Assembly (NCBI RefSeq): GCF_031312595.1
Contig: NZ_CP133592.1
Coordinates: 1,674,001 to 1,738,000, forward strand
Source of the DNA: Methanolobus sediminis
GTDB taxonomy: Archaea > Halobacteriota > Methanosarcinia > Methanosarcinales > Methanosarcinaceae
Length of the DNA: 64,000 nt
Direction: 5' to 3'
Shown here: piece after piece, positions 1 to 64,000 of the stretch
How positions within the stretch are numbered: position 1 is the stretch's first letter
Layout: each line of letters starts with the position of its first letter
Notes under the pieces: generated by a model
What the model saw: the letters and a program-made list of their open reading frames with translations, nothing else
The model's database searches: none
Told to the model about the DNA's origin: nothing
Position numbers and translations under genes: made by a program

Positions 1-914
1 TTGATGTTCCTGAGCCTGATGTAGAGTTGCAGTGGTGTCTGCTTCATTTTCACAGTGTACCTGCGGGAAGGAACTACCTGGAAAATATCACCATCAATGA
101 TGTGGTGTTTTGCAATTCTCACTGCTTCTTCATAGGCTGCCTGATCCATATTGGCAACCGGTTCCTCGGTATCTGCTGCAGGAATGTCCTCACTGATGCT
201 AATGACTGAAGCCATCTGAAGTGATCTTTCCATGAGTTGAGCTTCAGACACAGCATGCTCATAAACATCATTCAGGTCACTTGATTCAGTTACAAATGGT
301 GTGATAACAATGTATGTCTCATTTGTTATGTGGTCGAAGACAAAGGTCTTTGACATGATGGCAAAGTGCATGTCAGGTACATCGGCATCAGGTTTCTTGT
401 CCCGGTCTAACCATGAATCATAAACGAGATCGTAGCTGTTATAGCCGATAGCTCCGCCGAGGAATGTCTGCCTGTCAAAGCGCTTCTGGTTCAACATCTG
501 AGTTCCGGTGCTTGTAGGATAAATCTTCCTGAAAGCTGCAAGGGCATCGTCACCTTCGTTGACCTTTACCCTGAACTTACCACCTATAAGTGATTCCACA
601 TCTCCCATTGCCTTGAGTTTGTTGTAGATGTGTTTTGTAAGTTCGGAGTTCATCTGGCATTCAATTGTAATGTATCTGTCCTTGATAGCTACAACCATTT
701 CAGGTTCGTAACCTACGAATGAATACCTTGCATGTCTTTTTTCTTTCTCTACTGATTCAAGCAGATAGGAGTGTCCTGCATTCTGCAGGGTTGCATAGAG
801 TTGCAGTGGGCTGCAAATGCTATCCACTTTTGTCATGAGCTGCACTATGGCAGGCTTCTGTGAATTTTCAACGAGGGTTTTGAAATCCTCTTTATTAAGA
901 TCAAAATCAACCAT
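1..914 (-). CDS. trpE: Anthranilate synthase component I (5' part only)
   Basis: This is the N-terminal 304 codons of the chorismate-using large subunit of anthranilate synthase, which makes anthranilate with glutamine-derived ammonia supplied by TrpG. The frame is open to the window edge, so the C-terminal catalytic part lies outside. The sequence GDIFQVVPSRRY near the left edge is a hallmark of the TrpE/PabB chorismate-binding family. Upstream residues resemble the TrpE N-terminal domain (SYLLESVEKEKRHARYSF, then FVGYEPE), which holds part of the tryptophan feedback site, so TrpE is preferred over PabB. The ATG at 914 lies inside the end of trpF (8-base overlap), which implies translational coupling. 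Position last in trpD-trpF-trpE supports the call. Confidence 0.95.
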   Translation of the reverse strand, partial: MVDFDLNKEDFKTLVENSQKPAIVQLMTKVDSICSPLQLYATLQNAGHSYLLESVEKEKRHARYSFVGYEPEMVVAIKDRYITIECQMNSELTKHIYNKLKAMGDVESLIGGKFRVKVNEGDDALAAFRKIYPTSTGTQMLNQKRFDRQTFLGGAIGYNSYDLVYDSWLDRDKKPDADVPDMHFAIMSKTFVFDHITNETYIVITPFVTESSDLNDVYEHAVSEAQLMERSLQMASVISISEDIPAADTEEPVANMDQAAYEEAVRIAKHHIIDGDIFQVVPSRRYTVKMKQTPLQLYIRLRNI

Positions 915-1584
915 TGATACACCTTGCTTCTTCTATAAACCTGCATACCTTTGCAGGGTCTTTCTTTCCATCTGTTTCCACACCGGAAGCGGTATCCACG
1001 GCAAAGGGCATTACTTTGCTAACCGCATCTCTAATATTGTCAGGCTTAAGCCCTCCGGCAAGTATCACCGGAGCTTCCGTGTTCTCTACTACTTTTCTGC
1101 TTACTGACCAGTCGTGCACAAGTCCTGTGCCACCACTTGATCCTGCCTTGCCGGAATCAAGGAGAATGCCGTCTATCAGGTCACTCTCATAGAGGGAATC
1201 CATCTCTGACATCATCTCAGATGGCAGTTCCCTGCATTCCACCGGCACGACAAATGTCCTGATCATCTTCTGGTGTGTGTTGTTACGTATGATCGCGACT
1301 TCATCTGCGCTGAGCTCGTTATGAAGCTGAACTACATCCGGCCTGACCTTCTCAATTAGTTCCAGTGCTTCCTGTCCGCTTGATGGCATTATCACAAGCA
1401 CGGAGTCCACAAAAAAAGGCACTTTCCTGACAAGGTCTGCGGCGGTCTGAGCATCCAGTTTCCTGGGGGTGTTCACAGGAACCTCTGTGATGAAACCTAC
1501 AGCATCGGCTCCGCAGCTTACTGCCAGTTCAATGTCCTCGGCAGTTTTCATTCCGCATATCTTAACTCTGGGCAGATGCTTCAT
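907..1584 (-). CDS. trpF: Phosphoribosylanthranilate isomerase
   Basis: TrpF catalyses the Amadori rearrangement of N-(5'-phosphoribosyl)anthranilate to CdRP, the third step of tryptophan synthesis. The 225-aa product has the usual length of this single-domain TIM barrel. The N-terminal KICGM motif carries the catalytic Cys, DVVQLH is the family strand-loop motif, and a C-terminal PVILAGGL segment and a following SGVET segment match the phosphate-binding loops. It overlaps trpD upstream by 23 bases and trpE downstream by 8 bases, so the three genes form one tightly packed leftward operon. Confidence 0.96.
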   Translation of the reverse strand: MKHLPRVKICGMKTAEDIELAVSCGADAVGFITEVPVNTPRKLDAQTAADLVRKVPFFVDSVLVIMPSSGQEALELIEKVRPDVVQLHNELSADEVAIIRNNTHQKMIRTFVVPVECRELPSEMMSEMDSLYESDLIDGILLDSGKAGSSGGTGLVHDWSVSRKVVENTEAPVILAGGLKPDNIRDAVSKVMPFAVDTASGVETDGKKDPAKVCRFIEEARCING

Positions 1585-2599
1585 CTATGACTCCCTGAAT
1601 GTTGTCGTCATCGCTGAATTCTATGAGTTTCGCCAGTGCTTTGCCGCTGTCAAGAACTTCCTCTACCATAGGAATTGCTTCTTTGATAGAGGATGCTTTT
1701 CCGGCAACATATAGGGCTGCTGCTGAGTTCATTACAATAATGTCTCTCTTTGGACCCTTCTCACCCTTTAGTATTCTTATGATATCTATTGCATTCTCCT
1801 TAGGTGTGCCGCCTGCAATATCCTCAGGAGTTGCTCTGTTGATTCCAAGTTCTTCAGGTGTTAGTGTGTAGGTAGTGATATTTCCGCCTTTTAGCTCAGC
1901 AACGTAAGTTTCAGAGAAATTGGATATCTCATCCATGCCGTCACCGTGAACTACCATTGCCCTGTCAACTCCAAGCTTTTTCATTACCTGGGCAAAAGGC
2001 TCGCAGAGACTCTTGTCAAATACTCCAACAAGCTGTACTTTTGCGTTTGCAGGGTTGGTGAGTGGTCCCAGAATGTTGAAAACTGTCCTGACTCCCATTT
2101 CCTGTCTTATGGGTCCGACCCTTTTCATTGCAGGATGGAAGATTGGTGCGAACATGAATCCGATTCCGTTCTTTTCTATGGATTCGGTTACTTCTTCAGG
2201 TGCTTTGTCCACTTTTATCCCGAGTTCTCTAAGGACATCGGCACTACCGGAAAGTGAAGTTATGGAGCGGTTACCGTGCTTTGCAACAGCTACACCGGTT
2301 GCTGCGGTAACGATTGCAGAGGCGGTTGAGATATTGATCGTGTTGCGTTTGTCTCCGCCGGTTCCCACAACATCCACAAGTGCACCTTCAACTTTAGGAA
2401 CAATTGTGTTTGCAGCTTTCTTCATACCGGTTGCAAAACCCGCAATCTCATCCGGGGTCTCTCCCTTCATTTTAAGGGCAATGAGGAGGCCGCCTATCTG
2501 TGCGTCTGTGGCCTCTGTGAATATTTTGGTGATTGCATCCTCTGCTTCTGTTATAGAGAGGTCCTGCTTTTCACTTACCTTCTTGATGTAGTCCTTCAT
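1562..2599 (-). CDS. trpD: Anthranilate phosphoribosyltransferase
   Basis: TrpD transfers phosphoribose from PRPP to anthranilate in the second committed step of tryptophan synthesis. The 345-aa protein has the typical length. The PRPP-binding segment DVVGTGGD (about residues 76-83), the NISTASA loop, the KHGNRS motif and GVRTVFNILGPLTNP are all present, so it should be active. It is the first gene of the leftward trpD-trpF-trpE operon. The ATG follows an AAAGGTG ribosome site. A TATA-like element and a TGTACA box lie just upstream. No TrpG-like domain is fused to it. Confidence 0.97.
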   Translation of the reverse strand: MKDYIKKVSEKQDLSITEAEDAITKIFTEATDAQIGGLLIALKMKGETPDEIAGFATGMKKAANTIVPKVEGALVDVVGTGGDKRNTINISTASAIVTAATGVAVAKHGNRSITSLSGSADVLRELGIKVDKAPEEVTESIEKNGIGFMFAPIFHPAMKRVGPIRQEMGVRTVFNILGPLTNPANAKVQLVGVFDKSLCEPFAQVMKKLGVDRAMVVHGDGMDEISNFSETYVAELKGGNITTYTLTPEELGINRATPEDIAGGTPKENAIDIIRILKGEKGPKRDIIVMNSAAALYVAGKASSIKEAIPMVEEVLDSGKALAKLIEFSDDDNIQGVIDEASAQS

Positions 2600-2632
2600 G
2601 TTAGCACCTTTGAACGCATTAATGTATATTTT

Positions 2633-2670
2633 TGTACAATAGTGGTTAAAGATGCCTAATTGTATTTAAG
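2633..2670 (-). promoter_or_regulatory. trp operon promoter with TGTACA box
   Basis: On the minus strand a CTTAAATAC TATA-like element (2662-2670) lies about 65 bases upstream of the trpD ATG. The palindrome TGTACA (2633-2638) falls at the expected start site, about 25 to 30 bases downstream of the TATA element. TGTACA is the TRP box bound by the tryptophan-responsive repressor TrpY of Methanothermobacter. Its use here is inferred from position only, and the regulator gene is not in the window. Confidence 0.4.
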
Positions 2671-2906
2671 GATTATGGCTTTGTGGGCTTTGTGTAAAAA
2701 TCCCATTTTTGTTTGACTTCTTACACAGAATCTAAATTTCAAAATTTGCTTTTTTTGTATTTTCATAAGTAGTTTAGTCTACATCCCGAAATATATGCCT
2801 TCAAAAAAGATAGTAATTTCAAACTCATTCTGTATATACAGTAATTTTTAAGTAATTTGTATACTTTTGGACAATAAATCCCATTTAATTCAAATATTGG
2901 AGATAA
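2671..2906. other. AT-rich divergent intergenic region
   Basis: This is the rest of the 307-base gap between trpD and the DUF1699 gene. I find no coding signal or recognised RNA. It holds the perfect 12-base palindrome CTGTATATACAG (2830-2841) and an ATTGGAGAT ribosome site just before the gene at 2907. Confidence 0.6.
2830..2841. promoter_or_regulatory. Perfect 12-bp palindrome upstream of the DUF1699 gene
   Basis: CTGTATATACAG reads identically on both strands and lies about 65 bases upstream of the next start codon. Its TATATA core could serve as a TATA box, so a repressor bound here could block TBP. No regulator is known from this sequence alone. Confidence 0.35.
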
Positions 2907-3311
2907 ATGATGAAAATAAGAGTTGTAAGTTCAAAAGAAGAAATCAATAACCTCGGTTCTAATGAAGAAATGATTCATCTTGCATTCAGACCATCAAACA
3001 CAGACATATTCAACCTCATAACTAAATGCCCTGATGTGAAAGCACTCCACATACCAAGTTCCTATATAAGAACAATTTCCAAATCCACTCAGATGTTTTT
3101 GGAGATGAAAGGTATTGCATTGATCGAAGGTGATGTATGGGGTCACAGGAAAGACATCAATGAATACTCTGAAGTTTCAGAAAGTGTATATGAGCGCTTT
3201 GACCAGTACAGAGCAGATGGTCTTTCTGATGAAGAAATTGCAGCAAAGATGGAAAGAGAATTGCATATGAGCACAGATTTGATTAGGTTCTTGCTTAAAA
3301 ACAGAAAGTAA
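2907..3311 (+). CDS. DUF1699 family protein
   Basis: This 134-aa soluble protein resembles the DUF1699 family that I know only from Methanosarcina-type methanogens; the function is unknown. Family-like stretches include an N-terminal KIRVVSSKEE, HLAFRPSN, and a central GDVWGHRKDINEY. The C-terminal third (DGLSDEEIAAKM, then STDLIRFLLKNRK) has the look of a short helix-turn-helix, so a DNA- or RNA-binding role is possible but unproven. There is no signal peptide or membrane segment. It appears to be a single gene with its own promoter. The start could be either of two adjacent ATGs (2907 or 2910), both after GGAGAT. Confidence 0.85.
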   Translation: MMKIRVVSSKEEINNLGSNEEMIHLAFRPSNTDIFNLITKCPDVKALHIPSSYIRTISKSTQMFLEMKGIALIEGDVWGHRKDINEYSEVSESVYERFDQYRADGLSDEEIAAKMERELHMSTDLIRFLLKNRK

Positions 3312-3348
3312 TAGTTATTTGATGGGTGATTTAATACCCATATTCTTT

Positions 3349-3588
3349 TTACAAAAAAGTCTGAGATGCAAAATTCACGTTAATATCCAATTCATACATT
3401 TTTTGAATGAAAATACACATCTTATGGCATACTATTTTGCATAGAACCTCATTGACTTGTGCACTCCATGATTTAGCTTTGACAGAATCTCCAAACTTAG
3501 GCTTAATAATGCGAACGGTGGTCTCTGCATTACTCCTTTTATGATTAACTTTTTTTACACAACCTTTACTTTTCACACAAAGCTGCAA
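3349..3588 (-). pseudogene. Transposase C-terminal remnant
   Basis: The frame encodes about 80 residues resembling the end of DDE transposases common in Methanosarcina insertion sequences. The key stretch is HKRSNAETT, then KPKFGDSVKAK, AQVNEVLCKIVCH and IQKMYEL, where the E of NAETT would be the last catalytic acid. Reading upstream in the same frame to about 3655 gives a few more residues, but no catalytic N-terminal domain is present, so this is a decayed 3' fragment. No terminal inverted repeats or target duplication could be recognised. It marks an old insertion just upstream of the iron locus. Confidence 0.75.
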
Positions 3589-3695
3589 GTTGAATGAAAT
3601 GCCTGCTCCTCCTGAACGATGAATACGGACTTTTTTATGTATCCATACATGTGATTTTCCGATTTTCTCCGGGTATATTATTGCGGCTAAAATTG

Positions 3696-3757
3696 GTAGG
3701 TATGCAAACGTTTATATATCATATGTACCAATGGCTTCTAAAATTAGGCTTACCTAC
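3696..3757 (+). promoter_or_regulatory. feoB promoter with DtxR-like operator
   Basis: A TTTATATA TATA box lies at 3711-3718. A dyad of TAGG, four bases and CCTA (3745-3756, inside TTAGGCTTACCTAC) falls at the expected start site. This is the half-site layout of the classical DtxR/IdeR operator. A GTAGGTA element (3696-3702), upstream of the TATA box, is the inverse of TACCTAC at 3751-3757. The operon encodes its own DtxR-like protein, so iron-dependent autoregulation is the natural reading. Binding is inferred. Confidence 0.6.
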
Positions 3758-3778
3758 TTTCATGAGGTATAGGAAAAT

Positions 3779-5806
3779 ATGTTACATATTCTTAAAAAAC
3801 AAAGTTGCTGTTGTGTTGAAGATGACACTCATAGTGATCTTGACAGGATAATCCTTGTAGGGAATCCCAATGTCGGTAAAAGCGTAATCTTCAATCATTT
3901 TTCAGACAGTTATGCAGTAGTTTCTAATTATCCGGGAACCACAGTAGCCGTGAGTAAGGGAAAGGGGCTGATCGGTGGAAAGGAGTATGAGATAGTCGAC
4001 ACTCCGGGTATGTATTCCCTGCAGCCGATAACCGACGAAGAACGGGTATCGCAGAAATATCTCTTCAACAGTAAACCTTTTGTTTACCTGCATGTGGTCG
4101 ACGCCAAGAATCTTCAGCGCATGCTTCCTCTCACACTCCAGCTCATCGAGGCACGGGTTCCTCTCATACTTGTCCTCAATATGATGGATGAAGCTTCTGT
4201 TAGAGGTATCAGGATCAACGAATCAAAGCTTGAAAAGAAACTCGGGATTCCGGTCATATGTACAACTTCAATTAAAGGAGAAGGTCTGGACCGTCTTGAG
4301 GATACCATCTCATCTTACAGCTACCAGCCTGCTGAGAACAATGTAAAGTACAGCAGAGGAATAGATCATGCTATTGGCATGATATCCTCACTTCTCGGAT
4401 CAGAGTATGCAATATCGAAGGAAGCGGTTGCAGAATTGCTTCTTCTTAATGACGTTGTCGCGCTTGAAGAGGTGAAAAAGAACAACGAGGACATTGAAGC
4501 TATTGGTAAGGTTACTGAAGGGACCGAAAAGGAGTATTCAGATCCTCTTAATTATGTAATGACAATAGAAAGGCAGGAATATGTCAACGAGATCGTCAGT
4601 TCTGTCATGACCGAGAATCCAATGGCAGGAACTGGCCAGGAAAGCATGCGCAAGGAATCCGGGCATTCTTTCAGTGAGCGCATAGACAAACTTCTCATAC
4701 AGCCTTTGACCGGAATTCCGATATTGCTGTTGGTGCTGTACTTTGGCCTTTATAAGTTCGTGGGCGGTTTTGCAGCGGGCACTGTCGTGGATTATCTTGA
4801 AAGCACTTTGTTTGGTGAGCATATCAATCCCTGGGTTATTGAGACGTTCAATTCCTTTGTACCCTATCCTGTAGTACAGGACCTCTTTGTAGGGGAGTAT
4901 GGAATATTCACCCAGGCGGTGACATACGCAATAGCACTTATCATGCCTCTTGTAGGGGCATTCTTTATAGTATTCTCCATTATCGAGGATACCGGATACC
5001 TGCCCCGACTTGCAATGCTTATTGACCGTGCATTCAAAAAAATGGGTATGAGCGGCAGGGCTGTAATCCCAATGGTACTTGGTTTCGGGTGTGCCACTAT
5101 GGCGACCATGGTCACGCGTACTCTTGAGACAAAGAGGGAAAAGGTCATTGCGAGTATGCTCCTGGCGCTGGCAATTCCATGCTCTGCGCAGCTGGGTGTC
5201 ATACTGGGTATTCTCTCGTTCAGCAGTAAAGCACTGGCAATATGGGCGGTTGTTATTGGCTTTGAACTTATGCTGATAGGTTACCTCTCATCACTTGTAA
5301 TACCCGGGGAAAAGCCCAGCTTCTTCATTGAAATGCCTCCTCTCAGGCTTCCGAAACTCTCGAATGTTCTCGTAAAGACATATTCGAGGATGCAGTGGTA
5401 TTTCTTTGAGGTCCTTCCTCTGTTTGTCATTGCAAGTGTATTGATATGGATCGGTAGACTCACCGGTTTGTTTGACATAGCGGTCAGGATCATGGGCTAT
5501 CCCTCACAGTGGATAGGTCTCCCTGCTGAAGCAGGACTCATGTTCTTCTATGGTTTCTTCAGGAGGGATTTCGGTGCAGCCGGCCTGTTCGACATGTATA
5601 ATGCAGGTATGCTGACCGGAGTTAACATTGTGGTCGCATCTATCACACTGACATTGTTCATGCCATGTATTGCACAGTTCCTTGTGACAGTAAAGGAAAG
5701 AGGTATCAAAACCGCTGTAGCAATGGCGACCTTCATCTTCCCAAGTGCCTTTGCGGTAGGGTTCATTGTGAACTACCTTCTTACAACATTCGGAGTGGTA
5801 CTATGA
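3779..5806 (+). CDS. feoB: Ferrous iron transporter FeoB
   Basis: FeoB is the GTPase-linked inner-membrane permease for Fe(II). The 675-aa protein has an N-terminal G domain with G1 GNPNVGKS (residues 28-35), the YPGTT switch, G3 DTPG (about 74-77) and G4 NMMD. This is followed by a helical domain and the polytopic core with the gate motif GFGCATMATM and a matching PCSAQL segment. It is slightly shorter than E. coli FeoB. Before the G domain is an unusual Cys-Cys-Cys cluster (residues 10-12), which might bind metal. The ATG at 3779 follows GAGGT at a good distance. The stop overlaps the next small gene by an ATGA. Confidence 0.97.
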   Translation: MLHILKKQSCCCVEDDTHSDLDRIILVGNPNVGKSVIFNHFSDSYAVVSNYPGTTVAVSKGKGLIGGKEYEIVDTPGMYSLQPITDEERVSQKYLFNSKPFVYLHVVDAKNLQRMLPLTLQLIEARVPLILVLNMMDEASVRGIRINESKLEKKLGIPVICTTSIKGEGLDRLEDTISSYSYQPAENNVKYSRGIDHAIGMISSLLGSEYAISKEAVAELLLLNDVVALEEVKKNNEDIEAIGKVTEGTEKEYSDPLNYVMTIERQEYVNEIVSSVMTENPMAGTGQESMRKESGHSFSERIDKLLIQPLTGIPILLLVLYFGLYKFVGGFAAGTVVDYLESTLFGEHINPWVIETFNSFVPYPVVQDLFVGEYGIFTQAVTYAIALIMPLVGAFFIVFSIIEDTGYLPRLAMLIDRAFKKMGMSGRAVIPMVLGFGCATMATMVTRTLETKREKVIASMLLALAIPCSAQLGVILGILSFSSKALAIWAVVIGFELMLIGYLSSLVIPGEKPSFFIEMPPLRLPKLSNVLVKTYSRMQWYFFEVLPLFVIASVLIWIGRLTGLFDIAVRIMGYPSQWIGLPAEAGLMFFYGFFRRDFGAAGLFDMYNAGMLTGVNIVVASITLTLFMPCIAQFLVTVKERGIKTAVAMATFIFPSAFAVGFIVNYLLTTFGVVL

Positions 5807-5967
5807 AGTGTCCCCTTTGCGGCAAGGAATTCGATGAACCGGATAGATCAAAATGCTCTGGCTGCGGCAGGTTCAGTTCATGTAATATGCAGCGTTGTCC
5901 CGGATGTGGGTATGAGATAGCACCGGAAACAAAACTGGAAAAATTCATCAGAGGGATATTCAAATGA
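5803..5967 (+). CDS. Small double zinc-ribbon protein in the feo operon
   Basis: This 54-aa protein carries CPLCGKE, CSGCGRF and CPGCGYE, four to six closely spaced Cys pairs typical of small zinc ribbons, followed by a short basic tail (KLEKFIRGIFK). It starts in the ATGA overlap with feoB and ends in an ATGA overlap with the dtxR-feoA gene, so all three are translationally coupled. That coupling is the main evidence that it is a real gene. FeoC-type small partners of FeoB are known in bacteria, but this protein has no winged-helix resemblance. A role as a FeoB accessory or metal sensor is inference only. Confidence 0.85.
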   Translation: MKCPLCGKEFDEPDRSKCSGCGRFSSCNMQRCPGCGYEIAPETKLEKFIRGIFK

Positions 5968-6662
5968 AGATAAGTGAAGATGCAGAGAACATACTTGAAA
6001 GAATGTGGGTTTGCATCAATGAAGAAATGAGTGATTCGGTAGACCTCTCATCATTTGATCTGGATGGGACTTCACCGGAGGTTATTGAACTGCTTGAAAC
6101 TGGCAACATACTGCTGTCCGGTACTCTTGCAACACTTTCGCCTGAAGGGGATGCCAACGGGAAGACTGTTGTCAGAAGGCGCAGGCTTGCAGAACGGCTT
6201 CTTGTTGACGTGCTGAACACAAAGGAAAGACATGTGCGCAGTTCTGCGTGTGAGTTCGAGCACATACTTCACAGGGGTATTGATGAGAATGTATGCATAT
6301 TGCTTGGCCATCCTCGTACCTGCCCCCATGGGAAGTTGATACCTGAGGGTGAATGCTGTATAAAGGCCAGGGAGGATCTTGAACATGTTGTTGCTCCTCT
6401 TTCCGCACTGAAGAATGGTCAGGGCGGGAAGATCGCTTACTTTGATATGAGGGAGGAACACAAAATGCAGAAGATGCTTGCAATGGGTGTGCTTCCCGGC
6501 GTACCTGTGAGTCTTGTGCAATCATACCCTTCCTATGTCTTTGACCTGAACCATACAAGGTATGCCGTCGACACGGAAATAGCTGATAGTATATATGTAA
6601 GGTTAGAAAGGGAGCAGGTGAGTAAAAACGAGTATAATGGAAAATTAAGTGTAAGGGCATGA
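5964..6662 (+). CDS. DtxR-family regulator fused to FeoA domain
   Basis: The 232-aa protein joins a DtxR/MntR-type metal regulator to a FeoA (SH3-like) domain. The first part has a winged-helix region ending in RRRRLAERLLVDVL, the family helix, then the metal-binding dimerisation region with ACEFEH, GHPRTCPHGKLIP and a following ECC. The last 75 residues (from about 150) read as FeoA, with KMLAMGVLPGVPV as the signature. No separate feoA is seen here, so this domain may serve FeoB directly or act as the regulator's SH3 domain, as in true DtxR. It is the third coupled gene of the feo operon, and a DtxR-like operator precedes feoB. Confidence 0.88.
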   Translation: MKISEDAENILERMWVCINEEMSDSVDLSSFDLDGTSPEVIELLETGNILLSGTLATLSPEGDANGKTVVRRRRLAERLLVDVLNTKERHVRSSACEFEHILHRGIDENVCILLGHPRTCPHGKLIPEGECCIKAREDLEHVVAPLSALKNGQGGKIAYFDMREEHKMQKMLAMGVLPGVPVSLVQSYPSYVFDLNHTRYAVDTEIADSIYVRLEREQVSKNEYNGKLSVRA

Positions 6663-6673
6663 CCCCCATTCAC

Positions 6674-8161
6674 TTAATCCTGGCCTTCTATAAGTTCGTA
6701 TATCTTTTCCATGTCAAGGCAGCTTTCAACTACCCGGGCAAGTTCCTCATAAGCCTCATCTTCTGTGGTCACAGTTTCAGGGTGATACTCCACACCTTTC
6801 TTTTCTGTTAGATATATCATGAGGGCATGACGGATGTTTTCGTTCTCGAAAAGCCCATGTAGGTATGTGCCCACTACGGTTCCGCTTTCATCGATGCTGC
6901 CGTCATCACCAAAAACAGTTCTTGGAGTTTTTGTGGCGCCCATATGGATCTCGTATCCCCATATTTCATCACCTTTAATGTGGTTGAATATAGGTCCGTC
7001 GGCAACAATTTCCTTTTTGACCTGGATGGTTTTCTTCTTGTATTCTCCGAATGATGTTTCAGTTTCAAGAAGTCCAAGACCTTCATAATCTGCCTCAACT
7101 CCGTTTTCAACACCTGAGTCGTGGATGACTTTTCCAAGCATCTGGTAACCGCCGCAAATTCCAAAGATAACTGCTTTGTCTTTGAGGTTCTTGATCTGTA
7201 CATCCATACCGCTGGATTGTAGATCAAGTAGGTCACTTACTGTGTTCTTTGTACCCGGAATGATAACACAATCAGGGTTCCCCAGATTTTCATCAAGGTC
7301 TACGTATCTGACTTTAGCTATTCTCTCAAGTGGCTCGAAATCAGTGAAATTTGATATCCTTGGCAGGCGGATCACTGCGATATCGATGTCATTGATATCT
7401 TCGCTTTCTTCACGTCCTTTTTTCTTCTTTCTGATTGCCATGGAGTCTTCGGATGGGATCTTGAGCTTGTAATAGGGAAGAACTCCAAGAACCGGAACTC
7501 CGGTGAGATCCTCAAGCTGCTTGAGTCCTGGTTCCAGAATTGCGGGGTCGCCTCTGAATTTGTTGATTACAAACCCTTTGAGATTCTTAGCGACATCTTC
7601 AGGCAACAGTGCCTTTGTACCGTAAAGGCTTGCAAACACTCCGCCTGATTCGATATCTCCTACGAGGATGATTGGTGCCTGTGTGATGCGTGCAGTTCCC
7701 ACGTTGACTATATCGCGGTCGTAGAGGTTTATCTCTGCAGCTCCTCCTGCTCCTTCCATAACTATGAGGTCATATTCTGATTCAAGTCTTTCAAGGGCGC
7801 CTCTTAATACATCGTGCATTTCCTCGATTGAATCGTAGTAATTTCCAGCGGATTTGTCTGCATATGGTTCCCCGAGTACGATGACCTGTGATGTCCTGTC
7901 CCCTTTTGGTTTTAGAAGCACCGGGTTCATATCTGCTGTGGGCTCGACTCCGGCAGCTTTAGCCTGGATGGCCTGGGCAATTCCAATTTCCTTTCCATCT
8001 TTTGTTATCCATGAATTCAGGCTCATATTCTGGGCCTTAAATGGTGCAACATTATATTTTCTGGAGAGTATCCTGCAGAGTCCCGTGACCATTATGCTCT
8101 TGCCGACGTCTGATGCAGTGCCAAGTACCAGTAATTTCTTTGCATTTTTCTTGTTTTCCAT
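6674..8161 (-). CDS. cobQ: Cobyric acid synthase
   Basis: CobQ (CbiP) amidates the b, d, e and g carboxylates of adenosylcobyrinic a,c-diamide using glutamine and ATP. The 495-aa length is typical. The N-terminal dethiobiotin-synthetase-like domain has GTASDVGKS and the family motif FKAQNMSLNS. The C-terminal class I-like glutaminase domain has FGICGGYQMLG with the catalytic Cys and GTYLHGLFEN with its His. It faces away from the cbi operon across a 114-base promoter region. The preceding dtxR-feoA gene converges on it, with 11 bases between the two stops. Confidence 0.97.
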   Translation of the reverse strand: MENKKNAKKLLVLGTASDVGKSIMVTGLCRILSRKYNVAPFKAQNMSLNSWITKDGKEIGIAQAIQAKAAGVEPTADMNPVLLKPKGDRTSQVIVLGEPYADKSAGNYYDSIEEMHDVLRGALERLESEYDLIVMEGAGGAAEINLYDRDIVNVGTARITQAPIILVGDIESGGVFASLYGTKALLPEDVAKNLKGFVINKFRGDPAILEPGLKQLEDLTGVPVLGVLPYYKLKIPSEDSMAIRKKKKGREESEDINDIDIAVIRLPRISNFTDFEPLERIAKVRYVDLDENLGNPDCVIIPGTKNTVSDLLDLQSSGMDVQIKNLKDKAVIFGICGGYQMLGKVIHDSGVENGVEADYEGLGLLETETSFGEYKKKTIQVKKEIVADGPIFNHIKGDEIWGYEIHMGATKTPRTVFGDDGSIDESGTVVGTYLHGLFENENIRHALMIYLTEKKGVEYHPETVTTEDEAYEELARVVESCLDMEKIYELIEGQD

Positions 8162-8275
8162 TGCAACCGCCCTAATAATATTTTTGGATTTTCATACTAT
8201 TTCGTAATAATGCAACAGTTTTATGAAGGGCAACTTATATCTACTTAACTCCAGTTTATCTTAGTTAGGTGGAAT
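8162..8275. promoter_or_regulatory. Divergent cobQ/cbiT promoter region
   Basis: This region separates the leftward cobQ from the rightward cbi operon. A TATA-like ACTTATATCT (about 8228-8237) is suitably placed for cbiT, whose ATG follows TTAGGTGG. I looked for a cobalamin riboswitch and found none of its conserved boxes. Confidence 0.5.
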
Positions 8276-8830
8276 ATGACTGAACTTTTGCATGTAAGTG
8301 GCGGCCCCACAAAACCTGAAATAATCGCAGTTTCGTTATCTAAACTTGATTTAGCAGACGGTTGCAGATTTTTTGATATTGGTTGTGGTACAGGAGCCGT
8401 GTCAATAGAAGCTTCTAAAATGGTACGTGACATCAGTATATGCGCTATTGATGCAAGGGAAGAAGCCATTAGTGTGACGAAGAAAAATTTCGAAGCATTT
8501 AAGATTAACAATGCACAAGTGTTTTCCGGTGAATCATCCGATATCCTTGAAAAACAGGAAGTTGGTTCAATAGATTGTGCATTCATTGGTGGCACAAAGA
8601 ATATTTCCCGTGTGCTTGAAGTGCTTGCCGAGAAAAAGGCAAAAAGCATTGTATTGAATGCGGTCAGGATTGAGACTGTCGTAAATGTAATAAACAAGAT
8701 GAAAGAACTTGACTTATTCGAAGAGGCACTGCATATTATAGTGTCTCGCAGCGCCCCGATAACTGGCGAAACCATGTTCAAGCCGGAAAATCCGATATAC
8801 ATTGTTGTCGGCAAGTCCGGTAAAAATTGA
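8276..8830 (+). CDS. cbiT: Cobalt-precorrin-6B C15-methyltransferase (decarboxylating)
   Basis: CbiT methylates C15 of the corrin ring, with loss of the C12 acetate carboxylate, in the anaerobic cobalamin pathway. The 184-aa protein is a Rossmann-type SAM methyltransferase. After the family N-terminus (SGGPTKPEI) comes the SAM motif DIGCGTGAVSIE, then an AIDAREEA acidic loop and an FIGGT segment characteristic of CbiT. No CbiE domain is fused, unlike the CobL fusion of aerobes. It is the first gene of a rightward operon that runs to cbiC. Confidence 0.93.
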   Translation: MTELLHVSGGPTKPEIIAVSLSKLDLADGCRFFDIGCGTGAVSIEASKMVRDISICAIDAREEAISVTKKNFEAFKINNAQVFSGESSDILEKQEVGSIDCAFIGGTKNISRVLEVLAEKKAKSIVLNAVRIETVVNVINKMKELDLFEEALHIIVSRSAPITGETMFKPENPIYIVVGKSGKN

Positions 8831-8871
8831 TGTTAATTTATGTAACTTATCTTTATTAATGGTGATAAAAA

Positions 8872-9483
8872 ATGCTTGTAGGAGTAGGACTTGGTCCGGG
8901 TGATCCGGAGCTTCTGACATTGAAAGCTGTAGAAAGCCTGAAAAATGCATATAAGGTATACGTTCCTGGTCGAATGGCAGCCGACCTTGTGGCACCTTAT
9001 GCAGAATCAGAGATTCTTGATTTCCCAATGCTGACTGATTATGAGGTACTCAATGATGTCTGGAAAAAGAATGCTGATATGATTGCAGAGGAATCAAAGG
9101 ACAATCTGGTTGTCTTTGGTCTGATTGGCGATCCGAATTTCTTCTCAACCTTCACTCACTTAAAACGTGTGATGAAAAAATTCTATCCTGATGTTGAAAC
9201 TGCAACAATTCCGGGAATCAGCTCAATCACATCATTCGCTGCACAGACCGGTGCTGAGGTTGACTCATCCTTTGAGGTAAGCGATGGTTCAGACAGCAAG
9301 TACAGGATAAGGCTCAAGGCAAGCAGGCCACTTGAAATAATTGAATCATATGAAAAGGAAGGCTTTAACAAGTTCACTTTCTGTGAGCGCCTTTTCAGTG
9401 ACAAAGAAGTAATTATCACAGAAAGGGATCAGATTCCTGAAAAAGGAAACTATTTCAGTATAATCTATGCCCAGAAGGAATAA
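8872..9483 (+). CDS. cbiL: Cobalt-precorrin-2 C20-methyltransferase
   Basis: CbiL adds the C20 methyl group to cobalt-precorrin-2. The 203-aa product belongs to the tetrapyrrole methylase superfamily: an N-terminal GVGLGPGDPELLTLKAVE SAM/substrate loop, a central FGLIGDPNFFSTF, and PGISSITSFAA. The GDP(E)LLT signature with the short overall length fits CbiL better than CbiF or CbiH, which are encoded next door. The ATG follows a GGTGAT ribosome site. It is the second gene of the cbi operon. Confidence 0.9.
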   Translation: MLVGVGLGPGDPELLTLKAVESLKNAYKVYVPGRMAADLVAPYAESEILDFPMLTDYEVLNDVWKKNADMIAEESKDNLVVFGLIGDPNFFSTFTHLKRVMKKFYPDVETATIPGISSITSFAAQTGAEVDSSFEVSDGSDSKYRIRLKASRPLEIIESYEKEGFNKFTFCERLFSDKEVIITERDQIPEKGNYFSIIYAQKE

Positions 9484-9498
9484 CACAAGGTGAATCTA

Positions 9499-10242
9499 AT
9501 GACAGATAAAAAAGTCTATTTTGTAGGGTCCGGCCCGGGAAATGCAAAATACATTACCGTAATGGGCAAAGAGCTTCTTGAAGGGGCTGACCTTGTAATC
9601 TATGCAGGTTCCCTTGTAAATCCTGAAGTTGTCAATTACTGTAAAGGTGAAAAGATCGACAGTTACGGACTTACCCTTGATGAGACTAACCAGCTTATAG
9701 TTGACAATCTCGAAGCAGGTAAGAAGGTTGTAAGATTACACAGTGGCGACCCATCACTCTACGGTTCTATCGTAGAGCAGATCGAAGAACTCAAGAAGTT
9801 CGATGTAGAGGTTGAGATCATTCCTGGTGTGTCCTCAGTATTCGCAACAGCGGCAGCACTGAAGACCCAGCTTACACTGAACGATGTCTCAGAGACTCTT
9901 ATTATAACACGTCCTGCAGGTAAGACACTTGAGAAGGACCAGATAACAGAGCTTTCAAGACATGGTGCAACAATGGCGGTTTTCCTGGGAACACAGAAGA
10001 TCGAGCAGATCATGGAGAAAGTAGAATATCCGGACGACACTCCTGTGGCAGTTGTCTTCCATGCATCATGGCCTGACCAGAAGATCATTAAGGGCACTGT
10101 TGCAGACATTGCCAGTAAGGTCAAGGAAGCAGGCATTAAGCGCTCCGCAATGATCCTTATCGGTGGAGTTGTAGAGCCTGTGGAATATGGTAACTTCGGG
10201 AGGTCTTACTTATACGGAGTGGCACAAGAACCGCTGTCATAA
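9499..10242 (+). CDS. cbiF: Cobalt-precorrin-4 C11-methyltransferase
   Basis: CbiF methylates C11 of cobalt-precorrin-4. The 247-aa protein has the tetrapyrrole methylase hallmarks [34 protein letters not shown] and PGVSSVFA. The YAGSLV and SGDPSLYG motifs are specific to CbiF/CobM. I place the start at the ATG at 9499, six bases after AAGGTG, rather than at the in-frame GTG at 9490, which lies inside that ribosome site. Its 3' end carries the ribosome site for cbiG, which overlaps it. Confidence 0.95.
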
Positions 10243-10757
10243 CCTTTGAGAGAAATCTTGAGGTTGCAGAGCGCCTGGCAGAACATCTGGATGCTGACAT
10301 CCTGCTGTTTAACAAAACAATCTTCAGAAAGGCATTTGAGGAATACGATGCTATCGTGGCAGTATTTGCCACCGGCATTGTTGTCCGTGAGATTGCACCC
10401 TTGATAGTGGATAAGTGGAAGGATCCTGCAGTCATAGTGGTTGATTCCAATATGAATTTCGCAATTCCTTTGCTTGGTGGTCATCACGGGGGCAACGAGG
10501 TTGTCAGGAAGATCGCAGAGATAGGTCCGATCCCGGTTGTCACTACAGCCACTGAAGTTCACAACAGGAATTCAGTGGAAGGCATTGCAAAGGCACTTGG
10601 ATGTGATATTGTCAATAAGCCGTCCACTGTACAGGTAAATTGCGCTCTGCTTGATGAGGATGTTGAAGTCCTCGAAATTAAAGGTCCAAAGATAGTCATT
10701 GTCGGGGACGATGTTTCGGTCCTGAAACGAGATGAAGTAAAGGCTGAGGACAAATGA
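10212..10757 (+). CDS. cbiG: CbiG N-terminal and middle domains, apparent ATA start
   Basis: CbiG opens the C20-methylated ring lactone and releases acetaldehyde in anaerobic B12 synthesis. The frame reads [10 protein letters not shown], then [13 protein letters not shown] and the family motif [11 protein letters not shown], then a middle domain ([12 protein letters not shown]). Homology-like sequence begins near 10224, but no ATG, GTG or TTG exists in this frame between the stop at 10191 and the GTG at 10356. Starting at that GTG would remove about 48 residues of the N-terminal domain. A GGGAGGT site (10198-10204) is followed exactly 7 bases later by ATA at 10212, which I take as the probable start (181 aa). 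A sequence error is the alternative. The C-terminal domain is encoded separately. Confidence 0.8.
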
Positions 10758-11107
10758 TTATAGGTATGGGGGCCCGAAGGGGTATTGACAGTCAGGAAGC
10801 CATCGATGCGATAAACAATGCGCTTATGGAGGTAGGCAGGAGCATCGATGATGTGGAAGGGCTGGCATCAGCAAAATTAAAAGAGAACGAGACCGGTCTG
10901 CATGAAGCAGCTAAGTTCTTCGGGCTCACAATAACGTTCATAGATCACGACGAATTGAATAACTATGATGCGCCGTCGGCTTCGCAGGCAAAACGCTTCG
11001 GGCTTACAGGTGTGGCAGAACCTGCTGCATTGGCGTTGTCTGAAAAAAAACAATTGATACTAAGGAAGAAGGTATATGGAAGGGTCACAATCGCAATCGC
11101 AGAGTAA
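10754..11107 (+). CDS. cbiG: CbiG C-terminal domain protein (CobE/GbiG-like)
   Basis: This 117-aa protein corresponds to the C-terminal CobE/GbiG domain that many organisms fuse to CbiG. Family features are the opening [11 protein letters not shown] with the glycine-rich turn, a KENETGLHEAAKFFGL helix, and the closing GVAEPAALAL. It begins in an ATGA overlap with the preceding cbiG part, so the two halves should be made in equal amounts and probably work as a complex. The start follows GAGGAC. The next gene, cbiH, begins 32 bases before this one ends. Confidence 0.88.
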   Translation: MIIGMGARRGIDSQEAIDAINNALMEVGRSIDDVEGLASAKLKENETGLHEAAKFFGLTITFIDHDELNNYDAPSASQAKRFGLTGVAEPAALALSEKKQLILRKKVYGRVTIAIAE

Positions 11108-11867
11108 AGGTAAACTCTACATCATCGGAATAGGTCCGGGTTCAGTCGAACAGCTGACAGTGAAAGCAAGGGATGTAATCATGACATCAGATTACATTGT
11201 CGGAAATGGTACCTATCTTGACCAGATGGCAAGTCTGCTGGACAAACAGGAGATAGTCCGCAGTGCCATGGGTAAGGAAGTTGACCGCTCACGCAAGGCA
11301 GTAGAGCTTGCGCAGGATAAAGTTGTTTCCATGATAAGTGGCGGCGATGCAAACGTTTACGGCATGGCAGGTCTTGTCCTTGAAGTTGCAGAACACGCAG
11401 GTCTTGATGTTGAAGTAGAGGTCCTGCCTGGTGTAACTGCAATTACAGCAGCTGCAAGTGTTGTCGGAGCACCTATTGTCAATGATATGTGTACCGTAAG
11501 TCTCAGTGACCTTCTTACGCCATGGGAAGTCATCGAGAAAAGACTTGATGCAGCAGCATCAGCAGACTTTGTGATGTCACTCTACAATCCAAAGAGCCGC
11601 CAGCGCAAATCCAATTTCTCAAAGGCTATTGAAATTATCAGAAAGTACAAGGAAGATTCAGTTCCTGTAGCTCTTGTCAAGAATGCTCTGAGAGATGCCG
11701 ACCAGGATTACGTTGTCACAACCCTTGGTGAGGTTATGGACTACAACGACTGGGTCGACATGAGCACAACAATCCTTATCACAACAAATGATTCCCGCAT
11801 ATGGGATTCACCATACGGTAAGAGAATAATCACTCCAAGGGGGTATCATCGGAAATATGACTACTGA
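11076..11867 (+). CDS. cbiH: Cobalt-precorrin-3B C17-methyltransferase
   Basis: CbiH methylates C17 with ring contraction in the cobalamin pathway. The 263-aa tetrapyrrole methylase has an N-terminal GIGPGSVEQLTVKA, GNGTYLDQM, SGGDANVYGM, PGVTAITAAASVVGAP and, diagnostic for CbiH/CobJ, SLSDLLTPWEVIEKRL and YNPKSRQR. A short polar N-terminal leader (SQSQSQSKG) precedes the fold, and a GAAGGTAT site supports the ATG at 11076. It overlaps the cbiG C-terminal gene by 32 bases and cbiC by 11. Confidence 0.96.
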   Translation: MEGSQSQSQSKGKLYIIGIGPGSVEQLTVKARDVIMTSDYIVGNGTYLDQMASLLDKQEIVRSAMGKEVDRSRKAVELAQDKVVSMISGGDANVYGMAGLVLEVAEHAGLDVEVEVLPGVTAITAAASVVGAPIVNDMCTVSLSDLLTPWEVIEKRLDAAASADFVMSLYNPKSRQRKSNFSKAIEIIRKYKEDSVPVALVKNALRDADQDYVVTTLGEVMDYNDWVDMSTTILITTNDSRIWDSPYGKRIITPRGYHRKYDY

Positions 11868-12561
11868 GTCCAAAAAGAATGACACAAGCATTGAAGAGCT
11901 TGTGGAGATGACAACTGAGATCGATCCTGATCTCGTTGCTATCTGCAATGACCTTGGATCACAGACTGATGAAGCCAAGGCAATCTACATGACAAGCCGC
12001 AACATCGCCCGCAAACTTGTAGGTGATGAAACTCCTGAAGACCGCGTGAAACAGCGTTGTGTAACCTCAACAGGTGACCCTGCAGTAGCAGACCTCATGC
12101 GTTTTGTTAATGATCCTATTCCAGCAGGTGTTGAGGCAATCAGAAAAGGAGCTCCTATTCTTGTTGACATTAACATGGTCAAATCAGGAATAACCAAGAG
12201 AGGCCACAACTGTGAGATTATCTGTGTACTTGACAAGGACGAGGATGCAGAACTTGCCAAGAAGTATGGCATAACAAGAACTGCAGCAGGATTCCTGAAA
12301 TGCAAGGACATTCTTGAAGGTTCAATTGTCGCAATAGGCAATGCACCATCCGCTGCATTTGCAGTATGCAGGATGATCGAGCACGGCATCAAGCCAGCTA
12401 TCATTGTAGGCACTCCTGTAGGCTTTGTCAACGCCGCAGAATCAAAAGAAGTTGTCAGGGGCGCACCGGTTCCTTCCATAACATGTGTAGGTACACGTGG
12501 CGGAACACCAATGGCAGTTGCCTGTATCAATGAACTTGTTACAATAGCAAATGAAGAGTAA
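11857..12561 (+). CDS. cbiC: Cobalt-precorrin-8X methylmutase
   Basis: CbiC moves the methyl group from C11 to C12 to form cobyrinic acid. The 234-aa protein has the family motifs KQRCVTSTGDPAVAD, an internal DINMVKSGI, the IGNAPSAAF stretch, IVGTPVGFVNAAESK and a TRGGTPMAVA C-terminus. It is the last gene of the rightward cbi operon, overlapping cbiH by 11 bases, and a strong hairpin terminator begins at its stop codon. cbiD, cbiE, cbiJ, cbiA and cbiB are not in the window. Confidence 0.96.
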   Translation: MTTESKKNDTSIEELVEMTTEIDPDLVAICNDLGSQTDEAKAIYMTSRNIARKLVGDETPEDRVKQRCVTSTGDPAVADLMRFVNDPIPAGVEAIRKGAPILVDINMVKSGITKRGHNCEIICVLDKDEDAELAKKYGITRTAAGFLKCKDILEGSIVAIGNAPSAAFAVCRMIEHGIKPAIIVGTPVGFVNAAESKEVVRGAPVPSITCVGTRGGTPMAVACINELVTIANEE

Positions 12562-12606
12562 TGTGTTCCTGAATGAACACATTCATCTGTTCTTATTTTT
12601 ATTTTA
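12560..12606 (+). terminator. Terminator of the cbi operon
   Basis: AATGTGTTC (12560-12568) and GAACACATT (12575-12583) form a perfect 9-bp stem with a 6-base loop. A T-rich stretch follows (12589-12606). Confidence 0.75.
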
Positions 12607-12618
12607 AATTAGATTACC

Positions 12619-13260
12619 TTACAGATGGTTAGTGTAAACCATCCACAGTCCCACAATAATAAGCACAATCCCTGCTCCCTTTTTGAGCTCAATATCATAT
12701 TCAGATATTTTACTGAGCCTGTCACCGGACAGTTTTGCAGAATAGGCAATAATCAGCATTGGTATTGCAAACCCCATAGCGTATATGAAGAGAAGTCCTG
12801 CACCATAAAACACGTCTCCTTCAAGTGCCACAAGGGTGAGTATTGATGCCAGTATTGGTCCCACACATGGAATCCATACTATTCCAAGCGACACACCGAT
12901 AACAAGACCTCCTATGAGTCCTTTTCCTTCAGCATGGATCTTTCCGGTGTATTGAGATAGGGATGCAAACACATCCTTTTGCATGAGCATCGATATACCC
13001 ATGAAAATTATGATGAGTTCAGCAATTATCCTGAGTTCACCAAGGTATGGTAGAAAATATTCTCCGAATGCAGATGCTGCAACACCCATTATAGTGAACG
13101 ATAAAGTAAGTCCTGCAATTATAGCAAGTGGGCGTAGCTTGCTGTTTCCTGTTGAATATGCAAGTACGATGGGAAGCAATGGCAATACACAGGGAGAGAG
13201 CACGCTCACGATACCTGCAAAAAAAGATGCCAGTGGAGTTAATGTACTTGCATCGACCAT
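12619..13260 (-). CDS. ccdA: CcdA-type transmembrane thiol transporter
   Basis: CcdA-family proteins carry reducing equivalents across the membrane from thioredoxin to extracytoplasmic thiol proteins. The 213-aa product has about six hydrophobic segments and the two family cysteines in proline-rich contexts: SVLSPCVLPLLP in helix 1 and IVWIPCVGPIL in helix 4. Its ATG directly abuts the stop of the upstream thioredoxin-like gene, so the two are almost certainly co-translated and act together. A role in cytochrome c or surface-protein maturation is inferred from the family. Confidence 0.93.
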   Translation of the reverse strand: MVDASTLTPLASFFAGIVSVLSPCVLPLLPIVLAYSTGNSKLRPLAIIAGLTLSFTIMGVAASAFGEYFLPYLGELRIIAELIIIFMGISMLMQKDVFASLSQYTGKIHAEGKGLIGGLVIGVSLGIVWIPCVGPILASILTLVALEGDVFYGAGLLFIYAMGFAIPMLIIAYSAKLSGDRLSKISEYDIELKKGAGIVLIIVGLWMVYTNHL

Positions 13261-13743
13261 TTAATCAACTGATTTCCTGTATTCGATTGCGTTATCGAGC
13301 AAATCTGTAAACTTGTTTTTAGTTGTCAGGCCAATGTATCTTGCATAGTTCCTGTCGGTTGTGACCTGTCCGTCCACTCCCATGTAGACGTAGCCATTTT
13401 CACTGTTTTCAACAATGACGAACGAGTCCGGGATTGAGTAAATGTTAAAACTGGATGCAAGCGATCCTGCATTATCTGTATTGATATATACTACGGCTGC
13501 TTTTCCTTCGTATTCCAGTGATATATCTGCCATTATAGGTTTTTGTGAACTACAAGCAGGACACCAGTCTGCCCCGATCTCTACCAGTACAGGTCTCTGT
13601 GCTACTAAATCATTAAGCTCCTGTGAGCTTGTAATCTCTATTATCGCACTGTTTTCCATCGCTTCTCTATTGTCACCTGTCATTCCTGCGACTATGAAGA
13701 ACACTGAAATCAAGACAATTATCGGCAGGATTAATTTATTCAT
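13261..13743 (-). CDS. Membrane-anchored thioredoxin-like protein
   Basis: The 160-aa protein has one N-terminal hydrophobic segment (LILPIIVLISVFFIVAGM) that should act as a membrane anchor or signal, then a thioredoxin fold facing outside. The redox motif WCPACSS (within EIGADWCPACSS) differs from cytoplasmic WCGPC. The cis-proline region reads YSIPDSFV. It sits immediately upstream of ccdA with no gap, a classical donor/acceptor pairing. It is a likely extracytoplasmic thiol:disulfide oxidoreductase reduced by CcdA. Confidence 0.9.
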   Translation of the reverse strand: MNKLILPIIVLISVFFIVAGMTGDNREAMENSAIIEITSSQELNDLVAQRPVLVEIGADWCPACSSQKPIMADISLEYEGKAAVVYINTDNAGSLASSFNIYSIPDSFVIVENSENGYVYMGVDGQVTTDRNYARYIGLTTKNKFTDLLDNAIEYRKSVD

Positions 13744-13871
13744 AATATCACATTTTCATGGCTTAGTTTTGTTAGCACTTTGTCTGGCTTATATTTAAAT
13801 TATGATGATTTATAATTTGTGCACGGTATTGACAAAAAAGAGCAAAACCGTATTTCAAAAAAAAGAAAGTA

Positions 13872-14561
13872 TCATTGCTCTGAATTAGCAGGAACTTTCC
13901 ATTTGAGAAGAATTCCTTCTTCCATTTTTTCAGCATCAATTAGTTCGAGTTTCTGTATGTCTTTTTCAGTAAAACCGTCACCATCTGTAAATGTTGGTGC
14001 AGTCTTTCCACCGATTATCAGATTTCCCACAAAAGTATATATCTCATCAACAAGCCCGTTTGAGATCATTCCCCAGTTAAGCGTTGCGCCACCTTCAACC
14101 ATTAAGCGTTCAATTCCCTGGGCCTTGAGTTCTGACATTGCTTGTTTAAGGTCCACTTTTTCTTTACCTGCAACAACAATTGTTGCCTGCTCTCTCAGAA
14201 GGTTTACTTTAGCCGCAGGGGCTGATTCAGAAACAATTATAATGCGTTTTCCTTCACCCTTTTTAAAGATGTCAGCATCAACAGGCGTCCTTGCTTTGCT
14301 ATCTACAATAATTCTTGCGGGATTCTCATCCTTGCCTGCTGCAATCCTTCTTTCTTTGAGTTCAGCAGATTTCACTGTTAGGCTGGGGTCATCAGCGAGT
14401 ACTGTTCCGATACCTACCATCACTGCATCAGATCCTGCACGCAGCTGGTCCATGCGGTTGAAATCTATCTGGCCGGAAATCCTTACCTGCTTTCTCTCTT
14501 TTGTGGATATCTTACCATCGGCAGACATTGCTGAATTTATAAATGTAAATGGGCGTTCCAT
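13872..14561 (-). CDS. Archaeal riboflavin-pathway reductase (RibD C-terminal type)
   Basis: This protein should reduce 2,5-diamino-6-ribosylamino-4(3H)-pyrimidinone 5'-phosphate with NADPH in archaeal riboflavin (and so F420 and FAD) synthesis. The 229-aa protein shows the DHFR-like RibD_C fold: FINSAMSADGKIST, a DAVMVGIGTVLADDPSLTV motif, RIIVDS and the cofactor segment LMVEGGATLNWGMI. No deaminase domain is present, as expected for the archaeal enzyme. I choose the ATG at 14561 after a GTGAT site over the in-frame GTG at 14570. It is last in a leftward run with CBS, usp and amidohydrolase genes. Confidence 0.92.
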   Translation of the reverse strand: MERPFTFINSAMSADGKISTKERKQVRISGQIDFNRMDQLRAGSDAVMVGIGTVLADDPSLTVKSAELKERRIAAGKDENPARIIVDSKARTPVDADIFKKGEGKRIIIVSESAPAAKVNLLREQATIVVAGKEKVDLKQAMSELKAQGIERLMVEGGATLNWGMISNGLVDEIYTFVGNLIIGGKTAPTFTDGDGFTEKDIQKLELIDAEKMEEGILLKWKVPANSEQ

Positions 14562-14611
14562 TGGAATCACTATAAAAAAAGATTGTTTGGGTATTACTAC
14601 CCATTAAATGA

Positions 14612-15463
14612 TTAGTTTTCGACAATCGCTTTCATAAGGTTGCGGTCACGCAGGAGTCCCAGGAATCTCTGGTTAGCATTGACAACAGGAATCTGGTCTA
14701 TCTTGTTCCTCTTCATCTTCAATGCACATTCGCTGACACCTGATATGTATGCAGCTTTCACAAGGTCACTGACCATTACATCCTTTACTGGTATGTCAGG
14801 TACCTTTACTCTGGAAACGCTGTAGTAAATGCTCATGGTATCTCTCATGGATTCCCATGTCCATTCATCGTCATCTGAACCTGCGGACATGTCTGACATC
14901 TCTACAGTATCCTCAATAACACTGGCACTTATGATGTCACGATCTGTGATAATACCTACGACTTCAAGGTTGTTATCAATTACAGGGGATGCCTTTACTT
15001 TTGAAAGTTCCATTACTCTTGCAGCAACGTTGAGAGGCGTGTCAGTCCATATTGGAACTACGGTTGTGTTCATGTATTGTCCAACATGGTCGGTTATGTT
15101 AAGTTCTGCAATTGATGCAACAATATCAGCAACAGATATGATTCCTACAAGCTTTTCTTCCTTTACAACAGGAAGTCTTCTGATGTTATGCTCCAGAAGT
15201 ATCTTTGCAGCATCTACGATGGTTCCGTCAGGATCTATAACTACGGGGTTGCGTGTCATTAAAAGTGCAAGCTGTTCTTCTTCCGGATTTTTCAGGAGGT
15301 TAGCCCTGCTCACAACACCTACGATCTTACCATCTTTTAATACAGGTACACCTGATACTCTTTTTTCTTTGAGCAGGGTGTGAACTTCATCTCTTGATCC
15401 AGGAAGGGTTGCGTATGCAACTTCTGTTCTCATTATATCAGAGATTTTAATGTTTTTTGGCAT
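14612..15463 (-). CDS. Four-CBS-domain protein
   Basis: The 283-aa cytoplasmic protein consists almost wholly of CBS repeats arranged as two Bateman modules. Visible repeat cores are [50 protein letters not shown] and [16 protein letters not shown]. An acidic insert ([13 protein letters not shown]) separates repeats three and four. CBS pairs bind adenosyl ligands such as AMP, ATP or SAM, so a ligand-sensing role is likely, but no effector domain is attached. It lies 11 bases after the universal stress gene, which also belongs to a nucleotide-binding family. The target is unknown. Confidence 0.9.
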
Positions 15464-15474
15464 AATGATACTCC

Positions 15475-15933
15475 TTACTCTTCCTCTTCAGAGTCGCCTC
15501 GCACTACAAGTACGGGTACTTTTGAGTTTCTTGTTACTTTTTCAGCAACACTTCCAAGCAGGAACCTATCAAATCCGCTCTTTCCGAGTGTTCCCATTAC
15601 AATGAGGTCAATGTTGTTATTATCAGCAAATTCGATGATCTCGTGACTGGGGTGACCTTCAAGGACCACGGTTTCAACGGTAACGCCTTCCTTTTTTGCC
15701 AGTTCTTCAACTGACTCCGTAGCTCCGTTTGCTTCATTTTCCAGGAGTTCGTACATCATTTCCCATCCGGCATCCATAGGGATAGATGCAAAAGCTGCAG
15801 TATCGACAACATATCCTGCATATAATTTCGCACCACTTATTTTAGCGAGTTCGATGCTGTGCATAACTGCTTTCTGGTTTTGTTTGGATCCATCGGTTGC
15901 AATAAATATATTTTTGTACAGAGTACTTGTCAT
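15475..15933 (-). CDS. Universal stress protein (UspA family)
   Basis: The 152-aa single-domain protein has the UspA fold: an N-terminal [14 protein letters not shown] strand-loop, and near the C-terminus the ATP-binding signature [20 protein letters not shown], close to the canonical G-2x-G-9x-G(S/T). An ATP-binding type Usp is therefore likely. It precedes a CBS-domain gene by 11 bases in a leftward cluster. Function in stress or energy sensing is inferred from the family only. Confidence 0.93.
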
Positions 15934-15963
15934 TTTCCCTCTCCTTCGTAAATATATCCCTGT

Positions 15964-17070
15964 TTAAATTATTACTGATAGTATATCATCGGGTCGCGCT
16001 CTTCTCACAATCCCGCTGATCACTTCCCTTGTACCCGTGAGATTGCTTGAATTCCCATTAATGATCATAATTTTGGCTTTATTTCCTTCCAGGATAGAAC
16101 CGGTGTTCTCAAGCCCTAATATTGTTGCTCCCATAAGCGTACACATCATAAATACTTGTCTGTCCTCTATGCCAAATATTTTAGATAAAATCTCCATTTC
16201 AGAGAACATATTGGCCGAGTTTAACATTATATTATCGGTTCCTATCGCCACTTTTATGCCTTGATCCAGCATTTTTGCAACAGGTGCCATTCCTACGCCT
16301 GTGATAAAATTAGATCGCGGACAAACGACTACTGGCGTATCGCTCTCTGCAACTCGTTTTAAGTCCTTTTCTTCCGCATGTGTCATGTGTATCAATATGT
16401 CCGGATCAAGCGATAGTGCCTTGTCTATATCACTTCGGTCATTCTCTCCAGAGTGAATGGCAAATGATGCGCCGTATTTTGCCGCCTTTTCCCTTGCAGT
16501 TTCAAGTATGTTCATGTCTATATCATTAGCACCGCTCATCCCCAGTCCGTCAGCATTTTCCAGTATTTCATCCAGCTCTGTGCAGAATTTATCTGCATCT
16601 GCGGTTTGTACTGGTCTGGCAAATATTGTTCCTTCTATATCTGATGAACTTAGGGCTTCTTTGAGAACGTTGATTCCATTTAGTCCTCCTTCCCTGAAAT
16701 CTGCAAATGCACAGGTTCCCGTGTAATTCATATCGCAGATTGAGTTTTTCATCGCTCCGATCATTTCATCACGAGGTGTACTGTTCAATATGCGGTGTTT
16801 CAGGCCATCAGGTGGTTTGACTAGCTGGTCCAGATCTCTTTTTACGAAGTGTCCAACGGTTTCGCCAAGAACAGGATCCTTGCAGACTGAGTCACCTATG
16901 TGTGTATGTGCATTTACAAAACAGGGAGCAATGATTATTTGGGAATCATTCTTTTTTTCATGCACTTCCTTAATGATGCCATCCTCTACGACAATGTAAC
17001 CTTCAATGACCTCTGCCTCTGGTCCGTATATTATTTTCCCGGATATTGTTTGTTCCCATGACATGAACAT
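15964..17070 (-). CDS. Amidohydrolase family deaminase-like protein
   Basis: This 368-aa protein belongs to the metal-dependent amidohydrolase superfamily (ATZ/TRZ and SAH-deaminase branch). Metal ligands are visible in NAHTHIGD, SFAIHSGEND, ILIHMTHAEE and AIGTDNIMLNS. It is shorter than the roughly 430-aa SAH/MTA deaminases, and the substrate cannot be read from sequence. A TATA-like CTTATAAAGG about 25 bases upstream puts the transcript start at or very near the first ATG (17070), so a leaderless message is probable. An ATG at 17064 is the alternative. It opens the leftward amidohydrolase-usp-CBS-reductase cluster. Confidence 0.85.
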   Translation of the reverse strand: MFMSWEQTISGKIIYGPEAEVIEGYIVVEDGIIKEVHEKKNDSQIIIAPCFVNAHTHIGDSVCKDPVLGETVGHFVKRDLDQLVKPPDGLKHRILNSTPRDEMIGAMKNSICDMNYTGTCAFADFREGGLNGINVLKEALSSSDIEGTIFARPVQTADADKFCTELDEILENADGLGMSGANDIDMNILETAREKAAKYGASFAIHSGENDRSDIDKALSLDPDILIHMTHAEEKDLKRVAESDTPVVVCPRSNFITGVGMAPVAKMLDQGIKVAIGTDNIMLNSANMFSEMEILSKIFGIEDRQVFMMCTLMGATILGLENTGSILEGNKAKIMIINGNSSNLTGTREVISGIVRRARPDDILSVII

Positions 17071-17149
17071 TCATTAATGGCTTTTATCCTTTATAAGCAC
17101 TTATCAAGTATATGTTTCCAGTTAACCTTTTAGGTGCCTTTTTAGACGC

Positions 17150-17161
17150 TATATTTATATG
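17150..17161 (+). promoter_or_regulatory. TATA box of the structured RNA candidate
   Basis: TATATTTATATG lies about 25 to 30 bases upstream of the first paired base of the structured region starting near 17180. No coding start is found at that distance, which suggests that an RNA gene is being served. Confidence 0.55.
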
Positions 17162-17179
17162 TCTCACCTGTAGTAGATA

Positions 17180-17372
17180 AACATGCGTATTGTTAGGTCC
17201 TTGCATGAGAGCATGGCAGAGCCTATCTGTGATTGTACAGACAACCTCAATACGTAACACACTGGATAGTGCGATAAAGCCTGTCACGAGGGAAACTGGG
17301 AAGGACAGCGGAAAATCCAATAGGATGATCTCCCGGAGTTAGTGCGCCAGACGACAGCATTATCCTTCTTTT
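17180..17372 (+). ncRNA. Unassigned structured RNA candidate
   Basis: A 190-base non-coding stretch, less AT-rich than its flanks, folds into two domains by hand. Domain 1 is closed by TGCGTATTG (17184-17192) with CAATACGTA (17248-17256), with an inner hairpin TCTGT/ACAGA (17226-17241). Domain 2 is closed by GGATAGTGC (17264-17272) with GCATTATCC (17357-17365), containing CTGGGA/TCCCGG (17296-17301 with 17331-17336) and the ATCC-AATA-GGAT hairpin. A TATA box precedes it and a TTCTTTT run follows. ACA directly after the 9-bp domain 1 stem recalls archaeal H/ACA guides, but no clear pocket was found. It does not match RNase P, SRP RNA or known riboswitches as I know them. Confidence 0.5.
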
Positions 17373-17429
17373 CATACAAACATTTGTTTTGTTCATTCGA
17401 TGTTTATCTGGATATGGGGAATTGGCACA

Positions 17430-17756
17430 ATGTCTTTTGAGGATGCTTTAAATGAGGTAGATTCCGGGATTATTATTGATATTGAAGTAACTCCCGGTTC
17501 AAAGGTGCTTTGTGTGCCAAGTGGCTATAATATCTGGAGAAAACGTATTGAGGTGCGTTTATCCCAGAATGCCCAGAAAGGCAAGGCCAATGAACAACTA
17601 ATATCTGCTCTGGCAGATCTTTTCGGAATGCGAAGTTCTGAGATCTGTTTTGTAAATGGAATGCATAATTCCAAGAAATCTCTTCTTTTGCAGAATGCTG
17701 AGTATTCTCATATCATTGCAGTTCTTAAGGATAAACTGCCGGATGATGCTGTTTAA
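17430..17756 (+). CDS. DUF167 (YggU-like) family protein
   Basis: The 108-aa protein matches the small DUF167/YggU fold, whose role is unknown. Family signs are IDIEVTPGSK near the N-terminus and the RLSQNAQKGKANEQLI stretch, followed by GMRSSEICFVNGMHNSKKSLL. I use the ATG at 17430, which places the conserved strand at the usual distance. An upstream in-frame ATG at 17400 would add ten odd, Trp- and Ile-rich residues. It lies just downstream of the structured RNA candidate, so that RNA could be its leader, although the T-run between them argues for separate transcripts. Confidence 0.85.
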   Translation: MSFEDALNEVDSGIIIDIEVTPGSKVLCVPSGYNIWRKRIEVRLSQNAQKGKANEQLISALADLFGMRSSEICFVNGMHNSKKSLLLQNAEYSHIIAVLKDKLPDDAV

Positions 17757-17858
17757 TATTAATGTTCCTGCATTGTATTTCAGTTCTCGGAATACTTTCA
17801 CCTCGCTTGCCTCCCCTTAATATATGCAGAGGACAATCTAGTATCTGAGGTGAAATAC

Positions 17859-17939
17859 ATGGATGAATATTTCGACAACCTGGTAGAAAGAGCATACTAC
17901 TATGAACAGTTTGATCAATTCGTTCGCTATTACAAGTAA
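17859..17939 (+). CDS. 26-aa aromatic-rich small protein
   Basis: A 26-codon frame starts at an ATG five bases after a strong GAGGTGA site (17847-17853), with a TATA-like CTTAATATATGC at 17817-17827. The peptide holds six Tyr and three Phe (ERAYYYEQF in the middle, VRYYK at the end) plus many acidic residues, and has no membrane segment. Its last four codons lie in the 5' arm of a long inverted repeat (17927-18021). The promoter-SD-ORF-hairpin layout argues that it is expressed. It is either a microprotein or a leader peptide. The gene downstream (TOPRIM protein) has no link to aromatic amino acids. Confidence 0.55.
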   Translation: MDEYFDNLVERAYYYEQFDQFVRYYK

Positions 17940-18021
17940 ATTTATCATGTCCTGTCGTAACGATTCCCTCCCAATCCCAAAATGTTTGCTTTCGATTGCG
18001 ACAGGTCTTTACTTGTAATAG
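17927..18021 (+). terminator. Long two-part hairpin ending the 26-aa gene
   Basis: CTATTACAAGTAAA (17927-17940) pairs perfectly with TTTACTTGTAATAG (18008-18021). Inside it, CCTGTCG (17951-17957) pairs with CGACAGG (17999-18005). The asymmetric bulge is 10 bases on one side and 2 on the other. The apical loop contains CCCTCCC. A T-rich stretch follows (18022-18035). It may be a terminator, a processed RNA or a mobile-element relic; terminator is my first choice. Confidence 0.5.
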
Positions 18022-18124
18022 TTATCTCTTTTTAAATTCTGTTTTGTTTCATGTTTTCAAAGGTCATTCTTTAATCAAATGAAAGGTAATTTAAATCCTG
18101 TTTAACAATACTTTTAAATTCTGG

Positions 18125-18601
18125 ATGATTGTCATGCGACCAAGAAAACCTGGTTCTAAAAGATATTTGAAAGCTCCTTTGATCGTATATGAAAAGAGGA
18201 TGGAACAAATGGATAAATTACTGGATGAGTTACAGGATTTTGTCAACCAGGGTTCAATTATTGTCGTGGAAGGAAAAAGGGATGTAGTTGCATTAAAGTC
18301 TCTTGGGATTCGTGGTGAATTCCGGCTGGCTACGCACCATTCACTTGTCAATTTCTGTGAAGAACTTGCAAAGACCGGGAAGCAAATAGTGATTCTCACT
18401 GACTGGGATCGCAGAGGCAATATACTTGCTGATAAACTTGTGGAGAATCTGCATGCTCTTGGGGTCAACCCTGACACAAGAATAAGGGATCTTGTTGTAT
18501 CTCTGGTACAAAAAGAGATAAAGGATATTGAAAGCCTGCCTGGGTACGTAGGAAAACTAAGACAAATAACCACAGGTACAGATGCAACAGATTCGCTTTA
18601 A
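18125..18601 (+). CDS. TOPRIM-domain protein (UPF0292 type)
   Basis: The 158-aa protein is a small stand-alone TOPRIM domain of the archaeal UPF0292 group. Visible elements are IIVVEGKRDVVAL, with the conserved catalytic-type Glu, and VILTDWDRRGN, with the DxD acidic motif. The basic N-terminus (RPRKPGSKRYLKAP) may contact nucleic acid. Related small TOPRIM proteins include RNase M5 and primase-like enzymes, but the biochemical function of this group is not established as far as I know. The start could be either of two close ATGs (18125 or 18134). Confidence 0.85.
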   Translation: MIVMRPRKPGSKRYLKAPLIVYEKRMEQMDKLLDELQDFVNQGSIIVVEGKRDVVALKSLGIRGEFRLATHHSLVNFCEELAKTGKQIVILTDWDRRGNILADKLVENLHALGVNPDTRIRDLVVSLVQKEIKDIESLPGYVGKLRQITTGTDATDSL

Positions 18602-18616
18602 CTACATTACACCTTT

Positions 18617-18985
18617 TTAGTGGTGTTGGGGTTCAAAACTACGCTCAAATTCCGGATATAGTTCAGATTTGTCCATTAGCTCGTCATAGACATCGTGTCT
18701 TGGACTAACTATAACTACATGGGCAGGAGGGTGTATCTTTCTCAATTTACTGATCGCAGCACCTGCATTGTTGTCAAGTTCCACCAGTGCAGCAGAATTG
18801 CATCTGGCTTTTAGTGGCACACCTGCAACACTAACCAGAAGGTTATCTGCATAAACAGGCTCAATACGTTTTGGTTTTGATACAAACCTCATTCTTCCGT
18901 AATGCTCAAGGTCATGTAATGCGACATTGACTTTGTCTGCATTGTCACCCCGGATTACAGCAAAAGATTTAACTCCAATCCCCAT
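18617..18985 (-). CDS. DUF356 family methanogen protein
   Basis: The 122-aa soluble protein resembles the DUF356 family found in methanogens, whose function is unknown. Recognisable stretches are FAVIRGDNADKV near the N-terminus, the central ARCNSAALVELDNNAGAA and PPAHVVIVSPRHDVYDEL. It has no membrane segment and no obvious catalytic motif. It is convergent with the TOPRIM gene, only 15 bases away, and appears to be a single gene with a promoter in the AT-rich stretch above 18986. The family name is from memory and should be treated as probable. Confidence 0.75.
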   Translation of the reverse strand: MGIGVKSFAVIRGDNADKVNVALHDLEHYGRMRFVSKPKRIEPVYADNLLVSVAGVPLKARCNSAALVELDNNAGAAISKLRKIHPPAHVVIVSPRHDVYDELMDKSELYPEFERSFEPQHH

Positions 18986-19174
18986 TCCAGAAAATCCCCT
19001 TGTGTAATTTTTTCATATGTTTCTCTCATTGCTTGCGTTTTTTAGGCTCCCGCACCTAATATGCCTGGATTTCCTAGCCTAGATATAATTAAAACTTTTT
19101 ACGGTAATAAACCTTTCTATTCTAGAAAACACAGGACTTGAACAATAATAGAAATTATTATTTTCTGGTATTTA

Positions 19175-19990
19175 TTATTTTCCAAGTTCTTTTGAACGGT
19201 TGGATGATTCAATAACAGCCTGCATGAAAGCTGACCTTATGCCGTATTCTTCCAGGACTTTAATTCCTCGGATGGTTGTTCCTGCAGGGGATGTAACCAT
19301 GTCCTTCAGTTCTCCCGGATGAGCTTCGGTTTCAAGTGCCATTTTTGCAGCACCAAGAACTGTCTGGGCTGCAAGTACAAGTGCACTCTTCCTGTCAAGT
19401 CCTTCGTACACAGCCCCATCTGCCATTGCTTCAATAACGGGGAATATGTATGCAGGTCCACTTCCTGAAAGACCTGTCACTGCATCCATGAGATTTTCAG
19501 GAACCTGAATGGCACTGCCAACTGCACCGAATATCTCAAGAGCATCCTCTGCATCATCTTTTGAAGCATTGCTTCCCTGAGTTATAGCAGAAGCAGCTTC
19601 AGCAACGGTTGCTGCAATGTTTGGCATAACTCTTATGACTCTGGTTCCTTCATTGAATTCACTTTCAATATCTGCAAGTTTGACACCTGCTGCAATGGAT
19701 ATTACAAGTTTGTCAGAACCGATGTCCTCCTTTATGCCTGCAATTACCTTCTTAAGTATCTGAGGTTTTACTGCAAGTACAATAATGTCGGAATTATTTA
19801 CAGTAGTTGTATTGTCTGTAGATACGTTAACCCCTACATCCTGCTTAAGTTCATCAAGGGATGGCTCGTAGAGATCACTTGCATATACATCGGATGAAGA
19901 AAAAAGTCCTGCACTACATATCCCTTTAATTAATGCACTGCCCATTTTTCCTGTTCCGATAAATCCCAGTTTTTTACCTTCAAGGCTCAT
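19175..19990 (-). CDS. proC: Pyrroline-5-carboxylate reductase
   Basis: ProC reduces pyrroline-5-carboxylate to proline with NAD(P)H. The 271-aa length is typical. The Rossmann motif GFIGTGKMGSALIKGI is at the N-terminus, VLAVKPQ in the middle, IRVMPNIAA before the catalytic domain, and the C-terminal signature GLSGSGPAYIF plus TSPAGTTIRGI is complete. It follows the aMBF1 gene by 25 bases in the same direction, so the two may share a transcript. Confidence 0.96.
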   Translation of the reverse strand: MSLEGKKLGFIGTGKMGSALIKGICSAGLFSSSDVYASDLYEPSLDELKQDVGVNVSTDNTTTVNNSDIIVLAVKPQILKKVIAGIKEDIGSDKLVISIAAGVKLADIESEFNEGTRVIRVMPNIAATVAEAASAITQGSNASKDDAEDALEIFGAVGSAIQVPENLMDAVTGLSGSGPAYIFPVIEAMADGAVYEGLDRKSALVLAAQTVLGAAKMALETEAHPGELKDMVTSPAGTTIRGIKVLEEYGIRSAFMQAVIESSNRSKELGK

Positions 19991-20015
19991 TTTATCACTC
20001 GGTAATATTGATTAT

Positions 20016-20507
20016 TTATTTTCTCTTGATGGTCACTATGTCCCCAAGAGTAGTTCCACGATTTAGTCTTTCACCACTCCAATCATTCTCGCCGGTCCTT
20101 TCCGTGAGTTTGATATCGAGGGCTTTCTCTATCTTCTGACGAACATCATCCTCAGGTACGATCTCTTCACGCTCTATCTTTTTAAGAAGTGTTGCTTTTT
20201 CCTTGATCTTTGAAGCCAGCTGGTCATGTGACCACTTCTTTCGTTCTCTTGCTTCTTTTATTGCCTGTCCGTACTCATCAATTAGTTCATCAACTATCAT
20301 TCCAGGGGCTTTCCTTGGTGGTCTGCTGCTTCCGGTTGCCGGAGCTGGCCGACGGCTTACAGGTGCAACTTTCTTGGACACTGGACTGCGCTTTCCTGCT
20401 GCAGTACCATATTGTGAGCATCTTCCACATACTGTAAGTTCACTGCCGTCAATATTTACTTTAAAAGAATCGCCTCTGATCTCGGCGCCACATATTTCAC
20501 ACTGCAT
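20016..20507 (-). CDS. Archaeal multiprotein bridging factor 1 homologue
   Basis: aMBF1 is a conserved archaeal protein related to the eukaryotic coactivator MBF1, and has been linked to ribosome association and translation. The 163-aa protein has an N-terminal zinc ribbon (CEICGAEI, then CGRC), a flexible Pro/Arg/Ser linker (residues about 35-70), and an HTH-XRE domain with ARERKKWSHDQLASKIKEK. It starts 83 bases from the divergent PAN gene. Confidence 0.92.
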   Translation of the reverse strand: MQCEICGAEIRGDSFKVNIDGSELTVCGRCSQYGTAAGKRSPVSKKVAPVSRRPAPATGSSRPPRKAPGMIVDELIDEYGQAIKEARERKKWSHDQLASKIKEKATLLKKIEREEIVPEDDVRQKIEKALDIKLTERTGENDWSGERLNRGTTLGDIVTIKRK

Positions 20508-20590
20508 AGATCTTCAACTCATAAAGTGTCTAATCTCTTCTTTACGAAAGGGCTATATACCCTTCGCACTTAAATAATATTCGGAGGCAC

Positions 20591-21880
20591 ATGAGCGAGA
20601 CCAGCGACAGTGACTTTGAACACGGCAGGTATGATTTTACCTCTGTGAACAAAGCCGACTATGACTATGTCGGTACAGATAACGAGGAAGATTTTTCCAA
20701 ATATCTGTTAGACCGAATGCGACAGTTAGAGTCCAGGAATACTCTCCTGAAGGAACAATGCGACCAGATCGAGTCGGAAAAACGTTTTGTTGAGAGCCAG
20801 AAGCTCAAATACGAACGTGAGGTGCGCAGACTGCAGGCGGAAGTTGACCGTCTGAAAACAGTTCCTCTTGTAGTGGCAACAATCATGGATGTCATATCAG
20901 AGGAAAAAGTGCTTGTCAGAAGTTCCACGGGACCGCAGTTCATGGTCAATGTATCCCAGTACCTTAGTGAAGAGTCTTTAGTTCCGGGTGCAAAAGTTGC
21001 ATTGAACCAGCAGACACTTGCGATCGTGGAAGTAATCCCAACAAGTGAAGACCCTGCAGTTTCAGCAATGGAGGTAATAGAGTCACAGGATGTGGACTAC
21101 GAAGATATAGGTGGATTAGATTCACAGATACAGGAACTTATAGAATCTGTAGAATTACCACTGACAAAACCGGAGGCTTTCCAGCGTATAGGCATCACTC
21201 CGCCAAAAGGTGTTCTCCTGTACGGTGAGCCAGGTACCGGTAAGACCTTACTGGCAAAGGCCGTTGCACACAGGACAGAAGCCACTTACATCAGAGTGGT
21301 AGGTTCTGAACTGATACAGAAATACATTGGTGACGGTTCAAAACTTGTCAGGGAACTCTTCGATATGGCAAGGAAAAAATCCCCGAGTATCATCTTCATC
21401 GATGAGCTGGATGCAATTGCTTCAAGGCGTCTCAATGACACCAACGGTGCAGACCGTGAAGTCCAGAGGACACTTATGCAACTGCTTGCGGAAATGGATG
21501 GTTTTGATAACAGGGGAGATGTGAGGATTATCGCAGCTACAAACAGGCTGGATGTTCTTGACCCTGCAATTCTTAGACCTGGAAGGTTTGACAGGATAGT
21601 CAACGTACCAATGCCGGATGAAGAAGCACGTGCAAATATCTTCAGGATACACACACGTTTCATGTCTGTTGCAAAGGATATTGACTTTAAGAAGCTGGCA
21701 AAACTCACCGAGAAGGCAAGTGGTGCAGATTTGAATGCCATTGCCATGGAAGCAGGTATGCTTGCTGTAAGACTTGACAAGAAAACGATCTCCATGGATG
21801 ATTTCCTCGAGTCTGTGCAGAAGGTCATGTCAAAGAAAGAAACTGAAAAGGAAGTTCTTCCGGAAGGAATGTTTATCTGA
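20591..21880 (+). CDS. pan: Proteasome-activating nucleotidase
   Basis: PAN is the hexameric AAA+ unfoldase that feeds substrates into the archaeal 20S proteasome. The 429-aa protein has an N-terminal coiled coil ([18 protein letters not shown] onward), an OB-fold domain, then the AAA module: [10 protein letters not shown]-type Walker A written as [16 protein letters not shown], Walker [12 protein letters not shown], sensor AATNR and the second region of homology RPGRFDR. The C-terminus (PEGMFI) differs from the usual HbYX motif; only a Phe-Ile end is seen, so 20S docking may differ. The start follows GGAGGC. Confidence 0.95.
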
Positions 21881-21928
21881 CATTCCTGCTGGTAAGTTAC
21901 TTCACTACCTTTTTTCATACTATTTTTA

Positions 21929-22528
21929 GTGAATAGTGCACAACATAGTTTTCACATTAAAGATGAGATCCGCATACTTGGTATAGATGATTCTGCGCTT
22001 ATCAGCGATAAGATCATAATAGTCGGAGCCTTCTTTCGCGGTGGTAAATGGCTTGACGGTGTACTTCGGTCAGAGATTACAAGGGACGGCATGGATGCAA
22101 CTGACAGCATAGTTTCAATGGTGAATAACAGCAAACATTTGCCGCAGATACGTGCCATAATGCTGGATGGAGTTACTTATGGCGGTTTTAATCCGGTGGA
22201 TATTGTCGATCTATATGAAAGAACCGGCGTTCCGGTGATAGTCCTTATGCGTGACCTGCCGGATTTTGGGAATATAGAAAAGGCTCTTTCATTTTTGCCA
22301 GAATCAGAAACCAGGATGCAAATTATAAAAAAAGCCGGAAATATCAGCAGCGCGATAACAAAAGATAACGATAATCCTGTTTTCTTCCAGTGTTGCGGAA
22401 TTGCTTATGATATTGCCGCAAAAATAATAAAAATAACTTCAACAAGGAGCAATATCCCAGAGCCGCTCAGAGTTGCTCATTTGATTGCTACGGGAATCGT
22501 CCTTGGTGAATCAAGAGGAAAGGCATGA
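21929..22528 (+). CDS. DUF99 (UPF0215) family protein
   Basis: The 199-aa protein matches DUF99, an archaeal family with a fold related to endonuclease V but without demonstrated activity as far as I know. Motifs include IRILGIDDSAL with two acidic residues, GAFFRGGKWLDGVL, IMLDGVTYGGFN and, near the C-terminus, EPLRVAHLIATGIVLGESRG. The start is a GTG at 21929. It lies 48 bases after PAN on the same strand and could be co-transcribed. Confidence 0.88.
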   Translation: MNSAQHSFHIKDEIRILGIDDSALISDKIIIVGAFFRGGKWLDGVLRSEITRDGMDATDSIVSMVNNSKHLPQIRAIMLDGVTYGGFNPVDIVDLYERTGVPVIVLMRDLPDFGNIEKALSFLPESETRMQIIKKAGNISSAITKDNDNPVFFQCCGIAYDIAAKIIKITSTRSNIPEPLRVAHLIATGIVLGESRGKA

Positions 22529-22569
22529 TCTTGCTCTTCAACAGCAAGCCATTTTCCTGCCTGTGAATC

Positions 22570-23910
22570 TTACTTTGACTTGTTGACCAGTTCAACTCCC
22601 TCATTCATCAGTTCATCTGCTCTTTCCTTGGTCTTTGATTCGGCAAATATCCTGATGATAGGTTCTGTTCCTGAAGGCCTGATAAGTACCCATCCGTCAT
22701 CATACCAGACTTTCACACCATCTGTGGTGTCGACCTCATTATCTCCGGCAAGGACTTCCTTCTTTACTTTCTCCATAGTCGCAGGTGAATCCTGTATCTT
22801 AATTTTTGTCTTGGAATTAAAGTATTCAGGCACACTCTGAGCGAGCTCTGAGATCTTCTGTCCGTTTGCAATTATCTCAAGGAATTTAGCACAAGCCATG
22901 GCACCGTCACGGCAGTACTGGTGCTCAGGGAAGATAAGTCCTCCGTTACCCTCTCCTCCAAACACTGCATCGATCTCCATCATCTTACGTGCCACATTGA
23001 TTGAGCCAACTGCTGTCCATGAAAGGTCAACGCCTGCTTCTCTGGCAACATCAAGCATTCTTGATGAGGAACTAACCGGTGTGACTATCGGTCCCTTTTT
23101 CCTTGCAAGGACATATTTTGCCATCATTGCAAGCTGTATCTCTTCCTCGATGAAATCTCCATTCTCATCAAAGAATACCGCACGGTCTGCATCTCCGTCC
23201 TGCGCAACTCCCATGTTTGCACCGGCCAGCTTCACAATATCTGCAAGTTCTGTGAGTACATCAGGTGTAGGTTCCGGATTTCTCCAGGGGAAAGTTCCGT
23301 CCACCTGTCCATTAAGGGTGATTACTTCACATCCCAGTTTCTGGAGAAGGAATGGTAATGTTACAGAACCTGCTCCGCATCCTGTATCTACGACAACCTT
23401 GAGCCTTTTCTCACGTATGAGTTCATGGTCAACTGAATTGATTATACCATTAACATAGAATTCATTGGCATTACTGTCATGGCGCAGATCTCCTGTCTTT
23501 TCCCACGATGCAGCGCTGAACTCTTTGGAGTAGTATATTTTCTCGATCTCCCTTTCCCCTTCACGTGACATTTCACTTCCGTCACTTGCGATGAGTTTTA
23601 TTCCGTTGTATTCCCTTGGATTATGAGATGCTGTTACAACAATTCCTGCATCTGCATACTTTTTTACATAATACTGAACAGAAGGGGTAGGGCAGATCCC
23701 AACATCAATGACTGTAAGTCCTGCTGAAAGTGCGCCGGCAATAGCAGCGGATTTTAACATCTCACCTGAAGCTCTTGTGTCTCTTCCAATAGCCACAACG
23801 CCTTTAGAACCCATATAAGTTCCAAGACTCCTTGCAACATCAATTGCCAGTTGTGGAGTTATGTATTCGTTTGCTATTCCCCTTACACCATTAGTTCCAA
23901 AAAATGCCAT
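22570..23910 (-). CDS. glmM: Phosphoglucosamine mutase (archaeal GlmM type)
   Basis: GlmM interconverts glucosamine-6-phosphate and glucosamine-1-phosphate for UDP-GlcNAc, needed for S-layer glycans. The 446-aa protein has the four domains of alpha-D-phosphohexomutases: FGTNGVRGIAN at the N-terminus, the phosphoserine loop VVTASHNPREYNG, the metal loop AQDGDADRAVF, the sugar-binding GGEGNGG, and the phosphate-binding IRPSGTEPIIRI. I place the start at the ATG at 23910 because the in-frame TTG at 23913 is too near the GGTGAT site. Related archaeal mutases can act on several sugars, so specificity is not certain. Confidence 0.92.
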   Translation of the reverse strand: MAFFGTNGVRGIANEYITPQLAIDVARSLGTYMGSKGVVAIGRDTRASGEMLKSAAIAGALSAGLTVIDVGICPTPSVQYYVKKYADAGIVVTASHNPREYNGIKLIASDGSEMSREGEREIEKIYYSKEFSAASWEKTGDLRHDSNANEFYVNGIINSVDHELIREKRLKVVVDTGCGAGSVTLPFLLQKLGCEVITLNGQVDGTFPWRNPEPTPDVLTELADIVKLAGANMGVAQDGDADRAVFFDENGDFIEEEIQLAMMAKYVLARKKGPIVTPVSSSSRMLDVAREAGVDLSWTAVGSINVARKMMEIDAVFGGEGNGGLIFPEHQYCRDGAMACAKFLEIIANGQKISELAQSVPEYFNSKTKIKIQDSPATMEKVKKEVLAGDNEVDTTDGVKVWYDDGWVLIRPSGTEPIIRIFAESKTKERADELMNEGVELVNKSK

Positions 23911-24011
23911 CAATTATCACCAATATTAAAAGTATTGCCATTATACGTCAAAATCCTATTTTATGTTTTGTGAGAATACACTTAATAGGGTATTCTGCAT
24001 ATTATCAACAA

Positions 24012-24812
24012 ATGGTCAATGAAAAACTGGAATTATTGAAAAAAGGCATTTCAGAAAAGGGAAGTGCCGTTCTTGCTTTTTCAGGAGGAGTGGACAGTTC
24101 CGTTCTTGCATCGATAGCTTTTGATGTCCTTAAAGAAAAGGCAGTTGCTGTAACCATTAAAAACCAGTCATTACCTCAGAGGGAACTGGAATGTGCAAAA
24201 AAGGTAGCTTCGGAAATAGGTCTTGAGCAAAGGATAGTTTATCTCAATGAACTTGAAGTCCCTCTTATTTCAGCCAACAGCCCTGAAAGATGTTATTACT
24301 GCAAAAAAGAGATCATCGGGGTTTTAAGCTCTGTTAAGGATGAACTCGGATTTAATGTTATTATTGAAGGTAGCAATGCTTCGGATTCCAGCTCTTACCG
24401 CCCGGGAAAAAGAGCAATAGAAGAAGCCGGGGAAATTGTTTACTCTCCCTTTCTGGAATTTGATGTGACAAAGGATGAGATCAGGGCTATTGCAAAAGAA
24501 CTCGGTCTTTCTGTTGCGGCTAAAAGCCCGGCGCCCTGTCTTGCTTCGCGTTTTCCATATGGTGATATCCTCACAGAGGAAAATCTCAGGAGGGTGGAAA
24601 AGGCAGAAAATTTCCTTTTTAACAGAGGATTTGAAGGGTTCAGGGTCAGGGACCACAAAGGAATTGCACGCATTGAGCTTCAGAAGGAAGATATGGCTAT
24701 GCTGCTGGAAATAAGAGTTGAGGTCGTATCCTATTTTAAGGAACTGGGTTTTACTTACGTTACACTTGATCTTGAAGGATTCCGAAGTGGAAGCATGGAT
24801 GAGGTGCTATGA
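24012..24812 (+). CDS. larE: LarE-type ATP-dependent sulfurtransferase
   Basis: LarE adenylates and then sulfurates a carboxylated pyridinium precursor of the nickel-pincer cofactor. The 266-aa protein is a PP-loop ATPase with FSGGVDSSV (about residues 23-31), YCKKEI, EGSNASD, and APCLASRFPYGD. The CYYC pair and the Cys of PCLASR form the three-Cys arrangement described for [4Fe-4S] LarE enzymes, rather than the single sacrificial Cys type. The start is the ATG at 24012; upstream in-frame codons overlap glmM and lack similarity. LarB and LarC are not in the window, so a different sulfur transfer role remains possible. Confidence 0.88.
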   Translation: MVNEKLELLKKGISEKGSAVLAFSGGVDSSVLASIAFDVLKEKAVAVTIKNQSLPQRELECAKKVASEIGLEQRIVYLNELEVPLISANSPERCYYCKKEIIGVLSSVKDELGFNVIIEGSNASDSSSYRPGKRAIEEAGEIVYSPFLEFDVTKDEIRAIAKELGLSVAAKSPAPCLASRFPYGDILTEENLRRVEKAENFLFNRGFEGFRVRDHKGIARIELQKEDMAMLLEIRVEVVSYFKELGFTYVTLDLEGFRSGSMDEVL

Positions 24813-24947
24813 TTTTTGTTCTTGTTTATTGTATAATATAATAGTTTGAAAAGAAAGAATTGCAGGATAATTATTGGAGTGCAACAGGTTTAATACCTGT
24901 AAGTAATCTGTCTTGCATCTGGATAATACTAACAAAAGGTGACAAGA

Positions 24948-25484
24948 TTGCTGACATTGGGTATAGTTAACACATATGATAAGATCAAAGTGCTGGATGC
25001 TCATTACAGGGCAATCGCAAGAGCTGCACCTATATGTTATGCATACGGTTTCTCTCTTGCTCTGTATGACTTCCCTTTTAAGATGGATGCAGATGAGCTT
25101 GTGGAATTTGTTGCGGATAAAACAACTATCGGTGAATCCGGGAAATACCTGAAGTTGCTTCATGAGAAAAAGCATCTTTTTGTTTTTGACCTTCCAAAGA
25201 AAGGTTTTCAGCCGCAGTTTGGTTCTGTGGTTGTGACAACTTCAAAGCCGGAATCAAAATTTGCCATTACTCCGGAAACCTTTGCAGATGAGATTATGCA
25301 TAACAAGTCATTCCTTGTGCTTGTTGGACTTGGTCGCAAAGGGCTTCCGAAGGATCTTTTCAACCTTGCAAGGTATCATCTCGACATAACTTCCCAGGGA
25401 GTTTCACTTGAAACGTGTACGGCAATCGGCTGCATTCCATCTTATGTTATGGGTATTGTCCGCACGAAGAGTTCAGTAAAGTAA
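24948..25484 (+). CDS. DUF531 family archaeal protein
   Basis: The 178-aa protein resembles the archaeal DUF531 family, conserved in methanogens, of unknown function. Family-like stretches are LTLGIVNTYDKIKVLDAHYRA (in two parts), RAAPICYAYGF, and the C-terminal LARYHLDITSQGVSLETCTA. A SPOUT-type fold is conceivable but not shown. The start is best placed at TTG 24948, five bases after GGTGA, which gives the usual N-terminus LLTLG. The in-frame GTG at 24939 lies inside that ribosome site. Confidence 0.8.
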   Translation: MLTLGIVNTYDKIKVLDAHYRAIARAAPICYAYGFSLALYDFPFKMDADELVEFVADKTTIGESGKYLKLLHEKKHLFVFDLPKKGFQPQFGSVVVTTSKPESKFAITPETFADEIMHNKSFLVLVGLGRKGLPKDLFNLARYHLDITSQGVSLETCTAIGCIPSYVMGIVRTKSSVK

Positions 25485-25523
25485 GCAGGGGTCTTTATCT
25501 AGTATCAATTATATACTAGTTGC

Positions 25524-26267
25524 ATGCGTCTGAGCATTTTTTATTCAGGTGAGTTTGGAAAAAAAGTTGTAGGTAACCTTGTCAATTCAGACCGTTTTTG
25601 CGCTTCATGTGGTGACCTCTGTGACCATTGCCGCGAACCAAGAATGAGTTTTGCACCTATGATCGTAGGTCTTTTTGAACTTCGGACCGATCTTCCTGAT
25701 TTTGTTGAGGATACGGATGAGTATATTCCCTCTAATCTCCCAATAGCCGATTTGATTATCGCCATCGATCTTCATCCTGATCTTATGATGTCAGTACCTG
25801 ATATTGCTCTTTCAAGCAATGCAAAGGCTGTGATTATTCCGGTTGATGACTCGCGTCTTGTTCCGGCAGGTCTTACTGAACAGATAAGAAAAAAGCTGGA
25901 ATCGGTAGGTATTGAGTTTGAGTGTCCCAAACCTTTCTGTTCACTGGAGCTGACAGGAAAAACCACGATTGATGAATTCGTAAAAATGGGATTCGGCAGG
26001 CCTCTGCTTAAAATTGAAGTGGACAATACTAATGGCATTTTCACTCATGTTGAGGTTGTCAGGGATGCTCCCTGCGGTGCAACCTGGTTTGTTGCCAAGA
26101 AACTGAAGTGGTCAGATGTAAAGGATTACAAGGAAACCATTTCAGGTGCTCATCATTCATATCCATGTACTGCAAGTATGGAGAAAGATGCGCAGATCGG
26201 CGACACTATTCTACATGAAGCCGGTTATATTATCAGAAAAAGTGTAGAAGAAGCAATGGAGAATTAA
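25524..26267 (+). CDS. DUF166 family archaeal protein
   Basis: The 247-aa protein matches the archaeal DUF166 family, sometimes described as thymidylate-synthase-like, without known function. It starts with FYSGEFGKKVV. It then has a Cys-rich segment (CASCGDLCDHC) that could bind zinc or an iron-sulfur cluster, and later CPKPFCSL, APCGATWFVAKKL and SYPCTASM. The many conserved cysteines suggest a metal or redox role. It follows the DUF531 gene by 39 bases, and a TATA-like TTATATACTAG lies in that gap, so it may have its own promoter. Confidence 0.82.
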   Translation: MRLSIFYSGEFGKKVVGNLVNSDRFCASCGDLCDHCREPRMSFAPMIVGLFELRTDLPDFVEDTDEYIPSNLPIADLIIAIDLHPDLMMSVPDIALSSNAKAVIIPVDDSRLVPAGLTEQIRKKLESVGIEFECPKPFCSLELTGKTTIDEFVKMGFGRPLLKIEVDNTNGIFTHVEVVRDAPCGATWFVAKKLKWSDVKDYKETISGAHHSYPCTASMEKDAQIGDTILHEAGYIIRKSVEEAMEN

Positions 26268-26284
26268 TTTTAAAAAAGAAAGTT

Positions 26285-26306
26285 AAAGGAGTAATTTTAC
26301 TCCTTT
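26285..26306. terminator. Bidirectional terminator between DUF166 and PEF-CTERM genes
   Basis: AAAGGAGTAA (26285-26294) and TTACTCCTTT (26297-26306) are perfect inverse repeats separated by TT. Read leftward, the hairpin is followed by a CTTTCTTTTTT run, so it suits the PEF-CTERM gene, whose stop codon lies inside it. Confidence 0.7.
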
Positions 26307-26938
26307 CTGCTCTGGAAGATGAATGCCAGTCCGATTATTGCTGCAATTGGCAGAGCAATTGTTGGGAATTCTGGGATTTCCTGAGTTCCACCGTTACCAT
26401 CGTCTTCTTCACAGTATCCTACAGTGACCCATGCACTACCTTCCTCATCACCTACTACATACTCATCAATTCTCTGGATATGGATAGATATCACATTACC
26501 ATCAGCATTTGCTGGCAATGTTCCGTCCCAACCATTTATGGTGACATATATTGTAATAGGATCCGTACTTTTCAGGTTTGCTTCATTTGTCGTAGTTTTG
26601 GTGAGGAATGTTCCAAATGGGTTTCCTGCTGCCGCTGTCACAGTCCATTCATTTCCAAAATTATCCGTAACATTTACGATATCTGATTCAGGAACGTTGA
26701 GGAGAATCGTTGTAATCGTAGAATTTGGATAAAGCAGTTTGGTGTCATCGGTCAGCGTTACTACTATTGTACCTGGATCCGATGTGTTATCTGTATTTAG
26801 AGTTGCATTCAACTTACCATCATATAGGTAGTCTAGGTCATCTTGTACGTCATTTATGTAGCAAGTCATCGAACTTGCCACTCCAATGGATAGCAGCATG
26901 CTTGCCGCTATTAGCATTACTAGTATTGTTCTTTTCAT
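26297..26938 (-). CDS. PEF-CTERM sorted surface protein (copy 1)
   Basis: The 213-aa protein has a typical N-terminal signal peptide (basic KR, then LVMLIAASMLLSIGVASS), a beta-rich Thr/Asp/Asn exported domain, and a C-terminal sorting signal: PEFPTIALPIAAIIGLAFIF followed by a basic RKE tail. This is the archaeal PEF-CTERM arrangement processed by an archaeosortase. It is about 80 percent alike to the next gene by eye, a tandem duplication. Two Cys (MTCYIND and GYCEEDDG) are kept in both copies. Its own TATA-like AGTATAAAAG lies upstream near 27007-27016. The function of the exported domain is unknown. Confidence 0.88.
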   Translation of the reverse strand: MKRTILVMLIAASMLLSIGVASSMTCYINDVQDDLDYLYDGKLNATLNTDNTSDPGTIVVTLTDDTKLLYPNSTITTILLNVPESDIVNVTDNFGNEWTVTAAAGNPFGTFLTKTTTNEANLKSTDPITIYVTINGWDGTLPANADGNVISIHIQRIDEYVVGDEEGSAWVTVGYCEEDDGNGGTQEIPEFPTIALPIAAIIGLAFIFQSRKE

Positions 26939-27006
26939 GATCCCACCATCAACATAGATATTTGGTCATTTCTATGCTTAATAATAACTCTCATCTTATT
27001 GCTTTT

Positions 27007-27030
27007 ATACTTTCCGAATAAATGTCCGAG
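27007..27030 (-). promoter_or_regulatory. Promoter of PEF-CTERM copy 1
   Basis: On the minus strand TTCGGAAAGTATAAAAG gives a BRE/TATA-like element. Nearly the same block (TTCGAAAAGTATATAAC) precedes copy 2, so the duplication included the promoter. Confidence 0.5.
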
Positions 27031-27033
27031 GTA

Positions 27034-27054
27034 ATGATGATGATGATGATGATG
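27034..27054. repeat. (ATG)7 microsatellite
   Basis: Seven tandem ATG units lie between the two PEF-CTERM genes, upstream of the copy 1 promoter. No open frame uses them. Confidence 0.8.
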
Positions 27055-27124
27055 TGGCAGTAGTGAAGATGTATTTTATGATATATGATAAAGAAACCAG
27101 TATTAGTTTGCAGCAAAAAAGAAA

Positions 27125-27152
27125 GGTTTAAGGAGTAGTTTTACTCCTTTCT
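27125..27152 (-). terminator. Terminator of PEF-CTERM copy 2
   Basis: The sequence AAGGAGTA-GTTT-TACTCCTT forms the same hairpin as at the end of copy 1, again overlapping the stop codon and followed leftward by a pyrimidine-rich run. Confidence 0.6.
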
Positions 27153-27770
27153 GCGCTGGAATATGAATGCCAGTCCGATTATTGCTGCAATTGGTAGAGC
27201 AATTGTTGGGAATTCTGGGATTTCCTGAGTTCCACCGTTACCATCGTCTTCTTCACAGTATCCTACAGTGACCCATGCACTATCTTCATCACCGGGACCA
27301 ATCCTCTGGATGTGGATTGATATTACATTTTCATCATCATTTGCTGGCAACGTTCCGTCCCAGCTTGTTATGGTGACATATATTGTAATAGGATCCGTAC
27401 CTTTTAGTTCTGCATCATTTGTCGTAGTTTTGGTGAGGAATGTTCCAAATGGGTTTCCTGCGGCATCTCCTACAAGCCATTCATTCCCATAATTATCCGT
27501 AACACTTACGACATCTGATTCAGGAACATTGAGGAGAATTGTTGTGATTGTAGAATTTGGGTAAAGTGCTTTGGTTTCATCGGTAAGTTCTACTTCTATT
27601 GTACCTGGATTTGTTGTGTTATCTGTAACTAGAGTTGCATTCAAGTAACCTTGGTATAGGTAGTCTAGGTCATCTTGAACGTCATTTATGTAACAAGTCA
27701 TTGAACTTGCTACTCCTACGGATAGCAGTATGCTTATCCCTATTAGTATTGCTAGTATTGTTTTTTTCAT
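27141..27770 (-). CDS. PEF-CTERM sorted surface protein (copy 2)
   Basis: This 209-aa paralogue of the preceding gene has the same plan: signal peptide (KKTILAILIGISILLSVG), exported beta-rich domain with MTCYINDVQDDLDYLY, and a C-terminal PEFPTIALPIAAIIGLAFIF plus RRKE. The start is the ATG at 27770 after GGTGGTGC; upstream in-frame codons would add 13 non-signal residues. It differs from copy 1 mostly near residues 28-60 and in a short loop before SAWVTVGYC. It is expected to be anchored at the cell surface by archaeosortase processing. Tandem copies suggest dosage or variation of a surface component. Confidence 0.88.
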   Translation of the reverse strand: MKKTILAILIGISILLSVGVASSMTCYINDVQDDLDYLYQGYLNATLVTDNTTNPGTIEVELTDETKALYPNSTITTILLNVPESDVVSVTDNYGNEWLVGDAAGNPFGTFLTKTTTNDAELKGTDPITIYVTITSWDGTLPANDDENVISIHIQRIGPGDEDSAWVTVGYCEEDDGNGGTQEIPEFPTIALPIAAIIGLAFIFQRRKE

Positions 27771-27980
27771 TGCGCACCACCACTTTATTGTAAGTTTTTG
27801 ACTCACCATAAATTGATGGGTGCTATCTCTTCATCTTTTGTTATATACTTTTCGAATTTGTACACCAAGTTATCATAATAATGATGACGAGTGTCTGCAA
27901 TTTACTGTTGAATAATTTGGTATTGTGTGCAATAACCCATTCACTACCTATTTCAAGTTACTTTCCTAATATAGTCCATA

Positions 27981-29108
27981 ATGGTCGACAAAGTTTCCAT
28001 TGTAAAATGTGATGATTACTCTCATTCAAAAGAATGCATCATCGAAGCGCTTTCTCTTATTGGTGGCTTGAGGTCCATAATTTCCAAGGGCGACCGTGTC
28101 CTTCTAAAACCAAACGTTCTTGCCGCACGCAAACCAGATGATGCTGTAACAACCCATCCTTCCATAGTTGCCGCAATGTGTGAGCTTGTGAAGGACGTGG
28201 GAGGTATCCCTGTAATTGGAGATAGTGCAGGAATCACCAGACCTGGCGCAACAGCCCATGCATTCAGGGTATCAGGCATGGAGGATGTGGCTAAATCTTA
28301 TGGAGTTCAGCTTCTTAATTTCCAGACTGAAGGTTATGTTGAAGTAGAGATTCCTGATGCAATGCATTTTTCGAAGCTTTATATCTCAAAAGCAATCATG
28401 GATGCAGATGTCATCATCTCTCTTCCTAAGATGAAAACTCATGAACTGACATATTATACAGGTGCTGTCAAAAATATGTTCGGTGCATTGCCACTTAAAA
28501 CAAGAAAAGAAATGCACCTTCTGGGTGACAGGAAACTCTTTGGTGAGGGTGTCATTGATTTATATTCAATTGCAAAACCTCACCTTGCTGTAATGGACGC
28601 AGTTGTAGGTATGGAGGGTAACGGTCCTGCTCATGGAACACCTATCAAGACGGGTGCCATCATGGCATCTTATGATTGCGTTTCACTGGATGTTATCGCT
28701 TCAGGAATAATAGGTGTTGATCCTATGCACGTTCCGACAACAGTTGCAGCCATTGAACGTGGATTTGGAAGCAGGAATCCTGATGTAGTAGGTATCGATC
28801 CAAAAACAGTTACACAGAAGTACAAACCTTCCGGTGGTGGTATTCTTTTTAGTCTTCCACCTTATGTTATGCGGTTCTTTGGTAAGCAGTTCGAAATGAA
28901 GCCAAAGATCAATACTTCAAAGTGCGTGCTTTGCGGTGTCTGTGCAATGAATTGCTCTGTGAAGGCAATTGATGAAATTGATGACCATTTAAAGGTCAAT
29001 AAAGAAAAATGCATTATGTGTTATTGCTGTCGGGAACTATGTCCTGCAAATGCAGTCGATATTGACATGTCCTTAGTTGCAAAGATCATCACAACCATCA
29101 AAAGATAA
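27981..29108 (+). CDS. DUF362 domain protein with C-terminal 2[4Fe-4S] ferredoxin
   Basis: The 375-aa protein joins a DUF362 domain (about residues 1-290) to a ferredoxin tail. DUF362 motifs are DRVLLKPNVL, GDSAGITRPGA, ISLPKMKTHEL and TGAVKNMFGALP. The tail has CVLCGVCAMNC and CIMCYCCRELCPANAV, enough for two [4Fe-4S] clusters; the second has an extra Cys. Such proteins are common in methanogens and probably pass electrons, but the reaction is unknown. It stands alone after a 170-base AT-rich gap that holds no recognised element apart from the copy 2 PEF-CTERM promoter. Confidence 0.9.
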   Translation: MVDKVSIVKCDDYSHSKECIIEALSLIGGLRSIISKGDRVLLKPNVLAARKPDDAVTTHPSIVAAMCELVKDVGGIPVIGDSAGITRPGATAHAFRVSGMEDVAKSYGVQLLNFQTEGYVEVEIPDAMHFSKLYISKAIMDADVIISLPKMKTHELTYYTGAVKNMFGALPLKTRKEMHLLGDRKLFGEGVIDLYSIAKPHLAVMDAVVGMEGNGPAHGTPIKTGAIMASYDCVSLDVIASGIIGVDPMHVPTTVAAIERGFGSRNPDVVGIDPKTVTQKYKPSGGGILFSLPPYVMRFFGKQFEMKPKINTSKCVLCGVCAMNCSVKAIDEIDDHLKVNKEKCIMCYCCRELCPANAVDIDMSLVAKIITTIKR

Positions 29109-29177
29109 GTTCAACCACTAGGCTTTTGAGATGAATTTAAAAATAAAAAATGATAAAAATAGGATTGTATGTTCAGC

Positions 29178-30656
29178 TTAAAGCTGACATACTTCACTCT
29201 TGCGCAGCCAGTCAATGTCAGAGTGGTACAACTGGCGAAGGTCCTTGAGTCCGAGTTTCAGCATTGCAAGCCTGCTGACTCCAAGTCCCCATGCAAGTAC
29301 CGGGTATTTGATTCCAAGAGGTGCAGTGACCTCTTTCCTGAATACGCCTGCTCCGCCAAGCTCAACCCATCCAAGTCCGTCAACATAGACTTCCGGCTCG
29401 ACACTCGGTTCTGTGTATGGGAAATACCCTGGTCTGAATCTTACGTCCTCAAATCCCATCCTGTGATAGAACTCAGCAAGGCATCCAAGAAGGTTTGAGA
29501 ATGACATGTCCTTGTCCATAACAACACCTTCAAGCTGTTCGAATTCCGGTGTGTGGGTAGGGTCAATTGTCTCTCTGCGGTATGCTCTGTCAATTGAGAA
29601 TGCTTTCACAGGTGCATCCGGGTTGTCTGCAAGGTATTTGATTGTCAGTGCTGTTGTGTGGGTTCTGAGTACATTCTTACATGCGATCTCTTCGCTCCAC
29701 TTTCCTCCCCATCCTGTTGAGCCGGTTTCGCCTCCGTTCTCGTGGGCTGCACATACCTTATCCTTATATTCAACAGGAAGTTCTGATGTGCTGGAAAGGT
29801 GGAAAGTATCCTGCATCTCTCTTGCAGGGTGGTCCTGTGGCTGGAACAGTGAATCGAAGTTCCAGAATGAGCTTTGTACTGCTTCTCCCTTGATCTCTGT
29901 GAATCCCATGTCAAGGAAAATACGTCTCATTTCATCAATGAGGCGCTGGTATGGGTGAATCTTTGCTCCGTATACTGGTCTTGGAGCTGTGTGAATATTA
30001 TATGGTCTGAACTTCTTGTCTTTCCAATCTCCGCTTTTCAGGAGTTCGGATGTGAGCTGTGCAACCTCTTCTTCAACAGTGATACCTGCTGCAACAAGTT
30101 CCTTACCTTCAGATGTGATGCAGATCTTTCTCTTCTTGTCTTCGGTTTTAGCTACAAGCTTACGCTTTATAAGGTCATTAATGATATTCCTGTCTGCTCC
30201 AAGTTCCTCGAATGTCTTTGTTTCACCTGCAAATGCTTCCAGAGCCTTTTCATCTTCTCCTTTTTCAGCATTGCCTGTTGGAACTATCATTCCTTTCTCA
30301 ATTCCTGCCCAACCCTTGCGACGCAGCCAACCGGTAGCAATACCGGCAACAGCAGGATTGAATTTATCCTTAAGATCATCCATTGAGGTTGGCCCTGAAA
30401 TTGCATCGATTATCTGTCTTTCAGGCAGTCCTTCCTGAGCATACTTCTTTCCTTCATCAGTAAGCTCAAAGATCTCGGTAATCGTTTCATCTACTTTGGT
30501 AAGCCCTTTCTCTTCAAGTAAAAAAGCAGCCTGCATTGAAGTTTCCATTTTCATTTCAGACTTCTCTGCAAGTTCATCCGGACTTGCATCTTTTAAAGTC
30601 TCCAATGCGATCAATACATTTTTCTCATTGGATGTAAGGTTGTACTGGGAGCTCAT
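29178..30656 (-). CDS. pheS: Phenylalanyl-tRNA synthetase alpha subunit
   Basis: PheS is the catalytic subunit that charges tRNA-Phe with phenylalanine in the alpha2-beta2 enzyme. The 492-aa archaeal/eukaryal-type protein has N-terminal winged-helix domains followed by the class II core: motif 1 around [16 protein letters not shown], motif 2 with [12 protein letters not shown], and motif 3 [13 protein letters not shown]. It is of normal archaeal length. I choose the ATG at 30656, placed after AGGTG; an in-frame GTG at 30662 is inside the ribosome site. pheT is not adjacent here. trpS lies immediately upstream on the same strand. Confidence 0.96.
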
Positions 30657-30743
30657 TATCACACCTGTTATATAGAGTTAGTAAATCCTGTAATTTGTAA
30701 ATAATAACCGATTATCGGTAATTGACTATCGACAATTCTATTC

Positions 30744-32042
30744 TTACAGTCCATATTCGTCAAGCCTGTCCTTTGCGACTTCACGTAGTTCCTGATGTTC
30801 TTTCAGGAACTTTTCTGTTCTCTCGGCTGCAAGTGCTTTACAGTGACCGCACATTCTGGTTCCGTCACGACATTCAGTGTATATCTGTGCAAGTTCTTCG
30901 TCATCATCTACAAGGTGGAACAGGAACATCTCATAGACAGAGCACTTTTCAGGTTCACCGCCAAGTTTCTTCTGTTCCTCAAGGGTCATTCTGCCGCCTG
31001 TCTTTGCCCTTTTGACTTTCTTTCCAGCACCCTTGGGGTCTTCTGTAAGCGAGATATAACTTTCAGGCACACTGCTTGACATCTTTCCGCCCTGAAGTCC
31101 GGACATGAACCTGTGATATGTTGATGACGGTGGGACAAAGGCATAACCTCCGAATTCCAGTTCAACGTCCTGTACGATCTTCATGAGTGTATCGAAATCC
31201 GTTGCATCTAATACGTCAACATGTCCTTCAAAGAGTTTGGTCTGACCAGGAATACGTTCTGCAATTTCCTTAAGGGCTTCTTCCGGTGCCGCCTTGCTGC
31301 GAATGCTCAAATAATGGTTACCTTTCTTATCTTCTCTGCCTTCGATTTTGAACATATTCATCTTATGTCCAAGTCCTCTTGTAAGCCTGATATGTGGGTC
31401 CTGGTCAGAACCAACAGGAATGACGGTTGGTTTCGGTCCACCGTATTCCTCAAGCTGCGGATGAAGAATGTCTGCGCTCTGGGTTACAGCACTCAGCATG
31501 TGTGCGACATTAGTCTCACCTGTAAAACCGTAGATTGCACTGAGTTCTGAGTAGTTTGCCTTTGAACTTAGTTCGAATGCAAGGTCTTTGACCTGCTCGG
31601 ATTTAGACTGGAAGTAGATATGTCCGTTTGGTTCAAATCCAAGAGCAATCAGGCTGATGATGTATTCATTAATACCAATGTCACTGCATCTTTCCCATGA
31701 CATGCCCCTGACTGCATGAGCTTCACGGTCTGCAATTCCGACAAAAGCATCAGCACCCTGCTGCTGGTGCCAGATAATTTCTTCCATTACCATCTTGTGT
31801 CCAAGGTGTATTTTCCCGGAAGGCATGAACCCGCTCATAACTGAGAACGGTTTGTTGTTGTTCATTGCATCAGTGATGCGGTCATAGTTCCTGTGACCAA
31901 AGATTATCTTTCGGCTCATGAACTTGTGAGGATTCTCAATCTCCCGGACCATGTCATCAAATGGCTGAATACCAAATTCATCGAATAATTTGGAATAATC
32001 ATCAATGTTCAATGCGCTCCAGGGGTCGATCTTCATGTTCAT
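30744..32042 (-). CDS. trpS: Tryptophanyl-tRNA synthetase
   Basis: TrpS charges tRNA-Trp. The 432-aa class I synthetase is the archaeal/eukaryal type, with [11 protein letters not shown] as the HIGH region, [12 protein letters not shown] in the active site and GGKMSSS as the KMSKS-like loop. A Cys pair near the C-terminus (MCGHCKAL) is also seen. The start is the ATG at 32042, six bases after GAGG; an upstream ATG would add 39 unrelated basic residues. The gene lies 87 bases upstream of pheS, so the two aromatic aminoacyl-tRNA synthetases may be co-transcribed. Confidence 0.96.
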
Positions 32043-32237
32043 ATGTTGCCTCTTAATCTCCTGTTTCTCGGATTTTTGATTTAGTGTCCTGCACTTAAAA
32101 TTGTTAGTAAAAATACGTTGTGATATGTAAAGGTTCTTATTGCATTTCGGCACAAACATATTAAAGTAAATTGAACATGCAGTAAATTTATTATATAATA
32201 CTATCCTTTATGCAGTTAGAGTAAAGTTCACGGGGAA

Positions 32238-32792
32238 ATGTCAATGGAGATAACCTTCTTTCATCTTGCAGCACTGTTTTTTGGTTTGCTGACATTATAT
32301 AATTTGTATTCTGCTCGAAAGTATGGGGAAAGCTATCTTCCCGTGCTAGTAGGTACAATGATGCTGTTCTCACTGGTTTTGTTCATCTTTCTTCCATGGC
32401 AATATGGTTATGTTGCTTTCCTGCTAACTGCAATATTCTCTGTGACAATTTACAGGAAATCCTGTGATATGCACAAAGAGAAAATGGAGCGCTTTGTAAG
32501 AGATTCAAAAGATAATGATTCTCTAAAACTTATTGATTATTTTACAGGATGGAAGCTGCTTCATCGCTGGAATAAAAAATATGGTCCGAAAAAGGCTTCT
32601 TTTATTAATTCGGCGATTATGTGGGTATTTGGTATCGTTTTTACGTTATTGCTTATATATATCTGGCCGGATACGTTTGTGAATATGCGCTATAGTATTA
32701 TCATTAGTATAACGGTGGTTATAGTTGGCTTTTACTGGCAGAACAAAAGACTGCTGGAGGGCCTTGAAAACGGTAACCTGGCAAATGAATAA
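32238..32792 (+). CDS. Four-helix membrane protein of unknown function
   Basis: The 184-aa protein has two hydrophobic hairpins. Helices 1 to 3 (FHLAALFFGLLTLYNLY, LPVLVGTMMLFSLVLFIFL, YGYVAFLLTAIFSVTIY) are near the N-terminus. A charged cytoplasmic-looking segment follows (about residues 75-115), then two more helices (IMWVFGIVFTLLLIYIW, YSIIISITVVIVGFY) and a short tail. I do not recognise the family. It appears to be a single gene, with a G-rich stretch (CGGGGA) before the ATG. It is convergent with the radical SAM gene, 16 bases away. Confidence 0.75.
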   Translation: MSMEITFFHLAALFFGLLTLYNLYSARKYGESYLPVLVGTMMLFSLVLFIFLPWQYGYVAFLLTAIFSVTIYRKSCDMHKEKMERFVRDSKDNDSLKLIDYFTGWKLLHRWNKKYGPKKASFINSAIMWVFGIVFTLLLIYIWPDTFVNMRYSIIISITVVIVGFYWQNKRLLEGLENGNLANE

Positions 32793-32808
32793 AAAAAAGA
32801 AAACAAAA

Positions 32809-34011
32809 TCAGGCCTGAATCTTATCAATATCATAAGGTTTTGATGCATCATCAGGTATCTTGTCCACAAGCTGAAGATACTCTTTCTCCTGCATCAGGC
32901 ATGTACTACGCTGGCCTCTAAAAGCTTTGTCTTTGCGTATCTTTGTCCAGATATCCTTTATAGAATTGTCCTGTATGTTTCCATAATGGAACGGGATATA
33001 CGGGCATCCTTTTACAAGGCCGTCAACACAGACGTGCATCCATCTCTGGCCTGCCATGCATCCGAGCATCTCTCCTTCAAAGTAGGTGTTGGCAAAGATA
33101 CGTGGTCCACCTTTGGTAGAGTTTATGCGATGGTACATTTCAAGTACTTTCTGCCTGTCACCGTCTGAGATTATAGGATCATCTTTCTTTTTCGGGACCG
33201 ATTCCCATAAGGAAAATTCATGAACGCCAATGTTCCTTGCAAGTTCATACATTGCAGGCAGTTCATCAATGTTCTTCGGGGAAACGTGGGTTGCCATTGT
33301 AACAAGAAGACCTGCTTCCAGCCCGGTTTTCATGGCACCTGTTGCAATCTCAAAAGCACCGTCAAGCTTTCTGACAGAATCATGCTTTTCGGCCTCTGTG
33401 GAATAGATACTGACTAACAGGTTATGCAGTCCTGCTTCCTTAAGCCTCCTTGCATTCTCAGGTGTCATCTCTGTTCCCGGGGTGTACATATTGACGATGG
33501 CACGTTCCTTGTCCACATAATCGATAAGCTCATAGATGTCTTCACGCAGCATCGGGTCCCCTTCTGTGAATACGATCACCATTGCACCCATGTCAAGCAC
33601 ATCATCGATAGCCTGTTTGATAGTTTCTATGTCAAGATCCCCTTCTCCTCCGCTGACCACGCAGTGCTCACAATTGCATTTACAGTTTCGCGTAATCTCA
33701 AAGGAAACCGTTTCAGGTATGTATCTGCCAAGTGCTATCTGGGTTTCAGCCAGCAGCAGACGGTTAAATGCTTTACTTGGGATTGGTGGCAGCCATGTTG
33801 AGGCTATAACCTTATCATCATCAATCAAAGCAGGCTTTTCTTCTTTTAATCGCTGGTTTATCTTCTTTAAAAAAGGTGAACAGGCTTTCCTCAACGGGCC
33901 ATGTGCTTTAAGCTGAACAAAATCAGCTTTTTTATCCATTTTGATTGAAAGTCCGGGTATTGAAACCAATGCAATATCTTTGTTATCTGAATCTTTCTGA
34001 TCGGCTTTCAT
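32809..34011 (-). CDS. Radical SAM protein with SPASM-like C-terminus
   Basis: The 400-aa protein has the radical SAM cluster motif CKCNCEHC (about residues 109-116), an unusual N-terminal extension of about 100 residues, and the barrel strands TEGDPML (a GGEP variant) and NLLVSIYST. The C-terminal region holds further cysteines (GCMAGQRWMHVCVDGLVKGCPY, then STC), as in SPASM or twitch domains that bind auxiliary clusters. The substrate is unknown. It follows a KaiC-like ATPase gene by 5 bases, so the two are one operon. No small precursor peptide gene is seen beside it. Confidence 0.85.
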   Translation of the reverse strand: MKADQKDSDNKDIALVSIPGLSIKMDKKADFVQLKAHGPLRKACSPFLKKINQRLKEEKPALIDDDKVIASTWLPPIPSKAFNRLLLAETQIALGRYIPETVSFEITRNCKCNCEHCVVSGGEGDLDIETIKQAIDDVLDMGAMVIVFTEGDPMLREDIYELIDYVDKERAIVNMYTPGTEMTPENARRLKEAGLHNLLVSIYSTEAEKHDSVRKLDGAFEIATGAMKTGLEAGLLVTMATHVSPKNIDELPAMYELARNIGVHEFSLWESVPKKKDDPIISDGDRQKVLEMYHRINSTKGGPRIFANTYFEGEMLGCMAGQRWMHVCVDGLVKGCPYIPFHYGNIQDNSIKDIWTKIRKDKAFRGQRSTCLMQEKEYLQLVDKIPDDASKPYDIDKIQA

Positions 34012-34016
34012 TTACA

Positions 34017-34790
34017 TTATTCCCCTAGAATCGAAGATCGCTGTAAGGAGAACACATCAGCTTCCTTGCCTATAACAGAATCGGATGAATAGACAAAAAT
34101 GCCATTATCAGTAATCATGTATGGGCGAAGCACCTCGTCATGCTTTACACCCCGCATTTTTAATATCTCAAGGGATCTGATCCTTTCTCCGGCAATCCTG
34201 TTGACTTTAAGACAGATAACTCCTTCGGCAAGGTATTCTTCGACACTGAAATGGTCGGGGTTCATGTTCATTTCACTTGTAATTAGTGTAGTGCAGTCAA
34301 AGCTTTCGATATTCTTGATGAATTCAAGTATAATATGTCTGACGTCTACCGGATCAGGGGATATTTTAAGAGAGGTCAGCGAATCAATGAAAAGTCGCTT
34401 AGCATTAATTTCTTTCACACTTGCATAAATCTGCCTCAGCACGGTCTCAAGCGTTGCATTGTCATGATCTTGTTCAGGTTCCAGTGTCTTGATGTAACGT
34501 CCATATGCTATGGGGTCTGCTCTGATTATGCGGAGCCTGTTCTCTTTGATGAGACGTTCCATGTCCCAGCCGTATCTCCACATGTTTCTCATGATGCGGG
34601 CAGGTGTTTCTTCAAAAGTAACGTAAACTCCAGGTTCATTGTATAGTGTAGTGCCAGCATACAGATACTGTGATCCGAAAGTAGATTTGCCTGCACCGGG
34701 TCCTCCGGTCAGGAGGATAACATCGTTTTCAATGAACCCGCCTTCTATAAGTTCGTCAAATCCTGGAATTCCTGTTGGTACTCGTGCCAT
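34017..34790 (-). CDS. KaiC/RadA-like ATPase
   Basis: The 257-aa protein is a single-domain RecA-superfamily ATPase of the archaeal KaiC-like group. It opens with VPTGIPGFDELIEGGF and has Walker A LTGGPGAGKSTFG, the YVTFEETPARI strand typical of KaiC domains and Walker B RLFIDSLTSL. The C-terminus lacks KaiC's phosphorylation region. In methanogens such proteins are often regulators or signalling partners. It is the upstream member of a two-gene unit with a radical SAM protein (5-base spacing). Confidence 0.9.
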   Translation of the reverse strand: MARVPTGIPGFDELIEGGFIENDVILLTGGPGAGKSTFGSQYLYAGTTLYNEPGVYVTFEETPARIMRNMWRYGWDMERLIKENRLRIIRADPIAYGRYIKTLEPEQDHDNATLETVLRQIYASVKEINAKRLFIDSLTSLKISPDPVDVRHIILEFIKNIESFDCTTLITSEMNMNPDHFSVEEYLAEGVICLKVNRIAGERIRSLEILKMRGVKHDEVLRPYMITDNGIFVYSSDSVIGKEADVFSLQRSSILGE

Positions 34791-34892
34791 ATCTCTCCTC
34801 GAGTAATTATTTTCGAGTAATTTATATATTTAGCGCACGAATATTATATAACGATTGCTTTTAAAAAAAGTTATCAAAAAAAGAAGAATATT

Positions 34893-34912
34893 GATACCTG
34901 TATTCAGGTATC
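34893..34912 (-). terminator. Terminator of the aIF2-beta gene
   Basis: GATACCTG (34893-34900) and CAGGTATC (34905-34912) form a perfect 8-bp stem with a 4-base loop; read leftward it runs into TTCTTCTTTTTTT. It overlaps the stop codon. Confidence 0.7.
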
Positions 34913-35519
34913 ATACCTTTTCAGAGAACGCGAGGGTTCCACTGATTCTCTTTATCCTTACCTTGAGGGTTTCGCCCTTTGCAGCACCCGGTACAAAGAT
35001 CGTGAACTTGTCAACCTTTGCAATTCCGTCGCCCTTGGAACCGACTGCATCGATGCGAACATCGTATTCCTTGCCTTCTTCAATGGAATCCTGCTTAACA
35101 GGTGCACTTGCACGTCTCTTTTTCACAGGCCTGTGAGCTCCACAAGCTGCACATTTAAGCACCATTACGCGGTCCATTTTGGTAAGCTGAGTGTCAGGTC
35201 TTCCACATTCGGAACACATAACGAATTCTTCAACATACGCCTCGATATTGGACTGGATCTGGTCCTTGGAGAACCTACCCTGGAACACTGCCCTGAGTCC
35301 CTCGATCTTTCCAGCAGTTCCCATTTCACGTGTGAGATATTTCATCAAATGATCAGGTTCCCTGTTAAGAACATCGGCGATATTGTTGAAGTTGTCAAGG
35401 ATCGTGGTCTTACCCTCTACCATGATCTTTGGCTCAGGGATTACGAAACGGGCATCCGTAGTCTCCATGTCGGGTAAGTTAGCTATCGCACGATCCAGAA
35501 GCGCTTCGTAATCTTCCAT
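34911..35519 (-). CDS. Translation initiation factor aIF2 beta with C-terminal TRAM domain
   Basis: aIF2-beta is part of the heterotrimer that brings initiator Met-tRNA to the ribosome. The 202-aa protein begins [12 protein letters not shown], has the alpha-beta core with [16 protein letters not shown], and the zinc ribbon [13 protein letters not shown] plus CAACGAHRP. Residues beyond about 145 add a TRAM domain ([22 protein letters not shown]), an RNA-binding module not found in the factor of most other organisms. The ATG at 35519 follows GAGGG. It lies 25 bases after the L10e gene. Confidence 0.93.
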
Positions 35520-35544
35520 ATTTAATCCCTCTTTGTAATTTTGT

Positions 35545-36063
35545 TTACTGTACAAGTTCCATACCCTGGTCAACTACAATTCTGACTGGGGTTGGCAGTT
35601 TCTGGCCAGCCTTTCTGAGTGCTTCCTTTGCTGCTACAAAGTGTTCTTTGTTAACAGATATTGTGAAGATCTTCTGCTCGGCTGAAACTCTTGCTGCTGT
35701 TCCTACGTTCTTTCCGAATGCACCACGCATACCACTGGATACACGGTCTGCACCTGCTCCGGTAGCCTGCTTGTTCTCTCTGAGTACTTCGTGTGGGTAT
35801 ACTCTGAGCTTGATGTGGTATCCTGCACGGCCTGCTGCGTTTACCATTGCCCTGTTGGCGGTGATACGTGCAGCTTCAAGAGCAGTGTGACGTAGCTGGC
35901 ATCTTTCCTTTACTATAAGTGTGACCTTTACCGGGAACTCAGCACTCTTGTTACCCATGTCGTAGTGAATGATGTGGCTACCTGGCACACCACCCATGTA
36001 TTTCCTTCTGGTGAATGAGCGTTGTCTGACGTTCCTGTACATACTTGCTGGTTTTCTTACCAT
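35545..36063 (-). CDS. rpl10e: Large ribosomal subunit protein L10e (uL16)
   Basis: This protein is the archaeal counterpart of bacterial L16, near the A-site of the large subunit. The 172-aa product begins with [12 protein letters not shown] and has the conserved [15 protein letters not shown], the loop [21 protein letters not shown] and a basic overall composition. Length is typical. It is transcribed leftward together with the aIF2-beta gene, a link between ribosome and initiation factor synthesis. Confidence 0.96.
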
Positions 36064-36260
36064 GAATAAAATCTCCTTGAATTAATTATTGTAATAAAGA
36101 GCGGTACGTAACTATGATAGTACCGTTGTCTTTTGCCTCTGGATTTGTACCCTAATTGATATGTATATATTTGTATTTGTTGATGTTGCTCTCAACAATA
36201 TGGATTAATCTCGATGGCTGTCCTCATACTACCTAGGAGTTTATAAGTCTTGTCACAGGT

Positions 36261-37343
36261 TCAGAGCTCTCTGCTCAGCTGGACTGTAAGAAGACCAAAA
36301 CAACCAGACAACATCATATTTCCATATGGGGATGCAAAATGAAGCTTTTCCCATACAGCACTGTCCCTTTTATTAATCTCCATATCCATGAGTATATTAC
36401 GTCGGGGTCCGGTGATCATTATTGACCTGATGGCATCAGATCCCGGAGTTTCACGGATATAGCAGCCATGCCCTCCATCATCAAAGATATCCTCGAAACT
36501 AAGTTTTCCACTGGCAAAGTCCATTATATATTTCTGTAACTTTTCACCATCAAGGGCTGAGCTATGATGTTCGAACAAGGCTATAACACGATTATTGTCC
36601 ACAATAGCAGCAAGAGTATGTCCGTTACCTATGTTTACAACAATTGCAGGTTGTAATGCATTTTCGTCAATCAAAGCACCAAATATTGCTGCTGGCCCGG
36701 TATCCATAATAATAGTATCTTTGATGAACTCCTGTTTTTTCAGGGTTCTTGCAACTGCTGCCATGCGGGTAAAATCTTCAGGAACAGTATCTGCGTTGTA
36801 GGCAAAGTGTTCAAAGCTTCCTCCTTCATCAATAAGCCTTTCAAATATCCTAAAACGGTATATCCGGTTACTTTCCTGTGGTGAGTTTCCATGATCCTGT
36901 ACTGCCACAGCGATCATTTCAGGCATATTAACTCCAAAACTGGCAAGGGCATTACTGAAAGCGTCAACATCAATGTCCTGAAGAACGATCTCTTCTGTTC
37001 CTTCGGGAAGATTTCCCAGTTCATCACTGGTAATTATATTGATACCCATAGATCTGACCCTTTCAATATCATCTTTTATGGTAAGGGCCGCTCTCTCAGT
37101 TGCATATACCTTAAATCCATTTTCCATATGGGCTTTAATGGCTCTTACAGAAGGCCCTCCTCCCATGACATCTCCGGTCAGAACTATATTGTGTCCTCGT
37201 AGAGTTGCCTTTCTGATCCTTTCTGCAACAATTACTGTCGGCGATGGCATGATCATCACAAGACTGTTCTCTATCTCACGCTCAGTATCATAAAGCAGTA
37301 TATCCTGCGTACCGGTCCCGACATCTATAGAAAGAATCCTCAT
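36261..37343 (-). CDS. DUF1786 family ASKHA-like protein
   Basis: The 360-aa protein belongs to the DUF1786 family, which I remember as loosely labelled pyruvate-formate-lyase-activating but which has no radical SAM motif here. It opens with RILSIDVGTGTQDILLYD, an actin/sugar-kinase style phosphate loop. It has a later VVNIGNGHTLAA (second phosphate loop), DTGPAAIFGAL, and an HHSSALDG segment. A nucleotide-binding fold of the ASKHA type is my inference. The start is the ATG at 37343; a TTG six bases earlier is less likely. It is divergent from moaB. Confidence 0.82.
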   Translation of the reverse strand: MRILSIDVGTGTQDILLYDTEREIENSLVMIMPSPTVIVAERIRKATLRGHNIVLTGDVMGGGPSVRAIKAHMENGFKVYATERAALTIKDDIERVRSMGINIITSDELGNLPEGTEEIVLQDIDVDAFSNALASFGVNMPEMIAVAVQDHGNSPQESNRIYRFRIFERLIDEGGSFEHFAYNADTVPEDFTRMAAVARTLKKQEFIKDTIIMDTGPAAIFGALIDENALQPAIVVNIGNGHTLAAIVDNNRVIALFEHHSSALDGEKLQKYIMDFASGKLSFEDIFDDGGHGCYIRETPGSDAIRSIMITGPRRNILMDMEINKRDSAVWEKLHFASPYGNMMLSGCFGLLTVQLSREL

Positions 37344-37390
37344 GGTCAAATCGAGTGTTTCTTATACTTTTTCAGGTATAAATACTTCGT

Positions 37391-37930
37391 ATGAGCAGTC
37401 AGTCTACAAAAGAACACAAGGAAGGCACAGAAAAAGAATATTCTTTTTACCTGGTCACCATTTCCAGTTCCAGATTCAGTGAATTCGGAGCAGTTTCCTC
37501 ACCGGAAGAAGCCAACGACGGTTCCGGGAAACTAATGCATGAACTTGTTATTTCCAGTGGTCATAAAGTTACGAAATATGAACTGATCCCTGATGATCCT
37601 GCATTGATCAAAGGTGTCATACACCGGGCTCTTGAATCTGATGCTGATGTTGTCATCACAAGTGGAGGAACAGGACTTGCTTCAAAGGACGTTACCATTG
37701 AATCCGTAGCTCCTCTGTTTGACAAAGATATTCCGGGATTCGGTGAACTTTTCCGATTCAAGAGTATAGGGCAGATAGGCAGTTCTGTTATTCTTTCACG
37801 TGCAGCAGCAGGTTTGTTGAAAGGGAAAGTAATATTCTGTGTTCCCGGATCTCCGAATGCTGTGGAACTTGCGTTGCGAGAGATTATTCTTCCGGAAACA
37901 GGTCATCTTGTGAAACATGCTCGGCAGTAA
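37391..37930 (+). CDS. moaB: MoaB/MogA-type molybdopterin biosynthesis protein
   Basis: This 179-aa protein adenylylates molybdopterin, preparing it for metal insertion by MoeA. It has the family motifs VTISSSR near residue 20, the NDGSGKLM region, VVITSGGTGLASKDVTIE and CVPGSPNAVELAL. Length and motif order fit MoaB/MogA. moeA lies 4 kb further on, on the other strand, so these pathway genes are clustered but not in one operon. Methanogens need the cofactor for formylmethanofuran dehydrogenase. Confidence 0.93.
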   Translation: MSSQSTKEHKEGTEKEYSFYLVTISSSRFSEFGAVSSPEEANDGSGKLMHELVISSGHKVTKYELIPDDPALIKGVIHRALESDADVVITSGGTGLASKDVTIESVAPLFDKDIPGFGELFRFKSIGQIGSSVILSRAAAGLLKGKVIFCVPGSPNAVELALREIILPETGHLVKHARQ

Positions 37931-38035
37931 CCAAAAAAGGTTTATATTGTATATTTTACTTTATTAAAGTGTGTCAAAAGGCACATTTATATACGTTAAT
38001 ATTTATAATTGTATTAAAAGTTAATGTTGTAGAAT

Positions 38036-38068
38036 CCCTTTAAGGAGGAATGATTACTCTCTAAAGGG
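38036..38068 (+). promoter_or_regulatory. Leader hairpin enclosing an SD-like sequence
   Basis: CCCTTTA (38036-38042) pairs with TAAAGGG (38062-38068). The loop contains AGGAGGAATG. It lies 35 bases before the KaiC-like gene, which has its own GAGGG site at 38095. A TATA-like TTTATATAC at 37986-37994 would put this hairpin in the transcript's leader. Confidence 0.4.
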
Positions 38069-38103
38069 CAAATCCTATATACAATCCCAATGAAGAGGGA
38101 AAC

Positions 38104-38802
38104 ATGTCCGGCTACTCTTTAGGCATCAAGGAACTGGATGAGCTTTTGGGCGACATCCGGGAAGGAACTAATCTTATGATGATAGGTCCTCCTATGAGCC
38201 GAAAAGATGACCTGCTGGATGCCATTGTTTTTAACAGCCAGAGTCCGGCCGGATCTGCTATAATAGTATCTACACGTGAGCCAGGGGAACGTGTTCTCGG
38301 ATGGTTCGAAGATAATGGTTTGGACACATCAACTGCTGATATTGGCATTGTTGACTGTGTGACCAAGACACTTGGGCTGGGTGCATCAGATACTGAAAAG
38401 ATAAAGAGGGCATCAAGTCCTGTAGATCTCACCGGTATCGGTGTGAAGATCAGCCAGTTCTTTGAAGAGATGCTGGTAAGAAAGAAGAAACAACAGGTTC
38501 ATTTGTGTATCAACTCACTGTCAACTATTCTCATGTATTCTAACATACAGACAGTTTTCAGGTTCCTGCACGTCTTCACCGGACGTGTTAAAGCCGCTAA
38601 CGGTTTTGGCTTGTATGTGGTTGAAGATGAGATGCATGATGCACAGACAATAGCTACCCTGAAACAGCTCTTTGACGGAATGATCGAAATAAAAGCTGTC
38701 GGAGATGCCTATGCCATGAGGGTAGTGGGAATGACCTCAAAGCCTACTCCATGGTTTGAGTACGCTATCGAGGGAAAAGATATCGTTCTCAAGAAAACAT
38801 AA
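38104..38802 (+). CDS. KaiC-like protein with degenerate Walker motifs
   Basis: The 232-aa protein has the overall plan of a small archaeal KaiC/RadA-like ATPase (YSLGIKELDELLGDI, then strand SAIIVSTREPGERVLGWFE). The P-loop reads GPPMSRKDDLLD in place of GxxGxGK(S/T): the Lys is kept, but both key Gly and the Ser/Thr are lost. The Walker B strand reads VHLCINSLSTI with Asn instead of Asp. It is probably a pseudo-ATPase acting by binding, for instance to a true KaiC-like partner such as the one at 34017. It appears to be monocistronic and ends before a CTGCC/GGCAG hairpin (38805-38820). Confidence 0.85.
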   Translation: MSGYSLGIKELDELLGDIREGTNLMMIGPPMSRKDDLLDAIVFNSQSPAGSAIIVSTREPGERVLGWFEDNGLDTSTADIGIVDCVTKTLGLGASDTEKIKRASSPVDLTGIGVKISQFFEEMLVRKKKQQVHLCINSLSTILMYSNIQTVFRFLHVFTGRVKAANGFGLYVVEDEMHDAQTIATLKQLFDGMIEIKAVGDAYAMRVVGMTSKPTPWFEYAIEGKDIVLKKT

Positions 38803-38804
38803 AA

Positions 38805-38820
38805 CTGCCACGTAAGGCAG
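38805..38820 (+). terminator. Hairpin after the KaiC-like gene
   Basis: CTGCC (38805-38809) and GGCAG (38816-38820) form a short stem followed by a T/C-rich stretch. Confidence 0.45.
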
Positions 38821-38949
38821 TCATATTCTCTTGTACTACTTTTGCATGTGTTTTACAAACTTGAAGATATCCAATGGTCAGTTTCAAATATTCAATAATC
38901 AACTTATGACATATAATCAATATTTAATGCAAATTATCGGAGTATCATT

Positions 38950-39210
38950 ATGGATAAAGATAAATTATATCAATTAAAAAATGAAGCAACAAAGATCAAA
39001 CCTATAATCAATATAGGAAAGAACGGAATCACTGATTCTGTAGTAGAAGAAATAAAAAAGCAGGTAAAAGCTAATCGTCTTATTAAAATAAAGATGCTCA
39101 AGACCAGCGCAGAAGGAGAGGACATCAAAACATCTGCTGAGAAACTTGCAGAAGCAACCAAGACTACCCTTATTGACGTAAGGGGAAGCACAGTTGTTCT
39201 CTACAGGTGA
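38950..39210 (+). CDS. YhbY/CRM-domain RNA-binding protein
   Basis: The 86-aa protein is a single CRM (YhbY) domain, an RNA-binding fold linked to large-subunit ribosome assembly in bacteria and to intron splicing in plants. Diagnostic stretches are IKPIINIGKNGITDSVVEEI, with the GxxG loop, a KIKML strand and the C-terminal LIDVRGSTVVLYR. It is the whole domain with nothing added. It is a rightward single gene that converges on the DUF190 gene, with a shared hairpin between them. Confidence 0.93.
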   Translation: MDKDKLYQLKNEATKIKPIINIGKNGITDSVVEEIKKQVKANRLIKIKMLKTSAEGEDIKTSAEKLAEATKTTLIDVRGSTVVLYR

Positions 39211-39211
39211 T

Positions 39212-39230
39212 AAGAGACTTCCAGTCTCTT
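39212..39230. terminator. Shared terminator of YhbY and DUF190 genes
   Basis: AAGAGACT (39212-39219) and AGTCTCTT (39223-39230) form a perfect 8-bp stem with a 3-base loop between the two converging genes. Confidence 0.65.
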
Positions 39231-39559
39231 CACTCTTCTTTAAATCCTTCTCCAGAAACCACTTCCACTTCCTGCACTATCATAAGCTCAGTGGGAAGCA
39301 TTTCCTTTAGCTCAGGAATAAGTTTTCTTATCTTTTCTTCCTTATCCACTGCCTGAACAATTACCGGCAGGTCTGTTCCAAGTCTCATGACACTTGCAGT
39401 GTGTATCTTGTGGTGCACTCCGTATCCTTCCATGCAATGGTGGACTGTGGCTCCTGCAATACCTTTGTCTTTCAAGAACTCAATGACTGCATGGTGTGCC
39501 GTTTTGCCTTTATACTTGTCATTCTCGCTCAGATATATTCTTAAAAATAATGTTCTCAT
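39230..39559 (-). CDS. DUF190 family protein
   Basis: The 109-aa soluble protein fits DUF190, a ferredoxin-like/PII-like fold often found beside crcB fluoride channel genes. Visible features are the LFLRIYLSENDKYKG N-terminus, AIVEFL-type helix AVIEFLKDKGIAGATVHH, GYGVHHKIHTASVMRL and the LPVIVQAVDKEEKI strand-helix. Two crcB genes lie 1.7 kb away, on the same strand, separated by a rightward redox pair. A role in fluoride response as a ligand-sensing partner of CrcB is inference from this repeated association. Confidence 0.88.
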   Translation of the reverse strand: MRTLFLRIYLSENDKYKGKTAHHAVIEFLKDKGIAGATVHHCMEGYGVHHKIHTASVMRLGTDLPVIVQAVDKEEKIRKLIPELKEMLPTELMIVQEVEVVSGEGFKEE

Positions 39560-39725
39560 ATTTTCCCCTGAATACCTTGCTTGTTAATGCAAATGAGGTA
39601 ATGTTACATCTTTTTTCTGGTTATCTCCAATGTAAAAGTTGTTCACTCTGCTATATAGATTATATGATTAGGTTGCATGATTAGGTTTAGTAAACTTTAT
39701 AGCTTAAATGCTAATACCAATACTT

Positions 39726-40151
39726 ATGGAAAAAAACAATCATAATGTCATTACAGTTCTGGCTGTTCTGATACTAGTGGGGATAGCAGGTGCCTACACG
39801 TACCTGGGTTCGGATAGTGTGGATACTGACGTAAGTTCTTCAGAGGCTATAGCGATTGTTGAAAGTAATCCAATAGCGATTAATTATTCCGGAGAATATT
39901 TCCATGTGGAAGAATGGAGGGTGGCAAATACTGAGCTTGTAGACTCCGTTCCTAACGGCACCGTTGAAGAGAATAGTGTCTGGAGGGTCAGGATAATGGA
40001 ACGCAGTTGTGCATGTTCCGGTATCAAGGATCTATACGTGATCGAAGGCTTTGTCTCTTCCAGCACAGGCGAACTCCTGAGCATTGAAACCAAATCCGTT
40101 CTGGAAAGCGAGTATGATAAAAAGACCTGTTCATCGACATCCTGTCACTGA
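39726..40151 (+). CDS. Membrane-anchored Cys-containing protein of unknown function
   Basis: The 141-aa protein has one N-terminal membrane anchor (NVITVLAVLILVGIAGAYTYL) and an outward-facing domain of about 110 residues. It contains ERSCACSGIKDLYVIEG, an SSSTGELLSIETKS stretch reminiscent of PepSY-type domains, and a C-terminal CSSTSCH. The family is not recognised. It overlaps the next gene, a thioredoxin-CcdA fusion, by 38 bases, which suggests that its cysteines are the substrate or partner of that membrane thiol system. The start is the ATG at 39726; an in-frame ATG at 39708 would add six residues. Confidence 0.75.
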   Translation: MEKNNHNVITVLAVLILVGIAGAYTYLGSDSVDTDVSSSEAIAIVESNPIAINYSGEYFHVEEWRVANTELVDSVPNGTVEENSVWRVRIMERSCACSGIKDLYVIEGFVSSSTGELLSIETKSVLESEYDKKTCSSTSCH

Positions 40152-41229
40152 ACGAAATAAATGCAGGTTTTTGCTTGCATTTTTATTTACCTTTATCTTT
40201 CTCACTGGTTTAGCTCAGGCTACAGTTTCTGTAGAATATTTCTATGAAGATGGCTGCCTGAAATGTGCACAGGCATCACCTGTGATCGAAGATGTGGTCT
40301 CCGTTTATCCTGATATTAACTTCACTTCATATGAGATAAAATCCGCTTTCAGTCTGGCTAAAAGTTATGGGGTGACAACCGTTCCTGCTGTTGTCGTAAA
40401 TGGAAGTACTGTCATTGGTTACAACGACTATGAAGGTGACACTGAGATACTCCGTTCTATGCTTTCTGAAGCAATAGAAAGAGCTCCTGTTATGGATTAT
40501 GAAAGCGATTCATCAAAAGTAGAAGCTATATCTGATGAATCATTAGATGATCATACTCCTGCTGTGATTTTCATTGCAGGTCTTCTGGCAGGTTTCAATC
40601 CGTGTCTTATTGCTGTTATGGCTTTCCTTGCCTCAGCAATTGTATCCTCCGGAGGTTCCCGCAAGGACATGCTTGTTCTGGTTATCGGATTCTGTGCCGG
40701 GATATTTGCAACTTACATGGTTGTAGGGTTTGGGATACTGAACACAATTACATCTTTTCCCGGACTCAAAGATGCAATAACAGCATTCATGATATTCCTT
40801 GTAGCTATTCTTGGAGTCTGGCATATTTATGATGCATATTACATAAGCAAACATTCAAAATCATCATTCAAAACCCCTCATTCATTTGTGGATATGATGA
40901 ACCATGCAAGAGGCAAGAATATACTTCTCATCTCTTTCGTTGGCGGAGGGATATTCTCTCTCGTAAAAGCCCCATGTGTAGGTGCTGTTTACCTGATGAT
41001 CCTTGAAATGCTCCTGTCCGGTGGCAACACTGTTAATGCTGTGCTGTATATGGGTATCTATAATTTTGCAGTTGTCCTGCCAATTCTGATACTTGGTGCA
41101 CTTCTTGCTTTTGGCCTGGACCCAAAAAAAGTCAACGAATTCAGGGAAAAAAAGCGTGTGGAAGTGCGCCTGATTACCGGAATTATATTGATCTTGCTGG
41201 CACTGCTCTTGCAGTTGAACATCATCTGA
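40114..41229 (+). CDS. Thioredoxin-like domain fused to CcdA-like membrane domain
   Basis: The 371-aa protein has a signal/anchor (LLAFLFTFIFLTGLAQA), then an extracytoplasmic thioredoxin-like domain with CLKCAQ as redox motif and VTTVPAVVVNG as cis-Pro loop, a linker, and a six-helix CcdA/DsbD-beta-like domain. The two membrane Cys sit in AGFNPCLIAVMAFL and VKAPCVGAVYLM. It is thus a self-contained transmembrane thiol relay resembling DsbD, with domain order reversed. The start at 40114 lies inside the preceding gene. It overlaps crcB at 41222-41229 tail to tail. A separate ccdA/thioredoxin pair exists at 12619-13743. Confidence 0.88.
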   Translation: MIKRPVHRHPVTERNKCRFLLAFLFTFIFLTGLAQATVSVEYFYEDGCLKCAQASPVIEDVVSVYPDINFTSYEIKSAFSLAKSYGVTTVPAVVVNGSTVIGYNDYEGDTEILRSMLSEAIERAPVMDYESDSSKVEAISDESLDDHTPAVIFIAGLLAGFNPCLIAVMAFLASAIVSSGGSRKDMLVLVIGFCAGIFATYMVVGFGILNTITSFPGLKDAITAFMIFLVAILGVWHIYDAYYISKHSKSSFKTPHSFVDMMNHARGKNILLISFVGGGIFSLVKAPCVGAVYLMILEMLLSGGNTVNAVLYMGIYNFAVVLPILILGALLAFGLDPKKVNEFREKKRVEVRLITGIILILLALLLQLNII

Positions 41230-41572
41230 CAAGAACATGTGCTAAAAACACTGCAAAAAGGCACAACAAAAGATTAAGTCCGATATTCATCAGAAAATGC
41301 TTGTTCTCTCCCTCATCCAGAAGCCTGAAGCTTTCATACGCGAATGTAGAGAATGTTGTAAAAGATCCAAGCATTCCTATACTTATCATATAACGCAGTG
41401 TTCCCTCTAACGAAGTGAATGTCAGCACCGCGAGCACAAAGCTGCCAATGGTGTTCACTGCAAGTGTCCCGGCAGGAATCTCATTTATTCTGGGGATTGC
41501 ACCTGAAACAAGGTATCTGAGGTTAGCACCAATGAAACCTCCGATTCCTACAAGAAGGATTTCATATGCCAG
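41222..41572 (-). CDS. crcB: CrcB/Fluc fluoride channel subunit, apparent CTG start
   Basis: CrcB (Fluc) exports fluoride as a dual-topology dimer. The frame reads LLVGIGGFIGANLRYLVSG, NTIGSFVLAVLTF and IGMLGSFTTFSTFAYES, covering all four helices and the Phe-box region (FTTFSTF). No ATG, GTG or TTG exists in this frame upstream of the GTG at 41458, which would remove helix 1 and its conserved GGFIGANLR. A full AAGGAGG site (41580-41586) is followed exactly 7 bases later by CTG at 41572, the likely start (116 aa). A sequence error is possible. It overlaps the second crcB by 11 bases. Confidence 0.85.
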   Translation of the reverse strand: MAYEILLVGIGGFIGANLRYLVSGAIPRINEIPAGTLAVNTIGSFVLAVLTFTSLEGTLRYMISIGMLGSFTTFSTFAYESFRLLDEGENKHFLMNIGLNLLLCLFAVFLAHVLVR

Positions 41573-41960
41573 CTTCTTCCCTCCTTCTTACTAGGTAGAT
41601 AACCAGTGCCCTGCCGGTGAAAATTCCAGCAAGCGTTAATACAAGACTGGCAAGAATGTTGAATGCAGCTTCAGCCAGCTGCATCTGGAATGTCTGAACC
41701 GTGAACGTAGAAAAGGTTGTGAGTGACCCGCAAAATCCAATTCCGAAAAACAAACGTGTCCTTGGTGATATAATTCCAAGGTACTCGGAGCTGTACATGA
41801 GGATACCAAGCAGTATGCTCCCAAGCACATTTACCACAAGTGTTCCGGATGCAGAAGTAAAGTATCCTGCAATAAGGAACCTTGATATTGCTCCGAAGAA
41901 CCCTCCCATGCCAATGGTGAGAAGTTCTGAACCCTGGTTTTTCAGATAATCACTATTCAA
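41562..41960 (-). CDS. crcB: CrcB/Fluc fluoride channel subunit (second copy)
   Basis: The 132-aa protein is a complete Fluc family member with GMGGFFGAISRFLIAG, NVLGSILLGILMY, FCGSLTTFSTFTVQT and a final hydrophobic helix, ending with a basic tail (YLVRRREEAGI). The two crcB genes are adjacent, as in organisms where two differently oriented subunits form a heterodimer. It starts inside the 3' end of moeA (8-base overlap) and ends inside the start of the first-listed copy. Its link with moeA/moaD is unusual. Confidence 0.94.
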   Translation of the reverse strand: MNSDYLKNQGSELLTIGMGGFFGAISRFLIAGYFTSASGTLVVNVLGSILLGILMYSSEYLGIISPRTRLFFGIGFCGSLTTFSTFTVQTFQMQLAEAAFNILASLVLTLAGIFTGRALVIYLVRRREEAGI

Positions 41961-43137
41961 TTAACACTACGTCCACTTCGCTTCCTTCTTCGCACCCTTC
42001 AACATTTTCCGGGATTATAACAAACCCGTCGGATTTTGCAATGGAACTCAGTATTCCTGCACCAGCTGTCATTAGCGGATGAGCAATGCCACCTTCGAGT
42101 ATTACCCTTGCATAGCTGAGATATCCTTCCCTTGAGAGTATTTTCCCGCTTAATGTGGCTTTTACTGTTGTGTCCGGTATATCCGGTATATTTCCGGCTT
42201 TTCTAAGTGCAGGTTTACCAAAAGCAAAGAGTGCTACAAGTCCTGCTGCCGGATATCCGGGCATACAGAGTACTGGCACATTTTCAACAATTCCAAGTGC
42301 AGTAGGTTTTCCAGGACTGAGTCCCACTCCATGAACCAGTTTCCTGCCCAGTTTCTCCACCACAGCCGGGACAAAATCCCTGTCTCCAACCGAGGTTCCC
42401 CCGGAAACTACGATCATGTCAGTGTCGAGGTTTGCTTTGATTGCTTCTTCAATGAGATTCGCATCTTCAGGAACGATATCGCAATACACGGCAGTTCCGC
42501 CCCATTTCTCTACATACTCTCCTATCATGAGGCTGTTAATGTCAAGTGTTTTACCGGGTGCGGGTTCTTCATCTCCGGGAAGCGGGAGCAGGTCATTGCC
42601 GGTAGGGATGATTGCAACAACAGGTTTTGAATATACTTTGACTTCACTGATTCCAAGCGATGCCAGCACTGCAATATCACATGGCCTGAGGATGTGGCTT
42701 TTGTTGAAAATGATCTCATTCTTCCTGACATCCTCGCCAATCTCACCAACGTTCTTTCCGGGATGTACCTGCGCCCTGATCTCGATCATATCTCCAATGG
42801 AAATGGTATCTTCCATCATCAAGACTGCATCCGCATCATCAGGTACGTAATCTCCTGTATTGACCGGGGTGCAGGTTCCTTCCATGATCTCATCGGATAT
42901 CTGGAGCATAACAGGGTTTGTTGGAGATGCACCTATAAGGTCCACAGACCTTACTGCAAATCCATCCATTGCTGAACGTCTGTAATGAGGAACATTGCGT
43001 GGCGCAAGTATGCTTATTGAGAGCACTCTTCCGATTGCAGACCTTACAGGCAGTACTTCCGTTCTGTCAATACAATTTATCCCGGCAAGGAACATCTCCT
43101 TTGCCTTTCCGACATCTGTGCGTTCTCTGAATATCAT
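41953..43137 (-). CDS. moeA: Molybdopterin molybdenumtransferase
   Basis: MoeA inserts molybdate or tungstate into adenylylated molybdopterin. The 394-aa protein has the four-domain plan: PHYRRSAMDGFAVRS near residue 55, CTPVNTGDYVP with the domain II turn, the MogA-like domain with IIPTGNDLLP and VSGGTSVGDRDFVPA, LSPGKPTALGIVENVPVLCMPGYPAA in the catalytic region, and a C-terminal beta domain. It follows moaD by 21 bases and overlaps crcB, so molybdenum cofactor genes and fluoride channels form one transcript. Confidence 0.96.
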   Translation of the reverse strand: MIFRERTDVGKAKEMFLAGINCIDRTEVLPVRSAIGRVLSISILAPRNVPHYRRSAMDGFAVRSVDLIGASPTNPVMLQISDEIMEGTCTPVNTGDYVPDDADAVLMMEDTISIGDMIEIRAQVHPGKNVGEIGEDVRKNEIIFNKSHILRPCDIAVLASLGISEVKVYSKPVVAIIPTGNDLLPLPGDEEPAPGKTLDINSLMIGEYVEKWGGTAVYCDIVPEDANLIEEAIKANLDTDMIVVSGGTSVGDRDFVPAVVEKLGRKLVHGVGLSPGKPTALGIVENVPVLCMPGYPAAGLVALFAFGKPALRKAGNIPDIPDTTVKATLSGKILSREGYLSYARVILEGGIAHPLMTAGAGILSSIAKSDGFVIIPENVEGCEEGSEVDVVLIE

Positions 43138-43158
43138 TCAAGTTCCTCAGTTGTCAGT

Positions 43159-43440
43159 TTAACCGCCGGATACCGGTGGGAATATTCCCAGCTCATCGTC
43201 ATCGTTCAGGATAGTATCCAGTCCTTCCATGTGTTTGATGTTGTTTCCATTCAGAAATACATTGATGTAACCACAAAGTTTTACATCGTCTCCTACCTCG
43301 AATACAAGTTCTTTAAGAGCAGGATATTGTTCTGTAAGTGAAAAGAGTACCTCTTTAACAGAGTCTCCAGTGAGTGATAATGACGAAGTTTGTGCAATCT
43401 CCCTGAGATTTGCAAATAGTTTCACTTTAATGTTTGCCAT
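43159..43440 (-). CDS. MoaD/ThiS-family ubiquitin-like sulfur carrier
   Basis: The 93-aa protein has the beta-grasp fold of MoaD and archaeal SAMP proteins and ends in the required Gly-Gly (FPPVSGG). Motifs include KVKLFANLREIAQ, VFLNGNNI and DDELGIFPPVSGG. It may be the small subunit of molybdopterin synthase or a sulfur carrier for tRNA or protein modification; its place before moeA favours the molybdopterin role. The ATG lies about 100 bases downstream of the tRNA-Pro gene on the same strand, so a shared transcript is possible. Confidence 0.92.
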   Translation of the reverse strand: MANIKVKLFANLREIAQTSSLSLTGDSVKEVLFSLTEQYPALKELVFEVGDDVKLCGYINVFLNGNNIKHMEGLDTILNDDDELGIFPPVSGG

Positions 43441-43540
43441 GGGGACATTATTCCTGACGGATATGTTATAAAACTAATCCTGTAAGGCAAAAACCAAGCT
43501 AATGGTCATAAAACAATAGTAGAAAAGTTGTAAAAAGTTC

Positions 43541-43618
43541 TGGTGGGATAGCGCGGATTTGAACCGCAGTCCAAGCGTCCCAAACGCTCGAGGATGGACC
43601 AAGCTACCCTACTATCCC
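43541..43618 (-). tRNA. tRNA-Pro (UGG anticodon)
   Basis: On the minus strand the acceptor arms GGGATAG and CTATCCC pair fully. The anticodon stem GAGCG/CGCTT encloses the 7-base loop TTTGGGA with anticodon TGG (Pro, codon CCA), and the T arm reads CGGTTCAAATCCG. The 3' CCA is encoded (complement of 43541-43543). No intron is seen. Confidence 0.95.
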
Positions 43619-43990
43619 AATCAGATTCAGAAGGGTAGCCCTTACATATCATATATTGTATAAAAAGGTTTCGAGTGGCTAGGTTTGAGCTTAAAAAGGA
43701 GGTGATATATTTGTATTTTCATCACGTAAAGTGTGTATATCAATTTTTAAATATATATAATGTGGAGGGGACATTGTAAAGTATCATTGAGAAGTCTCAA
43801 TATTTTGATGGAATCCATTATTATAATATTGTAATTTAAGACTAAATCATTGTCTGTAGTCATATACATTCAATCAATCACAATCTGCTGTCCTCTATTA
43901 ATATAATTAATATATACATTTGGGAATATTTGTCAATGTTCCGCAGGATATTTATACAAAAACTGTATCTCTTTTTTTTATGGTGTACTT
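43619..43990. other. AT-rich region at the edge of the accessory island
   Basis: This 370-base gap between the tRNA and the Tyr-repeat gene is strongly AT-rich. It contains a candidate 22-codon frame with a perfect ribosome site (43711-43779) and a TATA-like ATATTTATAC at 43948-43957, about 40 bases before the next start. No att-like repeat of the tRNA 3' end was found. Confidence 0.55.
43711..43779 (+). CDS. Candidate 22-aa small gene with perfect SD and TTG start
   Basis: AGGAGGTGAT (43697-43706) is the exact 10-base complement expected for an archaeal 16S rRNA 3' end. Four bases later a TTG begins a 22-codon frame (YFHHVKCVYQF, then LNIYNVEGTL) ending at TAA 43777-43779. No TATA box is obvious upstream and the peptide is not recognised. 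The perfect SD in an otherwise AT-rich stretch is the main argument. Chance or a decayed gene start are real alternatives. Confidence 0.3.
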   Translation: MYFHHVKCVYQFLNIYNVEGTL

Positions 43991-44449
43991 ATGATGATTA
44001 AAAATACAACTGCCCATAAAACAAAAACCAGCGATCTAGGTATCGTTCTCTTTGCAGCTAGAACAGACCAGGAATTTGCATTCTTGAGGCAAAATCAGAC
44101 AAAAGAAAATTCATCATATGGGAACGAGTGGAACGACACGCATCGATATGATCAACATAGCTATGAGAATGTCTACAATCAAGGCTATTCTGATGGAACA
44201 TATGGCAATTTTTACTCAAACGGAGCTTCTTGTGAAGAACAAAGTGAAAACGACAAAATGACCTTTGAATCAATTCCTCTAAAAAACCTACTGCAAATAC
44301 GAGCTGATGGTTTTATACACAACTTTGCCAATCAAGGAATCTTCTTTGCTAACGAAAACGGACTAACTCTATTAAATGGAATAAAAGAAAAGACCATTGG
44401 GCAAATCAGAGTTCAGAACCCTGAAGTTATCAAAGCGCTGATGATCTAA
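43991..44449 (+). CDS. Candidate RiPP precursor with Tyr-X-(N/D/Q) repeats
   Basis: The 152-aa protein has three parts. Residues 1-40 are a leader-like stretch (LGIVLFAARTDQEFAFL). Residues 43-78 form a Tyr repeat: YGN, WND, YDQ, YEN, YNQ, YSD, YGN and YSN occur in order, mostly every four or five residues, each aromatic with Asn, Asp or Gln two positions later. Residues 90-152 look like a small folded or follower domain ending KALMI. There is one Cys (C81). There is no signal peptide and I recognise no family. It ends 22 bases before a radical SAM/SPASM gene, and the pair lies in AT-rich DNA. The triplets match the aromatic-X-X pattern of radical-SAM cyclophane peptides, so I read it as a RiPP precursor, by inference. 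Confidence 0.6.
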   Translation: MMIKNTTAHKTKTSDLGIVLFAARTDQEFAFLRQNQTKENSSYGNEWNDTHRYDQHSYENVYNQGYSDGTYGNFYSNGASCEEQSENDKMTFESIPLKNLLQIRADGFIHNFANQGIFFANENGLTLLNGIKEKTIGQIRVQNPEVIKALMI

Positions 44450-44471
44450 TAAATGTGCTGGATCTGAAAAT

Positions 44472-45419
44472 ATGAGTGAAAGACCACTACCAAGTTTTCC
44501 TTTCCGGATAGAGTTTGAGGTTACTGGCCTTTGTAATATTGACTGTAAATATTGCTATGCCAGACCACTAAGTTCACTTACTCCAACAGTTGATCAACTT
44601 TGCTTCCTCTTCAATAAAACAAAAGAAGAAGCTGATCCTTTTGAAGTAATCATACTTGGAGGAGAACCTTTCATCCGAAAAGATATTATTTCCATTCTTG
44701 AACTTGCTCAGGGTATCTTTAAAATCCAAAAAATTGGTGTCAGTACTAACGGTACGTTAATCCACAAATTAACAACAGATGATTTGACAAGATTAAAAAC
44801 GTTGTCAGAACGTGGCCTTTCATTTCAGATCACATTAGACAGTACAAATCCAGAGATACATGACATCTTAAGAGGAAAAGGAAAGGATACCCTTGCAGGA
44901 TTAAATACCTTTGAAAAAGAGGATATTCCTTTTGTTATTGGCATGTGCCTGACTTCACATAACTATTCCGATATTACAAATAGTATCACTCAATTGCTAA
45001 CAGATTATTCTCAATTATCTCATATTAACTTAATGCCGCTACAGCCCTTTTCTCCGAGTGATAAAACATACTCCTCGTATTGTCTTGCATCAGAACAAAT
45101 GAGAAAAATCCGTAATGAAGTAGCAGACATTATCCTGGACGCTGGGCGAAGTGATGTAACTATTTCAGGCGTTACCGATTGTGGCGAAGCGATTGATGCT
45201 CTTCCATTAATCAATACTTACAACTTTAAAACATGTCTTGCAGGCCTAACCAGGGCTGGTGTATATCCAGATGGCAGTGTTTCTCCCTGCACAACAATGA
45301 GAAACCATTCACTTGGAAATCTCTACAATGAAAGCTGGAAAGAAATCTGGACTAGAGCACGTAAACGATTCGAGAACTTGGACATAACAGGTAGTCAATG
45401 TCATGCTCTGTCAACATAA
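44472..45419 (+). CDS. Radical SAM/SPASM enzyme, likely peptide maturase
   Basis: The 315-aa protein has the radical SAM motif CNIDCKYC (residues about 17-24), the GGEPF motif for SAM, and STNGTLI and FQITLDS strands. The C-terminus begins a SPASM domain: CLAGLTRAGVYPDGSVSPC fits CX12GX4C, and GNLYNESWKEIW is the family helix. The following CX2CX5CX3C block is absent. The frame ends at GSQCHALST with a single Cys, so only one auxiliary cluster or a truncated SPASM is likely. It lies directly after the Tyr-repeat protein gene, which fits a precursor/maturase pair. No transporter or protease gene is adjacent. Confidence 0.85.
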   Translation: MSERPLPSFPFRIEFEVTGLCNIDCKYCYARPLSSLTPTVDQLCFLFNKTKEEADPFEVIILGGEPFIRKDIISILELAQGIFKIQKIGVSTNGTLIHKLTTDDLTRLKTLSERGLSFQITLDSTNPEIHDILRGKGKDTLAGLNTFEKEDIPFVIGMCLTSHNYSDITNSITQLLTDYSQLSHINLMPLQPFSPSDKTYSSYCLASEQMRKIRNEVADIILDAGRSDVTISGVTDCGEAIDALPLINTYNFKTCLAGLTRAGVYPDGSVSPCTTMRNHSLGNLYNESWKEIWTRARKRFENLDITGSQCHALST

Positions 45420-45671
45420 GTGCTGACTATATACACTACATAAAATAATTGCAGTTAGGCCGATTCTTATTTAATTCGTTTCTGCAAAACAGTTTATGAA
45501 ACTATAATATAAATAATAATTCTCATCGGTATAAATAGTAAAAATTATATATGTATGTCCTCTTTCCCATTTGATGTGGTTTTAAAATATTGAATTGTTA
45601 TTAAAGCTGTCAATGGATAAATCGGGTGGTCAAAAATGTCCTATCACAGTTTCGATTAATTGGTGGTAAAA

Positions 45672-46784
45672 ATGAAAGAACAACAAAAATCAATTTACAA
45701 AAAAGTATCAATTTGCTTTATCTTATTGAGCCTTGGCTTGATGAGCGCTCAGGTAGCATGTGCTGAAACCTATACTTTGGACGAACAGTGGGATGACTTA
45801 TCTATAGAAGGTAGTTGTGTTGCCATAGATTCTTTTGATAATGTTTATGTCGGGTCTTCTCAAACCGTTGAATACTACAAGTATGATAGCAATGGGAATC
45901 TCATAATGGATGTTGAAATCAATGATCATGTAGGTTCTATTGCCTGTGATTCCTCCAACAATGTGTACCTTCGAGCTAGCTATTTTATTTACAAGTACGA
46001 TAGCAATGGTGACTTAATTACTAAATGGAAGCCCAGTGGTAGCCACTTTGCTGTTGATTCTTTGGGTAATGTTTATACTTACTATCTGAATTCCCTTCAT
46101 ACAGAGTATAACGGAATAAAGAAATATGATAGCAATGGTAACTTAATTTCTGAGTGGTATTCAGAAGGTAGCGAGGACGGACAAATTATTCCCAGAACTT
46201 CAGGAGACTACATTGCAGTCGATTCATCAGATAATGTTTATGTTACTGATTATAGTAACATGCGCATTCAAAAATTTGACAGCAATGGCAATTTTATATC
46301 TAAGTTAGTTTTTGAAGACTGCCATAACATGGCTGGAATTGCTGTTGATTCGTCCGATAATCTTTATGTTGTCAAGGCTGATGATTCTATAAGGAAGTAT
46401 GATAGTACTGGTAACTTAATTGCCGAATGTGATATTAAAGGCAACGGCATAGGCATCATGGATGTTGAAGTTGATTCATCTGGCAATCTTTATACCAGTG
46501 GCTACTCAGTAATTAAAAAATTTGTTTTAAATACTCAGGATGTTGGGCAAAGTGAAGATGCTGATCAATCGACAGAACAATCACAAGATTCAGATTATGC
46601 AAGTGAGATCACTTCTGATTCTGTAACTGAACAAACTCAAATGAGCAGCGTGGAAAGTGAAGATGGTGTCGCGGAAACCGAGGCTGCTACAACTGAAGAT
46701 ACAGATAATGCAAAATCACCTGGTTTTGGAATCGTTTGCGGAATTGTATGCTTGTTTGCTGCGGTTTTGTACAATAGAAGATAA
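45672..46784 (+). CDS. PGF-CTERM surface protein with beta-propeller repeats (short)
   Basis: The 370-aa protein has a signal peptide (VSICFILLSLGLMSAQVACA), repeated units of the NHL/six-bladed propeller kind (AVDSSDNVYVTDYSN, then IQKFDSNGNFISK), a Ser/Thr/Glu/Asp-rich stalk (about residues 290-345), and the C-terminal SPGFGIVCGIVCLFAAVLY plus NRR. The SPGFG-helix-basic tail is the PGF-CTERM signal cut by archaeosortase A, followed by lipid attachment in haloarchaea. The start is the ATG at 45672 after TTGGTGGT. It is a smaller paralogue of the next gene. Ligand and function are unknown. Confidence 0.88.
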   Translation: MKEQQKSIYKKVSICFILLSLGLMSAQVACAETYTLDEQWDDLSIEGSCVAIDSFDNVYVGSSQTVEYYKYDSNGNLIMDVEINDHVGSIACDSSNNVYLRASYFIYKYDSNGDLITKWKPSGSHFAVDSLGNVYTYYLNSLHTEYNGIKKYDSNGNLISEWYSEGSEDGQIIPRTSGDYIAVDSSDNVYVTDYSNMRIQKFDSNGNFISKLVFEDCHNMAGIAVDSSDNLYVVKADDSIRKYDSTGNLIAECDIKGNGIGIMDVEVDSSGNLYTSGYSVIKKFVLNTQDVGQSEDADQSTEQSQDSDYASEITSDSVTEQTQMSSVESEDGVAETEAATTEDTDNAKSPGFGIVCGIVCLFAAVLYNRR

Positions 46785-46803
46785 AATTGCAGATAGCAGC
46801 TCG

Positions 46804-46840
46804 AAGATATGAGAACTTAAGTCTCATATCTTTACTTTTT
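46804..46840 (+). terminator. Terminator between the two propeller genes
   Basis: AAGATATGAGA (46804-46814) and TCTCATATCTT (46822-46832) form a perfect 11-bp stem with a 7-base loop, followed by TACTTTTTC. Confidence 0.75.
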
Positions 46841-46874
46841 CAAATATTTATATTAAACTAATTGAGGAGTGAAT

Positions 46875-48818
46875 ATGATAAATAATCTTATTTGGAAAAA
46901 AACGTCATTAATTCTTCTTTTACTGATTTCTATACTGGCCAGTGTTTCTGTAACGCATGCTGAAACTTATTCATTTGTGACAGAATGGGGTTCAAGTGCT
47001 AATAACGGTTATTATGAATATCATCCGACCAGTGTTGTCGTTGATTCTTCTGGAAATGTTTATACAATTGACAGTTATGCCGTGGCATATGATTCAGACA
47101 TAAACATGATTAAGAAGTTCGACTCATCAGGCAACAAAATTGCTGAATGGGGTCCTTCAGGGAATGGAGACGGTGAACTGGCTGTTGCAAACGGTCTTGC
47201 TCTGGACTCATCAAATAACCTCTATGTTGCAGAAAGAAATCGTATACAGAAATTTGATAGCGATGGTAATTTTATTCTTAAATTTGGTTATCAGGGCAGC
47301 GACGATGGCGAATTTAATTATATCCGCAGTATTGCCGTTGATTCGTCAGGCAATATTTATGTCGTTGATTCTCAAAACCAGCGTATTCAGAAGTTCGATA
47401 GCGAGGGCAACTTCATTACAAAATGGAAATGCAATGTACTGGATATAGCTGTCGATTCATCCGGATATGTTTATGCCGCTTCAAGTAACAACATCCAAAA
47501 GTATGATGGAGAAGGAAACTTAATCGATGAATGGACAGCTTATAACTTCGTTAATATTGCAGTTGATAGTTCAGATAATGTTTTCATTGCAAATCACAAC
47601 TTAATTCAGGAATTAGGTTCAGATGGTACGGTTATTAATTCATGGGGTTCCGCCGGGAATAGTAATGAAGAACTCGATTACATTTATGATCTTGCTACCG
47701 ATTCATCGGGTAATGTCTATGTCGCTGACTACGGGAACCTTTGCGTAAAAGTATTTGATGATGCTGGCAGCTTCCTGAGAAAATGGAGTTATGAAGGTAC
47801 AAAAGGCGGGAAATTCAATCTCCCGAATGGCATAGCTGTTGATGCTTCTGGTTCTGTTTATGTCGTTGATTCCGGCATGCCTTCCACTGCAAGTACAAAA
47901 GGTATCAATTCCCGTATTCAGAAATTTGATAGTAACGGTAACTTCATTTTTAAATGGGGTTTTAATGGGGCAGGCGAGGGACAATTTAGCAATCCAACGG
48001 ATGTTGCCGTTGATTCATCAGGTAATGTCTATGTTGTGGATCATGACAATGCACGCATTCAGAAATTTGATAGTAATGGTAATTTCATATTGGAGTGGGG
48101 TTCTTCCGGTCATGGAAAAGGAGAATTTGATAATCTTGGTGGAATTGCTGTCGATTCTTCCAGTAATATTTACGTTGCAGATTCAGGGAACTATCGTGTT
48201 CAAGAGTTTGATAGCGATGGCAATTCCATAGCTATATGGGGTTCACAGGGTGCAGATGATGGTGAATTTTCATCCATAAATGATGTTGCTGTTGATTCTT
48301 CAGATAATATCTATGTTGCTGACGGAAAATATATCCAAAAATTCGATAACAAAGGAACTTTCATAACCAGATGGGATTGTGGTTCCTATGCAGTTATATG
48401 GAAGATTGCTATTGATTCGTCGGATAATATTTTTGCAGCCTGCAACAATAATCTTGTTCAGAAATATGATAGTGATGGCAATATCATAACTGAATGGGGT
48501 TCTAAGGGTGACGGAAAAGGAGAATTCAGTAATCCATCTGGAATTGCAGTCGATTCTTCTGGAAACGTATATGTTGTTGATAGTGGAAATGCACGAATAC
48601 AGAAATTCGCAGTGAGCAGTCAGGCAATTGAACAAAATGTAAACGACGAGGATAACTCCGAAAATACTGTAGCAGAGTCTATTAGTGACACTTCTGTAGA
48701 AGATGCTGCAACAGATATCGAAACAGATGAAAATGCTGAAAGTTCACAATCCCCTGGATTTGGAATAGTATGCGGAACAACAGGGCTGATTGCTGCATTT
48801 TTATATCGCAAAAAGTAA
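46875..48818 (+). CDS. PGF-CTERM surface protein with NHL beta-propeller repeats (long)
   Basis: The 647-aa protein has a signal peptide (LILLLLISILASVSVTHA), then many tandem NHL-type units of about 45 residues with the pattern IAVDSSGNIYVVDSQNQRIQKFDSEGNF followed by WGSxGxxxGEF, enough for two propellers. An acidic Asn/Glu/Ser stalk and a C-terminal SPGFGIVCGTTGLIAAFLY plus RKK follow. It should be displayed on the cell surface through the PGF-CTERM route. The ATG at 46875 follows GAGGAG. Blades are highly alike, suggesting recent internal repeat expansion. Carbohydrate or protein binding is plausible but unproven. Confidence 0.9.
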   Translation: MINNLIWKKTSLILLLLISILASVSVTHAETYSFVTEWGSSANNGYYEYHPTSVVVDSSGNVYTIDSYAVAYDSDINMIKKFDSSGNKIAEWGPSGNGDGELAVANGLALDSSNNLYVAERNRIQKFDSDGNFILKFGYQGSDDGEFNYIRSIAVDSSGNIYVVDSQNQRIQKFDSEGNFITKWKCNVLDIAVDSSGYVYAASSNNIQKYDGEGNLIDEWTAYNFVNIAVDSSDNVFIANHNLIQELGSDGTVINSWGSAGNSNEELDYIYDLATDSSGNVYVADYGNLCVKVFDDAGSFLRKWSYEGTKGGKFNLPNGIAVDASGSVYVVDSGMPSTASTKGINSRIQKFDSNGNFIFKWGFNGAGEGQFSNPTDVAVDSSGNVYVVDHDNARIQKFDSNGNFILEWGSSGHGKGEFDNLGGIAVDSSSNIYVADSGNYRVQEFDSDGNSIAIWGSQGADDGEFSSINDVAVDSSDNIYVADGKYIQKFDNKGTFITRWDCGSYAVIWKIAIDSSDNIFAACNNNLVQKYDSDGNIITEWGSKGDGKGEFSNPSGIAVDSSGNVYVVDSGNARIQKFAVSSQAIEQNVNDEDNSENTVAESISDTSVEDAATDIETDENAESSQSPGFGIVCGTTGLIAAFLYRKK

Positions 48819-48828
48819 AACACAATTT

Positions 48829-48870
48829 AAGAAAGGATGAATATTTTTTCTCCTTTCTTTCTTCCTTTTT
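48829..48870 (+). terminator. Terminator after the long propeller gene
   Basis: AAGAAAGGA (48829-48837) and TCCTTTCTT (48851-48859) form a perfect 9-bp stem with a 13-base loop, followed by TCTTCCTTTTT. Confidence 0.7.
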
Positions 48871-48930
48871 AACCAAATCCTATTATCAGAACATTTGATG
48901 ACGATTTAGATTCATTGATCTAATTATTTC

Positions 48931-49704
48931 TCACTGGTCAACTGCGCTGTCAAAAGCCCTGCTTCCAATTGTCATCATAATAAGTGCAAAAGCTGTGATA
49001 ACTCCAAGTGACAGGGTGATAGGCACATCGGAAGCGTCCAGCAGCATCCATCTCAGTGCTTCCACACCATACGTTAGTGGATTCAGGTGAACAGGTATGC
49101 TCAGCCAGCCTGGGAGATTCTCCATCGGGTAAAATGCAGTGCTTGTCATAATGGTTGGAAACGTGATGAAAGTCATCATCATCTGGAAACCTTCATGTGA
49201 TTCTATTTTAGAGGCTAATGTAATGCCAAGACCAATGAACCCCAGTCCCATCGTGAACATTATCGGAATGCACAGGAGCTCTCTCCATATGGAAACATAT
49301 TCTATTCCAATAACTCCGCTGATGATCATGAGCAGTGTGCCCTGCACCATTGCGGTTGTGACTCCACCAGCAGCTTTTCCAAGAGCAGTGTAAAAGCGGC
49401 TTACAGGCGCCACTAGAATCTCTTTCAGGAAGCCGAATTCCCTGTCCCATATGATAGAAATTCCTCCCATAAGCGATGCGAAGAGAATTGACATGCCTAT
49501 GATTCCCGGAGCCATGTAATCAATATACCTGCCGCTGCGAAGGGTCATGGTACTTCCCAGTGCAGAACCCATAATCACAAGAAAAAAAAGTGGCGTTGCA
49601 AGGGAACCTATTATCCTTGAACGTGAGCGTTTATATCGCAGCATTTCACGCAGCCACAGGGTGAACACTGTGTTCAGGCAGAGTCTTTTTCCTGAAAGTG
49701 CCAT
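48931..49704 (-). CDS. ABC-2 type transporter permease
   Basis: The 257-aa integral membrane protein (from the ATG at 49704) has six hydrophobic segments and the ABC-2 signature in its second half (LNPLTYGVEALRWMLL). The cytoplasmic elbow REMLRYKRSRSRIIGSL is typical, as is WDREFGFLKEILVAPVSR. The start follows GGGAGTGAG and overlaps nothing but directly abuts the ubiX stop, making it the last gene of the leftward sppA-to-permease cluster. No ATP-binding subunit gene is present in the window near it, so the partner must lie elsewhere. Substrate is unknown; daunorubicin/NodJ-type permeases look most alike. Confidence 0.88.
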   Translation of the reverse strand: MALSGKRLCLNTVFTLWLREMLRYKRSRSRIIGSLATPLFFLVIMGSALGSTMTLRSGRYIDYMAPGIIGMSILFASLMGGISIIWDREFGFLKEILVAPVSRFYTALGKAAGGVTTAMVQGTLLMIISGVIGIEYVSIWRELLCIPIMFTMGLGFIGLGITLASKIESHEGFQMMMTFITFPTIMTSTAFYPMENLPGWLSIPVHLNPLTYGVEALRWMLLDASDVPITLSLGVITAFALIMMTIGSRAFDSAVDQ

Positions 49705-49705
49705 C

Positions 49706-50257
49706 TCACTCCCAGCGTTTGTAAACGTCGTTTTCAATATCCATCAGGTCAAGTGCCCGACCTGCCATTGAATTTACAAGATCATCGATTGTCTTTGGTT
49801 TGGAATAAAAACCCGGGCATGCTGGCAGAATTATTCCGCCGGCTCTCTCAAGTCGCAGCATATTCTCAAGGTGAATCTGGTTCAGAGGAGTTTCACGTGG
49901 CATAAGCACCAGTTTTCGTCTCTCCTTGAGGCAAACATCAGCGACCCTTCCTAGCAGGTTGTCAGACATTCCGCCTGCAATCTCACCAAGTGTTTTCATG
50001 CTGCATGGGGCAATGATCATCCCGTAGAACCTGTGAGAACCACTTGCAATTGGCGCTGTAAAGTCGCTTTCATCATAGACAGCATCTGCCAGCCCTTCGA
50101 CATAGGGTAACTCGTAATCAGTCTCTATCTCAAGTATCTGCTTTGCAGCCTTTGTCATGACAAGATGGGTAAAAATGTCTGTTTTTGCAAGAATTTCCAG
50201 TAAACGTATTCCGTAAGCAGAACCCGAAGCCCCGCTGATACCTATTACTACTTCCAT
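49706..50257 (-). CDS. ubiX: Flavin prenyltransferase
   Basis: UbiX attaches a dimethylallyl group to FMN, making prenyl-FMN for UbiD-type decarboxylases. The 183-aa protein has GISGASGSAYGIRLLE at the N-terminus, APCSMKTLGEIAGGMSDNLLGRVADVCLKERR in the centre (MKT and the following Arg bind phosphate), RETPLNQIHLENM and PACPGFYSKP. The order matches UbiX/Pad1. It follows an LpdD-like gene by 13 bases, which supports a prenyl-FMN function. A UbiD partner is not in the window. Confidence 0.95.
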   Translation of the reverse strand: MEVVIGISGASGSAYGIRLLEILAKTDIFTHLVMTKAAKQILEIETDYELPYVEGLADAVYDESDFTAPIASGSHRFYGMIIAPCSMKTLGEIAGGMSDNLLGRVADVCLKERRKLVLMPRETPLNQIHLENMLRLERAGGIILPACPGFYSKPKTIDDLVNSMAGRALDLMDIENDVYKRWE

Positions 50258-50270
50258 TAAAATCCCTCTC

Positions 50271-50624
50271 CTACTTTTCTATAATTACAGCAAGTTCACT
50301 GATCATTTCCTCTGATGCAGCAATGATTTCATTTATTTCATTGAGTGTAATATTGTCCAGATGAATGCCAACTATGAATACGGATGTCGCTTTGCAGGCT
50401 TTGCTGAATGCCTTTGCACCATTCAGTGCGATTTCAGTTTCCCTGTGTCCTGGTGTTGTAACCACAGATGAAGATGCTCTTTTTGATTCATGGTCATAGA
50501 ACCCGACTCCAACAGCTCCTACGTGTTCATCACCACCGGTAAGGCTGGCAACATAATCCTTACCTGTCTTTTTCCATTCAAGCACAAGGCTGATACCCGC
50601 CGCAATCTTCCTGATCTCCAGCAT
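50271..50624 (-). CDS. LpdD-like prenylated-flavin accessory protein
   Basis: The 117-aa soluble protein resembles the small LpdD-like domain that accompanies UbiX/UbiD systems and is thought to help handle prenyl-FMN. Visible stretches are GDEHVGAVGVGFYD, a Ser-rich SSSVVTTPGHRE and FIVGIHLDNITLNEI. The position immediately upstream of ubiX (13 bases) and one base after the HD gene stop supports co-translation. The family assignment is from memory and the chaperone role is from the bacterial homologue, so both are tentative. Confidence 0.7.
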   Translation of the reverse strand: MLEIRKIAAGISLVLEWKKTGKDYVASLTGGDEHVGAVGVGFYDHESKRASSSVVTTPGHRETEIALNGAKAFSKACKATSVFIVGIHLDNITLNEINEIIAASEEMISELAVIIEK

Positions 50625-50625
50625 A

Positions 50626-51828
50626 TTATTCCTCGATTTCTGTCAGACGGAACTGTTTCGTGGTCCTTTTGACTTCAAAGAAGTTCTTTGCCGCCTTTCC
50701 GACAGCTTCCCTGTATTCGGTTGGAGTATAAACTCCCATTTTCCAGTTATCCCGGTGTGCCTGCTCCAGGGTGGCAACAACATGAGATGCCTCATCAAGT
50801 CTAAGCATTCTGTTATTTACTTTCACAAGAGCTTTCATTTCAGCTATTTCCGGATTTCTGGGAATATCGATAAGCACAGCTTCAGGCTCAATCCCAACTT
50901 CAGATGCAATTTCAGCTTCCACTCTTTTGATGTTCTTGCGATGTTTAAGTACTCCCTCGCCGACTTCCTCAAACCCAACATACATCGCCCTCTTGTAGAG
51001 TTTCCTGTTGTCAAGTCTCTGTGCAAGCTCACCTGCATAACCATCATCGTTGCGTATCATTTCCAGCAGTCTGGAGTCATCCATCTTCCTGAGGTCAAAA
51101 GGATTAAGTGACCTTTTCTGGATAAGATCATCAACTGCTCTTGTAAACATCGTTTCAGCAATTCTTGATACATGATGATAGTAAACTGACGGATGCATCA
51201 GGAATCTGGAAACCAGAAGTGATTCTGCTGCCTTGACACCGCCAGCGTTCACTACAAGATTGTTCTCATAGAACTTCATCTCATTGATGAGCCTTACATG
51301 GTCAACAAGACCAAAAGCGACTCCAGTATAATGAGAATCTCTCACAAGATAGTCCATTCTGTCAACATCTATCTCACTGTTGAGTATCTTTCCGATGTCT
51401 GTTTTTCCCTGTATGTGGTCTTCAATGGCTGCCGGATTCAGGCCGTTATCACTGAGAATGTCACCAAGTTCACCTTTTTTAAGAATCTCACGAACATCCT
51501 CATGGTGCTGTCTTGTGTAAAGTTTTGTAAGGTTTTCTGTTACGTGTGAGTATGGTCCGTGTCCTACATCATGGAGAAGAGCAGCAACCCTGAGTTCTTC
51601 TTTTTCATCATCTGTGACTGAATCTATCTTTCCGGTTAGCATGGTGGCAAGATGCATGACACCCAGAGAGTGCTCAAAACGTGAATGGTTAGCTCCGGGA
51701 TAAACAAGGTTTGACAGGCCAAGCTGGCTCAGTCTTCTAAGTCGCTGCATCTGCGGTGAATCGATTATCGATAACGTGAGCGGGTCAAGCTCAATATATC
51801 CATGTATAGGGTCACGGATGACTTTCAT
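50626..51828 (-). CDS. HD-domain phosphohydrolase (SAMHD1/YdhJ-like)
   Basis: The 400-aa protein has the HD superfamily metal ligands in SRFEHSLGVMHLA, LLHDVGHGPYSHV and SEIDVDRMDYLVRDSHYTG, the last being typical of the dNTPase-like SAMHD1 group. The N-terminus RDPIHGYIELDPL is also characteristic. Archaeal members are often annotated as metal-dependent phosphohydrolases with unknown substrate; dNTP hydrolysis is likely but not shown. It lies between sppA and the LpdD-like gene in the leftward cluster, separated from the latter by one base. Confidence 0.92.
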   Translation of the reverse strand: MKVIRDPIHGYIELDPLTLSIIDSPQMQRLRRLSQLGLSNLVYPGANHSRFEHSLGVMHLATMLTGKIDSVTDDEKEELRVAALLHDVGHGPYSHVTENLTKLYTRQHHEDVREILKKGELGDILSDNGLNPAAIEDHIQGKTDIGKILNSEIDVDRMDYLVRDSHYTGVAFGLVDHVRLINEMKFYENNLVVNAGGVKAAESLLVSRFLMHPSVYYHHVSRIAETMFTRAVDDLIQKRSLNPFDLRKMDDSRLLEMIRNDDGYAGELAQRLDNRKLYKRAMYVGFEEVGEGVLKHRKNIKRVEAEIASEVGIEPEAVLIDIPRNPEIAEMKALVKVNNRMLRLDEASHVVATLEQAHRDNWKMGVYTPTEYREAVGKAAKNFFEVKRTTKQFRLTEIEE

Positions 51829-51904
51829 ACAACCTACATATACTTCATCTTATAATGATTTTGCACTCGTTTCTGTTTCTGCTCACCTGTCAATGTCAGT
51901 AATC

Positions 51905-52843
51905 TCAAAAATACATCCCATAGGATGGGGACGTTTCTTCAACAGATGTTTCTGCCAGACCTTTTCCAAGACCGTACCCGAAAGAATACAATGCATCATT
52001 GAATTTCATCCCCAGAAAGCCGGAAGATTTCCCTCCGTATTCATATAGTTCCGGTTCACCTGATATGCCTGCCATCTCTGCGGCAATATCTATTGCATCT
52101 TCCTCGGTTCCTACCATATCAACAAGTCCTGCTTTCTTTGCCTGGGAACCACTGTATATCCTGCCGTCTGCAACCTTGTAGGTTTCCTCCAGGGTCATGT
52201 TCCTGTTCTCTGCTACCCATGAGACAAAGTCATCATAGCTTTCGTTAACAATGGACCCAAGCATTTCCTTTTCTTCTTCTGTCATGGGTCTTGTGGGGGA
52301 ACCTATGTCCTTGTATTCACCGCTTTTGATAGTTGTAACGTTTATACCAAGGTCATCCATCAGGCCATAGTAATGGATAATTTCCATTCTTACTCCTATA
52401 TTACCAACAAGCGACTGTTTTTCAGCCACAATATAATCAGTAGATGATGCCGCCTGATAAGCTGCGGAAGCTGCCATTGATTCAACGTATGCCACAACAA
52501 CTTTCTTTTCAGATGCTTCCTTTATTGCCTTTGCAAGTTTCTCACTGGCAATGGCTTCGCCGCCGGGAGAATTAATCCTGATGATGATAGCTTTTGTTCC
52601 GTCATCTTCCTGCGCATCTTCTATCCATTCTATATAGTCCTCAACTCCGGGTTGATAATCACTGAAAAGACCTTCTTCTGTACCTCTGGAATATATTGTT
52701 CCATCAAGGTCTATAACAGCGATATCTCCTGATGATCCCTCTATTGGAATATGCATAATAGCTACAATAATCCCTGTGAGCGCAAGTATTAGAATGACTA
52801 TGGCCAGAATGCCATAGGCCAGTATTCTTCTTGATTTCTCCAA
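51905..52843 (-). CDS. sppA: Signal peptide peptidase SppA
   Basis: SppA is a membrane-bound serine protease that degrades cleaved signal peptides. The 312-aa protein has one N-terminal membrane segment (LAYGILAIVILILALTGIIVAI) and a ClpP-like catalytic domain. The nucleophile Ser is in VESMAASAAYQAA and the general-base Lys in IKSGEYKDIGSP. RINSPGGEAIASE forms the oxyanion loop. The length is that of the short archaeal/Bacillus SppA, half of the E. coli protein. It is the first gene of a leftward cluster and divergent from cofD. Confidence 0.94.
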   Translation of the reverse strand: MEKSRRILAYGILAIVILILALTGIIVAIMHIPIEGSSGDIAVIDLDGTIYSRGTEEGLFSDYQPGVEDYIEWIEDAQEDDGTKAIIIRINSPGGEAIASEKLAKAIKEASEKKVVVAYVESMAASAAYQAASSTDYIVAEKQSLVGNIGVRMEIIHYYGLMDDLGINVTTIKSGEYKDIGSPTRPMTEEEKEMLGSIVNESYDDFVSWVAENRNMTLEETYKVADGRIYSGSQAKKAGLVDMVGTEEDAIDIAAEMAGISGEPELYEYGGKSSGFLGMKFNDALYSFGYGLGKGLAETSVEETSPSYGMYF

Positions 52844-52952
52844 AATTCCTTCTCCTGATTTCTCTGAAATAAACTTATATTATTTTACGAGGTCTTTACT
52901 TATATAGCTTGAACCGTATAACGAAGCAAAACTGGCAAGGAGATGTACTAAG

Positions 52953-53864
52953 ATGATTATCTTTTCAGGCGGCACCGGCACACCCAAATTACTGAACGGC
53001 CTTCGCGAAGTTTACCCCGAAGAAAAGATCACAGTTGTGGTTAACACTGCGGAAGACATATGGGTTTCAGGAAACCTGATCACACCTGATATTGACACTG
53101 TGCTCTACCTGCTTTCAGGCAGGCTTGACACTTCAAAGTGGTGGGGTGTGAAAGATGATACATATCGAACTCACGGTGCCATGAAGGAACTGGGATATGA
53201 TGAGGTTATGATGCTTGGTGATATTGACCGTGCAACCCACATAATGCGTTCAGACCTGATAAGGAGTGGCCTTACACTTACAGAGGCAACGATAGGTCTT
53301 TCAAAATCATTCGGTGTAAAGGCCAATGTGTTCCCAATGTCTGATGACCCGGTTTCAAGCATGATAAATACACCGGAAGAAAAGATGCATTTCCAGGATT
53401 TCTGGGTTGGCAAACATGGTGAGCCTGAGGTTCTTGAAGTATGCCAGGAAGGTATTGAAAAGGCAAGTATCTCTCCGGCTGTTGTGGAGGCTCTGGAAAG
53501 GGAAGATAATGTTCTGATAGGCCCGAGCAATCCTATAACAAGTATCGGACCAATAATCGAGCTTCCGGGAATGAGGGATATTCTGAAAGAGAAAAAGGTG
53601 ATCGCAGTCAGTCCGATAATCGGAACCGAACCTGTAAGCGGACCGGCAGGTAAACTTATGACTGCAAGGGGGATTGAAGTTTCATCTTATGGCGTTGCTT
53701 CATACTATTCTGATTTCCTTGACCATCTGATAATCGATGAGCGTGACCCGATTGACGTTGGACGTTTCAGTGAACTGGGGTGCAGTGTTTCAAGAACTGA
53801 TACTTTGATGAAGACTGTGGGAATCAGTAGAAATCTTGCTGAAACAGTATTAAAACAGTTCTAA
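52953..53864 (+). CDS. cofD: 2-phospho-L-lactate transferase
   Basis: CofD joins the lactyl (or phosphoenolpyruvyl) phosphate unit to the deazaflavin Fo, forming F420-0. The 303-aa protein has the N-terminal IIFSGGTGTPKLLNGL, VNTAEDIWVSGNLITPDIDTVLY, and GPSNPITSIGPIIELPGM, all typical of the family. F420 is the central hydride carrier of methanogenesis, so this gene is a strong sign of the host group. It is a single rightward gene with a terminator hairpin 3' to it. Confidence 0.97.
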   Translation: MIIFSGGTGTPKLLNGLREVYPEEKITVVVNTAEDIWVSGNLITPDIDTVLYLLSGRLDTSKWWGVKDDTYRTHGAMKELGYDEVMMLGDIDRATHIMRSDLIRSGLTLTEATIGLSKSFGVKANVFPMSDDPVSSMINTPEEKMHFQDFWVGKHGEPEVLEVCQEGIEKASISPAVVEALEREDNVLIGPSNPITSIGPIIELPGMRDILKEKKVIAVSPIIGTEPVSGPAGKLMTARGIEVSSYGVASYYSDFLDHLIIDERDPIDVGRFSELGCSVSRTDTLMKTVGISRNLAETVLKQF

Positions 53865-53867
53865 ATA

Positions 53868-53910
53868 ATGCAGAAACAGTCTTTTGCTCTGCATACATTC
53901 ATTTTTATTT
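53868..53910 (+). terminator. Terminator after cofD
   Basis: ATGCAGA (53868-53874) and TCTGCAT (53888-53894) form a 7-bp stem with a 13-base loop, followed by CATTTTTATTT. Confidence 0.65.
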
Positions 53911-54020
53911 AATGTGGCTCACTAACTATTTTAATAAGTATATTTTTATTATTATAATGCATATATCCCGTATCTCCAATTTGAGGGCATACCAACAAAA
54001 CATACTCCTAAGGTGAAATT

Positions 54021-54428
54021 GTGGGTGATGAATGGAAAATAGATTTGAAAATCCCTGATATAGGGATGATGGTCACGCTTATGACATCTGCTTTGTGCTC
54101 AGTGATAATGGGCGCGGCAGAGATCGCTTACACTATGCTGTGGATCACAGCTTCATATGTGAGGCACGGAAAAGACTTTTTCATAGATCTTCTGAACGCC
54201 AAGGCGTTGACATGGACAGCAGAATATATTCTGGTTGCAGGATCACTGTTACTTCTTTCAGCCATCCTTTTTCTTTTAAGTTCCACATTCTCTCTCTATG
54301 AGCTCAACGGACTGGCAAAAAATGCAGAAAAGAAAGTACACACAAAAGTTGTGTTCGGATTCTTCATAGGTGGACTAATTCTCCTATTCATGGCACTTAT
54401 CTCTGCAATTATTCTGAGGTATCTGTAA
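54021..54428 (+). CDS. Three-helix membrane protein of unknown function
   Basis: The 135-aa protein has a polar N-terminus of about 15 residues and three hydrophobic segments (MMVTLMTSALCSVIMGAAEIAYTMLW in parts, ILVAGSLLLLSAILFLLSS, VVFGFFIGGLILLFMALISAII). The loops are short and charged (FSLYELNGLAKNAEKK). No conserved catalytic residues are visible and I do not recognise the family. The start is a GTG at 54021 after AAGGTG. It precedes the chelatase AAA gene by 73 bases in the same direction, but nothing ties the two functionally. Confidence 0.72.
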   Translation: MGDEWKIDLKIPDIGMMVTLMTSALCSVIMGAAEIAYTMLWITASYVRHGKDFFIDLLNAKALTWTAEYILVAGSLLLLSAILFLLSSTFSLYELNGLAKNAEKKVHTKVVFGFFIGGLILLFMALISAIILRYL

Positions 54429-54501
54429 AGTTCAGGAACACTAAAAGCAACAACAAACGCAACAAACAAAAGTCAAGATTTCATGCTGGGAAGGCGATAA
54501 T

Positions 54502-55629
54502 ATGAGTTCAAGTATCATCGGGACAATTACAGAGGTTCCTAAAGTAGTAGAAAACGAGTCTCCGTCACAATATCTGGAGGATATTGCCAGACAGGCTACA
54601 AAGACAGAAAGAGTGCTTTATCCGATTGCTGGAATTGTCGGACAGGAGAAAATGCTCCGCGCACTCATTCTTAACACTATCAATCCATCTATTGGCGGTG
54701 TTCTTATACGCGGTCAGAAAGGCACTGCAAAATCAACTGCAGTAAGGGGCATTGCTGAAATATTACCTGAGATCGAAATGGTCGAAGGTTGTAAGTTCAA
54801 TTGTGATCCAAACGATCCTGCAAAGTTCTGCTGGGAATGCCAGGAGAAGAAACGCAAAGGTACAATGTACATTGGCAGGCGCCAGATGAGGGTCGTGGAC
54901 CTTCCTGTGGGCGCAACAGAAGACAGGGTTGTCGGCAGTCTTGATATCGAAAAGGCTGTACGCCAGGGTGTACAGGCATTTGACCCTGGAATTCTTGCCC
55001 AGGCAAACCGTGGTATTCTTTATGTTGATGAAATAAACCTGCTTGACGATTTTGTAGTCGATGCACTTCTGGACGCGGCTGCAATGGGTGTAAACACCGT
55101 TGAACGTGAAGGAGTAAGCGTAAGCCATCCTGCAAATTTCATTATTGTGGGAAGTATGAACCCTGAAGAGGGTGAGCTACGTCCGCAACTGCTTGACAGG
55201 ATAGCATTGCAGGTTGAGGTCACAGGTATCTATGATGTAGAGCAGCGTATTGAGATTGTTGAAAGACGTAACAGGTTCAACGATGAACCTAAACAGTTCA
55301 TCCGTGAGTTCGAGTCCGAGCAGGAAAAACTGCGTTCAAAGATTGTAAAAGCCATGCAAATGCTTCCACGTGTCACTACAACAAGGGACAACCTGCGTAC
55401 AATTGCCGAGATCTGCATTGCTTTTAATGTGGACGGACACCGTGCGGATATCATGATAGAGCGTGCCGCCAGGACAAATGCTGCTTATGAGGGCAGGGAG
55501 CGCATCACCAACGATGATATCATTGAAGCTTCTGAAATGGTGCTTCCTCACAGGATGCGTAAGAAGCCATTTGAAGAAGAAGAGTTCAGTGTTGACCAGC
55601 TAAGAGCGGTGGTTGACGGCAAGGTTTGA
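54502..55629 (+). CDS. Mg/Co-chelatase type AAA+ ATPase (ChlI/BchI-like)
   Basis: The 375-aa protein is the AAA+ motor of a metal-chelatase complex. It has Walker [11 protein letters not shown], a zinc-like Cys insert ([17 protein letters not shown]) typical of the BchI family, Walker [12 protein letters not shown], and the sensor [18 protein letters not shown]. Methanogens make no chlorophyll, so the partner is probably CobN or another large chelatase subunit used in corrinoid or F430 synthesis. The next gene, with a VWA domain, supplies the ChlD-like subunit (13-base spacing). Confidence 0.93.
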
Positions 55630-55642
55630 ATGAGGTGCGGGG

Positions 55643-57307
55643 ATGGACGACGAACTTGTTCAACGCCTGCGCAGGAATCTTCCTCGCAATTATGGCATTA
55701 AAGTGTTGTACTTAGGTTATCCTGTGCTTGGTCTGCGTATTCCCCGAAATTCCGTTTCAGAATTTTCCAAACAGGATACGGATATTCTCTACGAGAACCT
55801 GTATGCAAATATGGAGCAGATAAGACCGGGTGAAATAGGGGATGTCTGCATAGTTGCAGATTCAGACTATATGTCAATAGAAGCTGAAACCTTTTTCAAG
55901 CCTCTTATAGGAACATCAGATTCAGCTCTTGCAGATGTATTCCGGTATGCTCAGGACAGTGTAGCTATCGATGATGCTATCATCCTTCCTCCTGATATTT
56001 CAGAACCGGATAGTTCTCTTGTAGAGGATATAATTCCTGAAGATTCTTTTGTGGGTACTGAATCCTCAGACCATCAGGAAATTGACCCTGAAAGGTCGAT
56101 ATTTGCTGATATTCTTGAACCTGTTGAAGATGACATTTCTGAAGCTGAAGTAAAGGCTGAGCAGAAAAATTTGGAAGTAAATGTTAATCTGGAAGTTCAG
56201 TATAGTATGGAAGCTCCTGAGGAAGATTATCCTGTTGAGGAGCTATCCTTTGAAGCCCCTGCTTCTCTTCTCGATGAAGTTCTTCTTGAAGCTGAGTACA
56301 GTGAGTCCGAGGAAATATGTATTTATGAACCTGAAGTATGTGTAGACCTTACTCCAAAGGAATACGTTCCCATTCTCAGCCATGACGAACTTGAGGAAGA
56401 GTTAGAGGTTGAGTCAAGAGTTTCGAAATCAGAATCCGGTAAATTGTTTGATGACCTGAAAGAGGACAGGACAGTTGGTAAGATCCTCAATGACTTTGCC
56501 CGCAACTCCCAGAAGAAGAGGCTTGCAGCAGGCAGGCTGAAATCCGGAAGGCGTGCAGAGGTGCTTACCAAGAGCAAGCGCGGACGTTATGTAAGGTACA
56601 GGATGCCAGGGGAGAGGATCACTGATATTGCTATTGCTCCAACTGTAAGAGCTGCTGCTCATCACGCAAAGGATGGTAAGATAGAGATCAAGAAAGGTGA
56701 CATCAGGGAGAAAGTACGAAGAAGACGTATTTCCAGCCTGATCAATATTGTTTTTGACACATCCGGTTCAATGGATGAGAGCGACAAGGTTCAGATAACC
56801 ACAAGCGTTGTTCTTGCACTGCTGAAAGACGCTTACCAGCGCAGGGACAGGGTTTCACTGGTAACATACAGTGGTCGTACAGGGGAACTGGTGCTGCCGT
56901 TCACTTCATCGGTGGAAGCTGCAAAAAGGTATCTTGAGAAGGTTCCTTTCGGGGGGACAACTCCTATGGCCTCCGGGCTGCTGAGAGGTCTGGATACTCT
57001 TGTCCGTGAAGTGAAGAAAGAGCCATCAGCTGTTCCTATTATGATACTTGTAACAGATGGCACTGCTAATTCTCCGCTGCATCTTGGTGGCAATATCAAG
57101 AGGGAGATCATGCAGGTCTGCAAGCAGGTAGCTGACCACCGCGTCAATATTCTTGTTGTTGACATAAGTGCAACCGGTTCAATGCTTGCAAAAGAGGTTG
57201 CAATGAAAAGCAATGGAAGTTATTATCATCCTATGTCACTGAGCAAGGAAGCCCTTTATTCTGCTATTAAGCAGGAAAGGGACCAGGTAACGGCTTTCGC
57301 TGCTTAA
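55643..57307 (+). CDS. ChlD-like chelatase subunit with VWA domain
   Basis: The 554-aa protein has an N-terminal domain of about 110 residues without AAA motifs, then a long acidic, low-complexity linker (about residues 115-270). A basic segment follows (RRRISSLINIVF preceded by KSKRGRYVRYRMPGER), then a VWA domain with the MIDAS motif FDTSGSMDES, a Thr in GTTPMASG and an ILVTDGTAN acid. Compared with BchD, the AAA part is missing and replaced by the novel N-terminus and linker. It works with the preceding AAA+ gene, presumably for cobalt or nickel insertion. Confidence 0.9.
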   Translation: MDDELVQRLRRNLPRNYGIKVLYLGYPVLGLRIPRNSVSEFSKQDTDILYENLYANMEQIRPGEIGDVCIVADSDYMSIEAETFFKPLIGTSDSALADVFRYAQDSVAIDDAIILPPDISEPDSSLVEDIIPEDSFVGTESSDHQEIDPERSIFADILEPVEDDISEAEVKAEQKNLEVNVNLEVQYSMEAPEEDYPVEELSFEAPASLLDEVLLEAEYSESEEICIYEPEVCVDLTPKEYVPILSHDELEEELEVESRVSKSESGKLFDDLKEDRTVGKILNDFARNSQKKRLAAGRLKSGRRAEVLTKSKRGRYVRYRMPGERITDIAIAPTVRAAAHHAKDGKIEIKKGDIREKVRRRRISSLINIVFDTSGSMDESDKVQITTSVVLALLKDAYQRRDRVSLVTYSGRTGELVLPFTSSVEAAKRYLEKVPFGGTTPMASGLLRGLDTLVREVKKEPSAVPIMILVTDGTANSPLHLGGNIKREIMQVCKQVADHRVNILVVDISATGSMLAKEVAMKSNGSYYHPMSLSKEALYSAIKQERDQVTAFAA

Positions 57308-57308
57308 T

Positions 57309-57342
57309 GACCGTGAAGTTTTACTTCAACGGTCTCCTTTTA
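57309..57342 (+). terminator. Terminator after the chelatase operon
   Basis: GACCGTGAAG (57309-57318) and CTTCAACGGTC (57324-57334) form a stem with one bulged base, then TCCTTTTA. The same T-rich stretch contains the hpt TATA box. Confidence 0.65.
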
Positions 57343-57348
57343 TATACT
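57336..57348 (+). promoter_or_regulatory. hpt TATA box
   Basis: CCTTTTATATACT lies about 27 bases upstream of the hpt ATG, implying a very short leader or a leaderless message. Confidence 0.5.
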
Positions 57349-57370
57349 GGCAGGTAGTAAGGCGGTAACT

Positions 57371-57934
57371 ATGCTAAAGATACTACGTGAATCCCTGCTG
57401 AATGCGCCAATCGTTCACAGGGGAAAATACCATTATTTTATTCATCCGATATCGGACGGAGTTCCAAGGCTCGAGCCGGAACTTCTGGAAGAGGTAACGG
57501 AACATATTCTGGGAATGGTCAGCAGGGATTTTGACAAGATAATTGCCATTGAGGCTATGGGAATACCTCTGGCAACTGCAATATCCATGAAGACCGGAGT
57601 TCCATTCTGTATTATAAGAAAGAGACCGTATGGTCTTGAAGGCGAGATAAAACTGTCACAGGAAACCGGTTACTCCAAGGGTGAGCTTTACATAAATGAC
57701 ATCTCTGAAGGTGACAGGGTTCTTATTGTGGATGATGTCATCAGCACCGGGGGAACCCTTGTGGCACTGATGAGTGCTCTTAAAAGAGTTGGTGCCACTG
57801 TAACCGATACTATTGTAGTTATTGAACGTGGTGACGGTGTTTCCAGATTGAAGGAAATGGACATTGATGTGAAAACACTTGTCCGTATCGATGTGACAGA
57901 GAAAGGCGTTTCCATTGAGGATATACATGAGTGA
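57371..57934 (+). CDS. hpt: Archaeal hypoxanthine/guanine phosphoribosyltransferase
   Basis: Hpt salvages hypoxanthine and guanine with PRPP. The 187-aa type I PRTase has the PRPP loop [18 protein letters not shown] (about residues 116-133), the [11 protein letters not shown] pyrophosphate region, and the [10 protein letters not shown] flexible loop. It matches the archaeal HPRT group, which looks more like adenine PRTases than bacterial Hpt, so adenine use cannot be excluded from sequence. Its 3' end overlaps dph2 by 8 bases. Confidence 0.92.
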
Positions 57935-58922
57935 CGGTGAAGCTTTCGATTTCAGGATTGAATACATAATTTCTGTAATTAATGATACAGGTGCAAAAGT
58001 AGTGGGATTGCAGTTCCCGGAAGGTTTCAAGAGACGTTCCCCGGGAATAGCTTCACGTATTGAGGATGAAACAGGTGTAACAGTATTCGTCTCCGGGAAT
58101 CCATGCTTTGGAGCCTGCGACCTTGATGTAGCTCTGCTCAATGATGTTGATATTCTTTTCCATTTTGGACATGCTCATCTTGATGATAACAAACTCTCAC
58201 AGAAAGTATATTTCATAGAGACAAGGTCGGCTGTCGATGTAACGGATGTTGTGGAACTTGCAGCTTCCAGACTGGAAGGGAAACGTATCGGTCTTATCAC
58301 AACGGTACAGCATGTACATAAACTGGATGATGCTGTAAAGGTTCTGGAAAAGCATGGAAAGGAATGCGTGATATGTCAGGGTGACAGCAAGATTGCATAT
58401 CCGGGTCAGGTGCTTGGTTGTAATTTCTCAGCCGCCCGTAATGCAGATTGTGATGAATATCTTTTCATTGGAAGCGGACAATTCCATCCGCTTGGTGTTT
58501 CACTTGCCATGAAGAAACGTGTTCTTATAGCTGATCCTTTTGTCAATGAACTCAGGGAAGCGGATTATTCTAAAGTTCTGAGACAGAGAAGTGCTGTCAT
58601 TGCAAAGTCCCTTGATGCAGAGGTCTTTGGTATTGTTGTATCATCTAAACCGGGACAGGAGCGTATGGAACTTGCCATGGATCTTAAAAGGATGGCAAAA
58701 AAGCATGGCAAAAGTGCTCATGTTTTTACAATGGATCTAGTAACGCCAGACCAGTTATTGCAGTTCAGGGTTGATGCTTTTGTTAATACTGCATGTCCCC
58801 GTCTGGCAATTGATGAGGTTGGAAGGTTCAATGCTCCAATGCTTACTCCACTGGAATTTGAGATAGTGCTTGGTGAAAGGGAATGGGAAGACCTTTACTT
58901 TGATGAGATCACAGGTGAATAA
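57927..58922 (+). CDS. dph2: Diphthamide synthase subunit Dph2
   Basis: Dph2 uses SAM and a [4Fe-4S] cluster in a non-classical radical reaction that puts a 3-amino-3-carboxypropyl group on a His of elongation factor aEF2. The 331-aa protein has the three spaced cluster cysteines in [18 protein letters not shown] and [10 protein letters not shown], matching the archaeal homodimer, and [11 protein letters not shown] at the N-terminus. The start is the ATG at 57927 after GAGGAT, overlapping hpt by 8 bases. The METTL5-like gene follows within 2 bases. Confidence 0.95.
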
Positions 58923-58924
58923 GA

Positions 58925-59512
58925 TTGAAGCAGCGTAAGCTTGAGATGTTGCTGGAGCAGGTGGAAGGTTTCGATTCTCCCAATGTGAACCTGGAGCAGT
59001 ATGCTACTCCTGCATTGCTTGCTGCTGAAATGCTTCATTTTGCATTTATGCAGGGTGACCTTGAAGGGACGGTTTTTGACCTTGGATGCGGAACAGGTAT
59101 GCTTGCCATTGGTGCAAAGCTTCTTGGAGCTGAGAAGGTTGTTGGTTTTGACATTGATAACAAGGCTCTGGAAGTTGCCCGCAGAAATGCCGAGAAGCTT
59201 GGAGTTGATGTTGAGTTCATCCATGCTGATATTTTTGAGGTTGAAGGGCACGCTGATACCGTTGTCATGAACCCACCGTTTGGTGCTCAGACCAAGGGTA
59301 ATGATCGACCGTTTCTTTTAAGTGCGTTGAAAACCAGTGATGTTATATATTCCATTCATAATTGCGGGAGCCATGATTTTATAAGTAAGTTCATAGGTGA
59401 TGCCAGAATAACAGACTGGTACTCAACGGCATTTCCAATGAAACGAACATTTAAATTCCATAAAAAAGAAGTAGAAATGGTAAAAGTAGAGATTTATCGT
59501 ATAGTACGATAA
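58925..59512 (+). CDS. METTL5-like N6-adenine RNA methyltransferase
   Basis: The 195-aa class I SAM methyltransferase has [14 protein letters not shown] (SAM motif I), the acidic [14 protein letters not shown], and catalytic motif [15 protein letters not shown], the NPPF tetrapeptide of N6-adenine enzymes. Size and motif spacing match METTL5, which makes m6A in small-subunit r[17 protein letters not shown] motif near the N-terminus is also family-like. The start is TTG at 58925, two bases after the dph2 stop, so it is part of the hpt-dph2 transcript. Confidence 0.9.
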
Positions 59513-59560
59513 TATTTTAAGAAATGCGGTTCTTACTTGAAGGAATTCATGGATTTGTGC

Positions 59561-59572
59561 ATTTTTATATAG
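59561..59572 (+). promoter_or_regulatory. csl4 TATA box
   Basis: ATTTTTATATAG lies about 25 to 35 bases before the first codons of the extended csl4 frame (59592-59598). Transcription would therefore start at the very beginning of that frame. Confidence 0.5.
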
Positions 59573-59723
59573 TTTCAGATTATAAGAAGGGATTCTAATT
59601 AGGATAAGAAATAGACGTAAGACTTCACGCAGGAAGATCAAATCATCTGATTCTGAAGACCAGCAGGTAAGTGAAGAAGAGGTTCTTTCTTCAGAAGCAG
59701 AAGTAATCGAAGCAGAAGAAGTT

Positions 59724-60407
59724 GTGGATGACTCTGTTGAAGAGAAAGGACAGGGCCGTAAAAGAAGGTCAGGAAAGAGAGATAATAAGCCCGATGAAGG
59801 ATCAACAGAAGATGATGATATGGATGATGAAGAGGAACTTAGTACAGAAGAATCTGTATTTGTAATGCCTGGTGATTTTGTAGGAACCACTGAAGAGTTC
59901 AGGGCAGGCGCAGGAACTTATGTCAACGTTGCAGATATTCACTCACTTAACACAGGATATGTAAAAGTTGACAGAAAATCAAGAACAATCTCTATAGTAC
60001 CTCAGACAAGCATTCCTCCTGAGATCAAGGAAGGCGATATTGTTATCGGAAGCGTTGTCAATATGCGTGATTCAGTGGCTCTTGTCGAGATCGGTGCAAT
60101 CAAAGGAAAGGGAGAGCGTGAGTTCCAGACTAATGGTGCTGCAGCAATCCATGTATCCAACGTGAAGGATTCCTATGTCAAAAACCTTGGCTACGAGTTT
60201 TCACTTTCTGATGTTGTGAAGGCAAAGGTCATTAATACTCAGAACATGCGTCTGAGCACAGATGACAAGTCCCTCGGAGTTATGAAGGCATATTGTTCAA
60301 GGTGCCACAGCCCACTGGTAAAGGACAGTAAGAAACTGAAATGTCCTGAATGTGGCCGCACAGAGACAAGAAAGCTCTCTGCAGACTACGGAACCGGAAT
60401 CGTTTAA
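59724..60407 (+). CDS. csl4: Archaeal exosome subunit Csl4 (start uncertain)
   Basis: Csl4 is the RNA-binding cap subunit of the archaeal exosome. The protein has FVMPGDFVGTTEEFRAG, an S1 domain (EGDIVIGSVVNMRDSVALVEIG) and a C-terminal zinc ribbon (YCSRCHSPLV, then CPECGRTE). The first canonical start is the GTG at 59724 (227 aa), but the frame continues upstream to 59586 with an R/K-rich then acidic stretch (RIRNRRKTSRRKI, then SEEEVLSSEAEVIEAEE) and no ATG, GTG or TTG. A TATA box puts the transcript start at about 59592-59598. The protein may begin there at ATT 59598 (269 aa), which is unproven. Confidence 0.92.
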   Translation: MDDSVEEKGQGRKRRSGKRDNKPDEGSTEDDDMDDEEELSTEESVFVMPGDFVGTTEEFRAGAGTYVNVADIHSLNTGYVKVDRKSRTISIVPQTSIPPEIKEGDIVIGSVVNMRDSVALVEIGAIKGKGEREFQTNGAAAIHVSNVKDSYVKNLGYEFSLSDVVKAKVINTQNMRLSTDDKSLGVMKAYCSRCHSPLVKDSKKLKCPECGRTETRKLSADYGTGIV

Positions 60408-60426
60408 TCGATTCCCGTTTGATTAT

Positions 60427-60437
60427 CGTTTATATAT
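60427..60437 (+). promoter_or_regulatory. rpoL TATA box
   Basis: GTTTATATATA lies about 50 bases before the rpoL ATG, which has a GGTGAGAT ribosome site. Confidence 0.55.
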
Positions 60438-60487
60438 AGTTTAAACTTACAGTTTAATAATTACACATTACTTATGGTGAGATAAAG

Positions 60488-60766
60488 ATGGAATTGAAGA
60501 TCATTGACAAAACAGAAGATGAAATGCATCTTGAGATCATTGGTGAGAACCACACCCTTCTCAATATGCTCAAGTCCGCTCTGCTCGATGACAAGAGAGT
60601 TCAGATAGCAACATACGACATGAAACACGTATCAATTAGTGATCCTATCCTTTTTGTAAAGACAGATGGTGCAGATCCTATTGAGGTCGTGAAGGATGCT
60701 GCTAACAATATCGTAAATGATTGTGACGAGTTCCTTGATGTTTTCAAGACAGCTATTGATATTTAA
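60488..60766 (+). CDS. rpoL: DNA-directed RNA polymerase subunit L (Rpo11)
   Basis: RpoL (Rpb11 homologue) pairs with RpoD in the alpha-like platform of archaeal RNA polymerase. The 92-aa protein has the family region EIIGENHTLLNMLKSALLDD and the following strand-helix pattern. The C-terminus (DVFKTAIDI) is usual in length. It is a single gene between csl4 and pscS and has its own TATA box and terminator. Confidence 0.95.
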   Translation: MELKIIDKTEDEMHLEIIGENHTLLNMLKSALLDDKRVQIATYDMKHVSISDPILFVKTDGADPIEVVKDAANNIVNDCDEFLDVFKTAIDI

Positions 60767-60779
60767 TTTGTTTTAAATT

Positions 60780-60806
60780 GCACTTCGGTGCTCTTTTTCT
60801 TTTATT
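60780..60806 (+). terminator. rpoL terminator with UUCG tetraloop
   Basis: GCAC-TTCG-GTGC (60780-60791) is a minimal hairpin with the stable UUCG loop, followed by TCTTTTTCTTTTATT. Confidence 0.7.
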
Positions 60807-60915
60807 ATACTTTTCTTCTAGTTGGAACTATGCCATTTTTCTGAATTACATAGTATCAAAGAATTTTACAACGAACATTTTTAACTAGTATTGGAAAGTT
60901 CACTATCAACTATAA

Positions 60916-62120
<1,205 letters not shown>

Positions 62121-62151
62121 TCTTCTGTTTTTCCCATCTGTAAAAGTTAGA

Positions 62152-63087
62152 TTATGCAATTGTGGTACTAACCAACAATGGATTTGCAGGATCATTTGTT
62201 ATTTCAAATGAGACCTTTTCAGAAGAACCTAGATTTGTTGCACGTTCAACTCTTACATACAACACAAATGCTTCTCCATTATCCAGTGAGTACACATAAT
62301 GATGCAATCCAAGTTGTTCGCTTATTTCCGGTGATTGAATTGTTTCACCAGGGTTTAGCAAATAAGTTTCATTGAATATGGATTTGTTATATGGATCAAA
62401 GACCTCTACAGCAAATTCATGATTCAGACTGTCTTCGTTGATTATATCAAATGTAAGAGGGTCTATCGGATACTTTTCCATCTCAGACCTTGAATCAATT
62501 ATGTCGTAAACAGCCACATAGTGGACAGTTTTTCCGTTAGTTACAACATCAGTAGGGAAGATATTGTACATTTTGTCATAGGTTGTTATGGATGCATATA
62601 CTTCCTCCCCTCTGAGTGACATGTCTACGTTGTAATCGGGATTTTCTTGTGCAAAACCTTTGTACCGGATGACATCCTGGTCACTGTCATCGACTACTTG
62701 GATTACAATATCAATGTCTTCATTCATCAGGACAATGTTCAAAGTTCCATTTCTTGCGAAAGAATTCAATTTTTCTGTGTCTATTGTGACAGTTTCATTG
62801 TAATCCCAGTCTTCAGGTAGTTTAAGGGAAACTGCACCAACGTCAACCTTAGAAACAATTCCTGTGCTTTGTTCTATTTTAGGGTTTACAGCACTTGTTT
62901 GATAGGTGATATTTTCCTGTTCTTCTGATAAAGTACTTAGGTTCTGTTCTTTGCTGGTATTTGCATCATTTGTCTTATTAATGGTATTTTCATGATTTTC
63001 GAGTGTTCTGGAATGTAAAAATGCACTGGCAGAAATAACCGAAAGCAGGATGACTAATAATATAATTATTTTATTCTTTGTTTTCAT
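62152..63087 (-). CDS. Membrane-anchored exported protein of unknown function
   Basis: The 311-aa protein has one N-terminal hydrophobic anchor (IIILLVILLSVISASAFL), a polar, glycosylation-prone linker rich in Asn, Thr and Glu (about residues 30-75), and a beta-rich outer domain with no Cys. It has no C-terminal sorting motif. A motif such as YLLNPGETIQSPEI and the Asp-rich repeats suggest an immunoglobulin-like fold near the C-terminus. I do not recognise the family. It converges on pscS and seems to be a single gene. Confidence 0.75.
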   Translation of the reverse strand: MKTKNKIIILLVILLSVISASAFLHSRTLENHENTINKTNDANTSKEQNLSTLSEEQENITYQTSAVNPKIEQSTGIVSKVDVGAVSLKLPEDWDYNETVTIDTEKLNSFARNGTLNIVLMNEDIDIVIQVVDDSDQDVIRYKGFAQENPDYNVDMSLRGEEVYASITTYDKMYNIFPTDVVTNGKTVHYVAVYDIIDSRSEMEKYPIDPLTFDIINEDSLNHEFAVEVFDPYNKSIFNETYLLNPGETIQSPEISEQLGLHHYVYSLDNGEAFVLYVRVERATNLGSSEKVSFEITNDPANPLLVSTTIA

Positions 63088-63317
63088 GTAAATTCCCCTT
63101 CATATATCACCTCGATGTTACTTATAACTGCGTAATAAAATTACCATAATACTTAATAATATGTGCATAGTATATGCATTAATTACATTCTAATTTCCTA
63201 TCATTATTCTTTATTTCATCTAGCAGCTATTTTTAATCAAAATATGTCGATAGAATGATATACCTGAACCATTGAGTATAAAAAAACAATAATCTCTGTA
63301 ACAGGAGCAAGATATAC

Positions 63318-64000
63318 ATGGCTAAAAAGACACCACGAACTGGACTGATTTATGTGAAATCAAAACTGGTTCACAAATCATTGAACACTTTTTTTATGTT
63401 CTTTGTGTTTCTCACAGCCGTTGCTCTGGGAATTATTGCTGTTGATGAACATCAGATATTTGATGTTCCTGATGTGTTGATCGGGGTTCTGACGGCACTT
63501 GTGGTAATTTTCCTTTCATATGCCATTGCAACCCTTTTTACAAAAATTACCGTGAATCGTTTCCTTAATTACTTTGAGGAATTAGGAGAAATTGAAGAGC
63601 GTATACTCATGGGTAAGATGTACCTGTGGTTTGTATATCTTATTGCGACACTGGTGGTTTTTTCATATTTCGGTGGCACAGTGAGTAACATCGCTCTCTT
63701 CCTTGGTCTGATTACCACGGGTTTTGCGTTCGCTATCAGGGATATCATTCTCTCATATTTCATCTGGTTCATTCTGCTGACCAAAAAGCCATTCAAGATA
63801 GGTGATTACATAAGGGTAGGCGAAGACGATTATCTTGAGGGGCAGGTGAAACACATTGGACTTTTCTATGTGGTTATGAGTCCGATGCCGGAAATGTCTG
63901 AAGATTATTTCAAGATACCAAACAAGGTTTTCCTTGAAAAACCCATTAAGAATTATGGCAGGGGCAAATTCAGAAATGAATTTGATATGTACTTTGGTAT
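63318..64000 (+). CDS. MscS-family mechanosensitive channel (5' part)
   Basis: The first 227 codons of a small-conductance mechanosensitive channel are present; the frame is open at the right edge. After a basic N-terminus there are four hydrophobic segments (FFMFFVFLTAVALGIIAV, VLIGVLTALVVIFLSYAI, YLWFVYLIATLVVFSYF, IALFLGLITTGFAFAIRDIIL). The last is the pore-like TM3 that runs into FKIGDYIRVGE, the start of the MscS beta domain. It probably acts in osmotic down-shock. The start is the ATG at 63318 after CAGGAGC. Confidence 0.9.
   Translation, partial: MAKKTPRTGLIYVKSKLVHKSLNTFFMFFVFLTAVALGIIAVDEHQIFDVPDVLIGVLTALVVIFLSYAIATLFTKITVNRFLNYFEELGEIEERILMGKMYLWFVYLIATLVVFSYFGGTVSNIALFLGLITTGFAFAIRDIILSYFIWFILLTKKPFKIGDYIRVGEDDYLEGQVKHIGLFYVVMSPMPEMSEDYFKIPNKVFLEKPIKNYGRGKFRNEFDMYFG

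Follow-up and report, generated by a model that had tools for sequence, protein, structure and literature searches.

Layout of the locus

The window, a stretch of 64,000 nucleotides of Methanolobus sediminis contig NZ_CP133592.1, contains on its forward strand a microgene of 26 codons that lies between an upstream gene of the DUF167 type and a downstream gene of the TOPRIM type, as we take these neighbours to be from reading their sequences. A preliminary description had pointed to a TATA-like element, a GAGGTGA site, an ATG and a 26-codon frame with nine aromatic residues, with a stop codon in the 5′ arm of a long perfect inverted repeat and T-rich DNA after the repeat, and all of these are present. 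The promoter box sits just 5′ of the interval considered there and was overlooked. The features, all on the + strand, are as follows.

17793-17809, +: damage-type promoter box TACTTTCACCTCGCTTG, with no mismatch to the pattern TACTTTCACnnnGCTYR; repair genes carry the same box at the same spacing
17817-17825, +: TATA element TTAATATAT, about 8 nt 3′ of the box, at a spacing fixed in homologues
17847-17853, +: Shine-Dalgarno (SD) sequence GAGGTGA, kept across the genus
17859-17939, +: microgene, 26 codons (MDEYFDNLVERAYYYEQFDQFVRYYK) and TAA, found in 27/27 genus genomes with dN/dS of about 0.10
17927-18021, +: 3′ hairpin, supported by shuffles and compensatory changes, whose 5′ arm takes in the final codons together with TAA
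17966-17978, +: C-rich loop CCCTCCCAATCCC, unpaired and conserved; most genus loci show it, and other genera have similar loops
18022-18035, +: T-rich stretch, the probable transcript end as read from the sequence

The start codon occupies 17859-17861 and the stop codon 17937-17939; the aromatic residues of the peptide are six Tyr and three Phe. From the position of the TATA element, the transcript is predicted to start at or just 5′ of the SD.

A conserved and unannotated microprotein gene

The preliminary description had made its reading depend on the peptide being conserved in related genomes, and it is conserved. A six-frame peptide search of 60 genomes (27 Methanolobus, 10 others of the same family and 23 from other families of the order) recovered the microprotein at full length, with 65-100% identity and without an internal stop, in all 27 Methanolobus genomes, and also in 8 of the 10 other genomes of the family, with none in the 23 genomes from other families. 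Methanolobus vulcani PL 12/M encodes the identical peptide. Among the 27 genus copies there are 20 different peptides, encoded by 24 different sequences, with no frame break in any copy; they give a mean dN/dS of 0.105 (mean dN 0.10, dS 0.98; 241 of 276 pairs, the other 35 being undefined). The third codon position is the most variable, at 0.30 differences per site against 0.10 and 0.11 for the others, and the remaining forward frames are closed (+1 in 25/27 copies, +2 in 27/27). On these comparisons, we conclude with high confidence that these 26 codons form a genuine gene under purifying selection.

A scan of named genomes yielded 53 microgene loci in Methanolobus, Methanococcoides, Methanohalobium, Methanosarcina, Methanomethylovorans, ANME-3-type genomes and Methanimicrococcus, and the constant core of the peptide is L..RA.YYEQF. 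One genome, G030, has five microgene copies (L031-L035), four of them with the box. Box-less paralogues of 42-52 residues with a G-rich SD occur mostly in Methanosarcina (L036, 1464-1622 on the minus strand; L133, L136, L138, L143, L158 and L161); L030 and L036 are a single place listed twice.

The microprotein is acidic, with a net charge of -3, and rich in charged residues. It is probably helical: AlphaFold, run on the single sequence of a 52-residue box-less paralogue from G036, returned one long helix (mean pLDDT 89, pTM 0.54), while an amphipathic pattern at 100 degrees was not above shuffles in the peptide. Family searches gave no match in Pfam, NCBIfam, PHROGs or the PDB, and no family match points to a target. 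By eye, the peptide does not fit a PCNA-box or FxxA-type motif. Identity with sP26 of M. mazei, the partner of GlnA1, is unsupported on a comparison of length alone (sP26 has 23 residues), and a viral origin or spread of the microgene found no support, with none of 15 pattern stretches confirmed. Our confidence in any particular target is low.

A promoter box shared with repair genes

The box consists of TACTTTCAC, three free positions and GCT(T/C)(A/G), followed by eight free positions and the TATA element. Among the 27 genus copies of the microgene, 24 carry it exactly and three with one mismatch; the pattern from box to TATA ends 36-37 nt before the ATG in every copy, and ACTTTCAC stands at fixed spacing, with at most one mismatch, in 27/27. 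A box with at most one mismatch lies 34-38 nt before the ATG in 41 of the 53 named loci, a count that leaves out L039 (its contig is shared with L170, which is included) and L041 (39% identity and no start codon, likely spurious). The 12 named loci without the box include the box-less lineage, mostly Methanosarcina, and two Methanimicrococcus records that have no start codon directly before the core.

Scanning the organism's own genome at up to two mismatches returned 14 box sites, whose assignment to genes leaves out L068 and L069. These sites precede the genes for Hef, UvrA, RPA, RecQ and a radical-SAM DNA repair protein (best match TIGR03916, below the cut-off), all with the spacing seen at the microgene, as well as a tyrosine recombinase together with an apparent degenerate copy of the recombinase start, a nucleoside deoxyribosyltransferase, a BglII-family endonuclease, a 159-residue unknown protein, the microgene itself and a conserved small RNA. 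The box before RadA and XseA, again at that spacing, departs from the full pattern at three positions. Since allowing three mismatches yields 29 sites against 19 for a reversed control, weight can be given to the best sites only. Five genomes from other genera gave, at up to two mismatches, 27 sites against six for the reversed control: eight copies of the microgene, eight genes of repair or recombination (two each for Hef and DNA polymerase IV, one each for the radical-SAM protein, RadA, RPA and a XerA-like recombinase), two of the small RNA and nine other or unassigned. In genome G028, seven box sites and no control site were found, the seven being those of the microgene, Hef, the radical-SAM protein, RadA, RPA, DNA polymerase IV and the small RNA.

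As an independent test, we scored the DNA 5′ of radA and hef, with proC as a control, in 30 loci each. At up to three mismatches, the box was present before radA in 28/30 loci, with one further locus at four mismatches and one that could not be judged at a contig end; six of the 30 belong to other families in the order, and five of these six carry it. Before hef it was found in all 25 genus loci and in none of the five loci of other families, a result that we count against our main reading. The control proC had the box in 1/30 loci, and first-order shuffles of these regions came within three mismatches in 2 (radA), 3 (hef) and 0 (proC) of 600 cases. Given this distribution of sites, we have good confidence that the box marks a regulon common to the microgene and repair genes.

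The small RNA is a second box-driven transcript (G000:C1:1379336-1379465, minus strand; loci L065/L268, also L112 and L108). It is conserved and structured, has an exposed ATCCCCTC stretch, was found in 22 of the 25 genus genomes tested and in two other genera, and has a fold z of -4.5 in the L112 copy. An orc1/cdc6 gene is found some 2 kb away. The box itself is absent before both own-genome Orc1/Cdc6 genes above the family cut-off, and Orc1/Cdc6 as an autoregulated controller was rejected, as neither paralogue has the box.

The 3′ hairpin

The hairpin had been described as 14+7 bp. The outer repeat bears this out, with 17927-17940 and 18008-18021 pairing at 14/14 positions and the stop codon in the left arm; the inner repeat, 17951-17960 with 17996-18005, is paired at 9/10 positions, seven of them contiguous (CCTGTCG/CGACAGG). 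The stability of the hairpin has z = -7.9, and none of 200 shuffles was as stable. A MAFFT alignment of 24 of the 27 genus hairpins (without L012, L018 and L024) put the inner stem in the wrong place in some eight rows, and stems were therefore counted by their arms in all 27 genus hairpins and L028. Among these 28 sequences, one inner-stem pair switches between U-A (15) and C-G (13), and the middle base of the stop codon takes part in an A-U pair in 10, a G-U pair in 7 and a G-C pair in 11. The best outer-stem match is 10/10 in 12 sequences, 9 in 4, 8 in 11 and 7 in 1, the shorter ones not being singly significant, and it lies off the expected place in L019, L023 and L028. RNAalifold, on 27 rows, recovered the inner stem only. 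In Rfam, no family reached its gathering score in the window, and a search of seven loci with E values allowed up to 1 brought none of relevance. The 3′ arm reads ACTTTCACTTGT in L010, L012, L020-L022 and L025-L027 and resembles the first half of the promoter box, which may be a coincidence arising from pairing with the stop codon region or may be a second binding site.

Similar hairpins with C-rich loops lie 3′ of the microgene in Methanococcoides, Methanohalobium and ANME-3-type loci. No hairpin was seen in the loci inspected in Methanosarcina and Methanomethylovorans, which encode a longer peptide and keep both peptide and box. As peptide and box remain in loci where no hairpin was seen, they appear to be the common module, with the hairpin gained or lost. 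The suggestion that CCCTCCC in the loop (17966-17972) could pair with the microgene's own SD is not supported: it depends on a 4-bp core, CCUC/GAGG, and in the 25 of 27 genus loci with a parsable loop the duplex energies were not clearly better than those of shuffled SD regions, 14-86% of which were as good or better.

Neighbouring genes

Both neighbours are kept in all 27 genus loci. In loci from other genera, the DUF167-type gene is present in 5/54 and the TOPRIM-type gene in 4/54. A separate block at 17183-17364, 5′ of the DUF167-type gene, has matches of 79-95% identity at all 27 genus microgene loci and at five loci of other genera (best match per locus, self excluded). It has no Rfam match worth naming and a fold z of only -1.3, and is possibly a new RNA.

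Discussion

We believe it likely that this locus is a stand-alone gene for a small, acidic and probably helical microprotein, whose promoter box belongs to an SOS-like DNA-damage regulon of the Methanosarcinaceae and related families. With its own promoter and SD, a peptide under purifying selection, and a hairpin and T-rich end at its 3′ side, the locus supports the short, complete transcription unit envisaged in the preliminary description. The best reading is that it would be a DNA-damage-induced microprotein gene, the archaeal counterpart of the bacterial SOS microproteins. That damage induces it is suggested by gene content and motif similarity, and we hold this with moderate confidence. 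On the other side of the balance we place, besides the hef loci of other families, the nine sites in other genera with neither a repair gene nor the microgene or small RNA, the reversed-control background, the box-less paralogue, and a peptide in which neither an amphipathic pattern nor a family match hints at a target.

We propose the following model. Upon DNA damage, a putative regulator would work at the box jointly with TBP and TFB bound to the TATA element. Transcription would give a short mRNA whose leader is very short; this mRNA would be translated, and the microprotein would bind a replication, recombination or cell division protein, holding or tuning its partner during repair. In Methanolobus and several sister genera, the hairpin with its C-rich loop would end the mRNA, probably stabilising or terminating the transcript, and the loop may serve as an anti-SD RNA. 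A bolder version, which we regard as doubtful, makes the most constant small member of the regulon a dedicated checkpoint microprotein (core L..RA.YYEQF) that stops division or replication once DNA is damaged, from an mRNA that in many genera is dual-function, its hairpin silencing target mRNAs, with the second box RNA acting alongside.

Other accounts of the locus have to be weighed against the damage-induced microprotein. Nine aromatic residues in 26 codons and a hairpin at the stop codon had suggested a leader peptide of the attenuator type, controlling the downstream gene through the sensing of aromatic amino acids. Such a leader is expected to conserve composition, not sequence, and to stay with its biosynthetic operon. 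Here it is the sequence that is conserved, and the downstream gene is, as read from its sequence, of the TOPRIM type and not of an aromatic pathway; because that gene is mostly absent downstream in other genera while the box and the core stay, we reject the attenuator, to which we give next to no probability. A non-coding regulatory RNA in which the short frame is incidental would account for the strong hairpin overlapping the stop codon, but it is highly improbable given that the peptide is under purifying selection and persists where the hairpin is lost. Small size, a damage-type promoter, several copies in G030 and a stable mRNA structure would also suit a small toxin, induced by damage and belonging to a type I-like pair, comparable with TisB; an acidic, charge-rich peptide is unlike a membrane toxin, however, and we consider this very unlikely.

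A possible reading, if not the expected one, is that of a dual-function RNA whose hairpin exposes CCCUCC/AUCCC and blocks the SD sites of other mRNAs. It is compatible with the microprotein gene that we favour, and the compensatory changes, the conserved C-rich loop, the similar loops 3′ of the gene in three other groups and the exposed stretch of the second box-driven RNA all speak for it, whereas the loci that keep peptide and box with no hairpin seen speak against it, as do the unsupported pairing with the own SD and the finding of no target. The remaining alternative concerns the box, which might mark a replication or cell cycle programme, growth-phase dependent or constitutive, with the microprotein as a cell-cycle factor. 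RPA, RadA and Hef have roles at replication forks as well, and our literature search found no induction data for methanosarcinal box genes. Nonetheless, UvrA, the radical-SAM repair gene and DNA polymerase IV belong to repair or tolerance, both Orc1/Cdc6 paralogues are without the box, and the related Halobacterium motif is found in UV-B-induced promoters, as described in the part of that study considered here (PMC2556686); we think this programme unlikely.

How DNA repair is switched on after damage is largely open for archaea outside Sulfolobus. A fixed box common to radA, hef, uvrA, RPA, recQ and a microprotein is a directly testable regulon and a bait for its regulator, and the partner of the microprotein may be an archaeal checkpoint. 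Annotation misses such genes owing to their small size.

Comparison with known systems

Bacterial SOS responses induce microproteins such as SidA, SulA, DinI and TisB. The microprotein resembles these as a tiny protein co-regulated with repair genes; unlike theirs, its promoter is archaeal, and we know of no sequence relation between them. Archaeal small-protein transcripts studied under nitrogen regulation are likewise short, encode conserved small proteins and in some cases include regulatory RNA parts, but those respond to nitrogen, and neither "DNA damage" nor "DNA repair" occurs in the main text of the paper on them. Our literature search, with subscription papers and supplements outside its scope, found no description of this box or of a methanogen damage regulon.

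The nearest relatives of the box are two damage-related elements of other archaea. In Sulfolobus, the parts of the reports considered here describe a damage response element, A(N)TTTC, that is bound by Orc1-2 at -44 to -39 (PMC5817253, PMC9738581). The box shares with this element, which controls the damage response, the ACTTTC core in the same orientation 5′ of BRE/TATA (PMC5817253, PMC9738581). In contrast to that element, ACTTTC here starts 24 nt before the T of TATA, some 10 nt (an estimated helical turn) further out, and so does not fall at -44 to -39 as judged from the TATA position with a predicted transcript start. Membership of the Sulfolobus regulon would also call for an Orc1 paralogue with the element in its own promoter, and neither of the two Orc1/Cdc6 genes here has the box.

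In Halobacterium sp. NRC-1, the UV-B-induced genes radA1, top6B, vng17 and vng280 have a common TTTCACTTTCA 5′ of the TATA box, radA1 being the most strongly induced of them, and similar motifs precede radA of other haloarchaea and Methanospirillum, according to the part of the study considered here (PMC2556686), in whose text no microprotein family of this kind appears. The full 11-mer is absent at the microgene promoter. The box has in common with the Halobacterium motif the sequence ACTTTCA, its position 5′ of TATA and its occurrence before radA (PMC2556686), and here too one and the same motif stands before radA and other repair genes of a single genome. Unlike the motif as presented in that part of the study, the Methanosarcinaceae box includes a further conserved half, GCTTR, whose spacing is fixed, and it precedes many more repair genes (PMC2556686).

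Follow-up and report, generated by a model that had tools for sequence, protein, structure and literature searches.

Are two closely packed genes of Methanolobus sediminis, one for a protein with a repeated aromatic triplet and the other for a radical SAM enzyme, the substrate and the maturase of a RiPP system? The initial annotation had proposed a triceptide-type system in a methanogen, and we followed up this proposal across the window, i.e., the whole stretch of 64,000 nucleotides that was analyzed. The methanogen host was confirmed by an mcrA match of 999 bits. The two ORFs lie on the same (+) strand, and the radical SAM gene with its CNIDCKYC motif begins 22 bases after the upstream gene, as first described. 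The features of the locus are collected in Table 1.

Table 1. Features of the precursor-enzyme locus (window positions)
Feature	Position	Strand	Basis
tRNA-Pro(TGG), left anchor of the insertion site	43541..43618	-	Conserved synteny with relatives
Probably foreign cassette, ~1.9 kb, holding only the two genes	43674..45602	.	blastn against syntenic loci, empty site, codon usage
Candidate archaeal TATA box TTTATACAAAAA, 29-40 nt 5' of the precursor start	43951..43962	+	Read from the sequence
Candidate precursor/substrate protein, 152 aa	43991..44449	+	ORF; without family match
Candidate core, eight [Y/W]-X-[N/D/Q] triplets (residues 43-77)	44117..44221	+	Triplet count and frame scan
Precursor C-terminal part (residues 81-152), possible follower/recognition domain	44231..44446	+	Sequence only
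Radical SAM enzyme with truncated SPASM/twitch-like C terminus, 315 aa	44472..45419	+	Pfam, alignment, model

The two genes were inserted together

To delimit the insertion, we compared the locus with those of relatives and set the borders of the cassette at the last base common to all relatives on the left and at the first base again common to G134 (locus L071) on the right. Some part of the left flank was matched by all 26 of the 26 other genomes of the genus. In the closest relative (L070), whose flanks are 92% identical, homology ends at 43673 and resumes at 48931, and the ~180 bases in between represent the empty site. In G134, homology is back from 45603, with the NHL-repeat genes present, and the place of the pair is taken by a different set of genes that spans 3.3 kb and has two lipoprotein-like ORFs among its members. 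As the site is empty in L070 and homology resumes at 45603 in G134, the pair constitutes a ~1.9-kb cassette in a variable hotspot.

The composition of the genes was compared with that of the host. Codon-usage log-odds were -0.21 for the precursor and -0.12 for the enzyme, while 33 host genes in the window ranged from -0.003 to 0.41, and the GC content at codon position 1 was 0.45 and 0.44, respectively, versus 0.55. Codon usage outside the host range and low position-1 GC suggest that both genes are probably foreign. Together, the adjacency of the genes, their foreign composition, and the joint insertion of just these two support a functional pair. Inverted repeats or long direct repeats that could mark the borders of a mobile element were not detected between 43450 and 46000, nor were Rfam RNAs between 43400 and 49000. 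The cassette encodes no protease and no transporter or dedicated exporter.

The candidate precursor carries a nonrandom triplet array

All eight of the aromatic-X-(N/D/Q) triplets originally noticed in the 152-residue protein were recovered (YGN43, WND47, YDQ53, YEN58, YNQ62, YSD66, YGN71, and YSN75), with spacings of 4, 6, 5, 4, 4, 5, and 4 residues. Between residues 41 and 80, N, D, or Q occupies the +2 position of eight of nine aromatic residues, when 2.4 were expected (P = 2e-5; 100,000 segment shuffles), and shuffling of the whole protein gave P = 4.5e-4, both values being post hoc, since the motif was chosen by eye. At other offsets, the counts in the same segment were 3 (+1), 1 (+3), 0 (+4), and 2 (+5). 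As a control, the triplets were counted in 6,509 open frames (≥50 aa) from 0.82 Mb of DNA, comprising the window and fetched loci. A density of 8 triplets per 38 residues was reached by no more than two of these frames (6 in the next best): the candidate precursor and a GrrA-like ORF in the alphaproteobacterial locus L014, which is a useful but not independent positive control, as this locus had been fetched as a radical SAM relative.

The array segment is rich in N, D, Q, G, S, and Y, and the X2 residues of the triplets are small or polar. The codons of the array are mixed (TAT, TAC, and TGG for the aromatic residues; AAC, GAC, CAA, AAT, and GAT at +2), and we found no DNA tandem repeat underlying the array, which therefore did not arise by a recent tandem duplication. 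The nonrandom array, the small or polar X2 residues, and the fact that the sole comparable frame belongs to a precursor of a known type make the protein well suited to the role of a three-residue cyclophane precursor.

A follower-like part behind the array had been put at 60 residues; such a part is present, but it extends over ~72. This C-terminal part had no Pfam match at an E value of ≤10 and no sequence match in the PDB. A resemblance of this part to PqqD/RRE domains, suspected by eye, was dropped, as the Pfam and PDB sequence searches gave it no support. An AlphaFold prediction of the precursor alone was uninformative (pLDDT, 32).

The enzyme has an intact radical SAM core and a truncated SPASM domain

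The downstream protein matched the Pfam profiles Radical_SAM (PF04055; 60.5 bits) and SPASM (PF13186; 35.2 bits), both above the cutoff. Its core motifs (CNIDCKYC at residues 21 to 28, a CX3CX2C motif; GGEP; and STNG) are intact. The SPASM match covers positions 1 to 51 of the 67 in the profile, and the description of this domain as partial was thus correct. The complete SPASM pattern (CX9-15GX4C-gap-CX2CX5CX3C-gap-C) is not present; the enzyme has the first half only and is at most twitch-like with three conserved cysteines, arranged as C255-x12-G268-x4-C273 and C310. The C255-to-C273 stretch is conserved between the enzyme and three relatives (alignment of L037 to L039). The relatives go on with CxxxxxC-GGxC and ~30 to 40 residues, whereas the enzyme ends at residue 315, five residues past C310. 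C310 was invariant in an alignment of 17 sequences, in which its placement is uncertain.

We considered a frameshift that hides the rest of the SPASM domain and rejected it, as no CxxC or CGGC remnant was found in any forward frame downstream, to 45659. Twitch domains hold one auxiliary cluster, and the cluster of MoaA has three cysteine ligands (PMC9012708). By analogy, C255, C273, and C310 could hold one auxiliary cluster, although damage to the domain is equally possible. No RRE was found in the enzyme, whose core starts at residue ~11, and no separate PqqD-like protein was found in the cassette, which has no third gene. Not every RiPP radical SAM enzyme needs an RRE.

The enzyme falls outside the known cyclophane-forming families

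To place the enzyme among described families, we compared it with NCBIfam models, by phylogeny, and by structure. Among the best 25 of 68 NCBIfam matches, all were below the cutoff; the nearest profiles were ScmE (91.5 bits) and WgkB (83.1 bits), followed by AhbD/NirJ, and none of the cyclophane-forming families (GrrM, XyeB, FxsB, and YhhB) was among these 25. In the tree, the enzyme fell outside the clade of anSME, GrrM, and YhhB (support, 89/91), and its long branch leaves its placement among the remaining sequences unresolved. The YhhB representative, from locus L012, fell inside the anSME/GrrM clade.

The AlphaFold model of the enzyme had a pLDDT of 76 and a pTM of 0.79, with residues 246 to 259 and 305 to 315 unreliable. 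Its best PDB matches were SkfB, SuiB, and anSMEcpe (E values of 4e-12 to 8e-12; 14 to 21% identity). The enzyme is of the right general class but does not belong to the triceptide maturases known so far. Two further assignments were tried and rejected. Viperins match the model as well, but a defense gene of this kind is contradicted by a score of 49 bits for the prokaryotic viperin (pVip) profile, lower than the 91.5 bits of ScmE, and by the presence of a SPASM domain. Membership in a SynChlorMet cassette is contradicted by the TIGR04250 score, which compares with a cutoff of 400, and by the lack of ScmD and ScmF neighbors.

No close homologues were found for either protein

The initial annotation had proposed searches of methanogen genomes and family models as a check, and searches with both proteins supplied no corroboration: there was no precursor homologue, and no NCBIfam cutoff was reached among the best 25 of 68 matches. 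The precursor was searched for in the rest of the order (185 genomes), in a phylum sample of 392 further genomes, and among viral contigs, plasmids, and phages. For the enzyme, no other genome of the order gave a match at an E value of ≤1e-40, and the phylum genomes yielded only three radical SAM matches (29 to 32% identity), one of which is ScmE (721 bits), the others resembling AhbD/NirJ2. We also searched for the enzyme in viral contigs, plasmids, phages, genome contigs, and the classes of G202 and G291, with generic radical SAM matches (22 to 32%) or none as the result. A scan of 84,980 species, which relied on exact matches of 8-residue peptides and could thus overlook homologues of less than perhaps 70% identity, gave only relatives at 22 to 31%. 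GrrM was not detected in 365 phylum genomes in a search run without a positive control, a result to which we give no weight.

A putative cross-linking pair and its alternatives

Our preferred reading, held tentatively and at slightly less than even confidence, is that of an orphan RiPP-like pair in which the enzyme oxidatively cross-links each aromatic residue i to residue i+2. Starting from the observed array, adjacency, enzyme class, joint insertion, and foreign codon usage, we infer a substrate relationship, a bond type, an electron path, a role for the three cysteines, and recognition by the flanks. The pair would have been acquired horizontally, and the 315-residue enzyme would act on the 152-residue protein encoded upstream. 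The [4Fe-4S]/SAM center at CNIDCKYC would initiate abstraction of a hydrogen atom from the C-beta of the Asn, Asp, or Gln located two residues after a Tyr or Trp, and the resulting C-beta radical would attack the aromatic ring of residue i. The electron may then exit via an auxiliary cluster bound by C255, C273, and C310. The product would hold up to eight three-residue cyclophanes, each with a loss of 2 Da, and recognition would fall to the two nonrepetitive segments, of 42 residues at the N terminus and 72 at the C terminus. The candidate roles of such a product are those of a peptide signal, an antagonist, or a surface or structural protein.

Chemistry of this kind has a precedent, as triceptide radical SAM enzymes join the aromatic ring of residue i to the C-beta of residue i+2, C3(Tyr)-Cb(Asp) and Trp/Phe-Cb(Asn) links included (PMC11002830). 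This precedent favors the cross-linking reading, as do the array statistics and the frame scan, the close packing of the two genes as the sole content of a sharply bordered cassette, their foreign codon usage, the three-cysteine cluster of MoaA (PMC9012708), the best enzyme matches, which are peptide-modifying or cofactor radical SAM/SPASM families including ScmE and WgkB, and the best PDB matches of the model, all of which are RiPP or protein-modifying radical SAM enzymes. Against it stand the lack of homologues and hence of any sign of conserved association or selection; an enzyme that is outside the known cyclophane clade, is below family cutoffs, and has a SPASM domain without CxxxxxC-GGxC; a cassette without an RRE, a protease, or a transporter; and an unusually long precursor with a long C-terminal extension. 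It is weakest in two respects, namely, that the pair is a singleton and that the SPASM domain is truncated. For the triceptide-type system first proposed, the substrate array, the adjacency, and the joint insertion fit, whereas an enzyme that is outside the families and their clade and lacks the last SPASM cysteines does not.

The enzyme might instead modify its neighbor by another reaction, e.g., a WgkB- or PqqE-like cross-link with a different topology, C-alpha chemistry or epimerization at Asn/Asp, or a modification at a single site in the C-terminal domain. The nearest profiles (ScmE, WgkB, and AhbD/NirJ rather than GrrM, XyeB, FxsB, or YhhB among the best 25 of 68) and the position outside the anSME/GrrM clade agree with this; in addition, WgkB links Trp to Lys by a C-C bond of a different type (PMC8326336), and the ScmE-type system of L081 has a Cys/Gly-rich small ORF and no aromatic triplets. 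We nevertheless regard another reaction as unlikely, given that the fixed +2 offset (8 versus 3, 1, 0, and 2 elsewhere) is a specific need of three-residue cyclophane formation.

The array could also be a low-complexity, Tyr/Asn/Gly/Ser-rich linker of an unrelated protein, with the radical SAM gene as its neighbor by chance comobilization. Such a linker would have the observed richness in N, D, Q, G, S, and Y; there are no homologues that could show conservation, accessory cassettes often hold unrelated genes, and the motif was picked by eye. However, the +2 offset is nonrandom within the same composition (P = 2e-5, post hoc), the mixed codons speak against a DNA repeat, and the genes are closely packed with nothing else in the cassette, which makes a chance linker distinctly improbable. 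Finally, the locus may be a decaying RiPP cassette whose enzyme has lost the SPASM end and its activity. The ORF stops five residues after its last cysteine, where relatives add CxxxxxCGGxC and ~30 to 40 residues; no remnant of the missing part lies downstream in any frame, and the coding statistics of both genes are weak relative to host usage. On the other hand, both frames are open throughout, the CNIDCKYC, GGEP, and STNG motifs are intact, the three C-terminal cysteines are still in place, and the cassette border lies 183 bases past the stop codon, which means that the insertion edge did not truncate the gene. We consider decay slightly less probable still.

Cross-linking by a working pair could take a more specific form: a repeated Tyr-centered cyclophane protein of an archaeon, made by a non-anSME/GrrM enzyme through a convergent i-to-i+2 link with a MoaA-like three-cysteine cluster, no RRE, and recognition of the substrate through its long C-terminal domain. 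This full combination seems unlikely. Archaeal RiPPs, those of radical SAM enzymes included, are widely predicted, yet very few have been made or characterized; a 2025 survey names two haloarchaeal lanthipeptides as the only ones that earlier work had validated (PMC12144867). Among the open-access papers that a text search listed, no title or abstract concerned an archaeal triceptide. If the pair works as proposed, it would represent cyclophane chemistry in a methanogen, with an eightfold-repeated Tyr substrate and a minimal auxiliary domain, and thus a new path by which an archaeon arrives at a bacterial type of peptide chemistry. The new elements would be the archaeal host, the Tyr-dominated internal array, the 72-residue extension, the lack of an RRE, and an enzyme from another branch. 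As the system consists of two genes, it is directly testable by coexpression.

Comparison with known systems

We compared the pair with the triceptide families GrrM/OscB (TIGR04261), XyeB (TIGR04496), FxsB (TIGR04269), YhhB (NF041707), and YxdB. In common with these, aromatic-X-(N/D/...) triplets occur in a substrate that adjoins a radical SAM/SPASM gene, and Tyr-Asp and Trp/Phe-Asn triplets are documented triceptide substrates (PMC11002830). Unlike in triceptides, the enzyme has an incomplete SPASM domain and lies outside their clade and models, the array is internal with a 72-residue C-terminal extension, and the host is archaeal. In L014, a GrrA-like Trp/Gly-rich precursor is located directly upstream of its radical SAM gene (407.7 bits against the GrrM/OscB model; cutoff, 310), a gene order like that of the pair, but the core is C-terminal, the SPASM domain is full, and our enzyme is 27% identical over the matched half. 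The radical SAM protein of L012 (9980 to 11092; a Paracoccaceae MAG) scored above the cutoff of the cyclophane-forming YhhB model (474 versus 445 bits).

ScmE (TIGR04250; L038/L081), the best NCBIfam match, is archaeal and 31% identical to the enzyme. Scm cassettes contain ScmD (PqqD-like), an ScmF-like radical SAM protein, and a Cys/Gly-rich small ORF, none of which is found in the cassette of the pair. In another archaeal genome (L081, 5498 to 5680 and 6854 to 8276), a Scm cassette with ScmD, ScmE, and an ScmF-like radical SAM protein includes a Cys/Gly-rich candidate precursor of 60 aa, SPYSCGPGSAPNNPGGKGSCGAGYNAGGNGGCAGGYTVV. WgkB (NF050035), the streptococcal Trp-Lys maturase and second-best profile match, likewise forms a C-C bond from an aromatic ring to a nearby residue, but the match is confined to the N-terminal half (83 bits; cutoff, 650), and the bond topology is different. 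SkfB, SuiB, and anSMEcpe have full SPASM or twitch domains, unlike the enzyme, and SkfB and SuiB carry an N-terminal RRE, which the enzyme lacks.

Other genes of the insertion hotspot

The region from the tRNA-Pro gene to the ABC-2 transporter/UbiX-like genes (43674 to 48930) is an insertion hotspot of the genus that is empty in some species and holds lipoprotein-like ORFs in L071 and L073. Within the same variable hotspot, two tandem secreted NHL/beta-propeller proteins (45660 to 48818) are encoded that are present in G134 and absent from L070. Their C termini (SPGFGIVCG...LYNRR and LYRKK) resemble PGF-CTERM archaeosortase signals, and the second NHL protein scored 296 bits against ScyF (cutoff, 350).
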